Origin: Thauera sp. GDN1 | Lineage (GTDB): Bacteria > Pseudomonadota > Gammaproteobacteria > Burkholderiales > Rhodocyclaceae | Direction: 5' to 3' | Length of the DNA stretch: 64,000 bases | NCBI RefSeq assembly: GCF_029223545.1 | Contig: NZ_CP097870.1 | Location: forward strand, 1 to 64,000 | In this document: piece by piece, positions 1 through 64,000 of the stretch | Numbering within the stretch: position 1 is the stretch's first letter | How the letters are laid out: each line of letters begins with the position of its first letter | The notes under the pieces: model-generated | Told to the model about the DNA's origin: nothing | Seen by the model: the letters and a program-made list of their open reading frames with translations, nothing else | The model's database searches: none | Program-made: the position numbers and the translations under genes

Positions 1-1494
1 GTGACTCAAGATTTCTGGTCCTTCTGCCTGTCGCGCCTTGAACAGGAGCTGCCCCAGCAGCAATTCAACACCTGGATCAAGACCCTGCGGGCAGAACCCG
101 GAGAGGGCTCGGTGTGGTCGCTGATCGCGCCCAACCGCTTCGTGCTGCAGTGGGTGCGCGAGCGCTACCTGCGCCGCATCCAGGAACTCGGCGAGGAATT
201 CGCCGGCGTGCCGCTGGAAGTCGACCTGCAGCTGCCGCCGGCCGGCGCCGCCCGCCCCGCGCGCGCCACCACCGCGTCCAGCGCCCCGGCCGCAGCGCAG
301 AGCACGCCGGCCACCAGCCCCCTGCCCGCCGCCACCGAAGCGGCGCCGCCCCCCCAGACCGGCAGCGCCGCGGAAGCGCCGCCCGAGCCGGTCGCGCCCC
401 CGCGTGCGCGCCGCAGCCCGGCGCCTGCCGCCCGCGACGCGGAGCCCGTCAGCGGCCTGGAACTCGCCTACGAGAAGACGCGCCTCAACCCCGACTTCAC
501 CTTCGACACCCTGGTCACCGGCCGCGCCAACGACCTCGCGCGCGCCGCCGCCATGCAGGTGGCGCAGAACCCGGGCACCTCCTACAACCCGCTGTTCGTC
601 TATGGCGGCGTCGGCCTGGGCAAGACCCACCTGGTGCACGCCATCGGCAACGCGGTGTTCAAGCACAACCCGCGCGCGGTCATCCGCTACGTGCACGTCG
701 AGGACTATTACGCCGACGTGGTGCGCGCCTATCAGCAGAAGAGCTTCGACGCGTTCAAGCGCTACTACCGCTCGCTCGACATGCTGATCATCGACGACAT
801 CCAGTTCTTCAACAACAAGAACCGGACCCAGGAAGAGTTCTTCCACGCCTTCAACGCGCTCACCGAGGCGCGCAAGCAGATCGTCATCACCTGCGACACC
901 TACCCGAAGGACATCCAGGGCCTGGAAGACCGTCTCATTTCCCGCTTCGACTGGGGCCTGACGGTGCAGATCGAGCCGCCGGAGCTCGAGATGCGCGTCG
1001 CCATCCTGAAGAAGAAGGCCGAGGCGCTGCGCGTGCTGGTCGACGACGACGTCGCCTTCCTGATCGCCAAGAACCTGCGCTCGAACGTGCGCGAACTCGA
1101 AGGCGCGCTCAACAAGGTGGTCGCCTACGCCCGCTTCCACGGCCGCCAGATCGGCCTGGAAGTCGCCAAGGAAGCGCTCAAGGACCTGCTGCACGCGCAC
1201 AACCGCCAGCTCTCCATCGAGCACATCCAGAAGACCGTCGCCGACTACTACAAGATCAAGGTCGCCGACATGCACTCCAAGAAGCGCACCCGCGTGATCG
1301 CGCGCCCGCGCCAGGTGGCGATGTGGCTTGCCAAGGAGCTCACGCCGATGTCGCTGCCGGCGATCGGCGAGGCCTTCGGCGGACGCGACCACACCACCGT
1401 GCTGCACGCCTGCCGCACCATCACCGAGCTGCGCCTCGGCGACCACCAGCTCAACCACGACGTCCACGTGCTCACCCAGGTCCTGCGCGGCTGA
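1..1494 (+). CDS. dnaA: Chromosomal replication initiator protein DnaA
   Basis: DnaA binds DnaA boxes at oriC, oligomerises with ATP and melts the origin. The 497-residue product starts at a GTG that is the first base of the window. Domain I is at about residues 1-75, followed by an unusually long Ala/Pro-rich domain II linker at about 78-150. The AAA+ core has Walker A GGVGLGKT near residues 202-209 and Walker B LIIDD near 262-266. The C-terminal DNA-binding domain carries the DnaA signature [12 protein letters not shown] from about residue 460. dnaN follows 47 bp downstream in the usual dnaA-dnaN-gyrB order. The origin itself would lie upstream, outside this window. Confidence 0.98.
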
Positions 1495-1541
1495 GCCCTC
1501 CGCACACTTCCGATCAACCCATCGACCCGATCCAAGACGCC

Positions 1542-2651
1542 ATGCTTCTGCTCACCACCACCCGCGATGCGCTCCTTGCCCCGCTGCAGTCGGTTGCCGG
1601 CATCGTCGAGAAGCGCCACACGCTGCCCATCCTGTCGAACGTGCTGATCGAGAAGCACGGCGACCAGCTCACCATGCTGGCCACCGACATCGAGATCCAG
1701 ATCCGCACCACCACCGGCGGCCACATCGGCGGCGAGGACGCCGCGATCACCGTCGGCGCGCGCAAGCTGCAGGACATCCTGCGCGCCCTGCCCGACAGCG
1801 GCGACATCAGCCTCACCCTCGACGACAAGCGCCTCACCGTCAAGGCCGGCCGCAGCCGCTTCCAGCTCCAGACCCTGCCCGCCGCCGACTACCCGCGCCT
1901 GAACCCGCCCGAGGACGCCGGCGCCCGCCTGACCATCGGCCAGCGCACCTTCAAGCGCCAGCTCGCCCAGGTCTCGTACGCGATGGCGCAGCAGGACATC
2001 CGCTACTACCTCAACGGCCTGCTGCTGATCGCCGACGGCGGCGAGCTGCGCATGGTCGCCACCGACGGCCACCGCCTGGCCTATGCGGCGTCCGACCTCG
2101 AAGCATCGGTCGCCCAGCGCACCGAGGCCATCCTGCCGCGCAAGACCGTGCTCGAGCTCGCCCGCCAGCTCGCCGACAACGACGACCCGCTGGAGATCCT
2201 GCTCGCCGGCAACCAGGCGGTGTTCCGCTTCGGTTCGATCGAGCTCGTCACCAAGCTCATCGACGGCAAGTTCCCCGACTACGAGCGCGTGATCCCGCAG
2301 GCCCATCCCAAGCTGGTCAACTTCGCCCGCCAGCCGCTGCTGGCCGCGCTGCAGCGCGCCGCGATCCTGACCAACGAGAAGTTCCGCGGCGTGCGCATGG
2401 TGCTGGAGGACGGCCTGCTCAAGATCGTCTCCAACAACGCCGAACAGGAAGAAGCCCAGGACGAGCTCGAGATCGACTATCACGACGACAAGCTCGACAT
2501 CGGCTTCAACGTCACCTACCTGCTCGACGTGCTCAACAACCTGAGCTCGGAGACGGTCGACTGGCGCTTCAACGACGGCAACTCCAGCGCGCTCATCACG
2601 CTGCCGGGCAACGACAAGTTCAAGTACGTCGTGATGCCGATGCGCATTTAA
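1542..2651 (+). CDS. dnaN: DNA polymerase III subunit beta (sliding clamp)
   Basis: The clamp encircles DNA and tethers polymerase III. The 369-residue product, beginning MLLLTTTRDALLAPL, matches the usual length of about 366 residues and contains three tandem clamp folds. The ATG at 1542 was chosen because the frame is open much further upstream only as an out-of-frame shadow of dnaA. The C-terminus ends in the typical YVVMPMRI. It sits between dnaA and gyrB and is probably cotranscribed with dnaA. Identity is clear from sequence and from gene order. Confidence 0.98.
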   Translation: MLLLTTTRDALLAPLQSVAGIVEKRHTLPILSNVLIEKHGDQLTMLATDIEIQIRTTTGGHIGGEDAAITVGARKLQDILRALPDSGDISLTLDDKRLTVKAGRSRFQLQTLPAADYPRLNPPEDAGARLTIGQRTFKRQLAQVSYAMAQQDIRYYLNGLLLIADGGELRMVATDGHRLAYAASDLEASVAQRTEAILPRKTVLELARQLADNDDPLEILLAGNQAVFRFGSIELVTKLIDGKFPDYERVIPQAHPKLVNFARQPLLAALQRAAILTNEKFRGVRMVLEDGLLKIVSNNAEQEEAQDELEIDYHDDKLDIGFNVTYLLDVLNNLSSETVDWRFNDGNSSALITLPGNDKFKYVVMPMRI

Positions 2652-5204
<2,553 letters not shown>

Positions 5205-5205
5205 T

Positions 5206-5224
5206 TTTATGCATTTTGCATAAA
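5206..5224. promoter_or_regulatory. Inverted repeat upstream of the RhuM-Fic gene, probable operator
   Basis: Perfect 8-bp arms TTTATGCA and TGCATAAA are separated by TTT. The element lies just after the gyrB stop and 45 bp before the RhuM-Fic start codon. It is AT-rich in a GC-rich neighbourhood. There is no T-run after it, so a terminator is less likely than an operator. Its core ATTTTGCA also occurs at the centre of the much larger palindrome inside the gene (5457-5495), which suggests that one protein recognises both. Function is inferred. Confidence 0.5.
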
Positions 5225-5269
5225 TCCGGGCTTGGTGCGATTATCCGGACATCGACCGGAGGACCGGCC

Positions 5270-6262
5270 ATGGAACAGCCGAGTGAAAGCAACATCCTGA
5301 TTTATCAGGCCGAAGACGGCTCGGCCGTGACCGAGGTACGGTTCGGGGCCGAAACCGTATGGCTACGGCAGGAGCAGATGGCGCAGCTCTTCGGGCGCGA
5401 GCGCTCGGTGATCAGCAAGCACCTGCGCAACGTATTCGCGGAAGGGGAACTGGAGCCAGCGGCAGTATGTGCAAATTTTGCACATACTGCCGCTGACGGA
5501 AAAATCTACCAGGTCGACCACTACAACCTCGATGTCATCATCTCCGTCGGCTACCGGGTCAAGTCGGCGCAAGGGACCCGCTTCCGCCAATGGGCCACAC
5601 GCACATTGCGCGAACACCTCACCCAAGGCTACACCCTCAACCGCCAGCGTCTCGAGACCAACGCCCGCGAGCTCGAGGTCGCCCTGCAGCTCGTCCGCAA
5701 GGCCGCACAGAGCCCCGACCTGCTCGCAGAAACCGGTCGTGGCCTGGTCGACATCGTCACCCGCTACGCGCAGACCTTCCTGCTGCTGCAACGCTACGAC
5801 GAAGGCCTGCTGACCGAGCCGCGCGAGCAACGCGGCGGCGTGCTGCCGACGCCCGACGAGGCCCGCGCGGCACTAGCGCGCCTCAAGGCCGATCTGATCG
5901 CACGCGGCGAAGCGACCGAACTCTTCGCGCGTGAGCGTGACGACGCCTTCGCCGCCTTGCTCGGCAACCTCGACCAGACCGTCTTCGGCGAACCCGCCTA
6001 TCCCAGCGTCGAAGCCAAGGCCGCCCACCTGCTGTATTTCGTCATCAAGAACCACCCCTTCTCCGACGGCAACAAACGCAGCGGCGCCTTCCTGTTCGTC
6101 GATTTCCTCAACCGCAACGGCCGCCTGCTCGACGCACGCGGCCAGCCCGTCATCAACGACATCGGCCTCGCCGCGCTCGCGCTGCTGGTAGCCGAATCCG
6201 CGCCGACGAACAAGGAAACGATGATCCGGCTGATCATGAACATGCTGGCGACGGACACCTGA
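5270..6262 (+). CDS. RhuM-family protein fused to a Fic domain
   Basis: The 330-residue protein has an N-terminal RhuM-like region (about residues 1-130, with VWLRQEQMAQLFGRERSVI resembling a helix-turn-helix) and a C-terminal Fic domain. The Fic motif HPFSDGNKR is complete at about residues 262-270, with catalytic His near 262. Fic enzymes usually transfer AMP or related groups to target proteins. The ATG at 5270 was chosen for the GGAGG at 5258-5262; an in-frame upstream start at 5201 would overlap gyrB. I do not see a clear inhibitory [ST]xxxE[GN] motif. No partner antitoxin gene is adjacent. The codons for about residues 63-76 form a 39-bp palindrome. The role, perhaps toxin-like or mobile-element related, is inference; domain calls are firm. 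Confidence 0.85.
   Translation: MEQPSESNILIYQAEDGSAVTEVRFGAETVWLRQEQMAQLFGRERSVISKHLRNVFAEGELEPAAVCANFAHTAADGKIYQVDHYNLDVIISVGYRVKSAQGTRFRQWATRTLREHLTQGYTLNRQRLETNARELEVALQLVRKAAQSPDLLAETGRGLVDIVTRYAQTFLLLQRYDEGLLTEPREQRGGVLPTPDEARAALARLKADLIARGEATELFARERDDAFAALLGNLDQTVFGEPAYPSVEAKAAHLLYFVIKNHPFSDGNKRSGAFLFVDFLNRNGRLLDARGQPVINDIGLAALALLVAESAPTNKETMIRLIMNMLATDT
5457..5495. repeat. 39-bp perfect palindrome inside the RhuM-Fic gene
   Basis: Two 19-bp arms (CAGCGGCAGTATGTGCAAA and its exact complement) flank a single T at 5476. It is in frame and codes for a stretch containing VCANFAHTAADG, which resembles the conserved RhuM protein sequence, so the palindrome coexists with real coding. It could be an internal operator or an mRNA hairpin. 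It shares the ATTTTGCA core with the inverted repeat at 5206-5224. Confidence 0.9.
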
Positions 6263-6502
6263 CTCATTCGCTAAGGGCGATCGCATCACCGCGTGGCCCG
6301 CCAGTCGCCGTCCGTGTGGAGGCGACGCAGCCCCCTCACCCGATCAAGCTGGCTCACGTAAGCGCGAACAAACCGCGGTGCCGATGTCGATGTGGTGGGC
6401 GGAGCAGGGCGCCGCCGGCTGACGGCAGCTGTCGGCACCCTGCACCAAACGCCCGACTGCGGCACGGTGAACTATCCTGCGAGAACGATCAGGAGGCGCC
6501 CA
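6263..6502. other. Intergenic region, no gene seen
   Basis: This 240-bp stretch between the RhuM-Fic gene and the RraA-like gene shows no convincing reading frame with a ribosome-binding site. A GAACTATCCT sequence near 6471-6480 could be a weak -10 region for the following genes. It may contain decayed sequence from an accessory insertion, but nothing in it is recognisable. Confidence 0.4.
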
Positions 6503-7000
6503 ATGATCAACGAAACCATCCAGCGGCCGCCCGCCGAGATCGTGGCGGGCTTCAGGGATCTGCTCGCCCACGACTCGATCACCTGCGCGCTGTCGGACTG
6601 CATGGGCCGCTTCAATGCGATGACCTCCAACATGAAGCCGCTCTTCGAGGGCATCCGCTTCGTCGGCACGGCGGTCACCGTGAAGACGCTCGCATCCGAC
6701 CTGGCCGCCTCGTTCAAGGCGATCGACCTGAGCCGGCCCGGCAACGTCAATGTGCAGATCGAGTGCGCCGGGGTGGCAGTCTTGCCCGGGGACATCGTGG
6801 TTGCCGATGTCAATGGCATGGTGGTCGTGCCGCTGGCCGAGGCTGCCGACATCCTGGCGAAGGCCCGCCAGTTGCTGGAGACCGAGCATCTCGTCCAGGA
6901 AAAGCTCAAGGCGGGAGCGACGATCGGCGAGCTGGTGGACATCGACGCGATCTTCTGCAGCGCGTTCTCGTACCAGAACAAGGCCTCGAAGCGCGAATGA
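6503..7000 (+). CDS. RraA-like (HMG/CHA aldolase family) protein with an internal deletion
   Basis: The 165-residue product begins after a strong AGGAGG (6491-6496). Residues 1-80 and 81-165 each resemble RraA-like aldolase/decarboxylase proteins: PLFEGIRFVGTAVTV in the first half, and ECAGVAVLPGDIVVADVNG followed by VVVPLAEAADILAKA in the second. From memory, family members are about 210-230 residues, and a segment of about 55-65 residues belongs between SRPG (about 77-80) and NVNV (about 81-84). That segment normally carries the VIDGxxRD stretch with the catalytic Arg and metal-site Asp. Its absence here in an otherwise open frame points to an in-frame deletion and a probably inactive enzyme. 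It lies 85 bp upstream of the dehalogenase gene and may share its transcript. Confidence 0.75.
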   Translation: MINETIQRPPAEIVAGFRDLLAHDSITCALSDCMGRFNAMTSNMKPLFEGIRFVGTAVTVKTLASDLAASFKAIDLSRPGNVNVQIECAGVAVLPGDIVVADVNGMVVVPLAEAADILAKARQLLETEHLVQEKLKAGATIGELVDIDAIFCSAFSYQNKASKRE

Positions 7001-7085
7001 ATCCGCGCCACGGAAAGCACGGCCGCCGCGCCGGTCGGCCTGCTGCCCCCGGGTGACCGATCACCCCCCCAAGGAGGAACCCACA

Positions 7086-7946
7086 ATGGACTTCATGACC
7101 GGACTCGAGCGTCGCACGATCAAGGCGAACGGCATCAGGATCAACCTGTGGGCCGGCGGCAATGGCCCGCCGGTGCTGCTGCTCCACGGCTGGCCGCAGA
7201 CCGCGCAGATGTGGCACAAGATCGCCCCCCGGCTCGCCCAGCACCACACCGTCGTCTGCCCCGACCTGCGCGGCTACGGCGACTCCGACAAGCCGCGCGA
7301 CGGCTACGACAAGAAGACGATGGCGCGCGACATGCACGAGGTGATGCGCGCGCTGGGGCACGAACGCTATGCGCTGGTCGGCCACGATCGCGGCGGGCGG
7401 GTGGGGCACCGTCAGGCGCTGGACTACCCCGAGGCCGTGACCCGGCTGTGCGTGCTCGACATCGTGCCGACGCACACGGTGTTCTCACGAACCGAACGCC
7501 ACCTGGCGGCCGCCTACTGGCACTGGTTCTTCTTCCAGGCGCCCGACCTGCCCGAGGTGATGATCTCTGCCGCGCCCGAGGCCTTCCTGCGCCATGTCAT
7601 CCGCGCCCTGTCCTTCCGCACCGGCGCGATCGAGGAGCCACTGATCCAGGAGTACCTGCGCGCCTTCACCCTGCCCGGCACCATCCGCGCCACGCTGGAG
7701 GACTACCGCGCCGCGGCGACGCGCGATTTCGAGGACGACGCGCACGACCTCGCCCTGCGCGTGGGCTGCCCGCTGCTCGCCATCTGGGGCCAGTTCGGCA
7801 AGATGCACGACCTCTTCGACGTGCTCGCGACCTGGCGGGAGAAGGCCGATGTCGTGAGCGGGCATCCGTTGCCCTGCGGCCACTTCATCCCCGAGGAGGC
7901 GCCGGAGGAGCTGCTCGCCGATCTGCAGGCCTTCCTGGCGGGCTGA
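7086..7946 (+). CDS. Haloacetate (probable fluoroacetate) dehalogenase, alpha/beta hydrolase fold
   Basis: The 286-residue product starts after AAGGAGGAA (7070-7078). It has HGWPQ (oxyanion region), nucleophile GHDRGGR with Asp near residue 101, acid Asp near 125 (VLDIVPT) and catalytic His near 266 (CGHFIPEE). Relative to the characterised fluoroacetate dehalogenase RPA1163 as I recall it, the carboxylate-binding Arg pair (about 102 and 105) and the halide pocket His-Trp-Tyr (about 146, 147, 207) are also present. Such enzymes hydrolyse haloacetates to glycolate, EC 3.8.1.3. No signal peptide is visible, so it is cytoplasmic. General alpha/beta hydrolase is the fallback call; fluoride specificity needs assay. 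Confidence 0.85.
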   Translation: MDFMTGLERRTIKANGIRINLWAGGNGPPVLLLHGWPQTAQMWHKIAPRLAQHHTVVCPDLRGYGDSDKPRDGYDKKTMARDMHEVMRALGHERYALVGHDRGGRVGHRQALDYPEAVTRLCVLDIVPTHTVFSRTERHLAAAYWHWFFFQAPDLPEVMISAAPEAFLRHVIRALSFRTGAIEEPLIQEYLRAFTLPGTIRATLEDYRAAATRDFEDDAHDLALRVGCPLLAIWGQFGKMHDLFDVLATWREKADVVSGHPLPCGHFIPEEAPEELLADLQAFLAG

Positions 7947-8115
7947 GCCGGCGCGCCAGGAAGGCCTGCCCGACACCCTCGAACGCCTGAAACAATGTGA
8001 TGCAAACTCGCCACACCCTGCTGCAGCGACCGCGATTGAGTGCGAGAATCCGCGCCCTCGCACGCCCACGAGGCGCGTCGACGCACACAACAACCAACTC
8101 ACAGGACGACACCAC

Positions 8116-9390
8116 ATGTCGAAGAAGCTGGCAGCATTGATCGTATTGGGACTGGCGAGCGCGACCCCCGCGCTGGCCGGCGGACAGGCCGACGCCAAGG
8201 GTTTCGTGGAAGACAGCTCGCTGAACGTGCTGCTGCGCAACGCCTACATCAACCGTGACTACAGCGACGGCCGGCCGGACGGCTCGGAATGGGGCCAGGG
8301 CGTGATCGCCAACTTCGAATCCGGCTTCACCCAGGGCACGGTCGGCTTCGGCATCGACGCCTTCGCCGCCTACGGTCTGCGTCTGGACAGCACCCGCCGC
8401 CGCAGCGGCAACGGCGGTATCGACTTCTTCATCCAGGACAGCAACGGCGATCCAGAGCATGACGTGGCCAAGGGCGGCGCCTCGCTGAAGGTCCGCCTGT
8501 CCAACACCGTGCTCGCCTACGGCGACCTGCGCCCCAGCCTGCCGGTGCTGAACCACGACGATTCACGCCTGCTGCCCGAGAGCTTCACCGGCACCATGCT
8601 GACCTCGAACGAGATCGAAGGCCTCGAGCTCGTCGCCGGCACCTTCCACGCCCAGTCGCGCAAGAGCGACGAAGGCCGTGACAGCGGTGGCCTGAAGGGC
8701 ATCGACGTGTTCGGCGGCCGCTACCAGTTCAACGACGCACTGGGTGGCGCGCTCTACTTCTCGGACGTCGACAACGTCGTGCGCACGAACTCGTTCAAGC
8801 GTCAGTACGTGAACCTGGCCTACACGATGCCGATCGCCAGCAATTCGCTGACCTTCGACTTCAACGGCTATCGCACCAAGTACGACGTCAGCGATGACAA
8901 GAACCGCATCTGGAGCCTCGCCGCCATCTACGCCACCGGTCCGCACGCCTTCACGCTGGCCTACCAGCGCAGCAGCGGCGACGTCGGCTTCGACTACGGC
9001 GGGTACCAGAATGATGAAGGTACCGGCAATGGTGGCTCCTCGATTTGGCTGGCCAACTCCTACTGGTCCGACTTCAACGCCAAGGATGAGCGCTCCTGGC
9101 AGCTCGCCTATACGGTCGATTTCGGCGGGTACGGCATGCCGGGGCTGACCTACCGTGTCGCATATGTGCGTGGCACTGACATCGACGGTGCAAACACCAC
9201 CGACGGCAAAGAGCGCGAGTTCTTCAATCAGATCTCGTACACCGTGCAGGATGGCCCCGCGAAGGATCTGAGCCTCCGCCTGCGCGCTTCTGTTCTCCAC
9301 ATCTCGAGCGATGTCTTTGCCGATCAGAAGCGCAACGGCACCGGCAAGGAAGTCCGCATCTTCCTCGACTACCCGTTCAGCGTGTTCTGA
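8116..9390 (+). CDS. OprD-family outer-membrane porin
   Basis: The 424-residue product has a signal peptide ending ATPALA near residue 21. It begins FVEDSSLNVLLRNAYINRD, which is typical of OprD porins, and ends in Phe (YPFSVF) as outer-membrane beta-barrels do. Alternating aromatic/polar strands run throughout. OprD-type porins admit amino acids, aromatic acids or other small carboxylates; the substrate cannot be read here. The gene is monocistronic, with 169 bp of upstream noncoding sequence and a strong terminator 55 bp after its stop. Confidence 0.9.
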   Translation: MSKKLAALIVLGLASATPALAGGQADAKGFVEDSSLNVLLRNAYINRDYSDGRPDGSEWGQGVIANFESGFTQGTVGFGIDAFAAYGLRLDSTRRRSGNGGIDFFIQDSNGDPEHDVAKGGASLKVRLSNTVLAYGDLRPSLPVLNHDDSRLLPESFTGTMLTSNEIEGLELVAGTFHAQSRKSDEGRDSGGLKGIDVFGGRYQFNDALGGALYFSDVDNVVRTNSFKRQYVNLAYTMPIASNSLTFDFNGYRTKYDVSDDKNRIWSLAAIYATGPHAFTLAYQRSSGDVGFDYGGYQNDEGTGNGGSSIWLANSYWSDFNAKDERSWQLAYTVDFGGYGMPGLTYRVAYVRGTDIDGANTTDGKEREFFNQISYTVQDGPAKDLSLRLRASVLHISSDVFADQKRNGTGKEVRIFLDYPFSVF

Positions 9391-9444
9391 TCCACCGCAG
9401 GGCCGTCGTCGCCGACGGCGCCTCGATCCCGCCTCGTGCGGAAG

Positions 9445-9478
9445 ACAACGGGAGCGCAGGCTCCCGTTGTCGTTTGTG
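9445..9478 (+). terminator. Rho-independent terminator after the OprD porin
   Basis: A perfect 11-bp stem (ACAACGGGAGC at 9445-9455 with its complement at 9460-9470) and a 4-nt loop GCAG are followed by a short T-containing tail (CGTTTGTG). Confidence 0.75.
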
Positions 9479-9503
9479 CCCTTCACACCACGCTCACCCC
9501 GCC

Positions 9504-10151
9504 ATGTCCGCTCCATCCTGCCCGCCCATCCTGCACGTCGACGACTGCCTGCTCGTCGTCGACAAGCCCGCGGGCCTGCGCTCCGTCCCCGCCGGCGGCG
9601 AAGGCCGGCAGGACTGTCTCGCCGCGCGCGTGCAGGCGGCGTGGCCGGACGCGCTGATCGTGCACCGGCTCGACGCCGCCACCTCCGGGCTGGTACTGTT
9701 CGCCCGCGGCATGGAGATGCTGCGCCGCATGAGCCTGGCCTTCGAGCAGCGCACGGTCGGCAAGCGCTACGTCGCGCTGGTCCACGGCCACGTCGCCGAG
9801 GACAGCGGCGAGATCGACCTGCCGCTGGGCGAGGACGCCGCCAACCGTCCGCGCCAGATCGTCGACCCGGTCCGCGGCCGCCGCGCCCTGACCCGCTACC
9901 GGGTGCTCACGCGCGCGGGCGAGGGTGAGGAGGCGGTGACGCGCGTCGAGCTCAAGCCGGTGACCGGACGCTCGCACCAGTTGCGGGTGCATCTGCTCGC
10001 CATCGGCCATCCCATCCTCGGCGACCCGCTCTACGCCCCCGCCGCCAGCGCGGCAGCCTGCGCGCGCATGCACCTGCACGCCGCGCAGATCGCCTTCATG
10101 CATCCGCACACCCGGGTGCCGATGCTGTTCGACAGCCCGGCGCCGTTCTGA
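9504..10151 (+). CDS. rluA: RluA-type pseudouridine synthase
   Basis: The 215-residue product carries HRLDAATSG with the catalytic Asp near residue 57 and the late GRSHQLRVHLLAIGHPILGD block. Length and sequence style match E. coli RluA (219 residues), which modifies U746 of 23S rRNA and U32 of some tRNAs. The ATG at 9504 was preferred to an upstream in-frame start at 9474 because homologues begin close to the conserved ILHVDDCLLVVDKPAG. There is no S4 domain, unlike RluC/RluD. It stands alone after the porin terminator. Confidence 0.88.
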   Translation: MSAPSCPPILHVDDCLLVVDKPAGLRSVPAGGEGRQDCLAARVQAAWPDALIVHRLDAATSGLVLFARGMEMLRRMSLAFEQRTVGKRYVALVHGHVAEDSGEIDLPLGEDAANRPRQIVDPVRGRRALTRYRVLTRAGEGEEAVTRVELKPVTGRSHQLRVHLLAIGHPILGDPLYAPAASAAACARMHLHAAQIAFMHPHTRVPMLFDSPAPF

Positions 10152-10302
10152 GCGGCCACGCTCGCATCCACGCCAGCTCCGCACGTGACCCGGACCGCAA
10201 GAATCGGGTTGATCGCCCCGCCCGCAGCGGCATACTTGGACCCGGCCCGCCCCGGCACACAGCCCACGACCGGAGGACGGGCGGCCGTCGGGGAGACACG
10301 CC

Positions 10303-11148
10303 ATGGACACGCTCGACCAGCAGGCCCGCCACTACGCCATCGTCGCGCGCGCGATCGCCTTCATCCGCGCAAACGCCCGCGCCCAGCCCGCGCTCGCGGA
10401 CATTGCCGCCGCGGTGCACCTGAGCCCCCAGCACCTGCAGCGCGTGTTCAGCGCCTGGGCCGGCATCTCCCCGAAGCGCTTCCTGCAGTACCTGACCAAG
10501 GAATACGCCCGCACGCGCCTGGCCGCGGCCGCCGACACGCTGACGGTGGCCGACGACGCCGGGCTGAGCGGCGGCGGCCGGCTGCACGACCTGCTGGTGA
10601 GCTGCGAGGCGATGACGCCCGCCGAGATCCGTGCCGCCGCGCGCGGCATCGACATCGGCCACGGCATCGCGCCCACGCCCTTCGGCGCGGCGCTGGTGGC
10701 ATGGACGGCGCGCGGCGTGTGCCATTTCGCCTTCAGCACCGGCGACGAGGAAGCCATGCACGCCGAACTGCGCGTGCTGTGGCCCGCCGCCACGCTGCGG
10801 CGCGACGACGCGCACGCCCATGCGCTGATGCAGCGCATCTTCCCGCGCCCGCCGACCCGCGGCAGCGTGCATCTGGTGCTGCGCGGCACCAACTTCCAGA
10901 TCAAGGTGTGGGAGGCGCTGATCCGCATCGAGCCGGGACGCGTGCTGTCCTACCGCCAGTTCGCGCGCGAGCTCGGCATGCCGCGCGCACCGCGCACGGT
11001 CGGCAGCGCGATCGCGGCCAATACCATCGGCTACCTGATCCCCTGCCACCGCGTGATCCGCGCCGGCGGCGAGGTCGGCGACTACCGCTGGGGCAGCGCG
11101 CGCAAGCTGGCCCTGCTCGGCCGCGAGGCGGCGCGGCAGGACGCCTGA
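10303..11148 (+). CDS. AraC-type regulator fused to methylated-DNA-cysteine methyltransferase (Ada-like, truncated)
   Basis: The 281-residue protein has an N-terminal AraC-type helix-turn-helix (about residues 15-105, with LSPQHLQRVFSAWAGISPKRF). A C-terminal O6-alkylguanine methyltransferase domain carries the acceptor PCHRVI with Cys near residue 248. Compared with E. coli Ada, the N-terminal zinc domain that accepts methyl groups from phosphotriesters is absent, so the usual activation switch is missing. It likely repairs O6-methylguanine. Whether it still activates transcription is unknown. GGGAGA lies 6 bp before the ATG. Confidence 0.88.
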   Translation: MDTLDQQARHYAIVARAIAFIRANARAQPALADIAAAVHLSPQHLQRVFSAWAGISPKRFLQYLTKEYARTRLAAAADTLTVADDAGLSGGGRLHDLLVSCEAMTPAEIRAAARGIDIGHGIAPTPFGAALVAWTARGVCHFAFSTGDEEAMHAELRVLWPAATLRRDDAHAHALMQRIFPRPPTRGSVHLVLRGTNFQIKVWEALIRIEPGRVLSYRQFARELGMPRAPRTVGSAIAANTIGYLIPCHRVIRAGGEVGDYRWGSARKLALLGREAARQDA

Positions 11149-11250
11149 AGCAGCGGGGCGGCCCTCGACCGACGCCCGACCGGCTCGAAACCATCGCCCT
11201 GCCGCCCGCGCTGTGCTAAACATCGGCGCAACAGCCGCCCGACCACACCC

Positions 11251-12345
11251 ATGACGACCCGCTCACCACTGCAACGCGCGCAGGACCTGATTCGCGCCGA
11301 ATGGCGGCACCTCACCACCATCAGCCCCAGCACCCGGCGCTGGCAGATGCCGTTCGCGGCGGCCCTGGCCTCCGGCCTGCCGCTGATGGTGGGCGCCTGG
11401 TTCGGCCACCTCGAATACGGCCTGATCTCCTCGATCGGCGGCCTCGCCTTCCTCCACCTGCCGAACACGCCGATGTCGCACCGCATGGTGTGGCTGATGG
11501 CCTGCGCCTTCGGTCTGACCGCGAGCTACGCCCTCGGCCTGATGACGCACTTCCTGCCGCTGGCCAAGGTCGGCGTGCTAGCGCTGATCGCAACGCTGGT
11601 GACGATGGTCTGCCGCTTCTACCGACTGGGGCCGCCGGGCAGCCTGTTCTTCATCATGGCGGCGGCGATCGGCGCCTACACGCCGGGCACGGTGGAACAG
11701 ATCCCGCTGCGCGTCGGCCTGCTCACCATGGGCGCGCTGCTCGCCAGCCTGATCGCCTTCTTCTACAGCCTGTACGTGCTGCGCCTGCAGGCGCCCGACC
11801 CGGTGGCGCCCCTGCCGCCGCCCAGCTTCGATTTCGTCGTCCTCGACGCGGTGCTGATCGGCGCCTTCGTCGGCCTGTCGCTGGCGATCGCGCAGGCGCT
11901 GCAACTCGACCGCCCCTACTGGGTCCCGGTGAGCTGCCTCGCGGTGATCCAGGGCGCCTCGCTGCGCGCGGTGTGGAACCGCCAGCTCCATCGCGTGCTC
12001 GGCACCGCGATCGGCATGCTGCTCGCGTGGGGCCTGCTGAGCCTGCCGCTCGACCCCTGGCGCGTGGCGCTGCTGGTGATCCTGCTCGCGTTCGCAATCG
12101 AGACCCTGGTGGTGCGCCACTACGGCCTGGCGGTGATCTTCATCACCCCGCTCACCATCCTCCTCGCCGAAGCCGCGACCCTCGGCCACGCGCCGCTCGC
12201 CGAACTGATCGCATCGCGCTTCATCGACACCCTGCTCGGCTGCGTGGTCGGCCTCGTCGGCGGCATCTGCCTGCACAACGTGCGCTTCCGCGCGCTGGTC
12301 GGCGGCCCATTGCGCTGGCTGGTGCCACGCCGGCCGCAGTCGTGA
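11251..12345 (+). CDS. FUSC-family integral membrane protein
   Basis: The 364-residue protein has about ten hydrophobic segments in two blocks (about residues 35-175 and 195-345). The arrangement is as in FUSC / aromatic-acid exporter-like proteins, with the second block containing YWVPVSCLAVIQGAS and the typical RVLGTAIGM. Such proteins are linked to efflux of aromatic acids, but the substrate here cannot be read. A LysR gene follows 43 bp downstream on the same strand and may regulate it or be cotranscribed. Confidence 0.82.
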   Translation: MTTRSPLQRAQDLIRAEWRHLTTISPSTRRWQMPFAAALASGLPLMVGAWFGHLEYGLISSIGGLAFLHLPNTPMSHRMVWLMACAFGLTASYALGLMTHFLPLAKVGVLALIATLVTMVCRFYRLGPPGSLFFIMAAAIGAYTPGTVEQIPLRVGLLTMGALLASLIAFFYSLYVLRLQAPDPVAPLPPPSFDFVVLDAVLIGAFVGLSLAIAQALQLDRPYWVPVSCLAVIQGASLRAVWNRQLHRVLGTAIGMLLAWGLLSLPLDPWRVALLVILLAFAIETLVVRHYGLAVIFITPLTILLAEAATLGHAPLAELIASRFIDTLLGCVVGLVGGICLHNVRFRALVGGPLRWLVPRRPQS

Positions 12346-12388
12346 AGCCGACGTTCGCGGTCATGACCACCCGCACAGGCCTGCATCG

Positions 12389-13345
12389 ATGAAGATCAAC
12401 CAGCTGCGCTACCTCCTCGCCGTCGCCGACAAGGGCAGCGTGCGCGCCGCGGCGAGCGCGCTCGGCGTGTCGGCGGCGGCCGTCAGCCAGGCCCTGCGCG
12501 AACTCGAGGCGACGATGGCGACGCCCCTGCTCAAGCGCGAGTCGCAGGGCGCGGTGCTGACCTATGCCGGCCGCCAGTTCCTCGTCCATGCCCGCCTGAT
12601 CCTCGGCCAGGTCAGCCGTGCCGAGGCGGAGATCGCGCAGATCCGCGGCACGGCCGGCGGCACGCTGACGATCGGGATCACGCCCTGGGTCGCGCAGTCC
12701 ATCCTGCCCCACGCCCTGGCCCGCTTCCACGCCCTGCGCCCGGACGTGCATCTGGACGTCACCGAGGTGGTGGGGAGCGCCCATCCGCTCCTGCGCGACG
12801 GCACCCTCGACCTGGTGATCGCGATGCCGCCCGCGCCCACCGAGTCGTCCCTGTTCCATGCGCGCGACCTGTTCCGCTGCGACTTCGCCGTCGTCGGCCG
12901 CCTCGGCCATCCGTTCGCCCGCGCGACCTCGTTCCAGGAACTCGTCGATCAGGACTGGGTGCTGACCATGCGCGGCGAAGGCCAGGACCAGCCGCTCATC
13001 GACCTGCTGGCCGGCCATGGCATCGCGCCTCCGCCGCACCGTGTGCACTTCGCGCGCTCGAGCCTGGTCGCGATCAGCATGCTGGAGGTCGGCGACATGC
13101 TCACCCTCTGCCCCTGGCCCTTGCTCGAAACCCCGATGCTGCGCGGTCGCGTCCAGGCCCTGCCGATTCGTGAGCGCCTGCCCGAGATGCGCACCAGCAT
13201 CGTGGTCCGGCGCAACGACACCCTCAGCGCGCACGGCCAGTTGTTCGTCGACTGCTTCGAGGATGCGACCAAGGCATGCATGGCGACGGACGACCCGGTG
13301 CTGAAGCGCATCATGAATTCGGTCGAGAGGTCGCCGGCCGCCTGA
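12389..13345 (+). CDS. LysR-family transcriptional regulator
   Basis: The 318-residue protein has a winged helix-turn-helix at about residues 1-60 (INQLRYLLAVADKGSVRAAA, then VSAAAVSQALRELE) and an inducer-binding domain from about residue 90. Its inducer is unknown. The preceding FUSC exporter is a natural candidate target. It faces the small gene at 13488-13754, and an A-rich hairpin lies between the two stop codons. Confidence 0.92.
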   Translation: MKINQLRYLLAVADKGSVRAAASALGVSAAAVSQALRELEATMATPLLKRESQGAVLTYAGRQFLVHARLILGQVSRAEAEIAQIRGTAGGTLTIGITPWVAQSILPHALARFHALRPDVHLDVTEVVGSAHPLLRDGTLDLVIAMPPAPTESSLFHARDLFRCDFAVVGRLGHPFARATSFQELVDQDWVLTMRGEGQDQPLIDLLAGHGIAPPPHRVHFARSSLVAISMLEVGDMLTLCPWPLLETPMLRGRVQALPIRERLPEMRTSIVVRRNDTLSAHGQLFVDCFEDATKACMATDDPVLKRIMNSVERSPAA

Positions 13346-13353
13346 GCCGAGGC

Positions 13354-13382
13354 AAAAAAAAGTGCCCGCAAGCTGCGGGCAC
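13354..13382 (-). terminator. Rho-independent terminator for the 88-residue gene
   Basis: A 9-bp stem (GTGCCCGCA 13362-13370 with TGCGGGCAC 13374-13382) and 3-nt loop are flanked on the low-coordinate side by eight A residues (13354-13361). Read on the minus strand, this is a stem followed by eight T, the correct polarity for the gene at 13488-13754. It may also slow transcription from lysR. Confidence 0.85.
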
Positions 13383-13487
13383 GAACCACGTTGAAGTGGA
13401 GGAGGGAGACAAAACGAAAGTGTTGCGTGCGCGGCCCCTGCCGTCCGGCGTGGCCGCCCTCGTGGCGACCCGCGGCCGATGGCGGGA

Positions 13488-13754
13488 TCAGCCGGCGCAG
13501 AGTTGCGCGAACGGCCTTTGCCGCAGCCGGCTCGCGCCCGGCGCCGGCCGCCTGGCCTGCACCGCACGATCGGTGGCGCGCGCATGGGCCAGGGTGATGA
13601 AGCGCTCGAGCGCGAGGCCATCGAAGCTCGCGCCGCTGCGCGCGCCTGCCGCGACGGCCGCCTCGGCCACCGCGTGCTGCCAGGCATCGAGGGCGTCGCA
13701 TTCGGAAATGCCGGCCTTGCGGGCGACCCAGGGCAGGATCTTGGGGGCTAACAT
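13488..13754 (-). CDS. Conserved small protein of unknown function (MLAPKILPWVARKAG)
   Basis: The 88-residue product begins MLAPKILPWVARKAGISECDALDA. The start is well supported by AAAGGAG about 7 nt upstream (13762-13768 on the complement). The gene has its own intrinsic terminator. From memory, similar short proteins with KILPWxARKAG occur in beta- and gammaproteobacteria without assigned function. The N-terminus is helical and the C-terminal 30 residues are Arg-rich (HARATDRAVQARRPAPGASR), suggesting nucleic-acid or membrane contact. No domain is recognised. Confidence 0.7.
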   Translation of the reverse strand: MLAPKILPWVARKAGISECDALDAWQHAVAEAAVAAGARSGASFDGLALERFITLAHARATDRAVQARRPAPGASRLRQRPFAQLCAG

Positions 13755-13905
13755 GAGCAAAACTCCTTTCAGATTCCGGGGGAGGCCGCCCGCCGATGAT
13801 CGTCGTCGTGCGCCTCCTGCAGTGCACAAATCTTATGGATCCATGCGGATGCCGAATAGCCAGGCGATGCCTTAGGTGTAAGGATTTCATTTACACGAAC
13901 GCACG

Positions 13906-14451
13906 ATGAACAAACGGCACACTCCCGACTATCTCGCCGGCTACCCGCCGGCACTGCGCCAGCAGGTGGCGACGCTGATCGAGCACGGCAGCTTCGCCGC
14001 CGCCCTCCGTCGGCGCTATCCGCAGGCCCACACCGTGCGCGCGGACGGCGCGCTCTACGACTACGTGCAGGCGCTCAAGGCCGAGCACATGCGCAGCGCG
14101 CCGCCGCTCGGCAAGGTGCGCTTCGACAACACCCTGCACGTGATCCGCAACGCACTCGGCACCCACACCGCGATCTCGCGCGTGCAGGGCGCGCGCCTGC
14201 AGGCCAAGCGCGAGATCCGCATCGCCACGCTGTTCCGCGCGGTGCCGGAGGAGTTCCTGCGCATGATCGTCGTGCACGAGCTCGCCCACCTGCGCGTGCG
14301 CGATCACGACAAGGCCTTCTACCAGCTCTGCCTGCACATGGAGCCCGACTACCACCAGTACGAGTTCGACCTGCGCGCCTACCTGAGCTACCGCGACGCC
14401 GGCGGCGAGGCGCTGTGGGGCGGGCGCGGCGAGGACGACGCACCGGCATGA
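13906..14451 (+). CDS. YgjP/WLM-like zinc metallopeptidase (DUF45/M48-like)
   Basis: The 181-residue protein carries HELAHLRVRDHDKAFY, a gluzincin-like HExxH with His near 124 and 128 and Glu near 125, followed by a conserved His-containing stretch typical of YgjP-type proteins. The start ATG at 13906 follows a weak ribosome-binding site. A short inverted repeat (GTGTAA 13876-13881, TTACAC 13891-13896) sits in the leader and may be regulatory. Cellular role is not established. There is no signal peptide. Confidence 0.8.
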   Translation: MNKRHTPDYLAGYPPALRQQVATLIEHGSFAAALRRRYPQAHTVRADGALYDYVQALKAEHMRSAPPLGKVRFDNTLHVIRNALGTHTAISRVQGARLQAKREIRIATLFRAVPEEFLRMIVVHELAHLRVRDHDKAFYQLCLHMEPDYHQYEFDLRAYLSYRDAGGEALWGGRGEDDAPA

Positions 14452-14573
14452 GGCATTACGCCGATTAACAACGCACATGAGAATCCGCCCCTGATTTGAA
14501 GGAAAATATCGTTTTCGCCGGCCCGCGGCCCGCCTGCCGCGCCGGCCCCGGTTTTCTCCTTCAGGAAGCGACC

Positions 14574-16226
<1,653 letters not shown>

Positions 16227-16231
16227 CCCGA

Positions 16232-16285
16232 GTCGTCCGGCCCGCGCGCGCGCTCGACGGCGCGGTGCGCCACGGGCCGGACGAC
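16232..16285 (+). terminator. Long hairpin after gpmI
   Basis: Thirteen base pairs (GTCGTCCGGCCCG 16232-16244 with its complement 16273-16285) enclose a 28-nt loop rich in CG that can itself fold. It begins 5 bp after the gpmI stop. There is no T-run, so it may be a 3'-end stabiliser or an atypical terminator. Confidence 0.45.
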
Positions 16286-16384
16286 CCCCTGTAACGAATG
16301 CTTACCGAGCGCCGCCGGACCGGTGCGGATGCGGGCAGGGCCGCGCCCTACAATGACGCGGTCCTCATCACCCGGTCGCGCCAG

Positions 16385-16762
16385 ATGATCCGCCTCGCAC
16401 TTCCCGGCCTCGCCGCCCTGCTCCTGTCCGCCTGTGCCCTGCAGCCCGCGGCCGTCGAAACCGCGCCGGGCGTCACCGAGCAGAGCGGCCAGTTCGAGTT
16501 CGCTCTGCCCAGCGGCGATTACCGCTGCGAACGCGGCGAACGCCTGAGGCTGCAGCGCGAGGTCGCCAACGCGGTCAATCACCGCATCCAGCTCGCCTGG
16601 AAGGGCAAGCAGTACCAGCTCGAACGCGACCCGTCCTACTCCGGCCTGCCGCGCTTCGAGGACGCAGCCAGCGGCCTGGTGTGGATCGACCTGCCGTGGA
16701 AGGGCCTGCTGCTCGACGGCCGCACGCAGAAGCCGCTCGCCAACGAGTGCCGCGCGGCCTGA
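16385..16762 (+). CDS. Predicted lipoprotein, MliC-like
   Basis: The 125-residue product has a lipoprotein signal peptide with lipobox LSAC (Cys near residue 17). The mature part has DYRCERGERLRLQRE followed by beta-rich sequence and a second Cys near the end (LANEC). This resembles MliC-type lysozyme-inhibitor folds with a single disulfide. The match is by pattern only. A role in envelope protection is inference. An in-frame start at 16298 exists but would bury the signal sequence. Confidence 0.65.
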   Translation: MIRLALPGLAALLLSACALQPAAVETAPGVTEQSGQFEFALPSGDYRCERGERLRLQREVANAVNHRIQLAWKGKQYQLERDPSYSGLPRFEDAASGLVWIDLPWKGLLLDGRTQKPLANECRAA

Positions 16763-16852
16763 GCCGCGGCCTGTGAAACGCGCGCCGCGCAGCCCCATGT
16801 GAAACGCGCGCCGCGCCCTGTGGGAGCGGCGGCAGCCGCGATCCCGTCTCGC

Positions 16853-17632
16853 CTACCGGATGCTCGCGTGGAGCGCGTCCGCCATCGGCAGCGCGCTCGC
16901 CTCGCAGCCGGCGATGGCCGCATGCGCCGCCTCCGACTCCCTCGCCGCCCGCGCCTGCGCGTCGGCGATGCCGAAGCGCGCCGCATCCTGCGCCTCGGCG
17001 CGCAACGCATGGGCCATGCCCGCATGCAGCCCGAAGCGCACCAGCGCCGCGCGCACGTCCGGCGCGGCGCCGTGCAGGATCGCCATGCACTCCGCCCCGG
17101 CCTCGAACAGCTTGGCCCGACGGCGGCCGACGATGTCCAGATAGGCCCCCGCATCGCCCACCGCCGCATCGCGCGCGGCGCGGTACATCACCTCGCCCTC
17201 GGCGATCACGTTGGTCGCATCCGCCAGCACGCGCATGACCTCCATGTCGTCCAGATCCACGATCATGCGGAAGGCGCCGGTGTACAGCAGGTCGCCGAGC
17301 AGGATGTTGCCGGCGTTACCGAACAGGGCGCCCTCGCTGTGCGCATCCGCGGCGCCGCCACTGGCCTCGGTCACGCCGTCGTGCAGCGCGAGCGAGATGT
17401 GGATCAGCTCGACCGCCGCCGCCAGCGCGTACCTGCGGTCGCCCTCGTGGCCGAGCGCGCGCGCCGCCGCCAGCACCAGGGCGGGGCGGTCCCGCTCGCC
17501 GGCGTGCAGGATGAACTCGACGACCTGGCGGATCAGCACCACCTCGCTGTCGAACTGGCGGCGGATGAGGGCGTTGACCTGCTCCATGTCGTGCTGGAGC
17601 CAGGCGGGGAAGGGCGTGGATTGCTGGAGCAT
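16853..17632 (-). CDS. Polyprenyl-synthase-like protein lacking catalytic Asp motifs
   Basis: The 259-residue protein aligns by eye with octaprenyl/polyprenyl diphosphate synthases (IspB type). Shared blocks are ALFGNAGNILLGDLLYTGAF, then VMRVLADATNVIAEGEV, then AKLFEAG. The first Asp-rich motif, normally LLHDDVVDES, reads LALHDGVTEAS (about residues 81-91). The second, normally QLVDDxxDY, reads HALRAEAQDA (about 208-217). The protein is also about 60 residues shorter than IspB. It therefore should not bind the Mg-diphosphate substrates normally. It could be a regulatory or heterodimer partner subunit, or a decaying paralogue. No neighbouring isoprenoid gene is present. Confidence 0.75.
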   Translation of the reverse strand: MLQQSTPFPAWLQHDMEQVNALIRRQFDSEVVLIRQVVEFILHAGERDRPALVLAAARALGHEGDRRYALAAAVELIHISLALHDGVTEASGGAADAHSEGALFGNAGNILLGDLLYTGAFRMIVDLDDMEVMRVLADATNVIAEGEVMYRAARDAAVGDAGAYLDIVGRRRAKLFEAGAECMAILHGAAPDVRAALVRFGLHAGMAHALRAEAQDAARFGIADAQARAARESEAAHAAIAGCEASALPMADALHASIR

Positions 17633-17897
17633 GTTCGGACTGCCGCGCAGTGGCCGCGACCGGCGGCCGGTTGAGATTCGCCCGCGAGTCTATAGCCGCA
17701 CCGCGGCGCTGACCAGCCGCGCGGACGAAAGAAGGCGATCCGGCCGCGCCGGCCGGGGCTGCGGACGGCCTTGCCGGCCTGGCCGACAGCCCGGAAGGAA
17801 TACATGCCGGTACAAGGCGGACGGATGACGCGGCGCACAATCCTCATGTGGAATTCGGCGCGAGACGCGCACGCATTCCCTGCGCAAGGGAGCCGTC

Positions 17898-19226
17898 ATG
17901 AAGAACATCAAACTCGCACTCGTCCTGATCCTGGCCGGACTCAGCCTGCTGTGGTGGTGGGCCGATCCGCTGCTGATCGAGGGCAACACCTATTTCGCGG
18001 TGCGCGCCATCGCGGTCAATTACACCGGCGTCGTCGCCATGGGCGTCATGAGCATCGCCATGATCCTCGCCCTGCGTCCGGTGGCGCTGGAGCCGCTGCT
18101 CGGTGGCATGGACAAGGCCTATCGCCTGCACAAGTGGCTGGGCATCGCCGGCCTGTCGATCGGCGTGGTGCACTGGCTGTGGGCCAAGGGCACGAAATGG
18201 GCCGTCGGCTGGGGCTGGCTGGAAAAGCCCGCGCGCGGCCCGCGGCCCGAGCAGACCGTGGACATCTTCCGCTTCTTCCAGGAGCAGCGCGGCCTGGCCG
18301 AGAGCATCGGCGAATGGGCCTTCTACGCCTTCGCGGTGCTGGCCGCGATCGCCTTGATCAAGCGCTTCCCCTACCGCCGCTTCGCGCAGACCCACCGCGT
18401 GATGGCGGCGGTGTATCTGGCGCTGGTGGTGCATGCGGTGGTGCTGCTGCCCTTCGCCTACTGGAGCAGCCCGATCGGCATCCTGATGGGCGTGCTGATG
18501 GCCGCCGGCAGCTATGCCGCGACGCTGTCGCTGGCGGGGCGCATCGGCCGCACGCACCGCGCCCTCGGCACGATCGACACGGTGGTGCAGCATCCCGGCA
18601 ACCAGGTGCTCGAGGTCGGGCTGCGGCTGGAGTCGGCCTGGCCCGGTCACGATGCCGGCCAGTTCGCCTTCGTCACCTTCGACGAGCGCGAGGGCCCGCA
18701 TCCCTTCACCATTTCCTCGGCCTGGCGGGGCGACGGCCGCATGCGCTTCATGATCAAGCCGCTCGGCGACTACACCCGCACGCTGCCGGCGACGCTGAAG
18801 ACGGGCGACCCGGTGCGCGTCGAGGGTCCGTATGGCCGCTTCGACTTCGCCACCGCGCAGCCGCAGCAGATCTGGGTCGCGGGCGGCATCGGCATCACCC
18901 CCTTCGTCGCCCGCCTGCAGGCGCTCGCGCAGCAGGACGGCGACAAGCCGGTGGATCTGTTCTACAGCACCGCCGCACCCGACGAGGGCTTCATCGCCCG
19001 CCTGCGCGAGCTCGCCGCCGAGGCGCGGGTGAGGCTGCACGTGCTGGTCACCCAGCGCGACGGCCGCCTCGACGCCGAGCGCATCTGCCGCACGGTGCCG
19101 GACTGGGCGCGCGCCGGCGTGTGGTTCTGCGGCCCGGCCGGCTTCGGCCAGGCCCTGCGCGAGGCCTTCGGCGCGCGCGGGCTCGGCGCCGGGCGCTTCC
19201 ACCAGGAGCTGTTCGAGATGCGCTGA
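17898..19226 (+). CDS. Ferric-reductase-like transmembrane flavoprotein
   Basis: The 442-residue protein has an N-terminal membrane domain with about six helices (residues 5-220) and His residues suited to b-heme binding (HKWLGIAG, HWLW, THRVMAAVYLALVVHA). A cytoplasmic ferredoxin-reductase module follows, with FAD motif HPFTIS, NAD-binding GGIGITPF and CGPAGFG near the C-terminus. The family (COG4097-like) moves electrons from NAD(P)H through FAD and heme across the membrane. The acceptor is not known. GGGAG lies about 7 nt before the ATG. Confidence 0.87.
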   Translation: MKNIKLALVLILAGLSLLWWWADPLLIEGNTYFAVRAIAVNYTGVVAMGVMSIAMILALRPVALEPLLGGMDKAYRLHKWLGIAGLSIGVVHWLWAKGTKWAVGWGWLEKPARGPRPEQTVDIFRFFQEQRGLAESIGEWAFYAFAVLAAIALIKRFPYRRFAQTHRVMAAVYLALVVHAVVLLPFAYWSSPIGILMGVLMAAGSYAATLSLAGRIGRTHRALGTIDTVVQHPGNQVLEVGLRLESAWPGHDAGQFAFVTFDEREGPHPFTISSAWRGDGRMRFMIKPLGDYTRTLPATLKTGDPVRVEGPYGRFDFATAQPQQIWVAGGIGITPFVARLQALAQQDGDKPVDLFYSTAAPDEGFIARLRELAAEARVRLHVLVTQRDGRLDAERICRTVPDWARAGVWFCGPAGFGQALREAFGARGLGAGRFHQELFEMR

Positions 19227-19349
19227 GGCGCCCTCATCGGGCGGCATCCGCCGCACCCAGGGGCGCCGGGCCGGCGCGGCGCCCGGTCGGCCGCGCGCCT
19301 ATACTGTCGATGAGCCCGCTGCGGCGGGCGATCGACGGATACCGACGCC

Positions 19350-20828
19350 ATGGCCAACGGACAGATCGATACCCTGCGCCACGCGCTGCGGTGGCGGGTG
19401 CTGCTGAAGTACCTGGGCGTCCTCGGCCTGGTGCTCGCCGCGCTGGACGCGGTGCCCCTGCTCGCCGCCATCGTGCTCGGCGAGGCTGTGCTCGCCCCGG
19501 TGTTCGCCATGCCGGTCGTGGTGCCGGTCGTGCTGTGCCTGCCGCTCGCGCGCCTGCAGGCCCCGCAGCGCCTGCAGCTCAACGAGGCCTTCACCATCGT
19601 CGTGCTGTCCTTCGTGCTCGGTGCGCTGGCGATGAGCTGGCCGCTCGCCGCACTCGGCGGTCAGACCTGGGTCGACGGGCTGTTCGAGGCGGTGTCCGGC
19701 ATCACCACCACCGGGCTCAGCACCCTGGCCACGGTCGAGGACAAGCCGCAATCCTTCCTGTTCGCGCGCGCCTGGCTGCAATGGTACGGCGGGCTGGGCA
19801 TCGTCGTGCTGTCGCTGGCGCTGTTCATGCACAACGGGCTGTTCGCCCGCCAGCTGATGGAGACCGAGGCGGCCGGCGAGACGCTGGTGTCGAGCACCTG
19901 GGTGTACGCGCGCCGCATCCTCGCCGTCTATGCGGTGCTGACGATGGCCGCGGTGGCGGCGATCTGGCTGGCGACCGGCGATGCCTTCGGCGCGCTGGTC
20001 CATGCCCTGGCTGCGGTATCGACCGGCGGCTTCTCCAGCTTCGACGCCAGCCTCGGACACTGGGGCGCCGGGCCCGCCGGCGTGGTGCTGGCCTTCGCGC
20101 TGCTCGGCGCGGTGGCGCTGCCGCTCTACCATCGCGCCTGGCACGAGGACCGGTGGCGTGCGCCGCGGACGCTCGCGCGCGATGCCGAGCTGCGCCTGCT
20201 GCTCGCCGCCACCGCGCTCACCACCGGCCTGCTGTGGCTGTGGATGCCGGCGGGCGAGGGCGGCGCCGGCGCAAACCTGGCCGACGCCCTGCTGCTGGCG
20301 ATGAGCGCGCAGAGCACGACCGGCTTCGCACTCGAACCCTTGGCGACGCTCGACGACGCCTCCAAGCTCACCCTCGCGGCCTCCATGCTCGCCGGTGGCA
20401 GCGTGGGCTCCACCGCCGGCGGCTTCAAGCTGCTGCGCCTGCTGCTGTTGCTGCGCATGCTGCAGCTCGTGCTGGCGCGCGCCGCGGCGCCGCGGCACGC
20501 GGTCATCGAACCCCGGCTCGACGGCCGGCGGCTGGACGACGAGGACCTGTGGCGGGCGCTGCTGATCATCCTGCTCTACGTGCTGGTGGTGTTCCTGTCC
20601 TGGCTCGTCTTCGTCGCCCATGGCTACGACGGCGTCGACGCGCTGTTCGAGGTCGTGTCCGCCACCGCCACCGTCGGCCTGTCCGCCGGCATCGCACGCC
20701 CCGAGCTGGAGCCGCTGCTCAAGCTCGTACTATGCTTCGACATGCTCGCCGGGCGGGTGGAGATCTTCGCCCTGCTGGTGGTGCTGCATCCCGGCACCTG
20801 GTTCGGAAAACGCGCGGAGGCCGCATGA
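19350..20828 (+). CDS. trkH: TrkH-family potassium uptake protein
   Basis: The 492-residue membrane protein carries the four pore-loop filter sequences of the Trk/Ktr superfamily: TTTGLS, STGGFS, STTGF and ATVGLS. GGSVGSTAGGFK is the loop following the third pore. Its stop overlaps the start of the NAD-binding TrkA gene by ATGA, so the two subunits are translationally coupled. Together they make a K+ uptake channel gated by nucleotide-bound TrkA. Confidence 0.93.
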   Translation: MANGQIDTLRHALRWRVLLKYLGVLGLVLAALDAVPLLAAIVLGEAVLAPVFAMPVVVPVVLCLPLARLQAPQRLQLNEAFTIVVLSFVLGALAMSWPLAALGGQTWVDGLFEAVSGITTTGLSTLATVEDKPQSFLFARAWLQWYGGLGIVVLSLALFMHNGLFARQLMETEAAGETLVSSTWVYARRILAVYAVLTMAAVAAIWLATGDAFGALVHALAAVSTGGFSSFDASLGHWGAGPAGVVLAFALLGAVALPLYHRAWHEDRWRAPRTLARDAELRLLLAATALTTGLLWLWMPAGEGGAGANLADALLLAMSAQSTTGFALEPLATLDDASKLTLAASMLAGGSVGSTAGGFKLLRLLLLLRMLQLVLARAAAPRHAVIEPRLDGRRLDDEDLWRALLIILLYVLVVFLSWLVFVAHGYDGVDALFEVVSATATVGLSAGIARPELEPLLKLVLCFDMLAGRVEIFALLVVLHPGTWFGKRAEAA

Positions 20829-21502
20829 GAGCCGTATTCGTGGGCGCGGGGGCGCTGTCGGTGACCACCGCACGCCGCCTGCTGCAGAGCGGGCACGAGG
20901 TGGTGCTGATCGACCGCGACAAGGCGCGCATCGAGGCCTTGTCGGCAGAGCTCGACTGCGGCTTCCTGCACGGCGACGGCAGCAAGCCGGCGCTGCTGCG
21001 CGAGGCCGATCCCGAGCTCACCGACGTGCTGTTCTGCCTCACCGGCAACGACCAGACCAACATCCTCGCCAGCCTCGCCGGGCGCTCGCTCGGCTTCGCG
21101 CGCGTCGTCACCCGCATCGACGACCCGGAGTTCGAGCACCTCAGCCTGGAGCTCGGACTGGAAGACATCGTGATCCCATCGCGCACGATCGGCCGCTATC
21201 TTGCCGACCTGTTCGAGGGCCGCGACCATCTCGACATCATTGCGCTGGTCAAGGGCGAGGCGCGCGTGTTCGCCTTCGTCGCCCGCGAGGAGGACGAGAA
21301 GACGATCGCCGAGCTCGCGCTGCCCGAGGACAGCCGGGTGATGTTCTTCTACCGCGACGAACGCTTCACGCTGCCCGAACCCGACACCCGCCTGCGCCGC
21401 GGCGACGAGGTGATGATCGTCACCCACAGCCGCAGCCTCGAGGCACTGCACGCGCGCTGGAGCAGCCTCGCGCGCCACCGCCCCGGCTCCGGCGGCGCAT
21501 AG
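20825..21502 (+). CDS. trkA: Trk potassium uptake regulatory subunit TrkA
   Basis: The 225-residue protein has one Rossmann RCK-N domain (VFVGAGALSVTTARRLL, then VVLIDRD) and one RCK-C domain from about residue 140. It is the one-copy, short TrkA type, half the length of E. coli TrkA. The dinucleotide loop reads GAGALS where GxGxxG is usual, so the third Gly is missing. It overlaps trkH by 4 bp and forms the cytoplasmic gating ring of that channel. Confidence 0.92.
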   Translation: MRAVFVGAGALSVTTARRLLQSGHEVVLIDRDKARIEALSAELDCGFLHGDGSKPALLREADPELTDVLFCLTGNDQTNILASLAGRSLGFARVVTRIDDPEFEHLSLELGLEDIVIPSRTIGRYLADLFEGRDHLDIIALVKGEARVFAFVAREEDEKTIAELALPEDSRVMFFYRDERFTLPEPDTRLRRGDEVMIVTHSRSLEALHARWSSLARHRPGSGGA

Positions 21503-21615
21503 TCGACCGCCACCGACGCCACCCGCTCCCTCGCCTGAGCACATTCGCCTTCCGCCTCGACGCCCGTGAGGGGCACCGGGGCGCTTGCGCGCGCGCCGGG
21601 ATCAAATAATAATAA

Positions 21616-21628
21616 AGTATTACCTTTA
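21616..21628 (+). promoter_or_regulatory. 13-bp shared element (copy 1) before the basic ParA-partner gene
   Basis: AGTATTACCTTTA lies in an AT-rich patch (21602-21632) 17 nt before the GTG start at 21646. The identical 13-mer in the same orientation lies 11 nt before the ParA start (23933-23945). It is a candidate operator or common promoter element for the module. Confidence 0.65.
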
Positions 21629-21645
21629 AGAACCAGGAGAATGCG

Positions 21646-22164
21646 GTGAGCAACAAGACCCGGAGCGCCCTGCGCGCAACGCTCAGGCAGGAGGATGCAG
21701 CGCTCGAGGAACGCCTGCCGGAATCACCCCAGCCGGGGAGGAAAACGCCAACCGCCGAGACCGCCGACGCTGTATCGCCCGCCGCACCCGTGACGCCCGC
21801 CCTGCCCGAGATCACGGCCCAGCCGGCAGTGGCGCCGGTGAGCGCCGCACCCGCGCCGGCCCAGGCCACCGCCGCGATCAAGCCGGAAAAGCGCGCGCAG
21901 GAGCGCTTCAAGCTCGCCGCCAGCGACCGCCGCCGGCTCGTCACCCTGCGCGACGCGCTCAAGGCCGCGGGACGGCGGCCGAGCAAGTCCGAACTCGTGC
22001 GTGCAGGCCTCGCCGTCCTCGCCGCCCAGGGGACCGCCGAGGTGATGGCGCTGGTCGCCGGGCTGTCGCCGGCGGCCCGGGCCAAGACGGGGAAGACACG
22101 CCGCGCGAAGGACAAGAAGGCCGGCAGCAAGCGCAAGGGCAAGTCCGCCGGCAAGAAGCGCTGA
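21646..22164 (+). CDS. Basic protein, paralogous ParA partner candidate A
   Basis: The 172-residue product uses a GTG start with AGGAGA 5 nt upstream; the nearby ATG at 21641 is closed at once by a stop. It has three parts. An N-terminal KTRSALRATLRQEDAAL peptide is followed by an Ala/Pro-rich linker to about residue 75. A helical segment (ASDRRRLVTLRDALKAAG, SKSELVRAGLAVLAAQ) resembles a ribbon-helix-helix or short DNA-binding unit. The last 25 residues are Lys-rich and histone-like. The N-terminal peptide and helical segment are closely matched in the protein encoded at 22798-23259, downstream of ParA. Function is unknown; a cargo or DNA adaptor for the ParA ATPase is inference. Confidence 0.7.
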   Translation: MSNKTRSALRATLRQEDAALEERLPESPQPGRKTPTAETADAVSPAAPVTPALPEITAQPAVAPVSAAPAPAQATAAIKPEKRAQERFKLAASDRRRLVTLRDALKAAGRRPSKSELVRAGLAVLAAQGTAEVMALVAGLSPAARAKTGKTRRAKDKKAGSKRKGKSAGKKR

Positions 22165-22225
22165 TCTTGGCGCGCACCGGTCCGGCCCCGTCGCCGGCCC
22201 TGGCGCCCCATTCGAGGAGACGACG

Positions 22226-22627
22226 ATGACGCAGAAGAATCCGATGCAGATTTCGGACCGCATGGACGAGATCGATTCCGCGCTCGAGACCGAGGGCATG
22301 CCGTCCTACAGCCAGATGTGGGCGACCAACGCCGAACTGCGGGAAGAGCTCGAGCGCCTGCGCCTGCGCGAGCGTCTGGCGATGGCGAACACCACGCTGC
22401 ACGGCGACCTGCTGCAGACCGAGCTCATCGTCGCCACCGCCAGCAGCGTGGAACAGATCCGGCGCCAGCTCGTCCGCCTCGAGAGCGATCGCGGCGCTGG
22501 GGCATGCGGGACGACTGAACCGGCCAGAACCGGGACGACCACCCGCAGCGCCCTCGTCTGGCGCGGACGAACTCAGTTTTCGCCGTCGGAGATCAGCGCT
22601 TCGCTGGACTCGCCGACCTTCTCGTAG
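22226..22627 (+). CDS. Small coiled-coil protein of the ParA module
   Basis: The 133-residue reading frame starts after GAGGAGA. Residues 1-90 look genuine: an acidic N-terminus and a coiled coil (NAELREELERLRLRERLAMAN). The last 40 residues (from about GAGACGTTEP) are low-complexity, unlike the rest, and overlap an opposite-strand frame. The true C-terminus may therefore have been lost by a frameshift near 22490-22500. The gene follows the basic protein by 61 bp on the same strand. No family is recognised. Confidence 0.5.
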   Translation: MTQKNPMQISDRMDEIDSALETEGMPSYSQMWATNAELREELERLRLRERLAMANTTLHGDLLQTELIVATASSVEQIRRQLVRLESDRGAGACGTTEPARTGTTTRSALVWRGRTQFSPSEISASLDSPTFS

Positions 22628-22725
22628 AGCTCGGAGGCGACCTCGGTTGCCGATTCGAGGGCGGCGAACAGGGCTTCCGAGCCGGCCGACGCCGAACTCG
22701 ACACCTCGCTGAACGCACTGTTCAC
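22573..22725 (-). CDS. Possible 50-residue acidic peptide downstream of the ParA operon
   Basis: A minus-strand frame from GTG at 22725 to TGA at 22573 encodes a 50-residue Ser/Ala/Glu-rich helix-like peptide (NSAFSEVSSSASAGSEALFA in part, ending SEALISDGEN). The composition is amphipathic and phasin-like. It lies 72 bp after the stop of paralogue B in the same frame, and no ribosome-binding site is obvious. It overlaps the doubtful tail of the coiled-coil gene. It could be a real small gene or the decayed 3' end of a longer one. Confidence 0.35.
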   Translation of the reverse strand: MNSAFSEVSSSASAGSEALFAALESATEVASELYEKVGESSEALISDGEN

Positions 22726-22797
22726 CGCCGGATGAAGCTTTCGCGCCAGAACGCGGACAAGCCCGCCCGCGCCGTCACGGCGCCGCCGCTGCAGCCC

Positions 22798-23259
22798 TCA
22801 GTGCTTCCTGGCGCGCTTGCCCTTGGCCACCTTGGGCAGCGCGGCGACCAGGCGCACGACCTCGGCGATGTCCTGCTCCGCGAGCAGGGCCAGGCCGGCG
22901 CGCAGCACCTCCGACTTGCTGGCGAGCACGCCGTCCTTGCCCAGCGCTTCGCGCAGCGCCTTGATGCGCTTGTGCTCGCTCGCCGGCATCGAGAAGGAGT
23001 CGCGCTCCACCTTCTCGTGCTTGTCCTTGCGATCCCCTTCGACAGGCTTTTCGGCCGGCTTGGGCGGCGGCAACACCGGAGCGATCACCTCCGCCGCGGC
23101 GGGCGCGCCGACCACCGGCGCCGCCGCCTCGGCGACCGCAGGCGCAGCCTTTGCCGTTGCCGCCGGCGCGCGCGCGCTGCGGCTGCGTTGCGCCAGCGCG
23201 GCGTCTTCCTGCTTGAGGCTTGCGCGCAACTTCGATTTCGTCCCGCTGGCGGTGCTCAT
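22798..23259 (-). CDS. Basic protein, paralogous ParA partner candidate B
   Basis: The 153-residue product repeats the plan of the protein at 21646-22164. An N-terminal KSKLRASLKQEDAAL peptide is followed by an Ala/Pro linker, a helical block (PASEHKRIKALREALGKDG, SKSEVLRAGLALLAEQDIAE) and a short basic tail KGKRARKH. The start at 23259 was chosen because GAGGA lies 6 nt upstream inside the end of parA; the ATG at 23265 is too close to it. Only 2 nt separate it from the parA stop, indicating translational coupling. Working as the ParA partner is inferred from this coupling. Confidence 0.75.
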   Translation of the reverse strand: MSTASGTKSKLRASLKQEDAALAQRSRSARAPAATAKAAPAVAEAAAPVVGAPAAAEVIAPVLPPPKPAEKPVEGDRKDKHEKVERDSFSMPASEHKRIKALREALGKDGVLASKSEVLRAGLALLAEQDIAEVVRLVAALPKVAKGKRARKH

Positions 23260-23261
23260 GC

Positions 23262-23921
23262 TCATTCCTCGATCAGTTTCAGAACGGCGGTGACCAGTCC
23301 GGCGACCTCCTCCTGCGCCGCCGCCGCTGCGCGGCCGAGGCCGAACACCGAGGTCCCGCGCACCGCGCTCAGCGCGTAGGCGCTGCGCTGCGACAGCGCG
23401 ACGTCCAGCACCGGCAGGCTGAAGTCGCGCAGCACGTCGAGCACGTCGCCGGCGAGCGCGGTCCGCATCACGCGGTTGGGGAGCAGGGCGCCGCGCAGCT
23501 TGGGGCGGCCCTGCTGGCGGTCGAGGATCAGGCGCTCGATGCCGCGCGTCGCCCACAGGTCGGTCGGGCTCGGCACCACCGGCACCAGCGCGAAGTCGCA
23601 CAGCTCGAGCGCGCTCATCGTGTGCGGATGCTCGATCGACGGCGGACAGTCCATCACCACGATGTCGACCTTGTTGGCCACCGGACGCAGCGTCTTCTTC
23701 ATTGCCGCGGCGTCGCCCTTCAGGCGCACCACCTCGGCCGCGAACGGCGCCTCGGGCGGCGCCGACTCGGCCCAGCGCGAGGCGCTTTCCTGCGGATCGA
23801 GGTCGGCCAGCGCCACGCGGTAGCCCTCGAGGGCGAGGCCGGCGGCGAGCTGCATGGCCACCGTGGTCTTGCCCGATCCGCCCTTCTGCGAGATCAGTGC
23901 GATCAGGGTGGGTGCGGTCAT
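23262..23921 (-). CDS. ParA/MinD-family ATPase
   Basis: The 219-residue protein has the deviant Walker A KGGSGKTT near residue 12, switch I DLDPQESASRW and Walker B VVMDCPPS. It is a short ParA without an N-terminal DNA-binding domain, like McdA/PpfA-type ATPases that position protein or DNA cargo on the nucleoid. No parB or parS-like neighbour is present and it is not at the origin-proximal parAB position. It is immediately followed by a basic partner-like protein. The cargo is unknown. Confidence 0.88.
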   Translation of the reverse strand: MTAPTLIALISQKGGSGKTTVAMQLAAGLALEGYRVALADLDPQESASRWAESAPPEAPFAAEVVRLKGDAAAMKKTLRPVANKVDIVVMDCPPSIEHPHTMSALELCDFALVPVVPSPTDLWATRGIERLILDRQQGRPKLRGALLPNRVMRTALAGDVLDVLRDFSLPVLDVALSQRSAYALSAVRGTSVFGLGRAAAAAQEEVAGLVTAVLKLIEE

Positions 23922-23932
23922 GGTGCGTCCCG

Positions 23933-23945
23933 TAAAGGTAATACT
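23933..23945 (-). promoter_or_regulatory. 13-bp shared element (copy 2) before parA
   Basis: On the minus strand this reads AGTATTACCTTTA, identical to 21616-21628 and likewise just upstream of a start codon. The flanking sequence is GAG before and CGGG after, so the identity is confined to the element. That is as expected for a binding site rather than a recent duplication. Confidence 0.65.
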
Positions 23946-24043
23946 CGATAGTCTAGCCAATTGCCCGCCGAGCGTGGGGACGGCGGCTGGCCGCAGCTCA
24001 TGGAGGTCGCACGCTGCACCGCAACAACAGGACGGAAATCGTT

Positions 24044-24052
24044 TGCTACAAT
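24044..24052 (+). promoter_or_regulatory. Possible extended -10 promoter for the CYTH gene
   Basis: TGCTACAAT fits an extended -10 (TGnTATAAT) with one mismatch, 30 nt before the start codon. No good -35 is seen. Confidence 0.4.
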
Positions 24053-24081
24053 TCGATTTCTTCCAGACCGGGCATCCGACG

Positions 24082-24627
24082 ATGGCGCGAGAGATCGAAC
24101 GCAGGTTCCTGGTCCGCGATGTGCGGATCCTCGACGGCCGCCAGGGCGAACGCATCGTCCAGGGCTATCTCGCCAAGGAATCGGGCTCGATGTCGACCCG
24201 CGTCCGCATCCGCGGCGAGCGTGCCTACCTGACCCTGAAGTCGCCGAAGGTGGGCTACGGGCGCGACGAATTCGAGTACGCGATTCCGGTCACCGACGCG
24301 CAGGCGATGCTCGCCAGCCACTGCGCCCGCCGCATCGTGCGCAAGACGCGCTACCTGGTGGATCACGCCCACCATGTGTTCGAGGTCGATGTGTTCGAAG
24401 GCCATCACGCCGGACTGGTGGTCGCCGAAGTCGAACTGCCCCACGAACACACCCCGCTCAAGCTGCCGGCCTGGGTCGGCAGGGAGATCACCCACGACGG
24501 GCGCTACGGCAACTTCACGCTCGCGCTCGAGTCCGCCCGCCGCGACGGCACCACGTCCTCCGCCCTGCGGCCGACGCATGCGGTTGGGCCCTCCGCAGGC
24601 TTTCCCGAAGTTCCGCACTCGATGTAG
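24082..24627 (+). CDS. CYTH-domain protein (triphosphate tunnel metalloenzyme)
   Basis: The 181-residue protein begins MAREIERRFLVRD, the EIERxFLV signature of the CYTH fold. The alternating charged residues of the tunnel follow (RVRIRGERAYLTLKS, VVAEVELP). Single-domain bacterial members of this size, such as the Nitrosomonas enzyme, hydrolyse inorganic tripolyphosphate. Adenylate cyclase activity is the alternative. The last 25 residues are less conserved. The gene stands alone between parA and the esterase gene. Confidence 0.85.
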   Translation: MAREIERRFLVRDVRILDGRQGERIVQGYLAKESGSMSTRVRIRGERAYLTLKSPKVGYGRDEFEYAIPVTDAQAMLASHCARRIVRKTRYLVDHAHHVFEVDVFEGHHAGLVVAEVELPHEHTPLKLPAWVGREITHDGRYGNFTLALESARRDGTTSSALRPTHAVGPSAGFPEVPHSM

Positions 24628-24716
24628 GACCGGCGCCGGCGTCCGCGTCATGCGCGCGCGGCGGCGGCCGGCGCGCGCGAGACCGGCTGCATCGCATCGG
24701 TGACCGGAGTCCCGCC

Positions 24717-25844
24717 ATGAAATCCCCGTTCCGCTTCCATCCTTCGCGCGCACGCCTGCTTGCCGCGTCCGTCCTGCTCGTCGTCGCCACGGCCAGCCCT
24801 GCCGCGCCGCCGCCCCCGCTGCCGGCGCTGAACATCGCCATCGAGGACAGCTCGGTATCGGGCATCTCCTCGGGCGGATTCATGTCGGTGCAGATGCAGG
24901 TGGCGCACGCCTCCATCATCCGCGGCGCCGGCATCGTCGCCGGCGGCCCTTACTACTGCGCCCAGGACAGCGTGCTCAAGGCCACCACCGACTGCTCCTG
25001 CACCGGCGAGCCGGCCCTGGCGTGCAAGGTCGGGGACGCCAGCACGGCGGTGCCCGAGCTGGTCGCCGCCACGCGCGCCTTCCATGCCGCCGGCCGCATC
25101 GACGACCCGGCGCGGATCGCCCGCCAGCGCGTGATCACCGTGGTCGGCGGCAAGGATGCCCTGGTGCCGGCGCCGATCACCCGCCAGCTGCACGGCTACT
25201 ACGACGCCTTCGGCCTGCCCGCGGCCGCGCTCGAGACGGTGACGCTCGAGGCCGCCGGCCACACCATGCCCACCACCGCCTACGGCGGCTCCTGCGGGGC
25301 GACCGACGAGCCCTACATCGGCAGCTGCGGCTTCGAGGCCGCGCATGCGATCCTCGACTGGATCTACGGCCCCGACGTCGCCCCGCCGCGCACGTCGCCG
25401 ACCCCGGCCGGCCGCTTCGCCGAGTTCGACCAGCGCGCCTACATTCCCGAAACCGGCTTCTTCAGCTACCTGTGGGGCACCGGCCTGGACAAGACCGGCT
25501 GGGTGTACATCCCGTCCGACTGCGAGGCGGGCGCGCGCTGCCGGCTGCATGTGGTGTTCCACGGCTGCAAGCAGGGCCAGAGCTTCCTGCCGCTGCGCCG
25601 GCCACCCGGTGGCGGGCTGTACAACGGCACCACCTTCGTCCGCAACACCGGCTACGACCGCTGGGCCGACACCAACCGCCTGGTGGTGCTGTTCCCGCAG
25701 GCGGTGTCGATCCCGTGGAAGAATCCCAACGGCTGCTGGGACTGGTGGGGCTACACCGACGGCGACTATGCCACCCGCGACGGCATCCAGATCCGCGCGG
25801 TGCGCGCGATGATCGATCGGCTGAGCGCCGGACGCAGGGACTGA
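24717..25844 (+). CDS. Exported PHB-depolymerase-like esterase
   Basis: The 375-residue protein has a signal peptide (hydrophobic about residues 12-28, cleavage near ATASPAA). The nucleophile elbow is GISSGGF, with Ser near 51. Later Asp and His candidates lie in GGKDALVP and AAGHTMPT, and paired Cys residues occur. It resembles short-chain-length polyhydroxyalkanoate depolymerases of the type with the active-site Ser near the N-terminus. It would act outside the cytoplasm on PHB or oligomers. Start ATG 24717 follows CCGGAG. Confidence 0.85.
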   Translation: MKSPFRFHPSRARLLAASVLLVVATASPAAPPPPLPALNIAIEDSSVSGISSGGFMSVQMQVAHASIIRGAGIVAGGPYYCAQDSVLKATTDCSCTGEPALACKVGDASTAVPELVAATRAFHAAGRIDDPARIARQRVITVVGGKDALVPAPITRQLHGYYDAFGLPAAALETVTLEAAGHTMPTTAYGGSCGATDEPYIGSCGFEAAHAILDWIYGPDVAPPRTSPTPAGRFAEFDQRAYIPETGFFSYLWGTGLDKTGWVYIPSDCEAGARCRLHVVFHGCKQGQSFLPLRRPPGGGLYNGTTFVRNTGYDRWADTNRLVVLFPQAVSIPWKNPNGCWDWWGYTDGDYATRDGIQIRAVRAMIDRLSAGRRD

Positions 25845-26501
25845 GCCCCGCGCGCCGGCACGGCGGGCAGCAGCTAGACTTGCACCCCTGTCCTGCAATG
25901 CCGAGATGCGCCGCGTCCGCCCTGCCGATCCGCTACGTCGAACCCGTGTTCCGCCCGCCGAGCGAGGCCGAATCGCTGATCCTGCCGGTCACCGACGGCT
26001 GCTCGTGGAACAGATGCACCTTCTGCGAGATGTACACCGCGCCGCAGAAGGCCTTCCGCGCCCGCGACGAGGCCGAGGTGATCGACAGCATCCGCCGTAC
26101 CGGTGAGCGCTATGGCACGCAGCCCGAATACCTGTCCACGCTGGTCGTGACCCTGCACGACGGCGGGCGCCGCTTCCTGCAGGCCTGGCCGGACTGGCAG
26201 GCGTTGTCGCAGCAGGGGCTGTTCACCGAGATGGCGCGCTTCCTGGCGGCGCTGGAATTGCGGCGCACGGTGTTCCGCTCCGACCACGCCTCGAACTGGC
26301 TGGTGCTCAAGGGCACGCTGGGCGCGGACAAGACGAGGCTGCTGGCGCAGGTGCGCGCCGCCATCGAGCGCCCCGCATCCGCCGCGCTGCGTCCGGCCTG
26401 GATGCGCGGGCTCCAGGCCACCCGCACACCCGCTACGAGCCACGGCGTAAACGACGAACGGGGCGAGCCGACCGCATGGTCGACCCGCCCCGCCTGCGCT
26501 T

Positions 26502-26523
26502 CACCGGCCGCACGCGGCCGGTG
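26502..26523 (-). terminator. Possible hairpin terminator after icd
   Basis: A perfect 9-bp stem (CACCGGCCG 26502-26510 with CGGCCGGTG 26515-26523) and 4-nt loop start 14 bp after the icd stop. There is no T-run on the minus strand, so the terminator call is weak. Confidence 0.35.
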
Positions 26524-26537
26524 TCGGCTCATCCGCC

Positions 26538-28778
<2,241 letters not shown>

Positions 28779-29078
28779 TTGTTTCCCCTAGATGTTTTAG
28801 ATCTTGTCCCGACTATCCGATGACGACCGCACGCCGTCCGCACGGCATGCCGGCAGCAGCATCGCTGTCGCCGGGGAAAATACCACTTATCGCCCCCGCC
28901 GGCATCGAAACCTGCATTCGCATCGTGAAACGGACGCCTTCCGCGGCGATTTCCGCACCCCCGTGGCGACGCCCCGGCGCCCATCCCCGCGATCGCCCGC
29001 GGAGGTCGACAGGGGCGCGGAATTCACCCATCCTTCCGCCTTCACGTTCCGGCCCGCACACCCTCTCCGATCACGCCC
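28779..29078. other. Divergent intergenic region icd / flavin oxidoreductase
   Basis: This 300-bp region separates two divergent genes and must hold both promoters. The side near icd (28780-28820) is the more AT-rich part and includes the icd ribosome-binding site. I see no strong operator palindrome or terminator, and no credible small gene. Confidence 0.4.
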
Positions 29079-30191
29079 ATGAGCATCCTGTTCTCGCCCT
29101 TCGACCTCGGCCGCCTGCGCCTGCCCAACCGCGTCGTCATCGCCCCGATGTGCCAGTACTCCGCCGAGCAAGGCTGCGCCACCGACTGGCACCTGATCCA
29201 CCTGGGCAACCTGGCCATGTCCGGCGCCGGCCTGCTGATCATCGAGGCCACCGCGGTGTCGCCCGAGGGCCGCATCACCGCGGGCGACCTCGGCCTGTAT
29301 TCGGACGCGACCGAGGCGGCGCTCGGCCGCGTGCTCGCCGCGGTGCGCCGCTACGCCGTGATGCCGATCGGCATCCAGCTCGCCCACGCCGGGCGCAAGG
29401 CCTCCAGCCAGGCGCCGTGGGACGGCGGCCAGCTGCTCGCGCCGGACGCCGGCGGCTGGGAGACGGTCGCCCCGTCGGCGATCCCGCATGCGGCGGGCGA
29501 ACTGCCCCCGGTCGCGCTCGACGAGGCCGGACTCGCCCGCGTGCGCGAAGACTTCGTCGGCGCCGCCGTGCGCGCCGCTCGCCTCGGCCTGGACCTGGTC
29601 GAGCTGCACTGCGCCCACGGCTACCTGCTGCACGAATTCCTGTCGCCGCTCTCCAACCGGCGCGAGGACCGCTACGGCGGCTCGCTGGAGAACCGCCTGC
29701 GCTTCCCGCTCGAGGTCTTCGACGCGATGCGCGCCGTGCTGCCCGCCGAGCTGCCTTTCGGTGTGCGGCTGTCCGCTACCGACTGGGTGGACGGCGGCTG
29801 GGACGTGGACCAGAGCATCGCCTTCTGCCAGGCCCTGGAGGCACGCGGCTGCAGCTTCGTGCACGTGTCGAGCGGCGGTCTGTCGCCGCAGCAGAAGATC
29901 CCGCTCGGCCCCGGCTACCAGATCCCGCTCGCGGCCGCGATCCGGCGCGCGGTGAAGCTGCCGGTGATCGGGGTCGGCCTGATCACCGAGGCCGAACAGG
30001 CCGAGGCCGTGATCGCCGACGGCCACGCCGACCTCGTCGCGATCGCCCGCGGCGTGCTCTACGATCCGCGCTGGCCCTGGCACGCCGCGGCGCGGCTCGG
30101 CGCCCAGGTGCAGGCGCCGCCGCAGTACTGGCGCTCGCAGCCGGCCGAGCACAAGGCCCTGTTCGCCGGCGCCCGCGTCGGCCAGCGCTGA
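29079..30191 (+). CDS. NADH:flavin oxidoreductase, YqjM/XenA-type Old Yellow Enzyme
   Basis: The 370-residue TIM-barrel flavoprotein begins with LFSPFDLGRLRLPNRVVIAP. It has MCQYSAEQGCATDWHLIHLG (the redox-tuning Cys of the YqjM class), HAGRKASSQ and HCAHGYLLHEFLSP. It would reduce activated alkenes, nitro compounds or quinones with NAD(P)H using FMN. nudC follows 49 bp downstream on the same strand, so cotranscription is possible. The physiological substrate is not known. Confidence 0.92.
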   Translation: MSILFSPFDLGRLRLPNRVVIAPMCQYSAEQGCATDWHLIHLGNLAMSGAGLLIIEATAVSPEGRITAGDLGLYSDATEAALGRVLAAVRRYAVMPIGIQLAHAGRKASSQAPWDGGQLLAPDAGGWETVAPSAIPHAAGELPPVALDEAGLARVREDFVGAAVRAARLGLDLVELHCAHGYLLHEFLSPLSNRREDRYGGSLENRLRFPLEVFDAMRAVLPAELPFGVRLSATDWVDGGWDVDQSIAFCQALEARGCSFVHVSSGGLSPQQKIPLGPGYQIPLAAAIRRAVKLPVIGVGLITEAEQAEAVIADGHADLVAIARGVLYDPRWPWHAAARLGAQVQAPPQYWRSQPAEHKALFAGARVGQR

Positions 30192-30240
30192 CGTCGTCGT
30201 CCCCGGCCCTCCGCCGCAGTCTCCGATCTCCGCCGCCGTC

Positions 30241-31041
30241 ATGACGCCTGCACGCACCCTGGTGTTCCGCGGCCATCAGCTGCTGGTGGATGGTGAAGGC
30301 CGCCTGGCGTGCGCGCCGCAGCCCTGGCTGGCGGGCCGGCACGCGCTGCGGACGCTGGACTTCTGCAGCCCCGAAGGCCAGGCGTGGACGGTGGTCGAGG
30401 TCGCCCGCGAGCTCGAAGCGCCGCCCGCGCATGCCTTCCACCACCTCAAGGCGCTGCTCGACACCCTGCCCGCGGCCACCCGCAGCCTCGCCGCACGGGC
30501 GCTCGAACTGCTCGAGTTCGACCGCTCGCACCGCTTCTGCGGCCAGTGCGGCGCGCCCACCGCGCGCGCCGCCGCGCCGGCGGTGATGCGCCGCTGCACC
30601 GATCCGGCCTGCGGCCGCGAGCACTATCCGCGCGTGTCGCCGGTGGTCATCGTGGCCGTCGAGCGCGGCGCCGAGATCCTGCTCGGGCGTTCGCCGCACT
30701 TTCCGCCCGGCCTGTACAGCGCGCTCGCCGGCTTCGTCGATGCGGGCGAGTCGGCGGAACAGGCGGTGCACCGCGAGATCCAGGAGGAAACCGGGCTGCG
30801 CATCGGCAAGCTGCGCTACTTCGCCAGCCAGCCGTGGCCGTTCCCGCATGCGCTGATGCTCGGCTACCAGGCCGAGTACGAGGACGGCGACATCGTGTGC
30901 GCACCGGACGAGATCGAGGACGCGCGCTTTTTCCACGTCGATGCGCTGCCGGCGGTGTTCCCGACCCGCTACGCGATGGCCAACCTGCTGCTGCGCGACT
31001 TCTGCCTGCGCCACGGCCGGCCCTGGCCGCCGCAACGCTGA
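30241..31041 (+). CDS. nudC: NAD+ diphosphatase / RNA deNADding enzyme NudC
   Basis: The 266-residue protein has a zinc ribbon (CGQCGAP near residue 100, then a second Cys pair CTDPACGREHYPR). The Nudix box is GFVDAGESAEQAVHREIQEE. The NudC signature SQPWPFPHALMLGY follows the box, as expected. It cleaves NAD(H) and removes NAD caps from RNA. It lies just downstream of the flavin oxidoreductase gene; the stop is 11 bp from the stop of the convergent MFS gene. Confidence 0.95.
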   Translation: MTPARTLVFRGHQLLVDGEGRLACAPQPWLAGRHALRTLDFCSPEGQAWTVVEVARELEAPPAHAFHHLKALLDTLPAATRSLAARALELLEFDRSHRFCGQCGAPTARAAAPAVMRRCTDPACGREHYPRVSPVVIVAVERGAEILLGRSPHFPPGLYSALAGFVDAGESAEQAVHREIQEETGLRIGKLRYFASQPWPFPHALMLGYQAEYEDGDIVCAPDEIEDARFFHVDALPAVFPTRYAMANLLLRDFCLRHGRPWPPQR

Positions 31042-31051
31042 GCGCCGCCGC

Positions 31052-32251
31052 TCAGGCCGCCGGTGCGACGCGCGCGGCGTGCAGGTCGCGGCGCTCCACC
31101 ACTTTCAGCACCAGCAGCACCACCACCCCCAGCCCCAGCGCCGACGCGGCGACATAGAGCCCGCCCGCATAGCTGCCGAAGGTCGCACCCAGCCACCCGG
31201 TCACCGCGGGGCCGAGAATCTGTGCGGCACCATAGGAGATCGTCATCCTGCCCATCATCTTCGCCGGCCGCGTCGGGTAGTAGCGCCCGGCCATGGTCAG
31301 CACCAGGCTCACCATGCCCATGAAGGTGCCACCGAACAACACCGCCCCCGCCACCGTGCCGAGCACGCCCCCGATCAGAACGGGCAGCAGGATGCCGACT
31401 ATCTGCAGCATCGCGGCAAGAAGCAGGGCGTTGAGCTCGCCGGTACGGCGCGCGACCAGGTCCCACACGATGCAGGTCGGCGCCGCAGCGAGACCGATGA
31501 CCAGAAAGATCCAGCTCCCCTGGCCTTCCAGCCCCGGCAGGCGATTGACGATGGCGACGATGAAGGTTGCACTGATCACGTAGCCCACCCCTGCACAGAA
31601 ATAGGCGGCCATCAGCAGGCGCAGGAACAGCGCGCCGGGCGGATTGTCGTGCATCGGTGCGCCGGTCTTGGTCACCGCGCTGCTGTCGGGCGCCGGCAGC
31701 CAGGCCAGCGCCGGCACCAGCAGCACACAAGCGATCGCGGTGAAGGCATACCACTGCTCGCGCCAGTCGAGCACGGCGCCGAGCAGCGCGACCACGATCG
31801 AACAGCCGGCGATACCCAGGCCCAGGCCGGAGAAGTGAATGCCGAGCTCCGGGCGGTGGTTGTGGCGGATGAGCCAGTTCAGGATCAGGCCGGTACCGAG
31901 CAGCATCGACGCTGAACTCGACAGACCGGCAAGATAGCGCGACACGGCCCACAACCAGACATCGGTGGTGAGCGCCATCATCAAGGTACTCAATACCGCC
32001 ACCACCATGCCGATGCGGTACAGGCGGTCCTTGAGCACCAGATCGCTGATCGAGGCCGCGGTCAGCGCGCCGGTGAGGTAGCCGGCATAGTTGATCGCCG
32101 CCAGCCAGCCGCCCTCGGCCAGGCCGAGTCCGGCCTGCGCCTGCATCAAGGGCAGCAAGGGGGTATAGGCGAAGCGTGCGATGCCGAGCGCGAGCATCAT
32201 GCTGAAGACGCCGGCGCCGAGCACCTTCAAGCGTTGAACCTGTTCATCCAT
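31052..32251 (-). CDS. YbfB/YjiJ-family MFS transporter
   Basis: The 399-residue protein has twelve hydrophobic segments. The N-terminus (AGVFSMMLALGIARFAYTPL, then GWLAAINYAGYLTGAL) matches the YbfB/YjiJ group of the major facilitator superfamily. The substrate is unknown. The ATG at 32251 was preferred over a GTG at 32281 because that GTG lies next to the -10 of a good promoter (32284-32312), leaving no room for a leader. No clear Shine-Dalgarno precedes either start. Confidence 0.87.
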   Translation of the reverse strand: MDEQVQRLKVLGAGVFSMMLALGIARFAYTPLLPLMQAQAGLGLAEGGWLAAINYAGYLTGALTAASISDLVLKDRLYRIGMVVAVLSTLMMALTTDVWLWAVSRYLAGLSSSASMLLGTGLILNWLIRHNHRPELGIHFSGLGLGIAGCSIVVALLGAVLDWREQWYAFTAIACVLLVPALAWLPAPDSSAVTKTGAPMHDNPPGALFLRLLMAAYFCAGVGYVISATFIVAIVNRLPGLEGQGSWIFLVIGLAAAPTCIVWDLVARRTGELNALLLAAMLQIVGILLPVLIGGVLGTVAGAVLFGGTFMGMVSLVLTMAGRYYPTRPAKMMGRMTISYGAAQILGPAVTGWLGATFGSYAGGLYVAASALGLGVVVLLVLKVVERRDLHAARVAPAA

Positions 32252-32283
32252 GGTTTTTGTTTTGTGTCTACTCGAGGCCACAC

Positions 32284-32312
32284 ACGATAGTCGTCATGCG
32301 ATACGTATTCAA
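32284..32312 (-). promoter_or_regulatory. Sigma-70-type promoter for the MFS gene
   Basis: On the minus strand, -35 TTGAAT and -10 TATCGT are separated by exactly 17 bp. The -10 lies 32 nt before the chosen start codon. The spacer contains the palindrome ATACGTAT. Confidence 0.6.
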
Positions 32313-32515
32313 GGAAATACATCGACCGCCAGGCAGGATCCATCACACGCCCCCGCGGGGCACAGGCCCGGGCAACGGGCAGCGAAACTCCCTTACGATC
32401 GGGCGCGCCACCGGTCCGCCGGCCCCGCGCTAAACTCGCGCTTCGCCAGCGGCCGTGCCCGCACCGCTGCCGCGCTCCCCACCCATCCGAAGCCTCGACT
32501 CCAAGCCTCCACCCC

Positions 32516-35500
32516 ATGTCCCTGCTCCGCCTTTTCGTCCTGCTGATGCTGCCCCTGCTCGCGCTGCACGCCGCGGCGCAGGCGCCCGCCGTGCCCACGG
32601 CGGAGGATCTGCGCGGCCGCCTGTCCGCGGTGGCCGACCGCAAGCTGCCCGAGGCCGAGCAGCGCACGGTCCAGCAGGCGCTGGAGCAGGCCCTCGCCAG
32701 CCTGACGACGGCCGCGGACCTGCGCACGCAGCGCGAGGCGCTGCATGCCCGCGTGGCAACGGCACCGCAGGACACCCGCAGCGCGCGCGAACAGCTCGCC
32801 GCCCTGCAGGCGCAGGCGGACCCGGCACCGGCGATCGACCCCGCGACCCCGGACGCGGAACTGGAACGGCGCCTCGCCGAACGGAACGCGGCGCTGACCG
32901 ACTGGCGTCGCCGCCTGGACGAGGCCAACACCCTGCTCATCGATGCCCGCACCGGCCCCGAACGCGCCCAGACCGAGATCAGCACCAGCCAGGCGCGGAT
33001 GGCGACGATCGAGACCGCGCTCGGCGCCAATCGCGAGCCCGGCCGCGACGGACGGCCGCTGAGCCCGGAACGCCGCGACGCGCTCGCCGCGGAATGGCAT
33101 GCGCTCGACGCCAAGGTGGCCCTGCGCCGCGAGGAACTGGCCGCCAGCAGCGCGCTGCTCGACCTCGGCCAGGCGCGCCAGGACCTCGCCACCCACGAAG
33201 TCGCCCGCCTCGAGGCGCGGGTCCAGGCCCTGCAGACCGCGATCAACCAGCGCCGCAGCGCACAGGCGGCGCTGACCGTCCAGGCCCTGGCCGGAGAAGC
33301 CGGCACCACCGCCACCGCCGACAGCCTGCTGGCGCGCGAGACGGCCACCAACCAGGAGCTCTCCGAGTACCTGCTGCGCGCCACCGAGAACCTCAACAAG
33401 CTCACCCAGCGCAACCTCGCCGTGCGCCAGCAGCTCGACGCGCTCAACCGCAGCAACACCGTGATCGACGAGCAGATCGACGTGCTGCAGGGCAGCCTGC
33501 TGCTGTCGCGCATCCTGATCGAGCAGAAGCGCGCCCTGCCGCAGCCGACGATCGATGGCAGCCTGGCCGAGCAGATCGCCGACATCCGCCTCTACCAGTT
33601 CGAGGTCAACAAGCAGCGCGAGCAGCTCGCCCGCCCGCAGGCCTTCGCCGACCGCCTGCTCGCCGAGGCCCCGCCGGGGCAGGCCGACGCGAGCATGCGC
33701 GAGCCGCTGATCGCGCTGCTGAGCACGCGCGCCGAGCTGCTGGAGCGCCTGAACCGCGAGCTCAACAACCTGCTCAACGAATCGATCACGCTGCAGCTCA
33801 ACGAGCGCCAGTTGCAGACCAACGCCGACCGCCTGCGCACCACGCTCGACGAACGGATGTTCTGGATCCCGAGCAACCGCCCGCTCGACCTCGCATGGCT
33901 GGGGGCCATGCCGGCCCAGCTCAGCGCCCAGCTGGCCGCCATCCCCTGGCAGTCGGCGACGATGGAGCTGTGGGCCGGCCTGCAGGCGCGCCCCTTCCTG
34001 TTCCTGCCGGTGTTGCTGCTGAGCCTGGCGCTGTTCAGCCGCCGGCGCTGGCTGCGCGACAAGCTCGAGCGCCTGCACGCCGACATCGGCTACGTGCGCC
34101 GCGACAGCCAGCTGCACACGCCGCTGGCGATCCTGTTCAACATGCTGCTCGCGCTGCCGGTGAGCCTGCTGCTGGCACTCGGCGGCCTCGCCCTGCAGAT
34201 GGACGCGCGCGGCCAGAACGCCGCGCTCGGCGCTGCCCTGATGCAGATGGCCCAGGCCTGGCTGGTGTTCTACACCGCCTACCGGGTCATGGAGCCGGGC
34301 GGCGTGGCCGAACGCCACTTCCAGTGGCCGCAGGGGCAGGTGCGCGAGCTGCATCGCTCGCTGCGCCGACTGGGCCTGGTCGTGCTCGCGGTGGTCGCCA
34401 TCGTCACCCTCACCGAACGCCAGCCCGAGGTGCTGGCCAAGGACGTGTTCGGCATCCTGACCCTGCTCGCCGGCTATGCGACCATGGCCTGGCTGATGGC
34501 CCGCCTGCTGGTGCACAAGTCGCAGGACGCGCGTCCCTCGCCGCTGCGCGTGGTGATCGGCCTGGCGCTGGCGCTGATGCCGCTGACCCTGATCGGCGCC
34601 CTGCTGATGGGCTACTACTACACCGCGCTCAAGCTCACCGGACGCCTGATCGACACCCTGTTCGTTCTCATCGTCTGGCGCCTGCTCGAGGCGACCCTGG
34701 TGCGCGCGCTGACGATCGCCGCCCGCCGCCTCGACTACCAGCGCGCGGTGGCCCGGCGCGAGGCCGCCGAACGCGAGGACAAGGCCGGCCCCGTCGACAC
34801 CGAGACCACCATCGAGATCCCGGTGCTCGACGTCGCCAAGATCAACCAGCAGTCGCTGCGCCTGCTCCATCTGGGCCTGTTGAGCGGCCTGCTGGTGGTG
34901 CTGTACTGGGTGTGGGCCGACCTGATCACCGTGTTCGCATACCTCGACAACATCACGCTGTACGAATACGGCAGCGGCAGCGGCGACGCCGCCAGCATGG
35001 TGCCGATCAGCCTCGCCGACGTGATCGGCGCGCTGGTGATCGCCGCCATCGCCTTCATGCTCGCCGCCAACCTGCCCGGCCTGCTCGAGGTGCTGGTGCT
35101 GTCGCGGCTGAAGCTGGCGCAGGGCAGCGCCTACGCGATCACCACGCTGCTGTCCTACGTGATCGTCGGCGCCGGCATCGTCGCCACCCTGGGCACGCTG
35201 GGGGTGAGCTGGGACAAGCTGCAGTGGCTGGTGGCGGCGCTGTCGGTGGGCCTGGGCTTCGGCCTGCAGGAGATCTTCGCCAACTTCGTGTCCGGCCTGA
35301 TCATCCTGTTCGAGCGCCCGCTGCGCATCGGCGACACGGTGACGATCGGCAACGTCTCGGGCACGGTCAGCCGCATCCAGATCCGCGCCACCACGATCAC
35401 CGACTTCGACCGCAAGGAGATGATCGTCCCCAACAAGGCCTTCATCACCGGCCAGCTCACCAACTGGTCGCTGACCGACACCGTCACCCGCGTCACAGTG

Positions 35501-35839
35501 AAGGTGGGCGTGTCCTACGGCTCGGACCTCGAGCTCACCCGCGAACTGCTGCTGCAGATCGCCGACGACAACCCGCGCGTGCTGAAGGACCCGGCGCCGC
35601 TGGTGTTCCTGCTCGCCTTCGGCCCCAGCACGCTCGACCACGAGCTGCGCGTGCATGTGCGCGAACTGGTCGACCGCAATGCCGCGATCGACGAGATCAG
35701 CCGCGAGATCGACCGTCGCTTCCGCGACAACGGCCTCGAGATCGCCTTCAACCAGGTGGATGTGCACATCCGCAGCCTGCCCGACGGCCGCGAACTGGCG
35801 CTGCCGCCGATTCAGCCGACGCCGCCCGCAAAGGCCTGA
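32516..35839 (+). CDS. Large mechanosensitive channel, MscK/MscM (KefA/YjeP) type
   Basis: The 1107-residue protein has a signal peptide (about residues 1-21, LLALHAAAQA). A long periplasmic coiled-coil region runs to about 480, with several membrane helices between about 495 and 860. A C-terminal MscS core carries GLGFGLQEIFANFVSGLIIL and the lateral-portal region RIGDTVTIGNVSG. These channels release solutes on hypo-osmotic shock. The MscK-like plan is certain; assignment to MscK versus MscM is not, so no symbol is given. Confidence 0.92.
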   Translation: MSLLRLFVLLMLPLLALHAAAQAPAVPTAEDLRGRLSAVADRKLPEAEQRTVQQALEQALASLTTAADLRTQREALHARVATAPQDTRSAREQLAALQAQADPAPAIDPATPDAELERRLAERNAALTDWRRRLDEANTLLIDARTGPERAQTEISTSQARMATIETALGANREPGRDGRPLSPERRDALAAEWHALDAKVALRREELAASSALLDLGQARQDLATHEVARLEARVQALQTAINQRRSAQAALTVQALAGEAGTTATADSLLARETATNQELSEYLLRATENLNKLTQRNLAVRQQLDALNRSNTVIDEQIDVLQGSLLLSRILIEQKRALPQPTIDGSLAEQIADIRLYQFEVNKQREQLARPQAFADRLLAEAPPGQADASMREPLIALLSTRAELLERLNRELNNLLNESITLQLNERQLQTNADRLRTTLDERMFWIPSNRPLDLAWLGAMPAQLSAQLAAIPWQSATMELWAGLQARPFLFLPVLLLSLALFSRRRWLRDKLERLHADIGYVRRDSQLHTPLAILFNMLLALPVSLLLALGGLALQMDARGQNAALGAALMQMAQAWLVFYTAYRVMEPGGVAERHFQWPQGQVRELHRSLRRLGLVVLAVVAIVTLTERQPEVLAKDVFGILTLLAGYATMAWLMARLLVHKSQDARPSPLRVVIGLALALMPLTLIGALLMGYYYTALKLTGRLIDTLFVLIVWRLLEATLVRALTIAARRLDYQRAVARREAAEREDKAGPVDTETTIEIPVLDVAKINQQSLRLLHLGLLSGLLVVLYWVWADLITVFAYLDNITLYEYGSGSGDAASMVPISLADVIGALVIAAIAFMLAANLPGLLEVLVLSRLKLAQGSAYAITTLLSYVIVGAGIVATLGTLGVSWDKLQWLVAALSVGLGFGLQEIFANFVSGLIILFERPLRIGDTVTIGNVSGTVSRIQIRATTITDFDRKEMIVPNKAFITGQLTNWSLTDTVTRVTVKVGVSYGSDLELTRELLLQIADDNPRVLKDPAPLVFLLAFGPSTLDHELRVHVRELVDRNAAIDEISREIDRRFRDNGLEIAFNQVDVHIRSLPDGRELALPPIQPTPPAKA

Positions 35840-35912
35840 AGCACCGGGTCAGGGGCAGGGAACTGGAGCGCACGCGGGCGGCGACGGGCCTGCCCGCGGC
35901 GGGCGGATGGGC

Positions 35913-36272
35913 TCAGTCGCGGCGCCGGGGCGCGTCTTCGTCCTCGACGCGCACCTCGCGGATGACCTCGCCCTCGATGATCAGGCCCTGGTTGCGGGCT
36001 GCGCCGCCCGCTCCGGGGCCGCGTCCGCCCGCAGCGTCCATCTGCTCGCGCATCGCCTTGCGCACCGCGCGCGTCTTCCACCACAGGTAGCCCCAGACCA
36101 CGACGCCCACGGTCAGCAGCACCGCGAACAGCGCGACCGAGAAGGTCAGCGCGAGCACGAACACGCCCGCCATCACCACCGCGCCGACGATCTTCTGCAG
36201 CAGCGTGGGCGGCTTGGCGGCCGGTCCGCCAAGGGTCTGGAAGATGCCGGAAAATCGGGGATCCCTGTACAT
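35913..36272 (-). CDS. Small membrane protein of unknown function
   Basis: The 119-residue product begins MYRDPRFSGIFQTLGG. Two adjacent hydrophobic segments (about residues 27-63, KIVGAVVMAGVFVLALTFSV then ALFAVLLTVGVVVWGYLWW) are followed by a charged C-terminus with a repeated EGEVIREVRVEDED-like acidic end. Similar proteins occur in Rhodocyclales from memory, without assigned role. It converges on the mechanosensitive channel gene. Confidence 0.7.
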   Translation of the reverse strand: MYRDPRFSGIFQTLGGPAAKPPTLLQKIVGAVVMAGVFVLALTFSVALFAVLLTVGVVVWGYLWWKTRAVRKAMREQMDAAGGRGPGAGGAARNQGLIIEGEVIREVRVEDEDAPRRRD

Positions 36273-36553
36273 GAGTCGGTCCTGATGGCGGGCACGGGCG
36301 TTCCGTGCCGGGTCGCAAGGGTCAGAGCCCTCGGCGGGGAAAAGATTCCGTGAGCACGCTCGCTGCGCGCGCCGGACGTGACTGCGGGCGGACCCGCATG
36401 CGGCGCAGGGGCACGGACAGCGCATTGTGGCGCAAAGGGCGGCGATGCCCGGTGTCGAATTGAAAATGCCGGCCACAGCCAGCAAGATGCGGCCATCCGG
36501 CGTGATTGCAAGTCCCCGCGCACGCCTGCCCCTTCTGCCTGGGTCGCCCGTCC

Positions 36554-37915
36554 ATGCCCGCTCCCGCACTGCCCAAGCACGCACTGCCCGCGCCCGGAGA
36601 GCGTCCGCGCGGCCCATCCGCGGCCTGCGCGCCGGGGGCGTGCGCGGAGGCCGCGGGTGAGGACGGGGGGCCGCCGCTGATCCTGTTCGGCGCCTTCGAT
36701 CGCCACAACCTGGGCGATCTGCTGCTCGGCCGCATCGCCGCGGCGCTGGCCGCGCGCCTCGCCCCCGGCCGCCCGCTGCTCTGGGCCGGACTGGCCGAGC
36801 ACGACCTGCGTGCGGCCGGCGGCGCGCGGGTGCGGCGGCTGGACGCGATCGCCGACCGCATCCGCCACCGGCATCGGCTGCAGCCGGCCCGCCCGGCGCC
36901 CGATCTGCTGCAGGTGGGCGGCGAGATCCTCGGCTGCGGTGCATGGGAGGCGGCGGTGATGCTCGCCCGCCCGGCGCAGGCCGAAGCCCTGATCGCCGCG
37001 CACGACCGCGACCTCGGGGGCCGCGACGCGTGGGCACGCCATCACCTCGGCATCGCCCGTCACCTGCCCTACCTGGCGCCGACGACGCTGTTCCCGCCCG
37101 GTCTGCGCATCGCCCATGCCGGCAGCGGTGGCGTCGGTTTCGCGCACCTGCCGGCGGCCTGGCGCGAGGAGGCGATCGCCGCCCTGCGCGGGGCGGCGGT
37201 CCTGCATGTGCGTGACCGCGACAGCCGGCGTGCGCTCGCCGCCGCCGGCATCGACGCCCGCCTCGCGCCCGATCCCGCGGTGCTGGTCGCCCGCGTGCTC
37301 GGCAGCGAGATCGCCCGTGAAGCGGAGCGGGGGGCGGCGGCCCGCGTGTCCGCCCGCTTCCCCGGGGGCTGGATCGCCGCCCAGCTCGGTGCCGAATTCG
37401 GCGACGACCTCAGCCTGGCCGCCCTCGCCGCCGCGCTCGACCGGCTGCAGCGCGACACCGGCTGGGGCGTGGTGCTGTTCTGCGCCGGACGGGCGCCATG
37501 GCACGACTCGCCCGAAGTCCTGCACCGCCTGCGCGCACGACTGCAGGCCTCCGGGCACTGCATCGTCGCCACCACCCGCCATGTGCTCCAGCTCTGCGCG
37601 CTGATCGCCGGCGCCCGGCTGTGCCTGGCGAGCAGCCTGCACGTGCGCATCGTCGCCGAAGCCTTCGCCCGTCCGGCGGCCAGCCTGGTGCAGGGCTCGG
37701 CGCAGGGCGAGAAGGTGCGCGCCTATGTGCGCAGCTGGCATCGCCACGCAGCCCACCTGGGGGTGCTCGATACGCCGCCCGCGAGCGCGGTCGTGCACGC
37801 CGCACATGAAGCGCTCGCCGAGCCGGCGGCCACTCGCGACCGGCGTGCCGCGCGCCTCGCCGCGCGGGCCGAGGTCGCCGCGCGCCGCTGCTTCGCCGCG
37901 CTCGCCCGCGACTGA
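36554..37915 (+). CDS. Polysaccharide pyruvyl transferase-family protein
   Basis: The 453-residue protein has FGAFDRHNLGDLLLG near residue 45 (the nucleotide-binding NxGD block of CsaB-type enzymes). A later ARLCLASSLHVRIVAEAFARP has the SxLH[GV]R-type motif of the family. CsaB-type proteins transfer pyruvate from PEP to polysaccharide. The Pro/Ala-rich first 40 residues are probably an extension, and the exact start is uncertain. The gene is not in a polysaccharide cluster, so the substrate is unknown. Confidence 0.75.
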   Translation: MPAPALPKHALPAPGERPRGPSAACAPGACAEAAGEDGGPPLILFGAFDRHNLGDLLLGRIAAALAARLAPGRPLLWAGLAEHDLRAAGGARVRRLDAIADRIRHRHRLQPARPAPDLLQVGGEILGCGAWEAAVMLARPAQAEALIAAHDRDLGGRDAWARHHLGIARHLPYLAPTTLFPPGLRIAHAGSGGVGFAHLPAAWREEAIAALRGAAVLHVRDRDSRRALAAAGIDARLAPDPAVLVARVLGSEIAREAERGAAARVSARFPGGWIAAQLGAEFGDDLSLAALAAALDRLQRDTGWGVVLFCAGRAPWHDSPEVLHRLRARLQASGHCIVATTRHVLQLCALIAGARLCLASSLHVRIVAEAFARPAASLVQGSAQGEKVRAYVRSWHRHAAHLGVLDTPPASAVVHAAHEALAEPAATRDRRAARLAARAEVAARRCFAALARD

Positions 37916-38034
37916 GCGGTGGCGGAAACGATCGCGCGCGCCGCCGGTCACACGCCGGCATCCCGATACCGGCGGCTGCGCGCTACCCTTGCCGACAGCC
38001 GCCCCGATCACAACCAGCCAAGGACCCACCTCCG

Positions 38035-39111
38035 ATGAGCGACCTGTTCACCCCGCTGCAGGCCGGCGAGCTTGCCCTGCCCAACCGCATCCTGATGGCC
38101 CCGCTGACCCGCTGCCGCGCCGAGGACGGCCACGTGCCCGGCGAGCTGATGGCCACCCACTACGCCCAGCGCGCCAGCGCCGGCCTGCTGATCGCCGAGG
38201 CGACGATGGCGATGGACGGCAACTCCGCCTTCTGGCACGAGCCCGGCATCCACTCCGAGGCCCAGGTCGCCGGCTGGAAGAAGGTCACCGACGCGGTGCA
38301 TGCCGCCGGCGGACGCATCGTGCTGCAGATCTGGCACGGCGGCCGCGCCTGCCATCCGCTGCTCAACGACGGCCGCCAGCCGGTGGCGCCCAGCGCGCTC
38401 GCCATCACCGGCGACGAGGTCCATACGCCGCAGGGCAAGCAGCCCTACGTGGTGCCGCGCGAGCTGCGCGACGACGAGCTGCCGGGCATCGTCGCCGGCT
38501 TCGCGCGCGCGGCCGAGAACGCACGCGCCGCCGGCTTCGACGGCGTCGAAGTACATGGCGCCAACGGCTACCTGCTCGACGAATTCCTGCGCGACGGCAG
38601 CAACAAGCGCGGCGGCCCCTACGGCGGCCCGCGCGAGCACCGCGCCCGCCTGCTGTTCGAGGTGATCGATGCGGTGTGCAAGGTTTGGGGCAGCGGCCGC
38701 GTCGGCGTGCGCCTGTCGCCGCTCAACAGCTACAACGACATGATCGACAGCGACCCGATCGGCCTGACCGCCTGGCTGGCCGGCTGCCTCAACGACTGGC
38801 ACCTCGCCTACCTGCACCTGATGCGCGGCGACTTCTTCGGCCAGCAGCACGGCGACGTGATGACGCCGGCGCGCGCCGCCTTCCGCGGCGTGCTGATCGG
38901 CAACATGGGCTACAGCGCGGACGAGGCCGAGGCCGCGATCGCCGCCGGCAAGCTCGATGCGGTCGCCTTCGGCACCGCCTTCCTCGCCAACCCCGACCTG
39001 CCCGAGCGCATCCGCCGCAAGGCCGCGCTCAACGCAGCGGATCCGGCGACCTTCTACACTCCTGGGCCGCAGGGTTACACCGACTATCCGACGCTGGCGG
39101 AAGGCGCGTGA
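38035..39111 (+). CDS. Alkene reductase, NemA-type Old Yellow Enzyme
   Basis: The 358-residue FMN TIM-barrel protein begins LFTPLQAGELALPNRILMAP. It has LTRCRAEDGHVP with Thr at the flavin (classical OYE type), QIWHGGRACHP, and EVHGANGYLLDEFLRDGSN. It would reduce electron-poor C=C bonds or N-ethylmaleimide and nitrate esters with NADPH. It is a second, differently classed OYE compared with the gene at 29079-30191, so the pair is not a recent duplication. Confidence 0.92.
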   Translation: MSDLFTPLQAGELALPNRILMAPLTRCRAEDGHVPGELMATHYAQRASAGLLIAEATMAMDGNSAFWHEPGIHSEAQVAGWKKVTDAVHAAGGRIVLQIWHGGRACHPLLNDGRQPVAPSALAITGDEVHTPQGKQPYVVPRELRDDELPGIVAGFARAAENARAAGFDGVEVHGANGYLLDEFLRDGSNKRGGPYGGPREHRARLLFEVIDAVCKVWGSGRVGVRLSPLNSYNDMIDSDPIGLTAWLAGCLNDWHLAYLHLMRGDFFGQQHGDVMTPARAAFRGVLIGNMGYSADEAEAAIAAGKLDAVAFGTAFLANPDLPERIRRKAALNAADPATFYTPGPQGYTDYPTLAEGA

Positions 39112-39174
39112 ACCCGCGCCGGCGACGGAAGGCGCGTCCACGCGGGCATGCCGGCCGTCGCCCCCGATCCACCC

Positions 39175-40263
39175 TCACGCCGCCACCAGGCGGCGGAAGA
39201 CGCCGAAGCTCCACTGCGCGCCCACGGTCAGCACCACCACGCGCAACACGTGACACACGGTGACGAGCGGCACGCCGAGCTGCAGCACCTTGGCGGTGAT
39301 GCACATCTCCGACACCCCACCGGGCGCGGTCGCCAGCGCCAGCGTGGGCAAAGGGACCGCCGAGACCAGCCCGAGCAGCGCAGCGAAAGCAAAGGCGAGC
39401 ACGATCGACATCGCCGCGGTCAGCCCTGCGACCGCCATGAAAAGCGGTGCGGCACGGAAGAACTCGCGCGAAAACCGGCAACCAAGGGCGCAGCCGATCA
39501 GCAACTGACCGCCATTGACCACCCAGGCCGGCAGCGCCGACAGCGGCACGCCGGCCAGCGTTGCCACCGCCACGCCGAGCAGCGGCCCGAGCACCCAGGC
39601 GTTGGCGATGCGCAGCAGCTTGAACGCGCTCACCCCGAGCAGGCTCGCCCCGATCAGCAGCGGGAAGTGCCGGGCATCCACCGCCTTTGCCAGCGGCACG
39701 TAGAGGTCCGTGCCATGCACACCGGCGAAGGTGAGCGCGAAGGGCAGCACCGACACCACCATCATCACCCGGATGGCGTGAGCCGCGGCGATGCGATCCA
39801 CCGCGCCGCCGTAGCGGTCGGCAAGGTTGGCCATCTCCGAGGCGCCGCCCGGCAGCGCGGCGAAGAAGGCGGTCGGCGTATCGACCCGGGCCAGACGCAA
39901 CATGATGAAGGCGTAGCCCATGCCGAGCACCAGCGAGCCGAGCGCGGCGGCGACCACCAGCGGTGCATGCAAGGCGAGTTGCGCCACCACCTCCGGGCTG
40001 AAGTACAGGCCGAGCGCGGCGCCGATCGCCCATTGCCCGGTCTGGCGCCCGCCGGGGAGCGGGCGCAGGTCGATGTCGGCCATGCGCGCGCCGGCCACGG
40101 CAAACAGCGGCCCGATCATCCACGGCAGCGGCAGATGCAGGCGCTCGGCCAGCCAGCCGGCGAGCGTGGCGAGCGCGAGGGTGGGGACGACCTGGCGCCA
40201 GGCGGTGAGACGGAGTGCGGAGAGGAGGGACATCGGCGGCAGAGCGGGATGGGACGTGGGCAT
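39175..40263 (-). CDS. AbrB-family (AbrB duplication) membrane transporter
   Basis: The 362-residue protein consists of two homologous hydrophobic halves. The paired signatures are TAFFAALPGGASEMANLAD in the first half and LATAPGGVSEMCITA in the second; PGGxSEM is characteristic of the AbrB/AmoA-like membrane family (not the DNA-binding AbrB). The substrate is unproven. The start at 40263 is kept; an internal ATG at 40233 is possible and neither has a clear ribosome-binding site. It lies 71 bp beyond the stop of the binding-protein gene, same strand. Confidence 0.85.
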   Translation of the reverse strand: MPTSHPALPPMSLLSALRLTAWRQVVPTLALATLAGWLAERLHLPLPWMIGPLFAVAGARMADIDLRPLPGGRQTGQWAIGAALGLYFSPEVVAQLALHAPLVVAAALGSLVLGMGYAFIMLRLARVDTPTAFFAALPGGASEMANLADRYGGAVDRIAAAHAIRVMMVVSVLPFALTFAGVHGTDLYVPLAKAVDARHFPLLIGASLLGVSAFKLLRIANAWVLGPLLGVAVATLAGVPLSALPAWVVNGGQLLIGCALGCRFSREFFRAAPLFMAVAGLTAAMSIVLAFAFAALLGLVSAVPLPTLALATAPGGVSEMCITAKVLQLGVPLVTVCHVLRVVVLTVGAQWSFGVFRRLVAA

Positions 40264-40334
40264 GGCTGCCCGGAAGGGAACGCGCGGGCGTCATGCCCTG
40301 CGGTGATGGCTGAACAGGAGCGCTGGTACCGATC

Positions 40335-41444
40335 TCACTCGGTAACCGGCCGGGTAGCGGCATCCCACTGGCGCAGGAAGGCGTCCTTCTTGGCCTGATC
40401 CTGGTAGGCGAGCAGCCCGGAGCCGATGCGGATCGGGCGGAAGGCGTGCTGCAGGTTCTGGTGGAGCAGCGCCGCGGCGCTGTCCGCGCCCGCGGTGCCG
40501 GCGTCGGTGCGCACCGGCAGCAGGCCGAGGTTGGCAGCGAGCAAGGCCTGGCCGCGGGTCGACAGCAGGTGGTCGAGCCACAACCGCGCCGCTGCCGGAT
40601 GGCGCGCGCCGCGCGCGATGAAGGCGACCCGGCTCAGGACGAGGGTGTAATCCCGCGGCAGTGCCACGCCGAGCGCCGGATCGTTGCGCGCACGCCGGTG
40701 CGCATAGGAACCCAGCACGTTGTAGGCCAGCACCAGCTTGCCGGCGGCGACGCGGTCGAGCATGTCGGCGCTGACCGCATGCTGCTCGAGGCCGTTCTGG
40801 CCCATGCCGCGCACGAGCTGCCAGAACACGATCGGGTTGGCCTGCGCGTCCTGGGTGTGCAGCAGCAGGCCGAGGCCGGAGCGCTCGGGGTCGTAGGTGG
40901 CGACCCGCCCGCGCAGTTGCGCCGGCGCGCGGTCGAGCAGGCGGATCAACCCGGCGTGGCTGTCGGGCACGTCGGCCTCGGCGAGCAGGCGCTTGTTATA
41001 GACGATGGCCGCCGGCTCGTAGGTGGTGCCGAAGGCCTCGTCCTTCCACACCGCCCAGCGCGGCAGCGCGGCGGTCTCGGCCGAGCGGTGCGGCTGGGCA
41101 TGGCCGTCGTTGACCAGCTTGACCTGCAGGTCCATCGCCGAGCTCCACACCACGTCGGCGCCGACCACTCCGCGCCGGGCCTCGTCGACGACACGCGCGT
41201 AGAGTTCGGCCGAATGCATGTCGTGGTATTCCACCCGCACGCCCGGGTGGAGGGCCTCGAAATCCTCCACCACCGGCCTGACCACATCGAGGTCTGCCGC
41301 CGCGTAGACGACCACCACGCCTTCCTCACGGGCCTGGGCCAGGCGGTCGCCGATCGGCTCGGCGTGCGCCATTGCCGTCACCGCGGCCAGCGCCACGAAC
41401 GACAGTGCGGATCTCAGCCAGCCGCCCACGCCCCTGCAATTCAC
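40335..41444 (-). CDS. Periplasmic solute-binding protein (iron/organic-acid type), TctDE-linked
   Basis: The 369-residue protein starts at GTG 41444, supported by GGGGAGAA at 41452-41459 and by the signal peptide that begins there (LRSALSFVALAAVTAMAHA, cleavage before EPIG). Mature features include VVVYAAADLDVVRPVVEDFE and YNKRLLAEADVPD, as in AfuA/FbpA-like family 1 binding proteins. No permease or ATPase neighbours it, so it may serve as a sensor ligand carrier for the divergent two-component system. A regulator box lies 119 bp upstream in the same orientation as at the porin and tctC. Confidence 0.85.
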   Translation of the reverse strand: MNCRGVGGWLRSALSFVALAAVTAMAHAEPIGDRLAQAREEGVVVVYAAADLDVVRPVVEDFEALHPGVRVEYHDMHSAELYARVVDEARRGVVGADVVWSSAMDLQVKLVNDGHAQPHRSAETAALPRWAVWKDEAFGTTYEPAAIVYNKRLLAEADVPDSHAGLIRLLDRAPAQLRGRVATYDPERSGLGLLLHTQDAQANPIVFWQLVRGMGQNGLEQHAVSADMLDRVAAGKLVLAYNVLGSYAHRRARNDPALGVALPRDYTLVLSRVAFIARGARHPAAARLWLDHLLSTRGQALLAANLGLLPVRTDAGTAGADSAAALLHQNLQHAFRPIRIGSGLLAYQDQAKKDAFLRQWDAATRPVTE

Positions 41445-41562
41445 CGTTCCGTTCTCCCCATTTGGTGGCGGCATGCCCGCCTTACGCTTCCGGCCCCCGG
41501 GGTGCTGCGGCGTCCGCCGCCTTGGACGCGTCCCGGCTTTGCACAGATAATCCCGCACACGC

Positions 41563-41578
41563 CTTTCGATTCACTTTC
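41563..41578 (-). promoter_or_regulatory. TctD-type box 1 (GAAAG-6-GAAAG)
   Basis: On the minus strand this reads GAAAGTGAATCGAAAG: two GAAAG units 11 bp apart, as expected for an OmpR-family dimer. It lies between the divergent binding-protein and response-regulator genes, 14 bp before the regulator start, so it could also autoregulate tctD. Confidence 0.7.
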
Positions 41579-41591
41579 ACTGGAACCGCCG

Positions 41592-42281
41592 ATGCGCCTG
41601 CTCCTGGTCGAGGACCACGCCGAACTCGCCGAGTGGGTGGGGCGCTCGTTGCGCCAGGCCGGTTTCGTGCTGGACGTGCTCGGCCGCGGCGACCACGCCG
41701 ACCAGGCCCTGCGCACCGAGCGCTACGACCTGGTGATCCTCGACCTGTCGCTGCCCGGCCTCGACGGCCTCGAGGTACTGCGCCGCCTGCGCCACCGCGA
41801 GAGCGGCGCGGACGGCGGCCCGCCCACCCCGGTGCTGGTGCTGACCGCGCGCGGCAGCACCGGGGAGCGCGTGCAGGGTCTCAACCTCGGCGCCGACGAT
41901 TATCTGACGAAACCCTTCGAGCTCGCCGAACTCGAGGCGCGCATCAAGGCCCTGCTGCGCCGCGCCGGCAACCAGGTGCCGCTGGTGCGCCTCGGACGGC
42001 TCGAATTCGACACCACCACCCGCATGGCGGCGGTGGGTGGCCAGCCGCTGGCGCTGACGCCGCGCGAACTGGCGGTGCTCGAGGCCTTGCTGGCGCGCGT
42101 GGGTCGTCCGGTGGCGCGCGAGGCGCTGTTCGAGAAGGTGTTCGATTTCGATGCCGATGCGCGCGTGGAGGCGATCGAGATCTACGTCTCGCGCCTGCGC
42201 AAGAAGCTCGAGGGCGCCGGTGTGGCGATCAACACGCTGCGCGGCCTGGGCTACCTGCTCGCCGAGAAGCCGGCGGACTGA
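41592..42281 (+). CDS. tctD: OmpR-family response regulator, TctD-like
   Basis: The 229-residue protein has a receiver domain (acidic cluster ED at residues 7-8, phosphoacceptor Asp near 51 in VILDLSLPG, Lys in LTKPFELAELEARI). The C-terminal winged helix has VEAIEIYVSRLRKKL. It is followed after 1 bp by its sensor kinase, and the tctCBA operon lies 7 kb away. Three matching direct-repeat boxes in this block are its likely targets. The TctD name rests on this context and sequence style. Confidence 0.85.
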   Translation: MRLLLVEDHAELAEWVGRSLRQAGFVLDVLGRGDHADQALRTERYDLVILDLSLPGLDGLEVLRRLRHRESGADGGPPTPVLVLTARGSTGERVQGLNLGADDYLTKPFELAELEARIKALLRRAGNQVPLVRLGRLEFDTTTRMAAVGGQPLALTPRELAVLEALLARVGRPVAREALFEKVFDFDADARVEAIEIYVSRLRKKLEGAGVAINTLRGLGYLLAEKPAD

Positions 42282-42282
42282 C

Positions 42283-43728
42283 ATGGGCACCCCCGCCCGG
42301 CCGGAACCGGCAGCCGCCTGGCCCGCCCACGGCGGCAGCCTGCGCCGGCGGGTGCTCGCCTGGCTGCTGCCGCCGCTCGCGGCGCTGCTGCTGATCAACG
42401 CCTTCTTCACCTACCGCAGCGCGCTCGACGCGGTCAACCAGGCCTACGACCGCACGCTCACCGCCTCGGTGCGTGCGATCGGCGAGCGCACCCACTCGCT
42501 CGCCGGCCGGATCCAGGTGGACATCCCCTACGCCGCCTTCGAGGGCTTCGAGGACGATGCCGCAGAACGCATCTTCCACGCCGTGTTCGACCCTGCCGGC
42601 GGGCTGGTCACCGGCTACGCCGACCTGCGCCCGCCGGCACTGCCGGACGAAGGCGGGACGGTGCGGATCTTCGACCTGCCCTATGCGGGCGAGACCGTGC
42701 GCATGGCGGCGATGCGCAAGCGCCTGTACGACCCCGCGCTCACCGGCGGCGACGCGGTGCTGATCGTGTTCGCCGAGACCACCGGCGCGCGCCGGGCGCT
42801 GGCGCGGGATCTGTTCGTCGCCAGCCTGCAGCGCCAGTCCCTGCTGGTGGCGGTCGGCGCGCTGCTGGTACTGGCCGCGCTCGGCACCGCCTTCCGCCCG
42901 CTGCTGCGCATCCGCGACCACATCCGCAAGCGCGACGAGGAGGACCTGACCCCGGTGCGCCTCGAGCGCGTGCCGAGCGAGGTCGCGCCGCTGGTCGACG
43001 CCATCAACCACCACATGGAGCGCCTGTCGGCGATGCTCGCCGCGCGCAAGCGCTTCCTCGCCGACGCCGCGCACCAGATCCGCACCCCGCTCGCGGTGCT
43101 GACCACCCAGGCCGAGTACGGCCTGCGCCAGACCGATCCGGACGAAATGCTGGAGACCTTCGCCAGCCTGCTCAGAAGCACGCGCGCCGCACGCCGGCTG
43201 GCCAACCAGATGCTGACCCTGTCGCACGCCGAAGCGGTCAACGGCGTGATCGGCGAGCGCGCCCCCTTCGACCTTGCCGGCCTGGTCAAGGAGGTGGCGA
43301 TGGAGCTCGCCCCGCTCGCGCTCAAGCGCAACATCGACCTCGCCTACGAGGGCATCGGCCACGCGCTGACCCTGGAAGGCAATGCCCCTATGCTGCGCGA
43401 AATGGTATCCAACCTGATCGACAACGCGATCCGCTACAGCCCGCCCGACTCGGCGGTCACCGTCGCCGTCGCCGCCTTCGACGACCAGGCGATGGTCAGC
43501 GTCTGCGACCAGGGCCCGGGCATCCCCGTGGCCGAGCGCGAGCGCGTCTTTCACCGCTTCTACCGCATCCTCGGCCAGGGCGACAGCGAGGGCAGCGGGC
43601 TCGGGCTGGCGATCGTGCGCGAGATCGCGCTCGCCCACGGCGGACGCGTCAGCCTGCACGACGGCGAGGGTGGGCGCGGACTGTGCGTCGAGGTAGAGCT
43701 GCCGCTCGGCGGCGCACCGGCATCCTGA
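42283..43728 (+). CDS. tctE: Sensor histidine kinase, TctE-like
   Basis: The 481-residue membrane kinase has a first helix at about residues 23-45, a periplasmic sensor region to about 185, and a second helix at about 186-207. The dimerisation box is AAHQIRTPLAVL with His near 264, followed by an ATPase with NLIDNAIRYSPP, DQGPGIP and GSGLGLAIV. The sensor part has the DUF4118-free TctE style found with tricarboxylate systems. It overlaps operonically with tctD (1-bp gap). Confidence 0.87.
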   Translation: MGTPARPEPAAAWPAHGGSLRRRVLAWLLPPLAALLLINAFFTYRSALDAVNQAYDRTLTASVRAIGERTHSLAGRIQVDIPYAAFEGFEDDAAERIFHAVFDPAGGLVTGYADLRPPALPDEGGTVRIFDLPYAGETVRMAAMRKRLYDPALTGGDAVLIVFAETTGARRALARDLFVASLQRQSLLVAVGALLVLAALGTAFRPLLRIRDHIRKRDEEDLTPVRLERVPSEVAPLVDAINHHMERLSAMLAARKRFLADAAHQIRTPLAVLTTQAEYGLRQTDPDEMLETFASLLRSTRAARRLANQMLTLSHAEAVNGVIGERAPFDLAGLVKEVAMELAPLALKRNIDLAYEGIGHALTLEGNAPMLREMVSNLIDNAIRYSPPDSAVTVAVAAFDDQAMVSVCDQGPGIPVAERERVFHRFYRILGQGDSEGSGLGLAIVREIALAHGGRVSLHDGEGGRGLCVEVELPLGGAPAS

Positions 43729-43787
43729 GCCGCGGGATCCCCCTGCGAACGCCCCCGCCCGTTTTCTCCTCGCCCGCGGGCCGCACT

Positions 43788-43803
43788 GAAAGCCGATCGA
43801 AAG
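43788..43803 (+). promoter_or_regulatory. TctD-type box 2 upstream of the porin
   Basis: GAAAGCCGATCGAAAG lies 73 bp before the porin start, in the same orientation as the gene. It differs from box 3 at a single position in 16. Confidence 0.75.
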
Positions 43804-43876
43804 GCGTCGGCGCTGCAATGCGCGCCACGCGCCCGATCCCGTTGGCGCGTGCACCCGAACGATCGAGGAGACTCCC

Positions 43877-44920
43877 ATGCAACGCCTTTCCGCGCCGGTC
43901 CTGATGGCCGCCGCCCTCGCCGCGCCGTCGCTCGCGCTGGCCCAGTCCAACGTCACCGTCTACGGCCTCATCGACCTCAACCTCGGCTACGAGAAATCCG
44001 GTTCCCAGCGCTACCAGGGCGTGGGTCACGGCGAACTCAACGGTTCCCGCCTCGGCTTTCGCGGCAACGAGGACCTCGGCAATGGCAACAAGGCCCTGTT
44101 CGTGCTCGAGAGCGGCTTCGACCCCTCGACCGGCACCCTCGAGCAGGGCGGCCGACTGTTCGGCCGCCAGTCCTTCGTCGGCCTCGAGAACGGCCTCGGC
44201 CGCCTGACCCTGGGCCGCCAGTACTCGCCGGCCTTCGACGCCCTCGACCCCTTCGACGCCACCGGCAACGCCGACCGCAGCGCCGGCCTCCTGATCCGCA
44301 AGGCCGGCGCGGTCAAGCCCGCCTACGAGGTACGCTTCGACAACATGATCAAGTACCGTTCGGCCAAGCTCGCCGGCTTCGAGCTCGAGGGCGGCTACTG
44401 GTTCGGCAAGGAGAGCGGGACCGACTCGAGCGCGCGCCAGGAGGGCGACGGCCACGGCATCGCGGCGCTCTACGCCAATGGCGCGCTCGCCGGCTCGCTG
44501 GTCACGCAGACCGTGCAGCGCGACGCCAGCGGCGGCAAGGTGCGCACCGACGGCTTCGCCCTGTCCTACGACTTCGGCATCGTGAAGCCCTATTTCGCCT
44601 GGTCGCAGGACGAGGAGCGCGGCACCGTGGGCAATGGCAAGGCGCGCAGCTGGGACCTCAGCGCGGAGATCCGCCTCGATCCGGCGAACACGGTGGCGAT
44701 CAGCTACGCCGAGCGCGACGAATCCGACGGCGCCGCGAGCGAGGACGCCAGCGGCTGGTCGGCCTACTATCTGCACGCGCTGTCCAGGCGCACCACGCTG
44801 TACGCCGGCTACTCGCAGCTCGACAACGAGGACGGCGCCAACTACGCGATCGGCAACCTGACGCCGGACGCGGGCGACAAGCACCAGGTGATGATGGCCG
44901 GCATGCGCCACCGCTTCTGA
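43877..44920 (+). CDS. Gram-negative porin (Neisseria/Burkholderia type)
   Basis: The 347-residue protein has a 22-residue signal peptide (PSLALAQ). It starts with NVTVYGLIDLNLGYE, which is characteristic of betaproteobacterial trimeric porins. GSRLGFRGNEDLGNGNKALF and RQSFVGLENGLGRLTLGRQY follow, and the protein ends in Phe (MRHRF). GAGGAGA is the ribosome-binding site. The upstream box and position between tctDE and tctCBA suggest it is the outer-membrane entry for the same organic acids. Confidence 0.93.
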   Translation: MQRLSAPVLMAAALAAPSLALAQSNVTVYGLIDLNLGYEKSGSQRYQGVGHGELNGSRLGFRGNEDLGNGNKALFVLESGFDPSTGTLEQGGRLFGRQSFVGLENGLGRLTLGRQYSPAFDALDPFDATGNADRSAGLLIRKAGAVKPAYEVRFDNMIKYRSAKLAGFELEGGYWFGKESGTDSSARQEGDGHGIAALYANGALAGSLVTQTVQRDASGGKVRTDGFALSYDFGIVKPYFAWSQDEERGTVGNGKARSWDLSAEIRLDPANTVAISYAERDESDGAASEDASGWSAYYLHALSRRTTLYAGYSQLDNEDGANYAIGNLTPDAGDKHQVMMAGMRHRF

Positions 44921-44969
44921 GCCCCCCACCCGGCCCGGCGGCGAGCGCGCAGCCGCGGCGCCGGCTTGC

Positions 44970-46787
44970 CTACAGTGCGCTGCCGGGCTGGCAGCGCATG
45001 GGGGCGGGGGCGAAGACGGTGCGTTCGACAGGGGCGCGGTAGGGCTCGTAGAAGCCGGTGAGGGACAGGCGGGACTCGAGGACGTCGTCGGCGCTCACGC
45101 CGGCCGGCAGGGCGAAGGCGAATTCCGCCGCCTCGCCCCACAGCAGGCGCAGGTAGTCGCGATCGCGGGCGGCGAGGCGGGCTTCGGCCGGCGCCAGGAC
45201 GAGCACCCGGCCATCCTTCAGGCGCAGCGCGAGTTCCGCGAGGTCGATGAACGCCGCCTCCGCTTCGCGCTCCTCCACGCGGAAGAGCGGCCGGAATCCG
45301 GGGACCACCAGGCTTGCGGTCTCCTCGCGCGCGCTGCCCTGGGCGCGGTGCAGCACCTTGCCGTGCTCGATCCAGTCCGCGCCGTGCGCGTCGGCCGACA
45401 GCAGATAGGGGCAGGAGCCGATCTGGCTGCTCACCGCGAGCACGGTGAAGTTGGCGCGCTGGCGCACCAGGTCGACGCGCCGGCCGTCCACCTGCAGCCC
45501 GCTCACCGCCAGTTCCGGCCCGTAGGCATAGTCGCGCATGATCGGCGCGCCGTGTGCGGCCACATCCCCGAGCAGGCCGTTCGTCCCCACTTGCTGCCAG
45601 ATCTCGCGCGAGGTCTCGGTGTAGCGGAACATCGCCTTGTCGAGCCGGCCGGGCGCGAACACGATCCGCGTCGGCAGCAGCAGGCGCTGCCCCGGTGCCA
45701 GCGTCACCTGCAGCGGCAGCGGCTGTCCGGCCGCGGCCGGGTAAGGCATGGGCCGCAGGCGCGGCGCCTGGACGCGGGTGCCGACCACGGCCGCGAGCGC
45801 GAGCGGCCGCGCCGAGGCGTTCTCGATCAGCACCGCCTCCAGGAAGGGCGTCCGGGTGGTGTGACGGAAGATCCAGCCGCCGATGCCGCCGATGCCGTCA
45901 CCGCAGGTGGTGGTGATGCCGCCCACCAGGAACACGAAATCCTCCGGCCACGCCTCGCCGGCGACGTAGCGGTACAGCTGCAGTGCGCGCGGCAGGGCGC
46001 TGCGCCCGATCGGCTCTGCGGTCAGCGGCGCCTCGCCGCCGCGACTGGCACGCAGCTCGGCCCTGAACTGCGACAACAAGCGGTTGTAGGCCTGGACCCG
46101 CTGCGCATGCAGCTGCAGGTCCTCTTCCCGCATGCCGCGCCAGAAACGCATCTGCGCCGACCCCGGATCCATGTCCGCGCAACGCGCGCCGCCCTCGGGA
46201 GCGTCGCCATCCTCGTCGTTGCACCACACCTCGTAGAAGAAGCGCAGCCCGGGCGGGATCATGCCGCGGCGCAGCGCGGCGATCTCGTCCGCCGCCGGAT
46301 AGTCGTTCCACTGGTCGTCCGCGCCGAGCACCGACCTCAGGCGCCCCGCTGGCATCGAATCCTCCGATTCGCCGACCATGCCGCCGCCTTCGGAGGTGTC
46401 GATCGACAGCCCGGCGAGCATGCCGTCGCTCACCTCCTCGCCGGTGAACTCCATCGTCACCCCGAAGCGCGCGATCAGCTCCGCGTAGGCGCGCGACACC
46501 GCGTTATCCACCAGCACCGGCCGGCCGATCGTCCGCGCCAGCAGCGTGGACGCCCGTCGCGCAACGATCAGGCTCGCCGCCACGTCCGAAAAGCGGTGCT
46601 GCTCCACCCTCAGCTGCGCCGCGTCCGGGCCCGAGCCCAGGGTGCATACATGGCTGCGCAGGCGCACGACGTTGTCCGCGTCGAGCGCCACCGCGCGCGC
46701 ATCCTCCACGCACTGCGCGCGCGCAGGCAGCGCCATCGCCAGCAGCACCAGGGCGGCCACGCCGGCCCGCATCATCGCTCGCCACAT
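44970..46787 (-). CDS. Secreted protein of unknown function paired with the TIR-TPR protein
   Basis: The 605-residue protein has a clear signal peptide (AGVAALVLLAMALPARA, then QCVEDA). The ATG at 46787 was chosen for GGAGG about 5 nt upstream; a GTG two codons earlier overlaps that site. Cys residues occur in probable disulfide pairs. The central part is acidic with Gly/Ser-rich loops (GGITTTCGDGIGGIGGW), and the C-terminal half is beta-rich (LQVTLAPGQRLLLPTRI). I recognise no family. It lies 31 bp downstream of the TIR-TPR gene on the same strand, so the two are probably coexpressed. Confidence 0.7.
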   Translation of the reverse strand: MWRAMMRAGVAALVLLAMALPARAQCVEDARAVALDADNVVRLRSHVCTLGSGPDAAQLRVEQHRFSDVAASLIVARRASTLLARTIGRPVLVDNAVSRAYAELIARFGVTMEFTGEEVSDGMLAGLSIDTSEGGGMVGESEDSMPAGRLRSVLGADDQWNDYPAADEIAALRRGMIPPGLRFFYEVWCNDEDGDAPEGGARCADMDPGSAQMRFWRGMREEDLQLHAQRVQAYNRLLSQFRAELRASRGGEAPLTAEPIGRSALPRALQLYRYVAGEAWPEDFVFLVGGITTTCGDGIGGIGGWIFRHTTRTPFLEAVLIENASARPLALAAVVGTRVQAPRLRPMPYPAAAGQPLPLQVTLAPGQRLLLPTRIVFAPGRLDKAMFRYTETSREIWQQVGTNGLLGDVAAHGAPIMRDYAYGPELAVSGLQVDGRRVDLVRQRANFTVLAVSSQIGSCPYLLSADAHGADWIEHGKVLHRAQGSAREETASLVVPGFRPLFRVEEREAEAAFIDLAELALRLKDGRVLVLAPAEARLAARDRDYLRLLWGEAAEFAFALPAGVSADDVLESRLSLTGFYEPYRAPVERTVFAPAPMRCQPGSAL

Positions 46788-46818
46788 CGCCACCTCCCTG
46801 CAGGCGCACCCGGTCCGC

Positions 46819-48528
46819 TCACGGGGGCAATTCGGCCAGCAACTGCTCGATCGCCCCTTCCCATTCAGTCTGGTTCACGTCCAGACGCCCGTCCAGGCGG
46901 CGCAGGATCGCGAGCGCGCGCTCGTAATGCGCGCGCGGCCGATCGCCGGCCCGGGCCAGCTCGACCAGGCTGCCGACCACGTCGGTCTGCAGGCGCACGT
47001 CGTCGGGGTAGGCCTGCGCCAGCGCCTCGCGCAGCGCCAGGCTGGCGCGCAAGGCCGCCAGCGCGGCGTCGGTGCGCCCGGCCTGCAGCAGGATGCGGCC
47101 GAGGTTGTGCTCGCTCACCGCCAGGTCGCGCTGCCACGCCGGGCTGTGCGGCTCGCGCTGCACCGCCCGGCGCCGCAGCTCGCGCGCGGCGGCATAGGCG
47201 TGCTCGGCCTCGTCCACACGGCCGGACAGCTCGGCCAGGCGGCCCATGCGGTCGTGGCTCACCGCCAGATCGGCCAGCCACTGCGGACGTGCCGGGTCGG
47301 ACTCGACCAGCGTGCGGCGCAGCGCCAGGCTGGTCTGGTAATGGGTCCGCGCCGCGTCGGGATCGCCCAGCTCGAGCAGCACGTCGCCGATGCGCTCGTG
47401 GCTCACCGCGATGTCCCGTCCGGTCTGCGCCGCATCGTCGTCCGCAGGCCGAACGCGCTCGCGCTCGTCGAGGCCGGCGCGAAAGACCGCCAGCGCGCGC
47501 GCCGGATCCCCGCTGCGCAGCAGGGCCTCGCCCACCCGGTTGTGCGCGATCGACAACTCCCGCCGCCAGTCGCGATTGGCGCCATCGAGCGCCACCAGCG
47601 CCGTCATGATCTCGCGCGACGCGCTCGCCGCCGCCAGCGCCGCCGCCGCATCGCCGCGCACCAGTTGCGTGGTGGCCAGCTCGCGCAGGGCCATCGCCTC
47701 GAGCCGGCGCAGGTCGGGCAGCATCTCGGGCGTGCTCGCCAGGCGCTGCTGCATCGCGCGCGAACGCTCCACCACCGCGCCGATCGTCTCCGGCGCGAAG
47801 CCGCCCGCCGGCCGCCCGCCCACCACCATGTCGAAGCCGAAGGACTGCGCGATCCGCCCGCCTTCGAGCGCACGCAGCGCGCGGTCGCGCTCGTTCGCCG
47901 CCATCCACCCCGCCGCGGCCGCAGCCACCGCCAGCCCCAGCATCGCCGCCGCCGCCGACCACGCCAGGCGCAATGCACGGCGCTGCAGGCGCAGCTCCTC
48001 CGACAGCAGATCCTCCCTTGGCATGCCCCGCACCACCGCGGCGAGGTCCGCCGCACGGGCCACGAAATCCTGCGCGCGCAGCGCCGCGCGCAGGCGCCAG
48101 TCGCGCACGTCCACCCATTTCGGCTCGTGCGCGAAGCGCCCCTTCAGGGCCGGCGGCAAGGGCGTCTGCGCCGACCAGGCGAAATCGCCCGCCGCCTCGT
48201 CCCAGCTCAGCTCGCCCGCGGTCAGCGCGAGCAGCAGCGTGTCCGCCCCCTTGTGCGCCAGCCAGTGCGCGACCTCCCGATCGACCCAGTGCGACGCCGC
48301 CGCCTCGGGCGAAGCGAGCAGGATCAGGAAGCGCGACCCCTCCAGGGCCTCGACGATCGACGGCCACAGCGCCGGCGTCGCGGCCAGGCTGGTGTCGTCG
48401 CGGAACACCCGCAGGGCCCGCCGCTGATACCAGGGCTTGCCCAGGCGCTGCACCACGTCCTGCAGCGCGGTCGCGATCCCGCGATCGCGCGCGTGGCTGT
48501 ATGAAATGAACGCGTCGTAGCGCCCCAT
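46819..48528 (-). CDS. TIR-domain protein with transmembrane helix and TPR repeats
   Basis: The 569-residue protein begins MGRYDAFISYSHARD after GGGGAACG. The TIR-like domain covers about residues 1-130: FRDDTSLAATPALW is followed by SHWVDREVAHWL, whose Glu near 85 sits where NADase TIR domains (as in SARM1) have their catalytic Glu. A single membrane helix lies at about 183-203 (AAAAMLGLAVAAAAAGWMA). The region from about 270 to 560 is a tandem TPR/tetratricopeptide array with repeated ERIGDVLLELGD-like units. Bacterial TIR proteins act in defence or signalling; which applies here is inference. The downstream gene encodes a secreted protein. Confidence 0.85.
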   Translation of the reverse strand: MGRYDAFISYSHARDRGIATALQDVVQRLGKPWYQRRALRVFRDDTSLAATPALWPSIVEALEGSRFLILLASPEAAASHWVDREVAHWLAHKGADTLLLALTAGELSWDEAAGDFAWSAQTPLPPALKGRFAHEPKWVDVRDWRLRAALRAQDFVARAADLAAVVRGMPREDLLSEELRLQRRALRLAWSAAAAMLGLAVAAAAAGWMAANERDRALRALEGGRIAQSFGFDMVVGGRPAGGFAPETIGAVVERSRAMQQRLASTPEMLPDLRRLEAMALRELATTQLVRGDAAAALAAASASREIMTALVALDGANRDWRRELSIAHNRVGEALLRSGDPARALAVFRAGLDERERVRPADDDAAQTGRDIAVSHERIGDVLLELGDPDAARTHYQTSLALRRTLVESDPARPQWLADLAVSHDRMGRLAELSGRVDEAEHAYAAARELRRRAVQREPHSPAWQRDLAVSEHNLGRILLQAGRTDAALAALRASLALREALAQAYPDDVRLQTDVVGSLVELARAGDRPRAHYERALAILRRLDGRLDVNQTEWEGAIEQLLAELPP

Positions 48529-48683
48529 CGTCCGTTCCCCAAGGACCGCTCCGGGCAACGATACGCCGATCCACCCCGCCCGCCACGCCTCTCGAGCAAG
48601 CGCGTGGTGCAGGCCGAAGGCGATCGGACTGGGCGGGAGGGGCGGCGGCGGGACAAGCAGGCGTGCCCCATGCCGGGCGCAGC

Positions 48684-48708
48684 AAAAAAAGAGCGCCCGA
48701 AGGCGCTC
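48684..48708 (-). terminator. Rho-independent terminator of tctCBA
   Basis: The minus-strand reading is a 7-bp GC stem (GAGCGCC/GGCGCTC, 48691-48697 with 48702-48708) with a TTCG tetraloop, then seven T. This is a textbook terminator 98 bp after the tctA stop. Confidence 0.9.
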
Positions 48709-48748
48709 GTCGAAAGGGGCTGCGGACCGGGAGTGGGCCGCGGCCCGC

Positions 48749-48787
48749 GCGGCTTGCCGGCCGGGGAGGAACCGGCCGGCAAGCCGC
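48749..48787 (-). repeat. 16-bp perfect hairpin in the tctA 3' untranslated region
   Basis: Arms 48749-48764 and 48772-48787 are exact complements with a 7-nt loop. It lies between tctA and its T-tailed terminator, so it would be in the mRNA 3' end and could block exonucleases. Confidence 0.8.
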
Positions 48788-48805
48788 CGAGATGGGCGTC
48801 GCGGC

Positions 48806-50314
48806 TTACGCGGCAGCCGGCACCGACTTGCGCTGATCCAGCATGCGCATCAGGCGCGGACCGACCAGCATCCCCGCGGCCACCACCCACAGGCCGATCG
48901 CGATCGGGCTGGCGAACAGCACGCCGACGTCGCCGTCGCTGATCGACAGGGCGCGGCGCAGGTTCTGTTCCATCATGTCGCCGAGCACGAAGCCGAGGAT
49001 GAAGGGCGCGATCGGGAAGTTCATCACCCGCAGCAGGTAGCCGATGCCGCCGATGAAGGTGCCGAGGATCAGGTCGAAGGTCGTGCCATGCACCGCATAC
49101 ACGCCCACCAGCGACACCGCCGCCACGCCCGGCACCAGCAGCCAGTTGGGGATCGACAGGAAGGCCACGAACACGCGGATCAGCGGGATGTTCATCACCA
49201 GCAGCATGACGTTGGCGATGAACAGGGAGGCGATCAGGCCCCACACGATCACCGGCTGGTCCTGGAACAGGGTCGGCCCCGGGGTGATGTTGTACAGCGT
49301 GAGCGCGCCGATCATCACCGCGGTGGTGCCCGAACCCGGCACGCCCAGCGTCAGCATCGGCACCAGCGAACCGTTCGCCGAGGCGTTGTTGGCCGCCTCG
49401 GGCGCCGCCACGCCGCGGATGTCGCCGCGACCGAACTCGCTGTCCTTGCCCGCCATGCGGCGCTCGGCGGCGTAGCACATCGCCGAGGCGATGGTGGCGC
49501 CGGCGCCCGGCAGCACGCCGATGAAGAAGCCCGACAGCGAGCAGCGCAGCAGCGTCCACTTCGCCATCAGGAACTCCTTCGTGCTGAACATCAGCCGGCC
49601 GGTCAGCGTGATCGGCTCGCTCGCGGCATGCTCGTTCTGCAGCATCAGCATCAGCTCGCTGACCGCGAACAGGCCGATCACGATGACGATGAAGGGGATG
49701 CCGTCCTGCAGGTGCAGCGCGTCGAAGGTGTAGCGATACACGCCGCTGTTGGCGTCGATGCCCACGGTGGACAGCAGCAGGCCGATCAGGCACGCGGTCA
49801 GCGCCTTGGGCAGCGAGTCGCCGACCAGGCCGCCGAGGCAGCACAGCGCCAGCACCATCAGCACGAAGTACTCGGCGGGGCCGAAGGCGATCGCCCATTC
49901 GGCGAGCAGCGGCGCGAAGGCGACGATGCCCAGGGTGGCGACCAGCGCGCCGGTGAAGGAGGCGAGCGCCGACATCGACAGCGCCGGGCCGGCGAGGCCC
50001 TTCTTCGCCATCGGATAGCCGTCCATGGTCGTCATCACCGCGCCGGCGTCGCCGGGCACGTTGATCAGGATCGCCGAGATGCGCCCGCCGTACTCGCAGC
50101 CGGCATAGACCGCGCACAGCAGGATCAGCGCGGATTCGGGCGGCAGCTTCATGGCGAACGCGATCGGCAGCAGGATGGCGACGCCGTTGATCGGGCCGAG
50201 GCCGGGCAGCAGGCCCACCACGGTGCCGATGAAGCAGCCGATCAGCGCGATCATCAGGTTTTCGGGCGTGCCGGCGACGGCGAAGCCCTGCATCAGCATA
50301 GACAAGGTTTCCAT
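48806..50314 (-). CDS. tctA: Tripartite tricarboxylate transporter large membrane subunit TctA
   Basis: The 502-residue protein has about 12 membrane segments. Characteristic TctA blocks are GLLPGLGPINGVAILLP near the N-terminus and the paired NNASANGSLVPMLTLGVPGSGTTA region. METLSMLMQGF at 50314 is the start, 4 bp from the tctB stop. With TctB it forms the ion-coupled permease fed by periplasmic TctC. The exact substrate (citrate, other carboxylates) is not readable. Confidence 0.94.
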   Translation of the reverse strand: METLSMLMQGFAVAGTPENLMIALIGCFIGTVVGLLPGLGPINGVAILLPIAFAMKLPPESALILLCAVYAGCEYGGRISAILINVPGDAGAVMTTMDGYPMAKKGLAGPALSMSALASFTGALVATLGIVAFAPLLAEWAIAFGPAEYFVLMVLALCCLGGLVGDSLPKALTACLIGLLLSTVGIDANSGVYRYTFDALHLQDGIPFIVIVIGLFAVSELMLMLQNEHAASEPITLTGRLMFSTKEFLMAKWTLLRCSLSGFFIGVLPGAGATIASAMCYAAERRMAGKDSEFGRGDIRGVAAPEAANNASANGSLVPMLTLGVPGSGTTAVMIGALTLYNITPGPTLFQDQPVIVWGLIASLFIANVMLLVMNIPLIRVFVAFLSIPNWLLVPGVAAVSLVGVYAVHGTTFDLILGTFIGGIGYLLRVMNFPIAPFILGFVLGDMMEQNLRRALSISDGDVGVLFASPIAIGLWVVAAGMLVGPRLMRMLDQRKSVPAAA

Positions 50315-50318
50315 GGCT

Positions 50319-50762
50319 TTACCCCAGGATGCCGTCGAGCCACAGCCCGGTCGGCAGCGCGACGTCGAGCAGGCGGTCGAAGAAGAAGAACATGCCCACG
50401 CCCAGACCGATGCCGCCGAGCACGCACTGCTTCCAGCTGCCACCGAAGAAGCGCGCGACCGGAATGGTCATCAGCGCAGTGGCGATCACGAAGCCGAGCT
50501 TGTCGAACAGCAGGGCGTAGGCCAGCACGATCAGGAACAGCAGGCCGATGCGGGCGAGCACGGGCGGCGGCGCCCACGTCGTCTCGCTCTTCTTGTCGAG
50601 CATCAGCGTGATCGCGCAGATGCCCAGCAGAAACAGCACCAGCAGCGGGAAGGCACGCGGCCCGACCGGCTCGTAGGACACCGGCGGCACGTAGTTCCAG
50701 CCGATCAGGATGCCGGCGATGCTGACCAGCAGCAGCACGCCGCCGAGGATTCTTTCACTCAT
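50319..50762 (-). CDS. tctB: Tripartite tricarboxylate transporter small membrane subunit TctB
   Basis: The 147-residue protein has four hydrophobic helices and the YEPVGPRAFPLLV block typical of TctB. GGGAG precedes the start. It is located between tctC and tctA in the standard C-B-A order. The 61-bp gap from tctC contains a GC-rich stem (bulged) that could set the higher tctC expression usual for binding proteins. Confidence 0.92.
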   Translation of the reverse strand: MSERILGGVLLLVSIAGILIGWNYVPPVSYEPVGPRAFPLLVLFLLGICAITLMLDKKSETTWAPPPVLARIGLLFLIVLAYALLFDKLGFVIATALMTIPVARFFGGSWKQCVLGGIGLGVGMFFFFDRLLDVALPTGLWLDGILG

Positions 50763-50823
50763 GTCGATCTCCCGATGAGGAGGCCCGGGGCCGTGACCGG
50801 CCCGGGGTGGCGAGGACGGTGGC

Positions 50824-51807
50824 TTACCGGGCGAGCAGGCCGAATTCGTGCGCGAGTGCGGTGTAGCGCTTCACTTCCGCGCTCACGTAGTCCTCGAGCG
50901 CCTGGCCGGTGAGGGCGAAGGGGAACAGGCCGCGCTCCTGGCGCAACTTGTCGAACTCCGGCGCGGCCAGCATCTTGTCGAAGGTGGCGGTCCACCACTG
51001 GCGGTCGGCGTCGGCGACCTTGGGTCCCATGTAGTAGCCGCGCGCGATCGTCCAGTCGACGTTGTAGCCCTGCTCGATCGCGGTCGGGATGGCGGCGAGT
51101 TCGCCCGGCAGGCGCTCGGGGGCGAGCACCGCGAGCACGCGCACGCGGCCGCCCTTGAGGTGGGCGGCGACTTCGGAGGCGTCGCCGGTGTAGGCCTGCA
51201 CATGGCCGCCCATCAGCGCGGTCATCGCCTCGCCGCCGCCCTCGAAGGCAACATAGCGCATGTCCTTGTAGTTCACGCCGGCCTGCTTGGCGATCAGCGC
51301 CGACTTCATCCAGTCCTGGCTGCCCACCGAACCGCCCGAGCCGTAGATGACCTTGCCGGGATTGGCGCGGGTGGCCTCGATCAGGTCCTTCAGCGACTGG
51401 TAGGGCGAGTCCGCCTTGACGATCACCGCACCGTAGTCGGCACCGACCGCGGCCACCCACTTCACGTCCTGCTCGGTGTATTTGCCGAACTTGCCGATCG
51501 CCAGGTTCAGGAAGGAGCCGCCGGAGAACGCGACCACGGTGCCGCCTTCGGCCGGGCGGTTGGCGATCACGGTGTTGTAGGCCACCGCGCCGATGCCGCC
51601 GGGCATGTAGGTCACCCGCATCGGCGCCTCGAGGTAGTTGCCGTTCTGCAGCGCGCTCTGCACCAGCTTGCAGGTGAGGTCGAAGCCGCCGCCGGGCTTG
51701 GCGGGGGCGATGCATTCGGGCTTCTCGGGGGCGGCGTGGGCGACGCCCGCGGCGAGGGTGGCCAGCACCGCGGTGGTGGCGGCGAACAGGGTCTTCTTCA
51801 GCAACAT
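50824..51807 (-). CDS. tctC: Tripartite tricarboxylate transporter substrate-binding protein TctC
   Basis: The 327-residue protein has a signal peptide (TLFAATTAVLATLAAGVAHA). The Bug-family opening CIAPAKPGGGFDLTCKLVQ, then VTYMPGGIGAVAYNTVIANRP, is diagnostic of citrate-type TctC. ATG 51807 follows GGAGGAG at a spacing of 6. That ribosome-binding site is complementary to a sequence 52 nt upstream (51814-51890 repeat). Regulator box 3 lies 86 bp upstream. Confidence 0.94.
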   Translation of the reverse strand: MLLKKTLFAATTAVLATLAAGVAHAAPEKPECIAPAKPGGGFDLTCKLVQSALQNGNYLEAPMRVTYMPGGIGAVAYNTVIANRPAEGGTVVAFSGGSFLNLAIGKFGKYTEQDVKWVAAVGADYGAVIVKADSPYQSLKDLIEATRANPGKVIYGSGGSVGSQDWMKSALIAKQAGVNYKDMRYVAFEGGGEAMTALMGGHVQAYTGDASEVAAHLKGGRVRVLAVLAPERLPGELAAIPTAIEQGYNVDWTIARGYYMGPKVADADRQWWTATFDKMLAAPEFDKLRQERGLFPFALTGQALEDYVSAEVKRYTALAHEFGLLAR

Positions 51808-51813
51808 GACGAT

Positions 51814-51890
51814 CTCCTCCGTATCGGAATGTGTTCGCTGCGCGGCGGACACGTGCCGCCTCGCAGGGTGGGGCGGACGATACGGAGGAG
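51814..51890 (-). promoter_or_regulatory. 13-bp inverted repeat that can sequester the tctC ribosome-binding site
   Basis: Arms 51814-51826 and 51878-51890 are exact complements. In the tctC transcript the downstream arm CGATACGGAGGAG contains the whole Shine-Dalgarno sequence, and the upstream arm CTCCTCCGTATCG would pair with it. This matters for translation only if transcription starts upstream of 51878. Confidence 0.6.
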
Positions 51891-51892
51891 GG

Positions 51893-51908
51893 CTTTCGAT
51901 TGGCTTTC
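51893..51908 (-). promoter_or_regulatory. TctD-type box 3 upstream of tctC
   Basis: On the minus strand this reads GAAAGCCAATCGAAAG, two GAAAG units 11 bp apart, oriented toward tctC and 2 bp from the inverted-repeat arm. Confidence 0.75.
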
Positions 51909-51952
51909 AGTGGCGCGGCGGCGGCATTCGCCCCGCCGGCCGCGGCGGTGCC

Positions 51953-53548
51953 TCAGGGATGGCGCCAGAAGGCGAAGCTCTGGAAACGGCTGGCGAGCCA
52001 CCACGCATTCGCCGCCGGCGCGCGCCGCACGTTGCGCGTGCCGGCCTGGGATTCGAGCGGGCGCAGCACCTCGTCCCGGGCGTTGCGCACCGCCTTCGCG
52101 GCCTCGCTTTCCGGCACCACCGCGGTGATGTGGCCGGGGCGGTTGAGGTCTACGCGGCGGGCAACGATCACGCACACCTCGCCGGCGTTGGCGGCGGCCT
52201 GCAGCGCATTCAGGTCGATCTCGCGCTGCCAGCCGAAGGCCGGGCCGAAGTCCTCCAGCCAGTCGTGGAGGGCGTTGGCGTTGAGCTCGCGCACCGTGCG
52301 GCCGTACTCGACCGCCACCTTCTCGCCCTCGCGCAGGCGCAGCAGCGCGCGGTCGGTCCACCACACCCGCGGCAGGTACGCTCCGCACAGGTAGGCGAAG
52401 TCGGTGGCGTAGATGTTGCAGTAGGTGGTGCCGCCGCGCGGCTGGTAGCGCAGGTGGGCGGCGTCGGCCACGTCCAGGTAATCGACGATCGCCGCCACCG
52501 ATTGCGCCAGGGTCGCGGCGCTGCGCCCGCCGCGTGCCGGGCGTCCGGGCTCGCCGAGCGGATAGGCGCGGCCGCCGTCGCGGCGACGGGTGACGTCGGC
52601 GCGCGCCTGCTCCATGTGCGCCACCGGCAGGGTCGGCAGTACCGGCGGCGGCACCACGATCGGGCCGCGGCTGCGCGTGCGCGGCAGGGGCGCGAGGTAA
52701 CGCTCGGCCACCACGCCCTCGCGCAGCAGGCCGCTCAGCGACACCCGCACCTGCACCCAGCCGGGCACGGACGCGGCACCCAGGACCTGCACGCCCTCGC
52801 CCTGGTCGAGCAGCGCGAGCCGGGTGCGCTCGGCCACCACCGGCGCGCTGCGCAAGGTGAGCTGCGTGGCCTTGACGCGATGGGTGGGCTGCAGCGCCGA
52901 CGGCCGCGGCGCGGTCTCGACCGCCCCCGCCGCGGCCAGCTCGGCGAGCGCGCGCCTGGCCTTCAGCAGCAGGGCGTGGCGATCCTCGTAGCCGTTGAGG
53001 CCGCCGTTGATGCGGCGCGTGATCGCGCTCAGGTCGTCGAGGTCGGCGAGGGCATTGAGGCCGTTACGCTCCCAGAAATACACCGCCGACTGCACCGCGT
53101 AGCGCTCGGCGACCCAGTCCGGATCGGCGACGACGTCGGCGCCCACCCACTGCGCGAAGCTGCGGTAGTTGTCCTTGCCGGTGAGCTGGATCAGCCCGCG
53201 GCCGCGGTAGCGGTAGCCGTCGCCGCTCGCTTCGGGTCCGTTGCCCATGCGCCCGCCATAGACCCGGCTGCCGATGCGCTCGGGCTGGCGGGCGTAGGCC
53301 TGGGCCTCGGCGTCGGTGCGGAAATACTTGCGGAAGGTCGAACGCAGGCCTGCGGCGGAGTAGTTCAGGTTCTCGACGGTGAGCCGGAGGCAGCCGGATT
53401 CGTGCATGACCTGGGCGAGGAAGTGCGCGATGCGCAGCCGGGAGTCGATGCCGTGCATCGCCAGGGCCGCGTTCAGGGTGTCGAGGTACCTGTCGGCATT
53501 GGCCGCGGTGGCACCCATCCGGGTCAGCAGTTCGCGGGTGATCAGCAT
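51953..53548 (-). CDS. GH19-type muramidase with SH3 and cysteine amidase-like C-terminal domain
   Basis: The 531-residue protein has an N-terminal GH19/endolysin domain (about residues 1-205; HESG with Glu near 50, ENLNYSAAGL, GYRYRGRGLIQLTGKDNY). An SH3-like segment spans about 215-300. The C-terminal region has a Cys-Asn pair (TTYCNIYATDFAYL, Cys near 377) and a later GHITAVV His (near 473), as in NlpC/CHAP-like amidases. It could cut both glycan and peptide in peptidoglycan. The ATG at 53548 has GGAG 6 nt upstream. There is no signal peptide and no phage genes nearby, so how it reaches its target is open. Confidence 0.78.
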   Translation of the reverse strand: MLITRELLTRMGATAANADRYLDTLNAALAMHGIDSRLRIAHFLAQVMHESGCLRLTVENLNYSAAGLRSTFRKYFRTDAEAQAYARQPERIGSRVYGGRMGNGPEASGDGYRYRGRGLIQLTGKDNYRSFAQWVGADVVADPDWVAERYAVQSAVYFWERNGLNALADLDDLSAITRRINGGLNGYEDRHALLLKARRALAELAAAGAVETAPRPSALQPTHRVKATQLTLRSAPVVAERTRLALLDQGEGVQVLGAASVPGWVQVRVSLSGLLREGVVAERYLAPLPRTRSRGPIVVPPPVLPTLPVAHMEQARADVTRRRDGGRAYPLGEPGRPARGGRSAATLAQSVAAIVDYLDVADAAHLRYQPRGGTTYCNIYATDFAYLCGAYLPRVWWTDRALLRLREGEKVAVEYGRTVRELNANALHDWLEDFGPAFGWQREIDLNALQAAANAGEVCVIVARRVDLNRPGHITAVVPESEAAKAVRNARDEVLRPLESQAGTRNVRRAPAANAWWLASRFQSFAFWRHP

Positions 53549-53692
53549 GGGGGTCTCCGTGTCCGGTCCGCCGTTGTGGGTCCGTCTCCCCACTTAAGCT
53601 CACGGAATATGCCTTTTCAAGGCGGCCGGCGGCACGGGCGCGGTGCGGAGTTCGGACATAATGTCCGCCTGCCCCTTTCCCGGATGGAAGCG

Positions 53693-54247
53693 ATGCGAAC
53701 GACTCCCGCGCGCCGGCCCCCGCCGCCGGCGACCGCCGCTGCCATGCTGCTCGCGTCGATCGGCCTCGTCCTCGCCGCCGGCTGCAGGGCGGAGGCGCCA
53801 GCGCCTGCCGCAGCGCCTGCCGCCGCCGCGCTGATCGTGTGCACCCGCCTCGACGACGCCGACGAGACCCGGCTGCTGCTCGGCCTCGCCGCCGACGGCC
53901 GCAGCGTGAGCCGCTTCGAGCTCGTCACCCCCGACTTCCTGTGGCGCATCCCCGGCCAGCCCGAAACCCGGCGCTTCGCCGCCGGGGAGAGCGATGCCTC
54001 ACCCGACCTTTCCGGCGCGCTGCGCTTTTCCGTACTGATCGACGGCGAGGGCGAACTGCGCATGGTGGACTTCGCCGCGCCGACCCCCGATGCGGTGCAG
54101 CTGGAAGGCCTGCGCGGCTCGCTGGCGGTGCACGAGAGCTGGCAGAACGATCGCGCCCTCGGCTCGCTGTTCCACGCCGCCACCGGCAACCTGGTGGATG
54201 TCACCGCGGTGCACTGCCGGCGTTTCGCGGAGGCAGCGCAGCGCTGA
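53693..54247 (+). CDS. Predicted lipoprotein of unknown function
   Basis: The 184-residue product has a lipoprotein-type signal (AAAMLLASIGLVLAAGC, lipobox LAAGC). An Ala/Pro linker leads to a small beta-rich domain with two Cys (LIVCTRLDDADE and VHCRRF). An ATG 9 bp earlier (53684) is an alternative; 53693 is favoured by GGAAG just upstream. No family is recognised. It converges on the AEC transporter gene, 21 bp between stops. Confidence 0.65.
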   Translation: MRTTPARRPPPPATAAAMLLASIGLVLAAGCRAEAPAPAAAPAAAALIVCTRLDDADETRLLLGLAADGRSVSRFELVTPDFLWRIPGQPETRRFAAGESDASPDLSGALRFSVLIDGEGELRMVDFAAPTPDAVQLEGLRGSLAVHESWQNDRALGSLFHAATGNLVDVTAVHCRRFAEAAQR

Positions 54248-54268
54248 GCAGGACGCCCCCGGCGGCGC

Positions 54269-55204
54269 TCAGGGCCGCAGCACGAACAGCAGCGCCGACA
54301 GGGTCGCCACCGACACCAGCGTGGACAGGAACACCGCCGAGGCCACCGTGGACTGGCACACGCCGTAGCGCTGGGCGAACAGGTAGGGCGTGATCCCCGC
54401 CGGCAGCGCCGCCAGCAGCACGGCGGTCGCCACCCACAGTGGCGGGACCTCGAACACCTGGGTGGCGAGCAGCCACACGATCAGCGGCTGGAGCAGGGTC
54501 TTGAGGGCCACCAGCAGCGCCGGTTCGCGCAGGTTGCCGCCCAGGCTGTAGCGCGTCAGCGAGGCCCCGAGCGCGAACAGCGCACACGGCGTGGCCGCGC
54601 TGCCCAGGCCCTTGGCGACCGCGTCGAGCGGGCCGGGCAGCGCGATGCCGAGCAGCGCGAAGGCCAGCCCGCAGGACAGGCCCCAGATGATGGGCGTCGC
54701 CAGCACGCTCTTCGCCAGCTTCAGCAGCATCGTGGCGAAGCCCTCCTTCCCGCCGCGTCCGGCCTCGATCAGCACCGTGCTCGGCGGCAGCAGCAGCAGG
54801 CTGTGGCAGGCGATCATCACGAACAGCGGCAGCGCCGCATCCGGCCCGTAGGCGGTCATCACCAGCGGGATGCCGAGCATCGCGGTATTGGAAAAGCCCG
54901 CGCCCAGCCCGAGCACCGCCTGCTCGTCGAGCCGGCGCCCGAACAGCAGCCTGCCGCCCGCCATCGCCAGCGCATACACGCCGAAGGCGCCGATGTAGTA
55001 CGACAGCAGGTAGCCCCAGGGCATCGCGTCCGGCAGCTCGGCCTGCGCGATCGCGCGGAACAGCATCAGCGGCAGCGCGAAGTTGAACACGAACAGCGAC
55101 AGCCCGCGGTTCGCGGCCTCGTCGAAGGCGCCGAAGCGGGCCGCGGCGTAGCCGAGACCGAGCGTGCCGAAGACCGGCAGGATGATGCCGAAGATGATGT
55201 CCAT
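54269..55204 (-). CDS. AEC-family transporter (auxin efflux carrier-like)
   Basis: The 311-residue membrane protein with about ten helices begins IIFGIILPVFGTLGLGYAAA and has LGAGFSNTAMLGIPLV, a conserved AEC block. Bacterial AEC proteins commonly move malonate, malate or other organic acids. The substrate here is not known. It lies 184 bp past glycerate kinase on the same strand and could be part of the glycerate/glucarate group controlled by CdaR. Confidence 0.9.
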   Translation of the reverse strand: MDIIFGIILPVFGTLGLGYAAARFGAFDEAANRGLSLFVFNFALPLMLFRAIAQAELPDAMPWGYLLSYYIGAFGVYALAMAGGRLLFGRRLDEQAVLGLGAGFSNTAMLGIPLVMTAYGPDAALPLFVMIACHSLLLLPPSTVLIEAGRGGKEGFATMLLKLAKSVLATPIIWGLSCGLAFALLGIALPGPLDAVAKGLGSAATPCALFALGASLTRYSLGGNLREPALLVALKTLLQPLIVWLLATQVFEVPPLWVATAVLLAALPAGITPYLFAQRYGVCQSTVASAVFLSTLVSVATLSALLFVLRP

Positions 55205-55388
55205 TCAGGCGTTCATGCGCGCGCAGCTGCCGCGCCGGAGGAGTCGGCCGGCTCTCGGGAGCCGGGGCGAACCCGCATGATGCCCGCACACCGCGCCGCG
55301 GTGCAGTCGTGACAACACGAATGAGGGACGAGCGCGCGTCCGCTCCGCACCTGGCCGGGAGCCCGGGCCCGACGCGCGGGAAGCCGGA

Positions 55389-56531
55389 TCAGCTGCGCGC
55401 CATGCCCATCCGCAGCACCGCCGCCACGTTGCGCGCGGTGAGCGCCACGTTCGCCGCCGCATCGCCCAGCGCCTCGTCCAGCGTGCACGGCCTGCTCAGC
55501 ACGCTGAACACCGCGTCGATGCCGTGTTCGTGCACCACGCCCACGTTGGCGCCGAGCGAGCCGGCGATGCCGATCACCGGCTTGCCATGGCGCCTGGCGA
55601 CGCGGGCGACGCCGATCGGGGTCTTGCCATGGACGGTCTGGAAGTCGATGCGGCCCTCGCCGGTGATCACCAGGTCGGCGTCGCGCACGTGCGTGTCGAG
55701 GTCCACCGCCGCGGTGACGATCTCGATGCCGGGCTTCAGCGTCGCGCCGAAGAAGGCCAGCATCGCCGCGCCCATGCCGCCCGCCGCGCCCGCGCCGGGC
55801 ACCTGGTCCACCGCCACGCCGAGGTCGCGCTCGACGATGCGGGCCAGGCGGGCGAGGTTGGCGTCGAGCACCTGCACCATCTCGGGCGTCGCGCCCTTCT
55901 GCGGACCGAAGACCGCCGAGGCCCCGCGCGGGCCGGTGAGCGGGTTGTCCACGTCGCAGGCGACCTCGATGCGGCATTCGGCCAGGCGGGCATCGAGCGC
56001 GGAGACGTCGATGCGGTCCAGGCGCGCAAGATCGCCGCCGCTACCGTCGAGCTCGCGGCCTTCGGCGTCGAGCAGACGCGCGCCCAGCGCCTGCACCATG
56101 CCGGCGCCGCCGTCGTTGGTGGCGCTGCCGCCGATGCCGAGGATGAAGCGGCGCGCGCCGGCATCGAGCGCGGCGCGGATCAGTTCGCCGGTGCCGCGCG
56201 AGCTGGTGCGCAGCGGGTTGCGCTGCGCCGCCGGCACCAGCGCCAGGCCGCTGGCGGCGGCCATCTCGATCACCGCGGTCTCGCCGTCGCCGGTGAGGCC
56301 GTAGAAGGCCTCGACGCGCGCGCCGAGCGGACCGCTGACCGCGACCGCCTCCCGGCGCCCGCCGGTGGCGGCCACCATCGCATCGACCGTGCCCTCGCCG
56401 CCATCGGCCACCGGCACCAGCACGTATTCCGCGTCCGGAAAGACCTGGCGGAAACCGCTTGCGACCGCCTGCGCGACTTCCAGCGCGGACAGGCTTTCCT
56501 TGTACGAATCGGGGGCGATGACGATCTTCAT
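55389..56531 (-). CDS. Glycerate kinase (type 2, GarK/GlxK family)
   Basis: The 380-residue enzyme begins [20 protein letters not shown]. It has [40 protein letters not shown] and a late [20 protein letters not shown], all typical of the GarK family. It phosphorylates D-glycerate to 2-phosphoglycerate, feeding glycolysis; gpmI is in the same window but far away. A CdaR-type regulator gene lies directly upstream, with an AT-rich dyad between them. Confidence 0.94.
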
Positions 56532-56609
56532 GGCGGGTGTCTCCGGTGTGCGTGCATTCCTTGTGGGGGAGAGCTTAGCGGGTCTGGACCGACCTGAAAT
56601 CGTCTTTAA

Positions 56610-56647
56610 TCACAAAAATAGACTAATTTATGTCCATAATTTTGTGA
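56610..56647 (-). promoter_or_regulatory. AT-rich imperfect dyad, probable CdaR operator/promoter of glycerate kinase
   Basis: Outer arms TCACAAAA (56610-56617) and TTTTGTGA (56640-56647) are exact complements. Inside them AGAC and GTC extend the symmetry imperfectly. The surrounding 56600-56657 is strikingly AT-rich for this genome. It lies between cdaR and the kinase gene, 79 bp upstream of the kinase start. Confidence 0.6.
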
Positions 56648-56654
56648 ATAATTA

Positions 56655-57809
56655 CTAAGCTTCATTCGTAGCCAAGGCCAGCCCGATGAACAGCAGCAGG
56701 CAGTCGTCGAGGCGGGCGAGGTCCAGCCCGGTGAGTTCGCCGATCCGCCGCAGGCGGTAGTCCAGCGTGTTGCGATGCACGTGCAGGGCCGCCGCGCTCG
56801 GCGCCGTCTTCATGTCGTGGGCGAACCAGGCCTCGAGGGTACGCCGCAGCTGGCCGTCGCGATCGTGGGCGGCGAGCCGCTGCAGCGGGCGCTGCAGCTC
56901 GTCGGCACGCCAGCCCTCGGCGAGGCCGGCGAGCAGCACCGCGAGGGTGAGGTCGGCGTAGCAGTGCACATCGGCTTCGGGCTGGCGGCGGCGGCCGGCG
57001 CGCAGCGTGGCGCGCGCCGACTGCCACGAGCGCGCCAGCCCCTCGGCGCCGGCGAACACGCCACCGAGGGCCAGACGCAGCCCGGCCTGTGCGCCCAAGC
57101 GGGCACGCAGGCCCTCGACCCGCGCACGCAGGCGGGACGCTTCGCCCTCGCCGGGGGGCAGCGGCAGCAGCACCGCCAGCTCGCGCAGCGACACCGGCGC
57201 CGGCAGCAAGCCGGGCTCGAGCGTGGCGAGCTGCCGCTGCAGGCGCTGCTGCTCGGCGAGCACCGCATCCGCCGCCAGTGCCGGGGCGTCGATGTCGATC
57301 AGCACGGCCACGCGCGGCACGGCGAGATCGACCTGCAGGCGCCGTGCCCACTCGCGGACCCATTCGTCCGACGCCGGGCGGGCCGGCGCGGCGCCGATCA
57401 GCTGCAGCACCAGCTCCTCGCGCAGGCGCTCGTCGCGTGCCAGCACCTGCAGCAGGCGCGCCTGCTCGAGCATGGTCTCGGCCGCCATGCGCACCAGCTC
57501 GGCATGCTGGCGGATGGCCTCGGGCGCGCCGCTCAGCCCCACCACGCCCACCACCCGGCCCTCGGCGCGCAGCGGCAGGTTGATGCCCGGCCGGGTATCG
57601 TGCAGGCGGCTGGCGACCGCCTCGTCGATCTCCACCGCCCGCCCCTGCGCGAGCACCAGCAGCGCGCCCTCGTGGCGGGTACCGATGCGCGCGGCCTCGC
57701 CGCTGGCGATGATCAGGCCGCGTTCGTCCATCACATTCACGTTGGTGTGCAGGATCTGCATCGCGCGATCGACGATGGACTGGGCGAGCGAGACATCGAG
57801 CAGGAACAT
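56655..57809 (-). CDS. cdaR: CdaR-family sugar-diacid/glycerate regulator
   Basis: The 384-residue protein begins [20 protein letters not shown]. It has the diacid-recognition domain ([37 protein letters not shown]) at about residues 1-135. The C-terminal PucR-type helix-turn-helix is [20 protein letters not shown]. Length equals E. coli CdaR (385), an activator of glucarate/galactarate/glycerate genes. The neighbouring glycerate kinase supports glycerate as effector. The start at 57809 matches family start; an upstream in-frame ATG exists. Confidence 0.88.
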
Positions 57810-57965
57810 GGCGGCGGACCGGGCGGCGGAAGGGATGGACACCGGCCACATGCTGCCCCGCGGCGTGCGGCGGAACAAGGGCAGGCGCAGAATCGTCCGA
57901 CGATAGCCACGACAGTCACCATCGCCACGACGACTTTCCCGCTCACCCGCCCGCGGAGGCCCGCC

Positions 57966-59348
<1,383 letters not shown>

Positions 59349-59592
59349 AAGCTGCATCCGGATGTGATGGAGGCGAAGCGCCCCGTCCACCCCGCCCCAT
59401 CCCGCGCCGCTGCGGGAAAGACCGGAATCGACGCGGACTCGTGGCACGCCGCCAGTCCGCCGCCACGAAACAATTCGAAACGCCGCCGCGGGATCCTCCC
59501 GGCGATCCGGCGTTCATACTGCATACACACCCCGACAACGCGGCGCATCCCGATCCCCAGCTGCCCCGCGCATCGATAACAAGGAGGCCATC

Positions 59593-59811
59593 ATGAAGAC
59601 CCGTACCCTGATCCCCGCCCTGCTCATCGCCTTCGCCGCCACCGGCTGTGCCACCTGGGACAACATGTCCTCGCGTGAGAAGAGTGCAGCGACCGGCGCA
59701 GCCGTCGGCGGCGTGGCCGGTGCCGTGGTCACCGACGGCGGCCTGCTCGGCACCGTGGGCGGTGCCGCGATCGGTGGCGTCATCGGCGACCAGATCGGCA
59801 AGAAGAAGTAA
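59593..59811 (+). CDS. Glycine-zipper lipoprotein (OsmB-like)
   Basis: The 72-residue product has a lipoprotein signal with lipobox ATGC (Cys near 19). A glycine-zipper helix follows (ATGAAVGGVAGAVV, then GGAAIGGVIGDQIG), with a Lys-rich end. It is preceded by AAGGAGG and followed by a strong terminator, so it is a monocistronic, probably well-expressed envelope protein. OsmB-like stress lipoproteins share this plan; the exact role is unknown. Confidence 0.85.
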   Translation: MKTRTLIPALLIAFAATGCATWDNMSSREKSAATGAAVGGVAGAVVTDGGLLGTVGGAAIGGVIGDQIGKKK

Positions 59812-59842
59812 GAAGCACCCTGCTTTCCCGTCTCTCCTCGTT

Positions 59843-59883
59843 CGGGGCATCGACACCGCTCGCGGTGGACGTGCCCCGTTTTT
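59843..59883 (+). terminator. Rho-independent terminator after the glycine-zipper lipoprotein
   Basis: A 7-bp outer stem (CGGGGCA/TGCCCCG) and 6-bp inner stem (CACCGC/GCGGTG) are followed by five T (59879-59883). Confidence 0.9.
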
Positions 59884-59910
59884 CGTGCAGCGTCCGCTGC
59901 GCCGGACGAC

Positions 59911-60471
59911 TCAGGCCTTGCGCCAGCGCCGCACGATGCGCTGGAAGAACAGGCTGTTCGGCACCTGCAGCACCTGGCCTTCGGCCTCCTCCTGCAGCGT
60001 GGTGTAGATCAGGTTGATGTCCACCACCTGTCCCTTCAGCCCGGGCTTGTCGCCGCTCTCCAGTACCTCGATGAGGTCGTGCACGCGGAACGGCCGGGTG
60101 GTGAAGATCAGCAGCGTGCAGAAGATGTTCGACAGCACGCTCCAGGCCGCGAAGAAGGCCACCGCCGCGACCGCGGCGAAGCCGGTGAAGGCGGTCCACA
60201 GCACGGTGCCCGACACCCCGAAGCGGTCGAGGATCATCAGCATCGCACCCAGGTAGATCACCAGCTTCGTGATGCGGCGGGCGCCGATGACGAGCTCGGC
60301 GGGCAGGCTGTAGCCCGTGCCGAGGCGACGGATCAGGCGGCGGAACAGCAGGTTCAGGAACCAGGCGCCGAGCACGATCAGGACGATCTGCAGGCCGAGC
60401 TCGATGAACTCCAGCCAAGGCTCGGCCCAGTCGGGCAGCAACTGCATGATGCGGGCGGGGCGGTCGGTCAC
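59911..60471 (-). CDS. Small MscS-family mechanosensitive channel
   Basis: The 186-residue protein has about three membrane helices. The pore region (TAFTGFAAVAAVAFFAAWSV, LSNIFCTLLIFTTRPFRVHD) is followed by a short cytosolic beta domain with QVPNSLFFQRIVRR. It is a minimal MscS that ends before the usual C-terminal mixed domain. The frame starts at GTG 60471; ATG 60447 is an alternative, and neither has a clear ribosome-binding site. Confidence 0.85.
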   Translation of the reverse strand: MTDRPARIMQLLPDWAEPWLEFIELGLQIVLIVLGAWFLNLLFRRLIRRLGTGYSLPAELVIGARRITKLVIYLGAMLMILDRFGVSGTVLWTAFTGFAAVAAVAFFAAWSVLSNIFCTLLIFTTRPFRVHDLIEVLESGDKPGLKGQVVDINLIYTTLQEEAEGQVLQVPNSLFFQRIVRRWRKA

Positions 60472-60632
60472 GGGGATGCGGGCTCCAGGTGCGGGACCGC
60501 CATTCTAGAAGCGCCGCGGCGCAGATGTCCGCCAAAAAGCCTGTCCTGCCCGGCACTTGGTAGAATCCGCCGGTCCGGCCGCCGTGCGACTCCCGGCGCG
60601 CCCTCCCTGTTCACCCAACTGGTCGTCCTCCC

Positions 60633-62240
60633 TTGTCCTCCACACCCTTCCCGCCCGAACTCCTGCGCGACGTCGAAAAGCGCCGCACCTTCGCCATCAT
60701 CGCCCACCCCGACGCGGGCAAGACCACGCTGACCGAGAAGCTGCTGCTGTTCGGCGGCGCGATCCAGCTCGCCGGCACGGTGAAGGCGCGCAAATCCGCG
60801 CGCCACGCCACCTCGGACTGGATGGAGGTGGAAAAGCAGCGCGGCATCTCGGTGTCGAGCTCGGTGATGCAGTTCGAGTACCAGGGGCACACCGTGAACC
60901 TGCTCGACACCCCGGGCCACGAGGACTTCTCCGAGGACACCTACCGCGTGCTCACCGCGGTCGACGCCGCGGTGATGGTGATCGACGCCGCCAAGGGCGT
61001 CGAGGCGCAGACGATCAAGCTGCTCGAGGTCTGCCGCCTGCGCAACACGCCGATCATCACCTTCGTGAACAAGATGGACCGCGAGGTGCGCGAGCCCTTC
61101 GAGCTGCTCGCCGAGATCGAGGACGTGCTCAAGATCACCTGCGCGCCGGTGACCTGGCCGCTGGGCATGGGCAAGGCCTTCCGCGGCGTGTATCACCTGC
61201 TGCAGCAACAGGTGCTGACCTTCACTCCGGGCCAGGAGCGGCGCAGCGACGGCGAGATCATCAAGGGCCTGGACAATCCGGAGCTCGACAAGCGCTTCCC
61301 GATGGAGGTCGGCCAGCTGCGCGAGGACGTCGACCTGATCGACGGCGCCTCGCCGCCCTTCGACCTCGACGACTTCCTCGCCGGCAAGCAGAGCCCGGTG
61401 TTCTTCGGCTCGGGCATCAACAACTTCGGCGTGCAGGAGATCCTGCAGGCGCTGATCGACTGGGCGCCGCCGCCGCAGGCCCGCGACGCCGGCGCGCGCA
61501 TGGTGCAGCCGGCCGAACCCGCCTTCACCGGCTTCGTGTTCAAGATCCAGGCCAACATGGACCCGAAGCACCGCGACCGCATCGCCTTCTTCCGCATCTG
61601 CTCGGGGCGCTACAGCGCCGGCATGAAGGTGCGCCACGTGCGCGCCGGGCGCGACATGAAGCTGGCCAACGTGCTCACCTTCATGGCCAACGAGCGCGTG
61701 ATCATGGACGACGGCGTCGCCGGCGACATCGTCGGCATCCACAACCACGGCCAGCTGCAGATCGGCGACACCCTGACCGAAGGCGAGAACCTCGGCTTCA
61801 AGGGCATCCCCTACTTCTCGCCCGAAATGTTCCGCGCCGCGCGCCTGCGCGATCCGCTCAAGTCGAAGCAGTTGCAGAAGGGTTTGCAGGAATTGGGCGA
61901 AGAAGGCGCCATCCAGGTCTTCGAGCTCGAAGGCGGCCAGATGCTGCTCGGCGCGGTCGGCGTGCTGCAGTTCGAAATCGTCGCCCAGCGCCTGAAGGAC
62001 GAGTACAAGGTCGATGCCATCTTCGAGCCCGCCGACATCCACACCGCGCGCTGGCTCACCTTCCCTGACGACGTCACCCGCCGCAACTTCGAGCGCGAGC
62101 AGGCGCTGCGCCTGGGCAAGGACATCGACGGCAACCCGGTGTATCTGGCGACCAGCCGCTACAACCTGGAGGTGACCGCCGAGAAGTGGCCCAAGGTCAC
62201 CTTCCACGCCACGCGCGAGCATGGGGAAGTGCTGGGCTGA
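60633..62240 (+). CDS. prfC: Peptide chain release factor 3
   Basis: RF3 is the GTPase that recycles RF1/RF2 after termination. The 535-residue product has G1 [14 protein letters not shown]3 [14 protein letters not shown] and G4 NKMD, plus the RF3-specific [20 protein letters not shown]. The start is TTG at 60633: no in-frame ATG or GTG is available before the conserved N-terminus ([20 protein letters not shown]). The rare start and lack of a Shine-Dalgarno suggest low expression. Confidence 0.95.
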
Positions 62241-62271
62241 GCGGGCGCTCGCGGGCTGGGATTGAGCCGGC

Positions 62272-62406
62272 ATGAGCCATCTGCTCGATACCAACATCTT
62301 CATCGCTGCACTGAAGGCTCACCCTGCAGTACGCGCCCGCCTCGAGTCCTTGTCGGCGTCCTCGATCATGCTCTCACCGGTCGTGGAGAACTGGCTGGCG
62401 CAGTGA
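62272..62406 (+). pseudogene. vapC-like PIN-domain toxin remnant, internally deleted
   Basis: This 44-residue frame begins MSHLLDTNIFIAALKAHPAV, the first PIN-domain strand with its metal-binding Asp near residue 6. It continues to SPVV and then ends ENWLAQ. Full VapC toxins are about 130 residues and, from memory, often end in (V/L)ENWL. The present frame looks like the two ends joined by an in-frame deletion of about 90 residues, removing the other PIN acidic residues. No vapB antitoxin is present upstream (prfC ends 31 bp before). Confidence 0.65.
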
Positions 62407-62467
62407 GGTCGAACGGCCAGTCCGGCCAGTCGCCCGCCTGTCAGATGTACCTGTAATCACCGGTTTT

Positions 62468-62500
62468 CATGCGGAGATCATGAGCCTCGATCTCCGCATG
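62468..62500. repeat. 12-bp perfect inverted repeat
   Basis: CATGCGGAGATC (62468-62479) and GATCTCCGCATG (62489-62500) flank a 9-nt loop, in the noncoding 190 bp after the vapC remnant. No T-run follows. It may be a weak terminator for prfC, or a remnant of a mobile or regulatory element. The rest of 62407-62598 shows no gene. Confidence 0.7.
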
Positions 62501-62598
62501 CGCGAGTCATTCGCCGCACGAGGGCTGCCTCGCGCTGGAGTGGGCGCAAATCGGTGCGCTGCTGGTCCGGCGAAGGACGGCGATTCGATGCCGTATTT

Positions 62599-63183
62599 TC
62601 AGTCCTTGTTCGATGCGGGGTTCCCCCCCACCTCCGCCGTCTCCCGCAGCACCGCCAGCACCTGCTCGCGCTCGATGGCGTCGAGCCGCGCCTCGAGCGC
62701 AGACGCGTCCAGCGTCGGGCGCGCCGGGTCCATCAGGTAGCGCGCCAGCGGCCGCGCGGTGCTGTGGCCCAGCGCCGCCGCGCGCGAAATCCACTCCACG
62801 CCCAGCGCCTCGTTCACCGCCACGCCACGCCCGCCGATGTAGCAGCGGCCGAGCTGGTGCATCGCCTCCGGGTAGTTCTGCTTCGCCGCCAGCGCGAGCC
62901 AGCGCACCGCCTCCACCGGCAGGTTCCGCGTCAGCAACAGCAGCGCCAGATCGCACTGCGCCTCGGCACTGCCGGCATCGGCCTCCGCGATCAACACCCG
63001 GTCATCCGCCTCCAGCCGCAGCGGCGACAGGGCGACGACGTCGTCCAGCAACACGCGGGTGTGTTCCCCCCCCCCCGTGGCCGCGTCGAGTACGCGCAGC
63101 TGCCCGTCGGCAATCCGCCGCCACAGCGTGCGCTTGCTCAGCCCGGTGATCGACACGGCGGTATTCAGGGTGATGTAGGCCAT
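62599..63183 (-). CDS. Helix-turn-helix plus Sel1-repeat protein with a poly-G tract
   Basis: The 194-residue protein has an N-terminal MerR/excisionase-like helix-turn-helix (LNTAVSITGLSKRTLWRRIA). Two to three Sel1/TPR-like repeats follow at about residues 65-145 (EAVRWLALAAKQNYPEAMHQ, GRCYIGGRGVAV). Between the two domains an 11-G tract encodes Gly-Gly-Gly (about residues 37-39). It is divergent from the pilin gene. The function is unknown; it may regulate or chaperone a surface-related process. Confidence 0.78.
   Translation of the reverse strand: MAYITLNTAVSITGLSKRTLWRRIADGQLRVLDAATGGGEHTRVLLDDVVALSPLRLEADDRVLIAEADAGSAEAQCDLALLLLTRNLPVEAVRWLALAAKQNYPEAMHQLGRCYIGGRGVAVNEALGVEWISRAAALGHSTARPLARYLMDPARPTLDASALEARLDAIEREQVLAVLRETAEVGGNPASNKD
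63066..63076 (-). repeat. Homopolymeric G11 tract in the Sel1-repeat gene
   Basis: Eleven consecutive C on the plus strand are G on the coding strand. Gain or loss of one base would frameshift the gene after about residue 39 and remove all Sel1 repeats. The present length keeps the frame open. Confidence 0.85.
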
Positions 63184-63376
63184 CGCGGCGTCCGTTGTGC
63201 GGGAAAGCCGCTAGTTTAGCGCCGGGCTGGAGTCGCGGGCAGCGTGCGGGGCAGGTGTGCCAATCGCCTGTGTGGCACAGGGAAGATCGTGACAACCCGA
63301 CGTCATGGCCCGGCCCCGCGCGCCGTTTGTCACACCCCCCGGGACGCACTCGTGAAGCAGGTCACGCAAAAACCCC

Positions 63377-63391
63377 TGGCATGGCGGTTGC
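63377..63391 (+). promoter_or_regulatory. Sigma-54 promoter of the pilin gene
   Basis: TGGCATGGCGGTTGC matches the -24/-12 consensus TGGCAC-N5-TTGC with one mismatch and correct GG/GC spacing. It lies 80 nt before the pilin start. Type IV major pilin genes are classically sigma-54 dependent (PilS/PilR). Confidence 0.75.
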
Positions 63392-63470
63392 GTAAGGAGA
63401 AGCGGAAGGCGCAAGTCAGCAACGCCGACCTGCGCCGGACACGATCTCAAACTTCCTGAAGGGGATGGTC

Positions 63471-63884
63471 ATGAAAAAGATGCAACAGGGCTTCACGCTG
63501 ATCGAACTGATGATCGTCGTGGCGATTATTGGCATTCTCGCCGCGGTGGCGCTGCCAGCGTATCAGGATTACACGATTCGGGCACGTGTTAGTGAGGGCT
63601 TGGTTCAAGCTTCGGCAGCGAAAGTAACCGTTGGGGAGAATATTGCATCGGACGTGACAGATTTTTGCCTCGGCGTAAGCGTCGGAGAAAACGGTAGATC
63701 AACACTAGCGTGTGAAGATGGCGGCATTCTGACGATTTCGGTTGATGCTGGCGCTAAAGCTCCCGTGAATCTCACCTTGGCTCCAACACCTGGCGACGCC
63801 GGTGTCGTTTGGCGCTGTACGGTCGATGATCTCGCCAATCAGGCGAAATATGTCCCTGCGGAATGCCGTGCCGCAACGAGTTAA
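63471..63884 (+). CDS. Type IV major pilin (PilA/PilE type)
   Basis: The 137-residue prepilin has leader MKKMQQG, cleavage before [20 protein letters not shown], and Glu5 of the mature protein. The start at 63471 is set by AAGGGG 6 nt upstream; an ATG two codons earlier overlaps that site. Four Cys in the globular part (FCLG, LACED, RCTV, AECRA) allow the usual C-terminal disulfide loop. After codon 40 the base composition becomes clearly more AT-rich than neighbours, as often seen in variable pilin regions exchanged between strains. Confidence 0.92.
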
Positions 63885-63950
63885 GGTTTCCTGAGGAGTG
63901 GGACGTAAGAGACAGACGCAAATTTCCCGCCCAGCCTGAGTTTCGCCTCA

Positions 63951-63984
63951 AAAGCCCGCCGCGCGTTCCCACCCGGCGGGCTTT
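63951..63984 (+). terminator. Terminator after the pilin gene
   Basis: A 10-bp stem AAAGCCCGCC (63951-63960) and GGCGGGCTTT (63975-63984) with a 14-nt loop; T-rich tail CCATTT. Confidence 0.75.
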
Positions 63985-64000
63985 CCATTTGAAGGGCGCG

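Follow-up and report, generated by a model that had tools for sequence, protein, structure and literature searches.

A conserved GAAAG direct repeat predicts a TctD regulon of porin, binding-protein and tctCBA genes in Thauera sp. GDN1

Introduction

Tripartite tricarboxylate transporter (TTT) systems take up many acids (available text of PMC5812351 and PMC8102459), and citrate is their commonest role reported in the former. In Salmonella (TctDE/tctCBA, tctI), genetics showed the tctC promoter to be TctD-dependent (Widenhorn 1989, as cited in the available portions of PMC5812351 and PMC4513871). The TctDE/opdH-tctCBA system of Pseudomonas aeruginosa extends this control to a porin gene, tctCBA and tctD via a short motif; TctD control of tctCBA and the porin is thus already published for Pseudomonas. 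There the porin gene lies inside the tctCBA operon, other targets are shared with PhoB, and the accessible part of the source presents the TctD motif only as a figure (Fig. 3B; PMC4513871). In Bordetella pertussis, BctDE exerts citrate-responsive two-component control of the TTT operon bctCBA, the binding protein communicates with the sensor, and bctDE precedes bctCBA in the same orientation (PMC5812351, excerpted text).

The tctDE locus of Thauera sp. GDN1 lies within the 64,000 nucleotides analyzed here (the window). Its TctD falls in a clade that includes Salmonella TctD and leaves out the TctD-like paralogs. While the divergent partner of tctD in Salmonella is tctC, in Thauera it is the gene of a solute-binding protein (SBP), and the Salmonella stretch (8 annotated features) contains no porin, SBP or abrB gene, unlike Thauera. 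Control of porin, tctCBA and tctD is proposed for Thauera as in P. aeruginosa, but the Thauera porin is of the Porin_4 type and has its own putative box, and the SBP-abrB operon would be an added target.

Results

The genes of the locus are as follows.

39175..40263, (-) strand: AbrB-family membrane protein (PF05145), next gene of the SBP operon
40335..41444, (-) strand: orphan periplasmic SBP; GTG start picked by eye
41592..42281, (+) strand: tctD, OmpR/PhoB-type response regulator (PF00072 and PF00486)
42283..43728, (+) strand: tctE, sensor kinase (2CSK_N, HisKA and HATPase domains)
43877..44920, (+) strand: Porin_4-type outer-membrane porin, by domain match
48806..50320, (-) strand: tctA (PF01970); start inferred from homologs
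50319..50762, (-) strand: tctB (PF07331)
50824..51807, (-) strand: tctC, TTT binding protein (PF03401)

The domain search places the TctC, TctB and TctA families together in one operon. TctD is the sole OmpR-type regulator of the window, as the first-pass annotation had stated: only one of the 17 Trans_reg_C matches of the genome falls there, and the 16 outside include a 48% TctD paralog at 1144206. OpdH-type porins belong to the OprD family; the porin of this locus gave no OprD-family match, only PF13609 Porin_4 and PF00267 Porin_1 at E 0.001 or better. In the PDB, the SBP is related to iron-type binding proteins, and a search on the closest of them turned up no ligand. ABC parts (permease or ATPase) were absent among those SBP neighbor genes that were scanned.

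Three 16-bp sites, which we take as candidate TctD boxes, each match the pattern proposed in the first-pass annotation with zero mismatches.

41563..41578, (-) strand: box 1 (predicted), facing the SBP-abrB operon and also within the predicted tctD leader
43788..43803, (+) strand: box 2 (predicted), facing the porin gene
51893..51908, (-) strand: box 3 (predicted), facing tctCBA

All three carry the claimed pair of GAAAG units 11 bp apart and are aimed at their own genes. The distances, read by eye, required small corrections: box 2 is indeed 73 bp from the porin ATG (43877), while box 1 lies 118 bp rather than 119 bp from the SBP GTG (41444), and box 3 lies 85 bp rather than 86 bp from the tctC ATG (51807). 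Since just 13 bp separate box 1 from the start codon of tctD, that gene is probably a target as well. No fourth site exists in the window even at two mismatches (0.17 expected), again as claimed. The genome-wide scan that had been suggested finds the pattern selective and not scattered, with three exact matches in 3.87 Mb, all at this locus, and none with one mismatch. Sites with two mismatches (16 in the genome) are close to background, because at two or fewer mismatches the reversed control matches 10 times and the pattern 19 times. A chance origin of the sites is ruled out by the window and genome counts and by those of the 38 loci described below.

A near match, GAAAGGAAAACGAAAG, recurs across the genus. 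Three inspected copies, one with a further change, sit in open frames of 290 to 499 codons. By coordinates, the near match is more than 10 kb from the paralog tctD in the four genomes compared.

Conservation of the box follows the presence of tctD. Within the genus, exact 16-bp sites are present in 12 of the 14 genomes having a close tctD ortholog (own genome included) and in 0 of 15 lacking one; for the wider genome set the values are 13/15 (own included) and 3/46, and the exact sites of these last three genomes sit inside frames open for 1005, 600 and 470 codons. Comparison of promoters in related genomes shows that orthologs keep the box, even with porin or tctC on a separate contig or at a changed distance (a site on the contig was the reason for including four of these contigs). 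Across relatives the real core is GAAAG-N6-GAAAG, and the spacer scan peaks at 6; the ATC that precedes the second GAAAG in the proposed 16-bp pattern is not essential in them. Among 38 loci picked by the TctD protein alone (26 of the 29 new hits in the family, all 10 new hits in the order and the second copies of G014 and G018; the family hits left outside are G110, G214 and G136, all 54-55% identical), 34 carry the core, with 66 copies in total, compared to a control mean of 1.35 and a largest control value of 16. Controls for the 20-locus set gave a mean of 0.39 and a maximum of 14; in that set, the regions G027:C73, G023:C54, G016:C133 and G016:C209 owe their inclusion to a site, and those of G014 and G018 were positioned so as to include one. 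The bare core discriminates less well than the 16-bp pattern: each of ten genomes has 4 to 15 copies, of which 2 to 4 are close to tctD. The reversed control of this count is uninformative, as the core is identical read backwards.

Upstream position and orientation are likewise retained: 100 of 115 boxes are upstream of, and aimed at, an SBP, TctC or porin gene, a share of boxes and not of loci, since five loci (G056, G034, G049, G752 and G878) were added for having a box. In a box-anchored alignment, gapless at the box and with rows selected for possession of a site, pairwise identity over the 50 bp upstream is 0.36-0.70 compared with 1.00 for the GAAAG units, the latter partly by selection.

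The box tracks the TctD clade and not the paralogs. Within the stretches examined, it is present for 55 of the 60 TctDs of one clade (support 100/99), which contains Salmonella and Serratia and accounts for all but one of the 56 box-bearing rows, versus 1 of 26 outside. The five clade members without the exact core are G278, G375, G548, G269 (3.7 kb examined) and Phyllobacterium. The lone box outside, in G034, precedes a 399-aa ORF that resembles an efflux adaptor (by eye only). The tree was made without the paralog loci L156 and L159, the short G015 fragment, TctD hits without a locus and a separate set of 80 named loci. Grouping by identity gives any box in 52 of 55 rows at 54% or above and in 4 of 31 below, a comparison that favors the clade because its stretches are longer (mostly 20 kb, compared with mostly about 3.6 kb outside). 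When limited to 450 bp upstream of tctD, the proportions are 41/55 and 4/31, with Fisher values that are non-independent owing to the relatedness of the tree rows. Of the 80 named loci, seven have the exact core, and no TctA, TctB or TctC match was found in their stretches. Only Oceanisphaera had such matches: in Oceanisphaera arctica, tctD (45%) adjoins tctCBA, and the intergenic region contains no GAAAG-N6-GAAAG box but a different 11-bp direct repeat, GTGACAG.

The arrangement of the promoters suggests how the box may work. Across the box loci, the preferred position of a TATAAT-like hexamer is 10 bp past the box in all target classes, which places the box in the -35 region. An approximately 11-bp direct repeat at -35 at a fixed distance to the -10 is the arrangement of PhoB/OmpR class II promoters. 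The E. coli pho box has an 11-bp period and roughly 10 bp to the -10. Like the TctD box, the PhoB pho box consists of two direct units in place of the -35, but its unit is (T)GTCAT versus GAAAG (the P. aeruginosa pho motif is given in the available text of PMC4513871). In Salmonella, GAAAG-N6-GAAAG before tctC stands 10 bp ahead of a TAACAA hexamer, with the same geometry as in Thauera, where the predicted elements are as follows.

41522..41551, (+) strand: predicted tctD promoter, -10 GATAAT, weak -35 TTGGAC (N18, by eye) or TGGACG (N17)
41547..41552, (-) strand: predicted SBP -10 (GATTAT), 10 bp past box 1
43814..43819, (+) strand: predicted porin -10 (TGCAAT), at offset 10 from box 2
51877..51882, (-) strand: predicted tctC -10 (TATCGT), at offset 10 from box 3

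The predicted tctD -10 overlaps the SBP -10 on the opposite strand.

The genes behind the box in relatives bear on the substrate. In several genera, the box precedes an operon resembling ATP-citrate lyase/citryl-CoA synthetase, which indicates citrate. The lyase-like gene is absent from the Thauera sp. GDN1 genome, so the citrate assignment rests on the relatives, and these narrow the substrate to what is likely citrate or a close analogue. Some genera have a different TTT cassette (TctA 38-39%) behind the box, or a DASS or DcuC carrier.

Discussion

The first-pass annotation had read the box as a TctD site linking the uptake genes, and the selectivity of the motif, the conserved promoters and the association of the box with the TctD clade support that reading. 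Very probably, phosphorylated TctD activates the SBP-abrB operon, the porin gene and tctCBA from PhoB-like boxes in response to a citrate-type signal, and it may damp tctD. TctE would sense a periplasmic tricarboxylate, most likely citrate, and phosphorylated TctD would then bind the 16-bp boxes with two DNA-binding domains, head to tail, on the GAAAG units 11 bp apart. With a box replacing the -35 and a TATAAT-like hexamer 10 bp beyond, recruitment of RNA polymerase by TctD in the PhoB/OmpR manner is suggested. At box 1, the location directly after the predicted tctD promoter and the overlapping -10 elements suggest that SBP expression may be favored while tctD is damped. The porin, SBP-abrB and tctCBA genes may together form the complete carboxylate regulon that had been proposed.

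The box could instead belong to another regulator or a sigma-like factor serving the same cluster, with TctD a bystander. The genome does encode 17 Trans_reg_C proteins, the G034 box adjoins a response regulator outside the TctD clade, and Oceanisphaera has tctDE-tctCBA without the box. Against these points stand the tracking of the TctD clade by the box across families, into Salmonella and Serratia, the absence of an exact site from all 15 genus genomes without a close tctD ortholog, and the PhoB-like 11-bp direct repeat with its 10-bp spacer; we consider this explanation improbable. The near-identity of the three sites over about 20 bp in close species, with a shared CAST preceding the box, might suggest a mobile or structural repeat with no regulatory role. 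Yet the copies are linked to promoters and to orientation (100 of 115 boxes), their flanks are unrelated and drift while the GAAAG units stay constant, and the genome has three exact copies only. A repeat element was rejected on these grounds, and its probability is negligible.

If TctD is taken as the regulator, its signal could still be a carboxylate other than citrate, for example tricarballylate, aconitate or an aromatic acid. The range of acids taken by TTT systems (in the parts available of PMC5812351 and PMC8102459) and the exchange of carriers behind the box in some genera give this alternative substance. The lyase-like operon behind the box in several genera and the prevalence of citrate among reported TTT roles (PMC5812351, same portion) argue against it, and we regard it as the less probable assignment, though a serious one.

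In the papers searched we found no written TctD consensus, nor any account of the reach of the box, its promoter geometry, SBP-abrB and the lyase as targets, or transporter swaps behind a conserved box. We tentatively propose, as a reading that may well prove wrong, an old and modular regulon for citrate uptake and cleavage, in which the pairing of TctD with its box was preserved all the way from Burkholderiales-like genomes to enterobacteria. The transporter behind the box would meanwhile have been exchanged for distant TTT cassettes or for DASS or DcuC carriers, and the ATP-citrate-lyase-like operon would have been gained or lost. The orphan iron-type binding protein would have become a second periplasmic co-sensor of TctE in Burkholderiales-like lineages, and the divergent SBP promoter, its -10 overlapping that of tctD, would be a built-in feedback switch.

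A box so sharp and so widely conserved would make TctD regulons predictable from sequence. It would assign an orphan binding protein and an AbrB-type membrane protein to a citrate-type regulon, and, with the box constant while the transporter behind it changes, it would offer a well-defined setting in which to study promoter swapping.

A repeated box in the tct cluster

The tctD product combines receiver and Trans_reg_C domains (domain search), and the tctE product combines 2CSK_N, HisKA and HATPase domains. The cluster also encodes a Porin_4-type porin, tctC, tctB and tctA, and an orphan solute-binding protein (SBP) with the gene for an AbrB-family membrane protein behind it. By sequence, the nearest relatives of the SBP are 3c9h and periplasmic iron-binding proteins such as 7f6n. 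The first-pass annotation had placed three 16-bp sites in this cluster, and pattern search of the window finds each to be an exact copy of GAAAGNNRATCGAAAG:

41563-41578, minus strand: exact copy of GAAAGNNRATCGAAAG, toward the SBP gene
43788-43803, plus strand: exact copy of GAAAGNNRATCGAAAG, toward the porin gene
51893-51908, minus strand: exact copy of GAAAGNNRATCGAAAG, toward tctC

The statement that the window holds no fourth copy also stands, with none further at up to two mismatches (0.17 expected from shuffles). These are the only exact copies in the genome (one contig, 3,870,385 bases), which has no site with one mismatch and 16 with two (reversed control, 10). The bare core GAAAG-N6-GAAAG, two units 11 bp apart, occurs five times in the whole genome, three of them at the tct cluster; the ten genomes searched carry 4 to 15 copies each, of which 2 to 4 lie close to tctD. 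Several species of the genus share a 16-mer that is nearly the same, GAAAGGAAAACGAAAG, and that may lie in coding DNA (fetched loci L009, L045 and L048).

The interval between porin and tctA (44970-48558) encodes a 607-aa protein without Pfam match and a TIR-TPR protein, here and in the compared genome G005; PADLOC gave weak matches only. At this place G006 carries an ATP-citrate-lyase-like operon.

The box follows TctD

Conservation in orthologous promoters, on which the first-pass annotation had staked its reading, was borne out. Among 61 genomes, including this one, searched for the 16-bp pattern and for TctD, exact sites occur in 13 of the 15 with a close tctD ortholog (73% protein identity or more) versus 3 of the 46 without, and these three lie inside frames open for 1005, 600 and 470 codons. 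Within the genus only, the counts are 12/14 and 0/15. In G014 and G018, the two ortholog genomes that lack an exact site, the porin site has one mismatch and a core box precedes the SBP gene; the porin gene there lies about 7 kb from tctD. The sites travel with their genes: they are kept where tctC or porin sits on a separate contig (G027, G023 and G016, whose contigs were fetched for the sites they carry). The stretches of G023 that were searched yielded no porin match. In box-anchored comparisons, whose rows were selected for having a site, the GAAAG units reach a pairwise identity of 1.00, and the 50 bp upstream reach 0.70 for SBP, 0.38 for porin and 0.36 for tctC; tctD coding DNA on the SBP side accounts for its higher value.

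Wider TctD homologs, from the family and order, were picked by protein alone and their surroundings then fetched. These 38 loci (712,615 bases) contain 66 exact cores, spread over 34 of them; G278, G375, G548 and G159 have none. With any other spacer between 0 and 24 the count is no higher than 3, and 249 control combinations of pattern and spacing average 1.35 (largest, 16). Scanning also covered 18 TctD-like loci from 369 sampled genomes of the class, this genome contributing two; exact cores lie at its own tctD and in G752 and G878, each adjacent to a TctC (57-62%). The remaining 15 loci, including the own paralog, have none. That paralog belongs to a second TctDE-like pair (1144206-1144862; TctD 48%), of which many genomes of the genus have similar copies; neither the own paralog nor that of G006 has a core box in 20 kb.

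In a tree of 86 TctD-like proteins, 60 form one clade (support 100/99), and the exact core lies in the stretch searched for 55 of these 60 versus 1 of the 26 outside, a comparison affected by unequal stretch lengths between rows. The sole outside box (G034) precedes a 399-aa ORF resembling, by eye, an efflux adaptor. Farther afield, the tctC promoters of Salmonella and Serratia carry TGAAAGGGAATTGAAAGG and TGAAAGGTAAATGAAAGG, respectively, and Burkholderia stagnalis has a box before its SBP gene. The stretches searched in Phyllobacterium (TctD-like, 55%) and Diaphorobacter (46%) contain no exact box. Counting against the box reading, Oceanisphaera arctica, whose tctD (45%) is divergent to tctCBA, lacks the box; its intergenic region (L051:9840-10010) carries an 11-bp direct repeat of GTGACAG instead of GAAAG, which suggests that some tctDE-tctCBA systems may use a different word in the same geometry.

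A third GAAAG-like unit continues the 11-bp phase at several SBP/tctD boxes (L217:10350-10376, L218:9681-9707, L225:10361-10387, L227:9719-9745 and L230:9637-9663), a hint that additional TctD may bind cooperatively. In Streptomyces sp. SID13031 (L117:9933-9959) a TctD-like regulator (42%) is immediately preceded by three GAAAG units in 11-bp steps. A second TctD-like regulator of G129 (37%) has an exact box upstream, pointing away, at the stretch edge (L232:19934-19949).

Promoter architecture and possible tctD feedback

The 115 exact boxes in 65 loci include 100 that lie within 420 bp upstream of a putative target gene and point to it (SBP 40, TctC 36, porin 24); a T directly precedes 81 of these. 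A TATAAT-like hexamer peaks 10 bp after the box, which puts the box at the predicted -35 position, as in pho-box promoters. At least 4/6 hexamer matches are seen at 30/40 SBP, 19/24 porin and 28/36 TctC boxes and at 7/15 others; GATTAT, TGCAAT and TATCGT are typical of the genus.

Between the end of the SBP box (box 1) and the tctD ATG are 13 bp, and a distance of 5-13 bp to the nearest start-codon complement is seen at 26 of the 40 SBP boxes. The interval 41400-41700 gave only one promoter-like match, directed at tctD; its terminal GATAAT (41546-41551) overlaps the predicted SBP -10 on the opposite strand. The predicted -35 of this match is weak (at least 4/6 matches at 15/40 boxes versus roughly 10% of random positions), and its sequence differs outside close species. 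If this promoter is right, the tctD and SBP promoters would be mutually exclusive and TctD on box 1 would sit at the tctD transcript start.

PMC4513871 places opdH-tctCBA and tctD of P. aeruginosa under TctD control, with a TctD motif before tctD from which its authors conclude autoregulation; PMC5812351 has TctD controlling tctCBA in Salmonella and BctDE controlling bctCBA in Bordetella. The literature searched, mostly without subscription papers and without the P. aeruginosa motif figure, contained no written GAAAG-N6-GAAAG consensus, no fixed distance from box to -10, and no SBP-abrB or lyase-like operons as TctD targets.

Further targets and the likely substrate

The remaining 15 of the 115 boxes add target genes in relatives. 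Seven precede a gene for an ATP-grasp and citrate-binding protein (G014, G018, G240, G228, G142, G191 and G104). PF16114 is matched by the proteins of G228, G142 and G006; those of G014, G018 and G104 match G228 at 89-91%, and the G240 and G191 genes were matched by eye. Of 13 genomes searched for the gene, 7 have it; it follows the porin gene directly in G006 and G004 and at a short distance in G137. A search of the Thauera sp. GDN1 genome did not find it. Among the other boxes, those of G142 precede malic enzyme, carbonic anhydrase and a weakly TctB-like ORF, that of G212 a DASS carrier and that of G155 a DcuC carrier; in G129 and G056 no ORF follows within the stretch searched. A distant tripartite tricarboxylate transporter cassette (TctA 38-39%, TctC 28-31%) lies behind a box in G016, G137, G096 and G216, and the G016 promoter is almost identical to the usual tctC promoter.

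The gene following the ATP-grasp gene, tested in G228, G142 and G006, encodes at least 900 aa with succinyl-CoA-ligase-like parts and, in two of the three, weak citryl-CoA-lyase-like parts. In G006 this second lyase-like gene (L163:8677-11376) encodes 900 aa, exceeding the 617 aa of the ATP-citrate lyase subunit 6hxj_B, and its middle ~400 aa match no Pfam or NCBIfam family. The best PDB match of the ATP-grasp and citrate-binding protein is the large subunit of citryl-CoA synthetase (6hxq). The most probable substrate is citrate or a close analogue.
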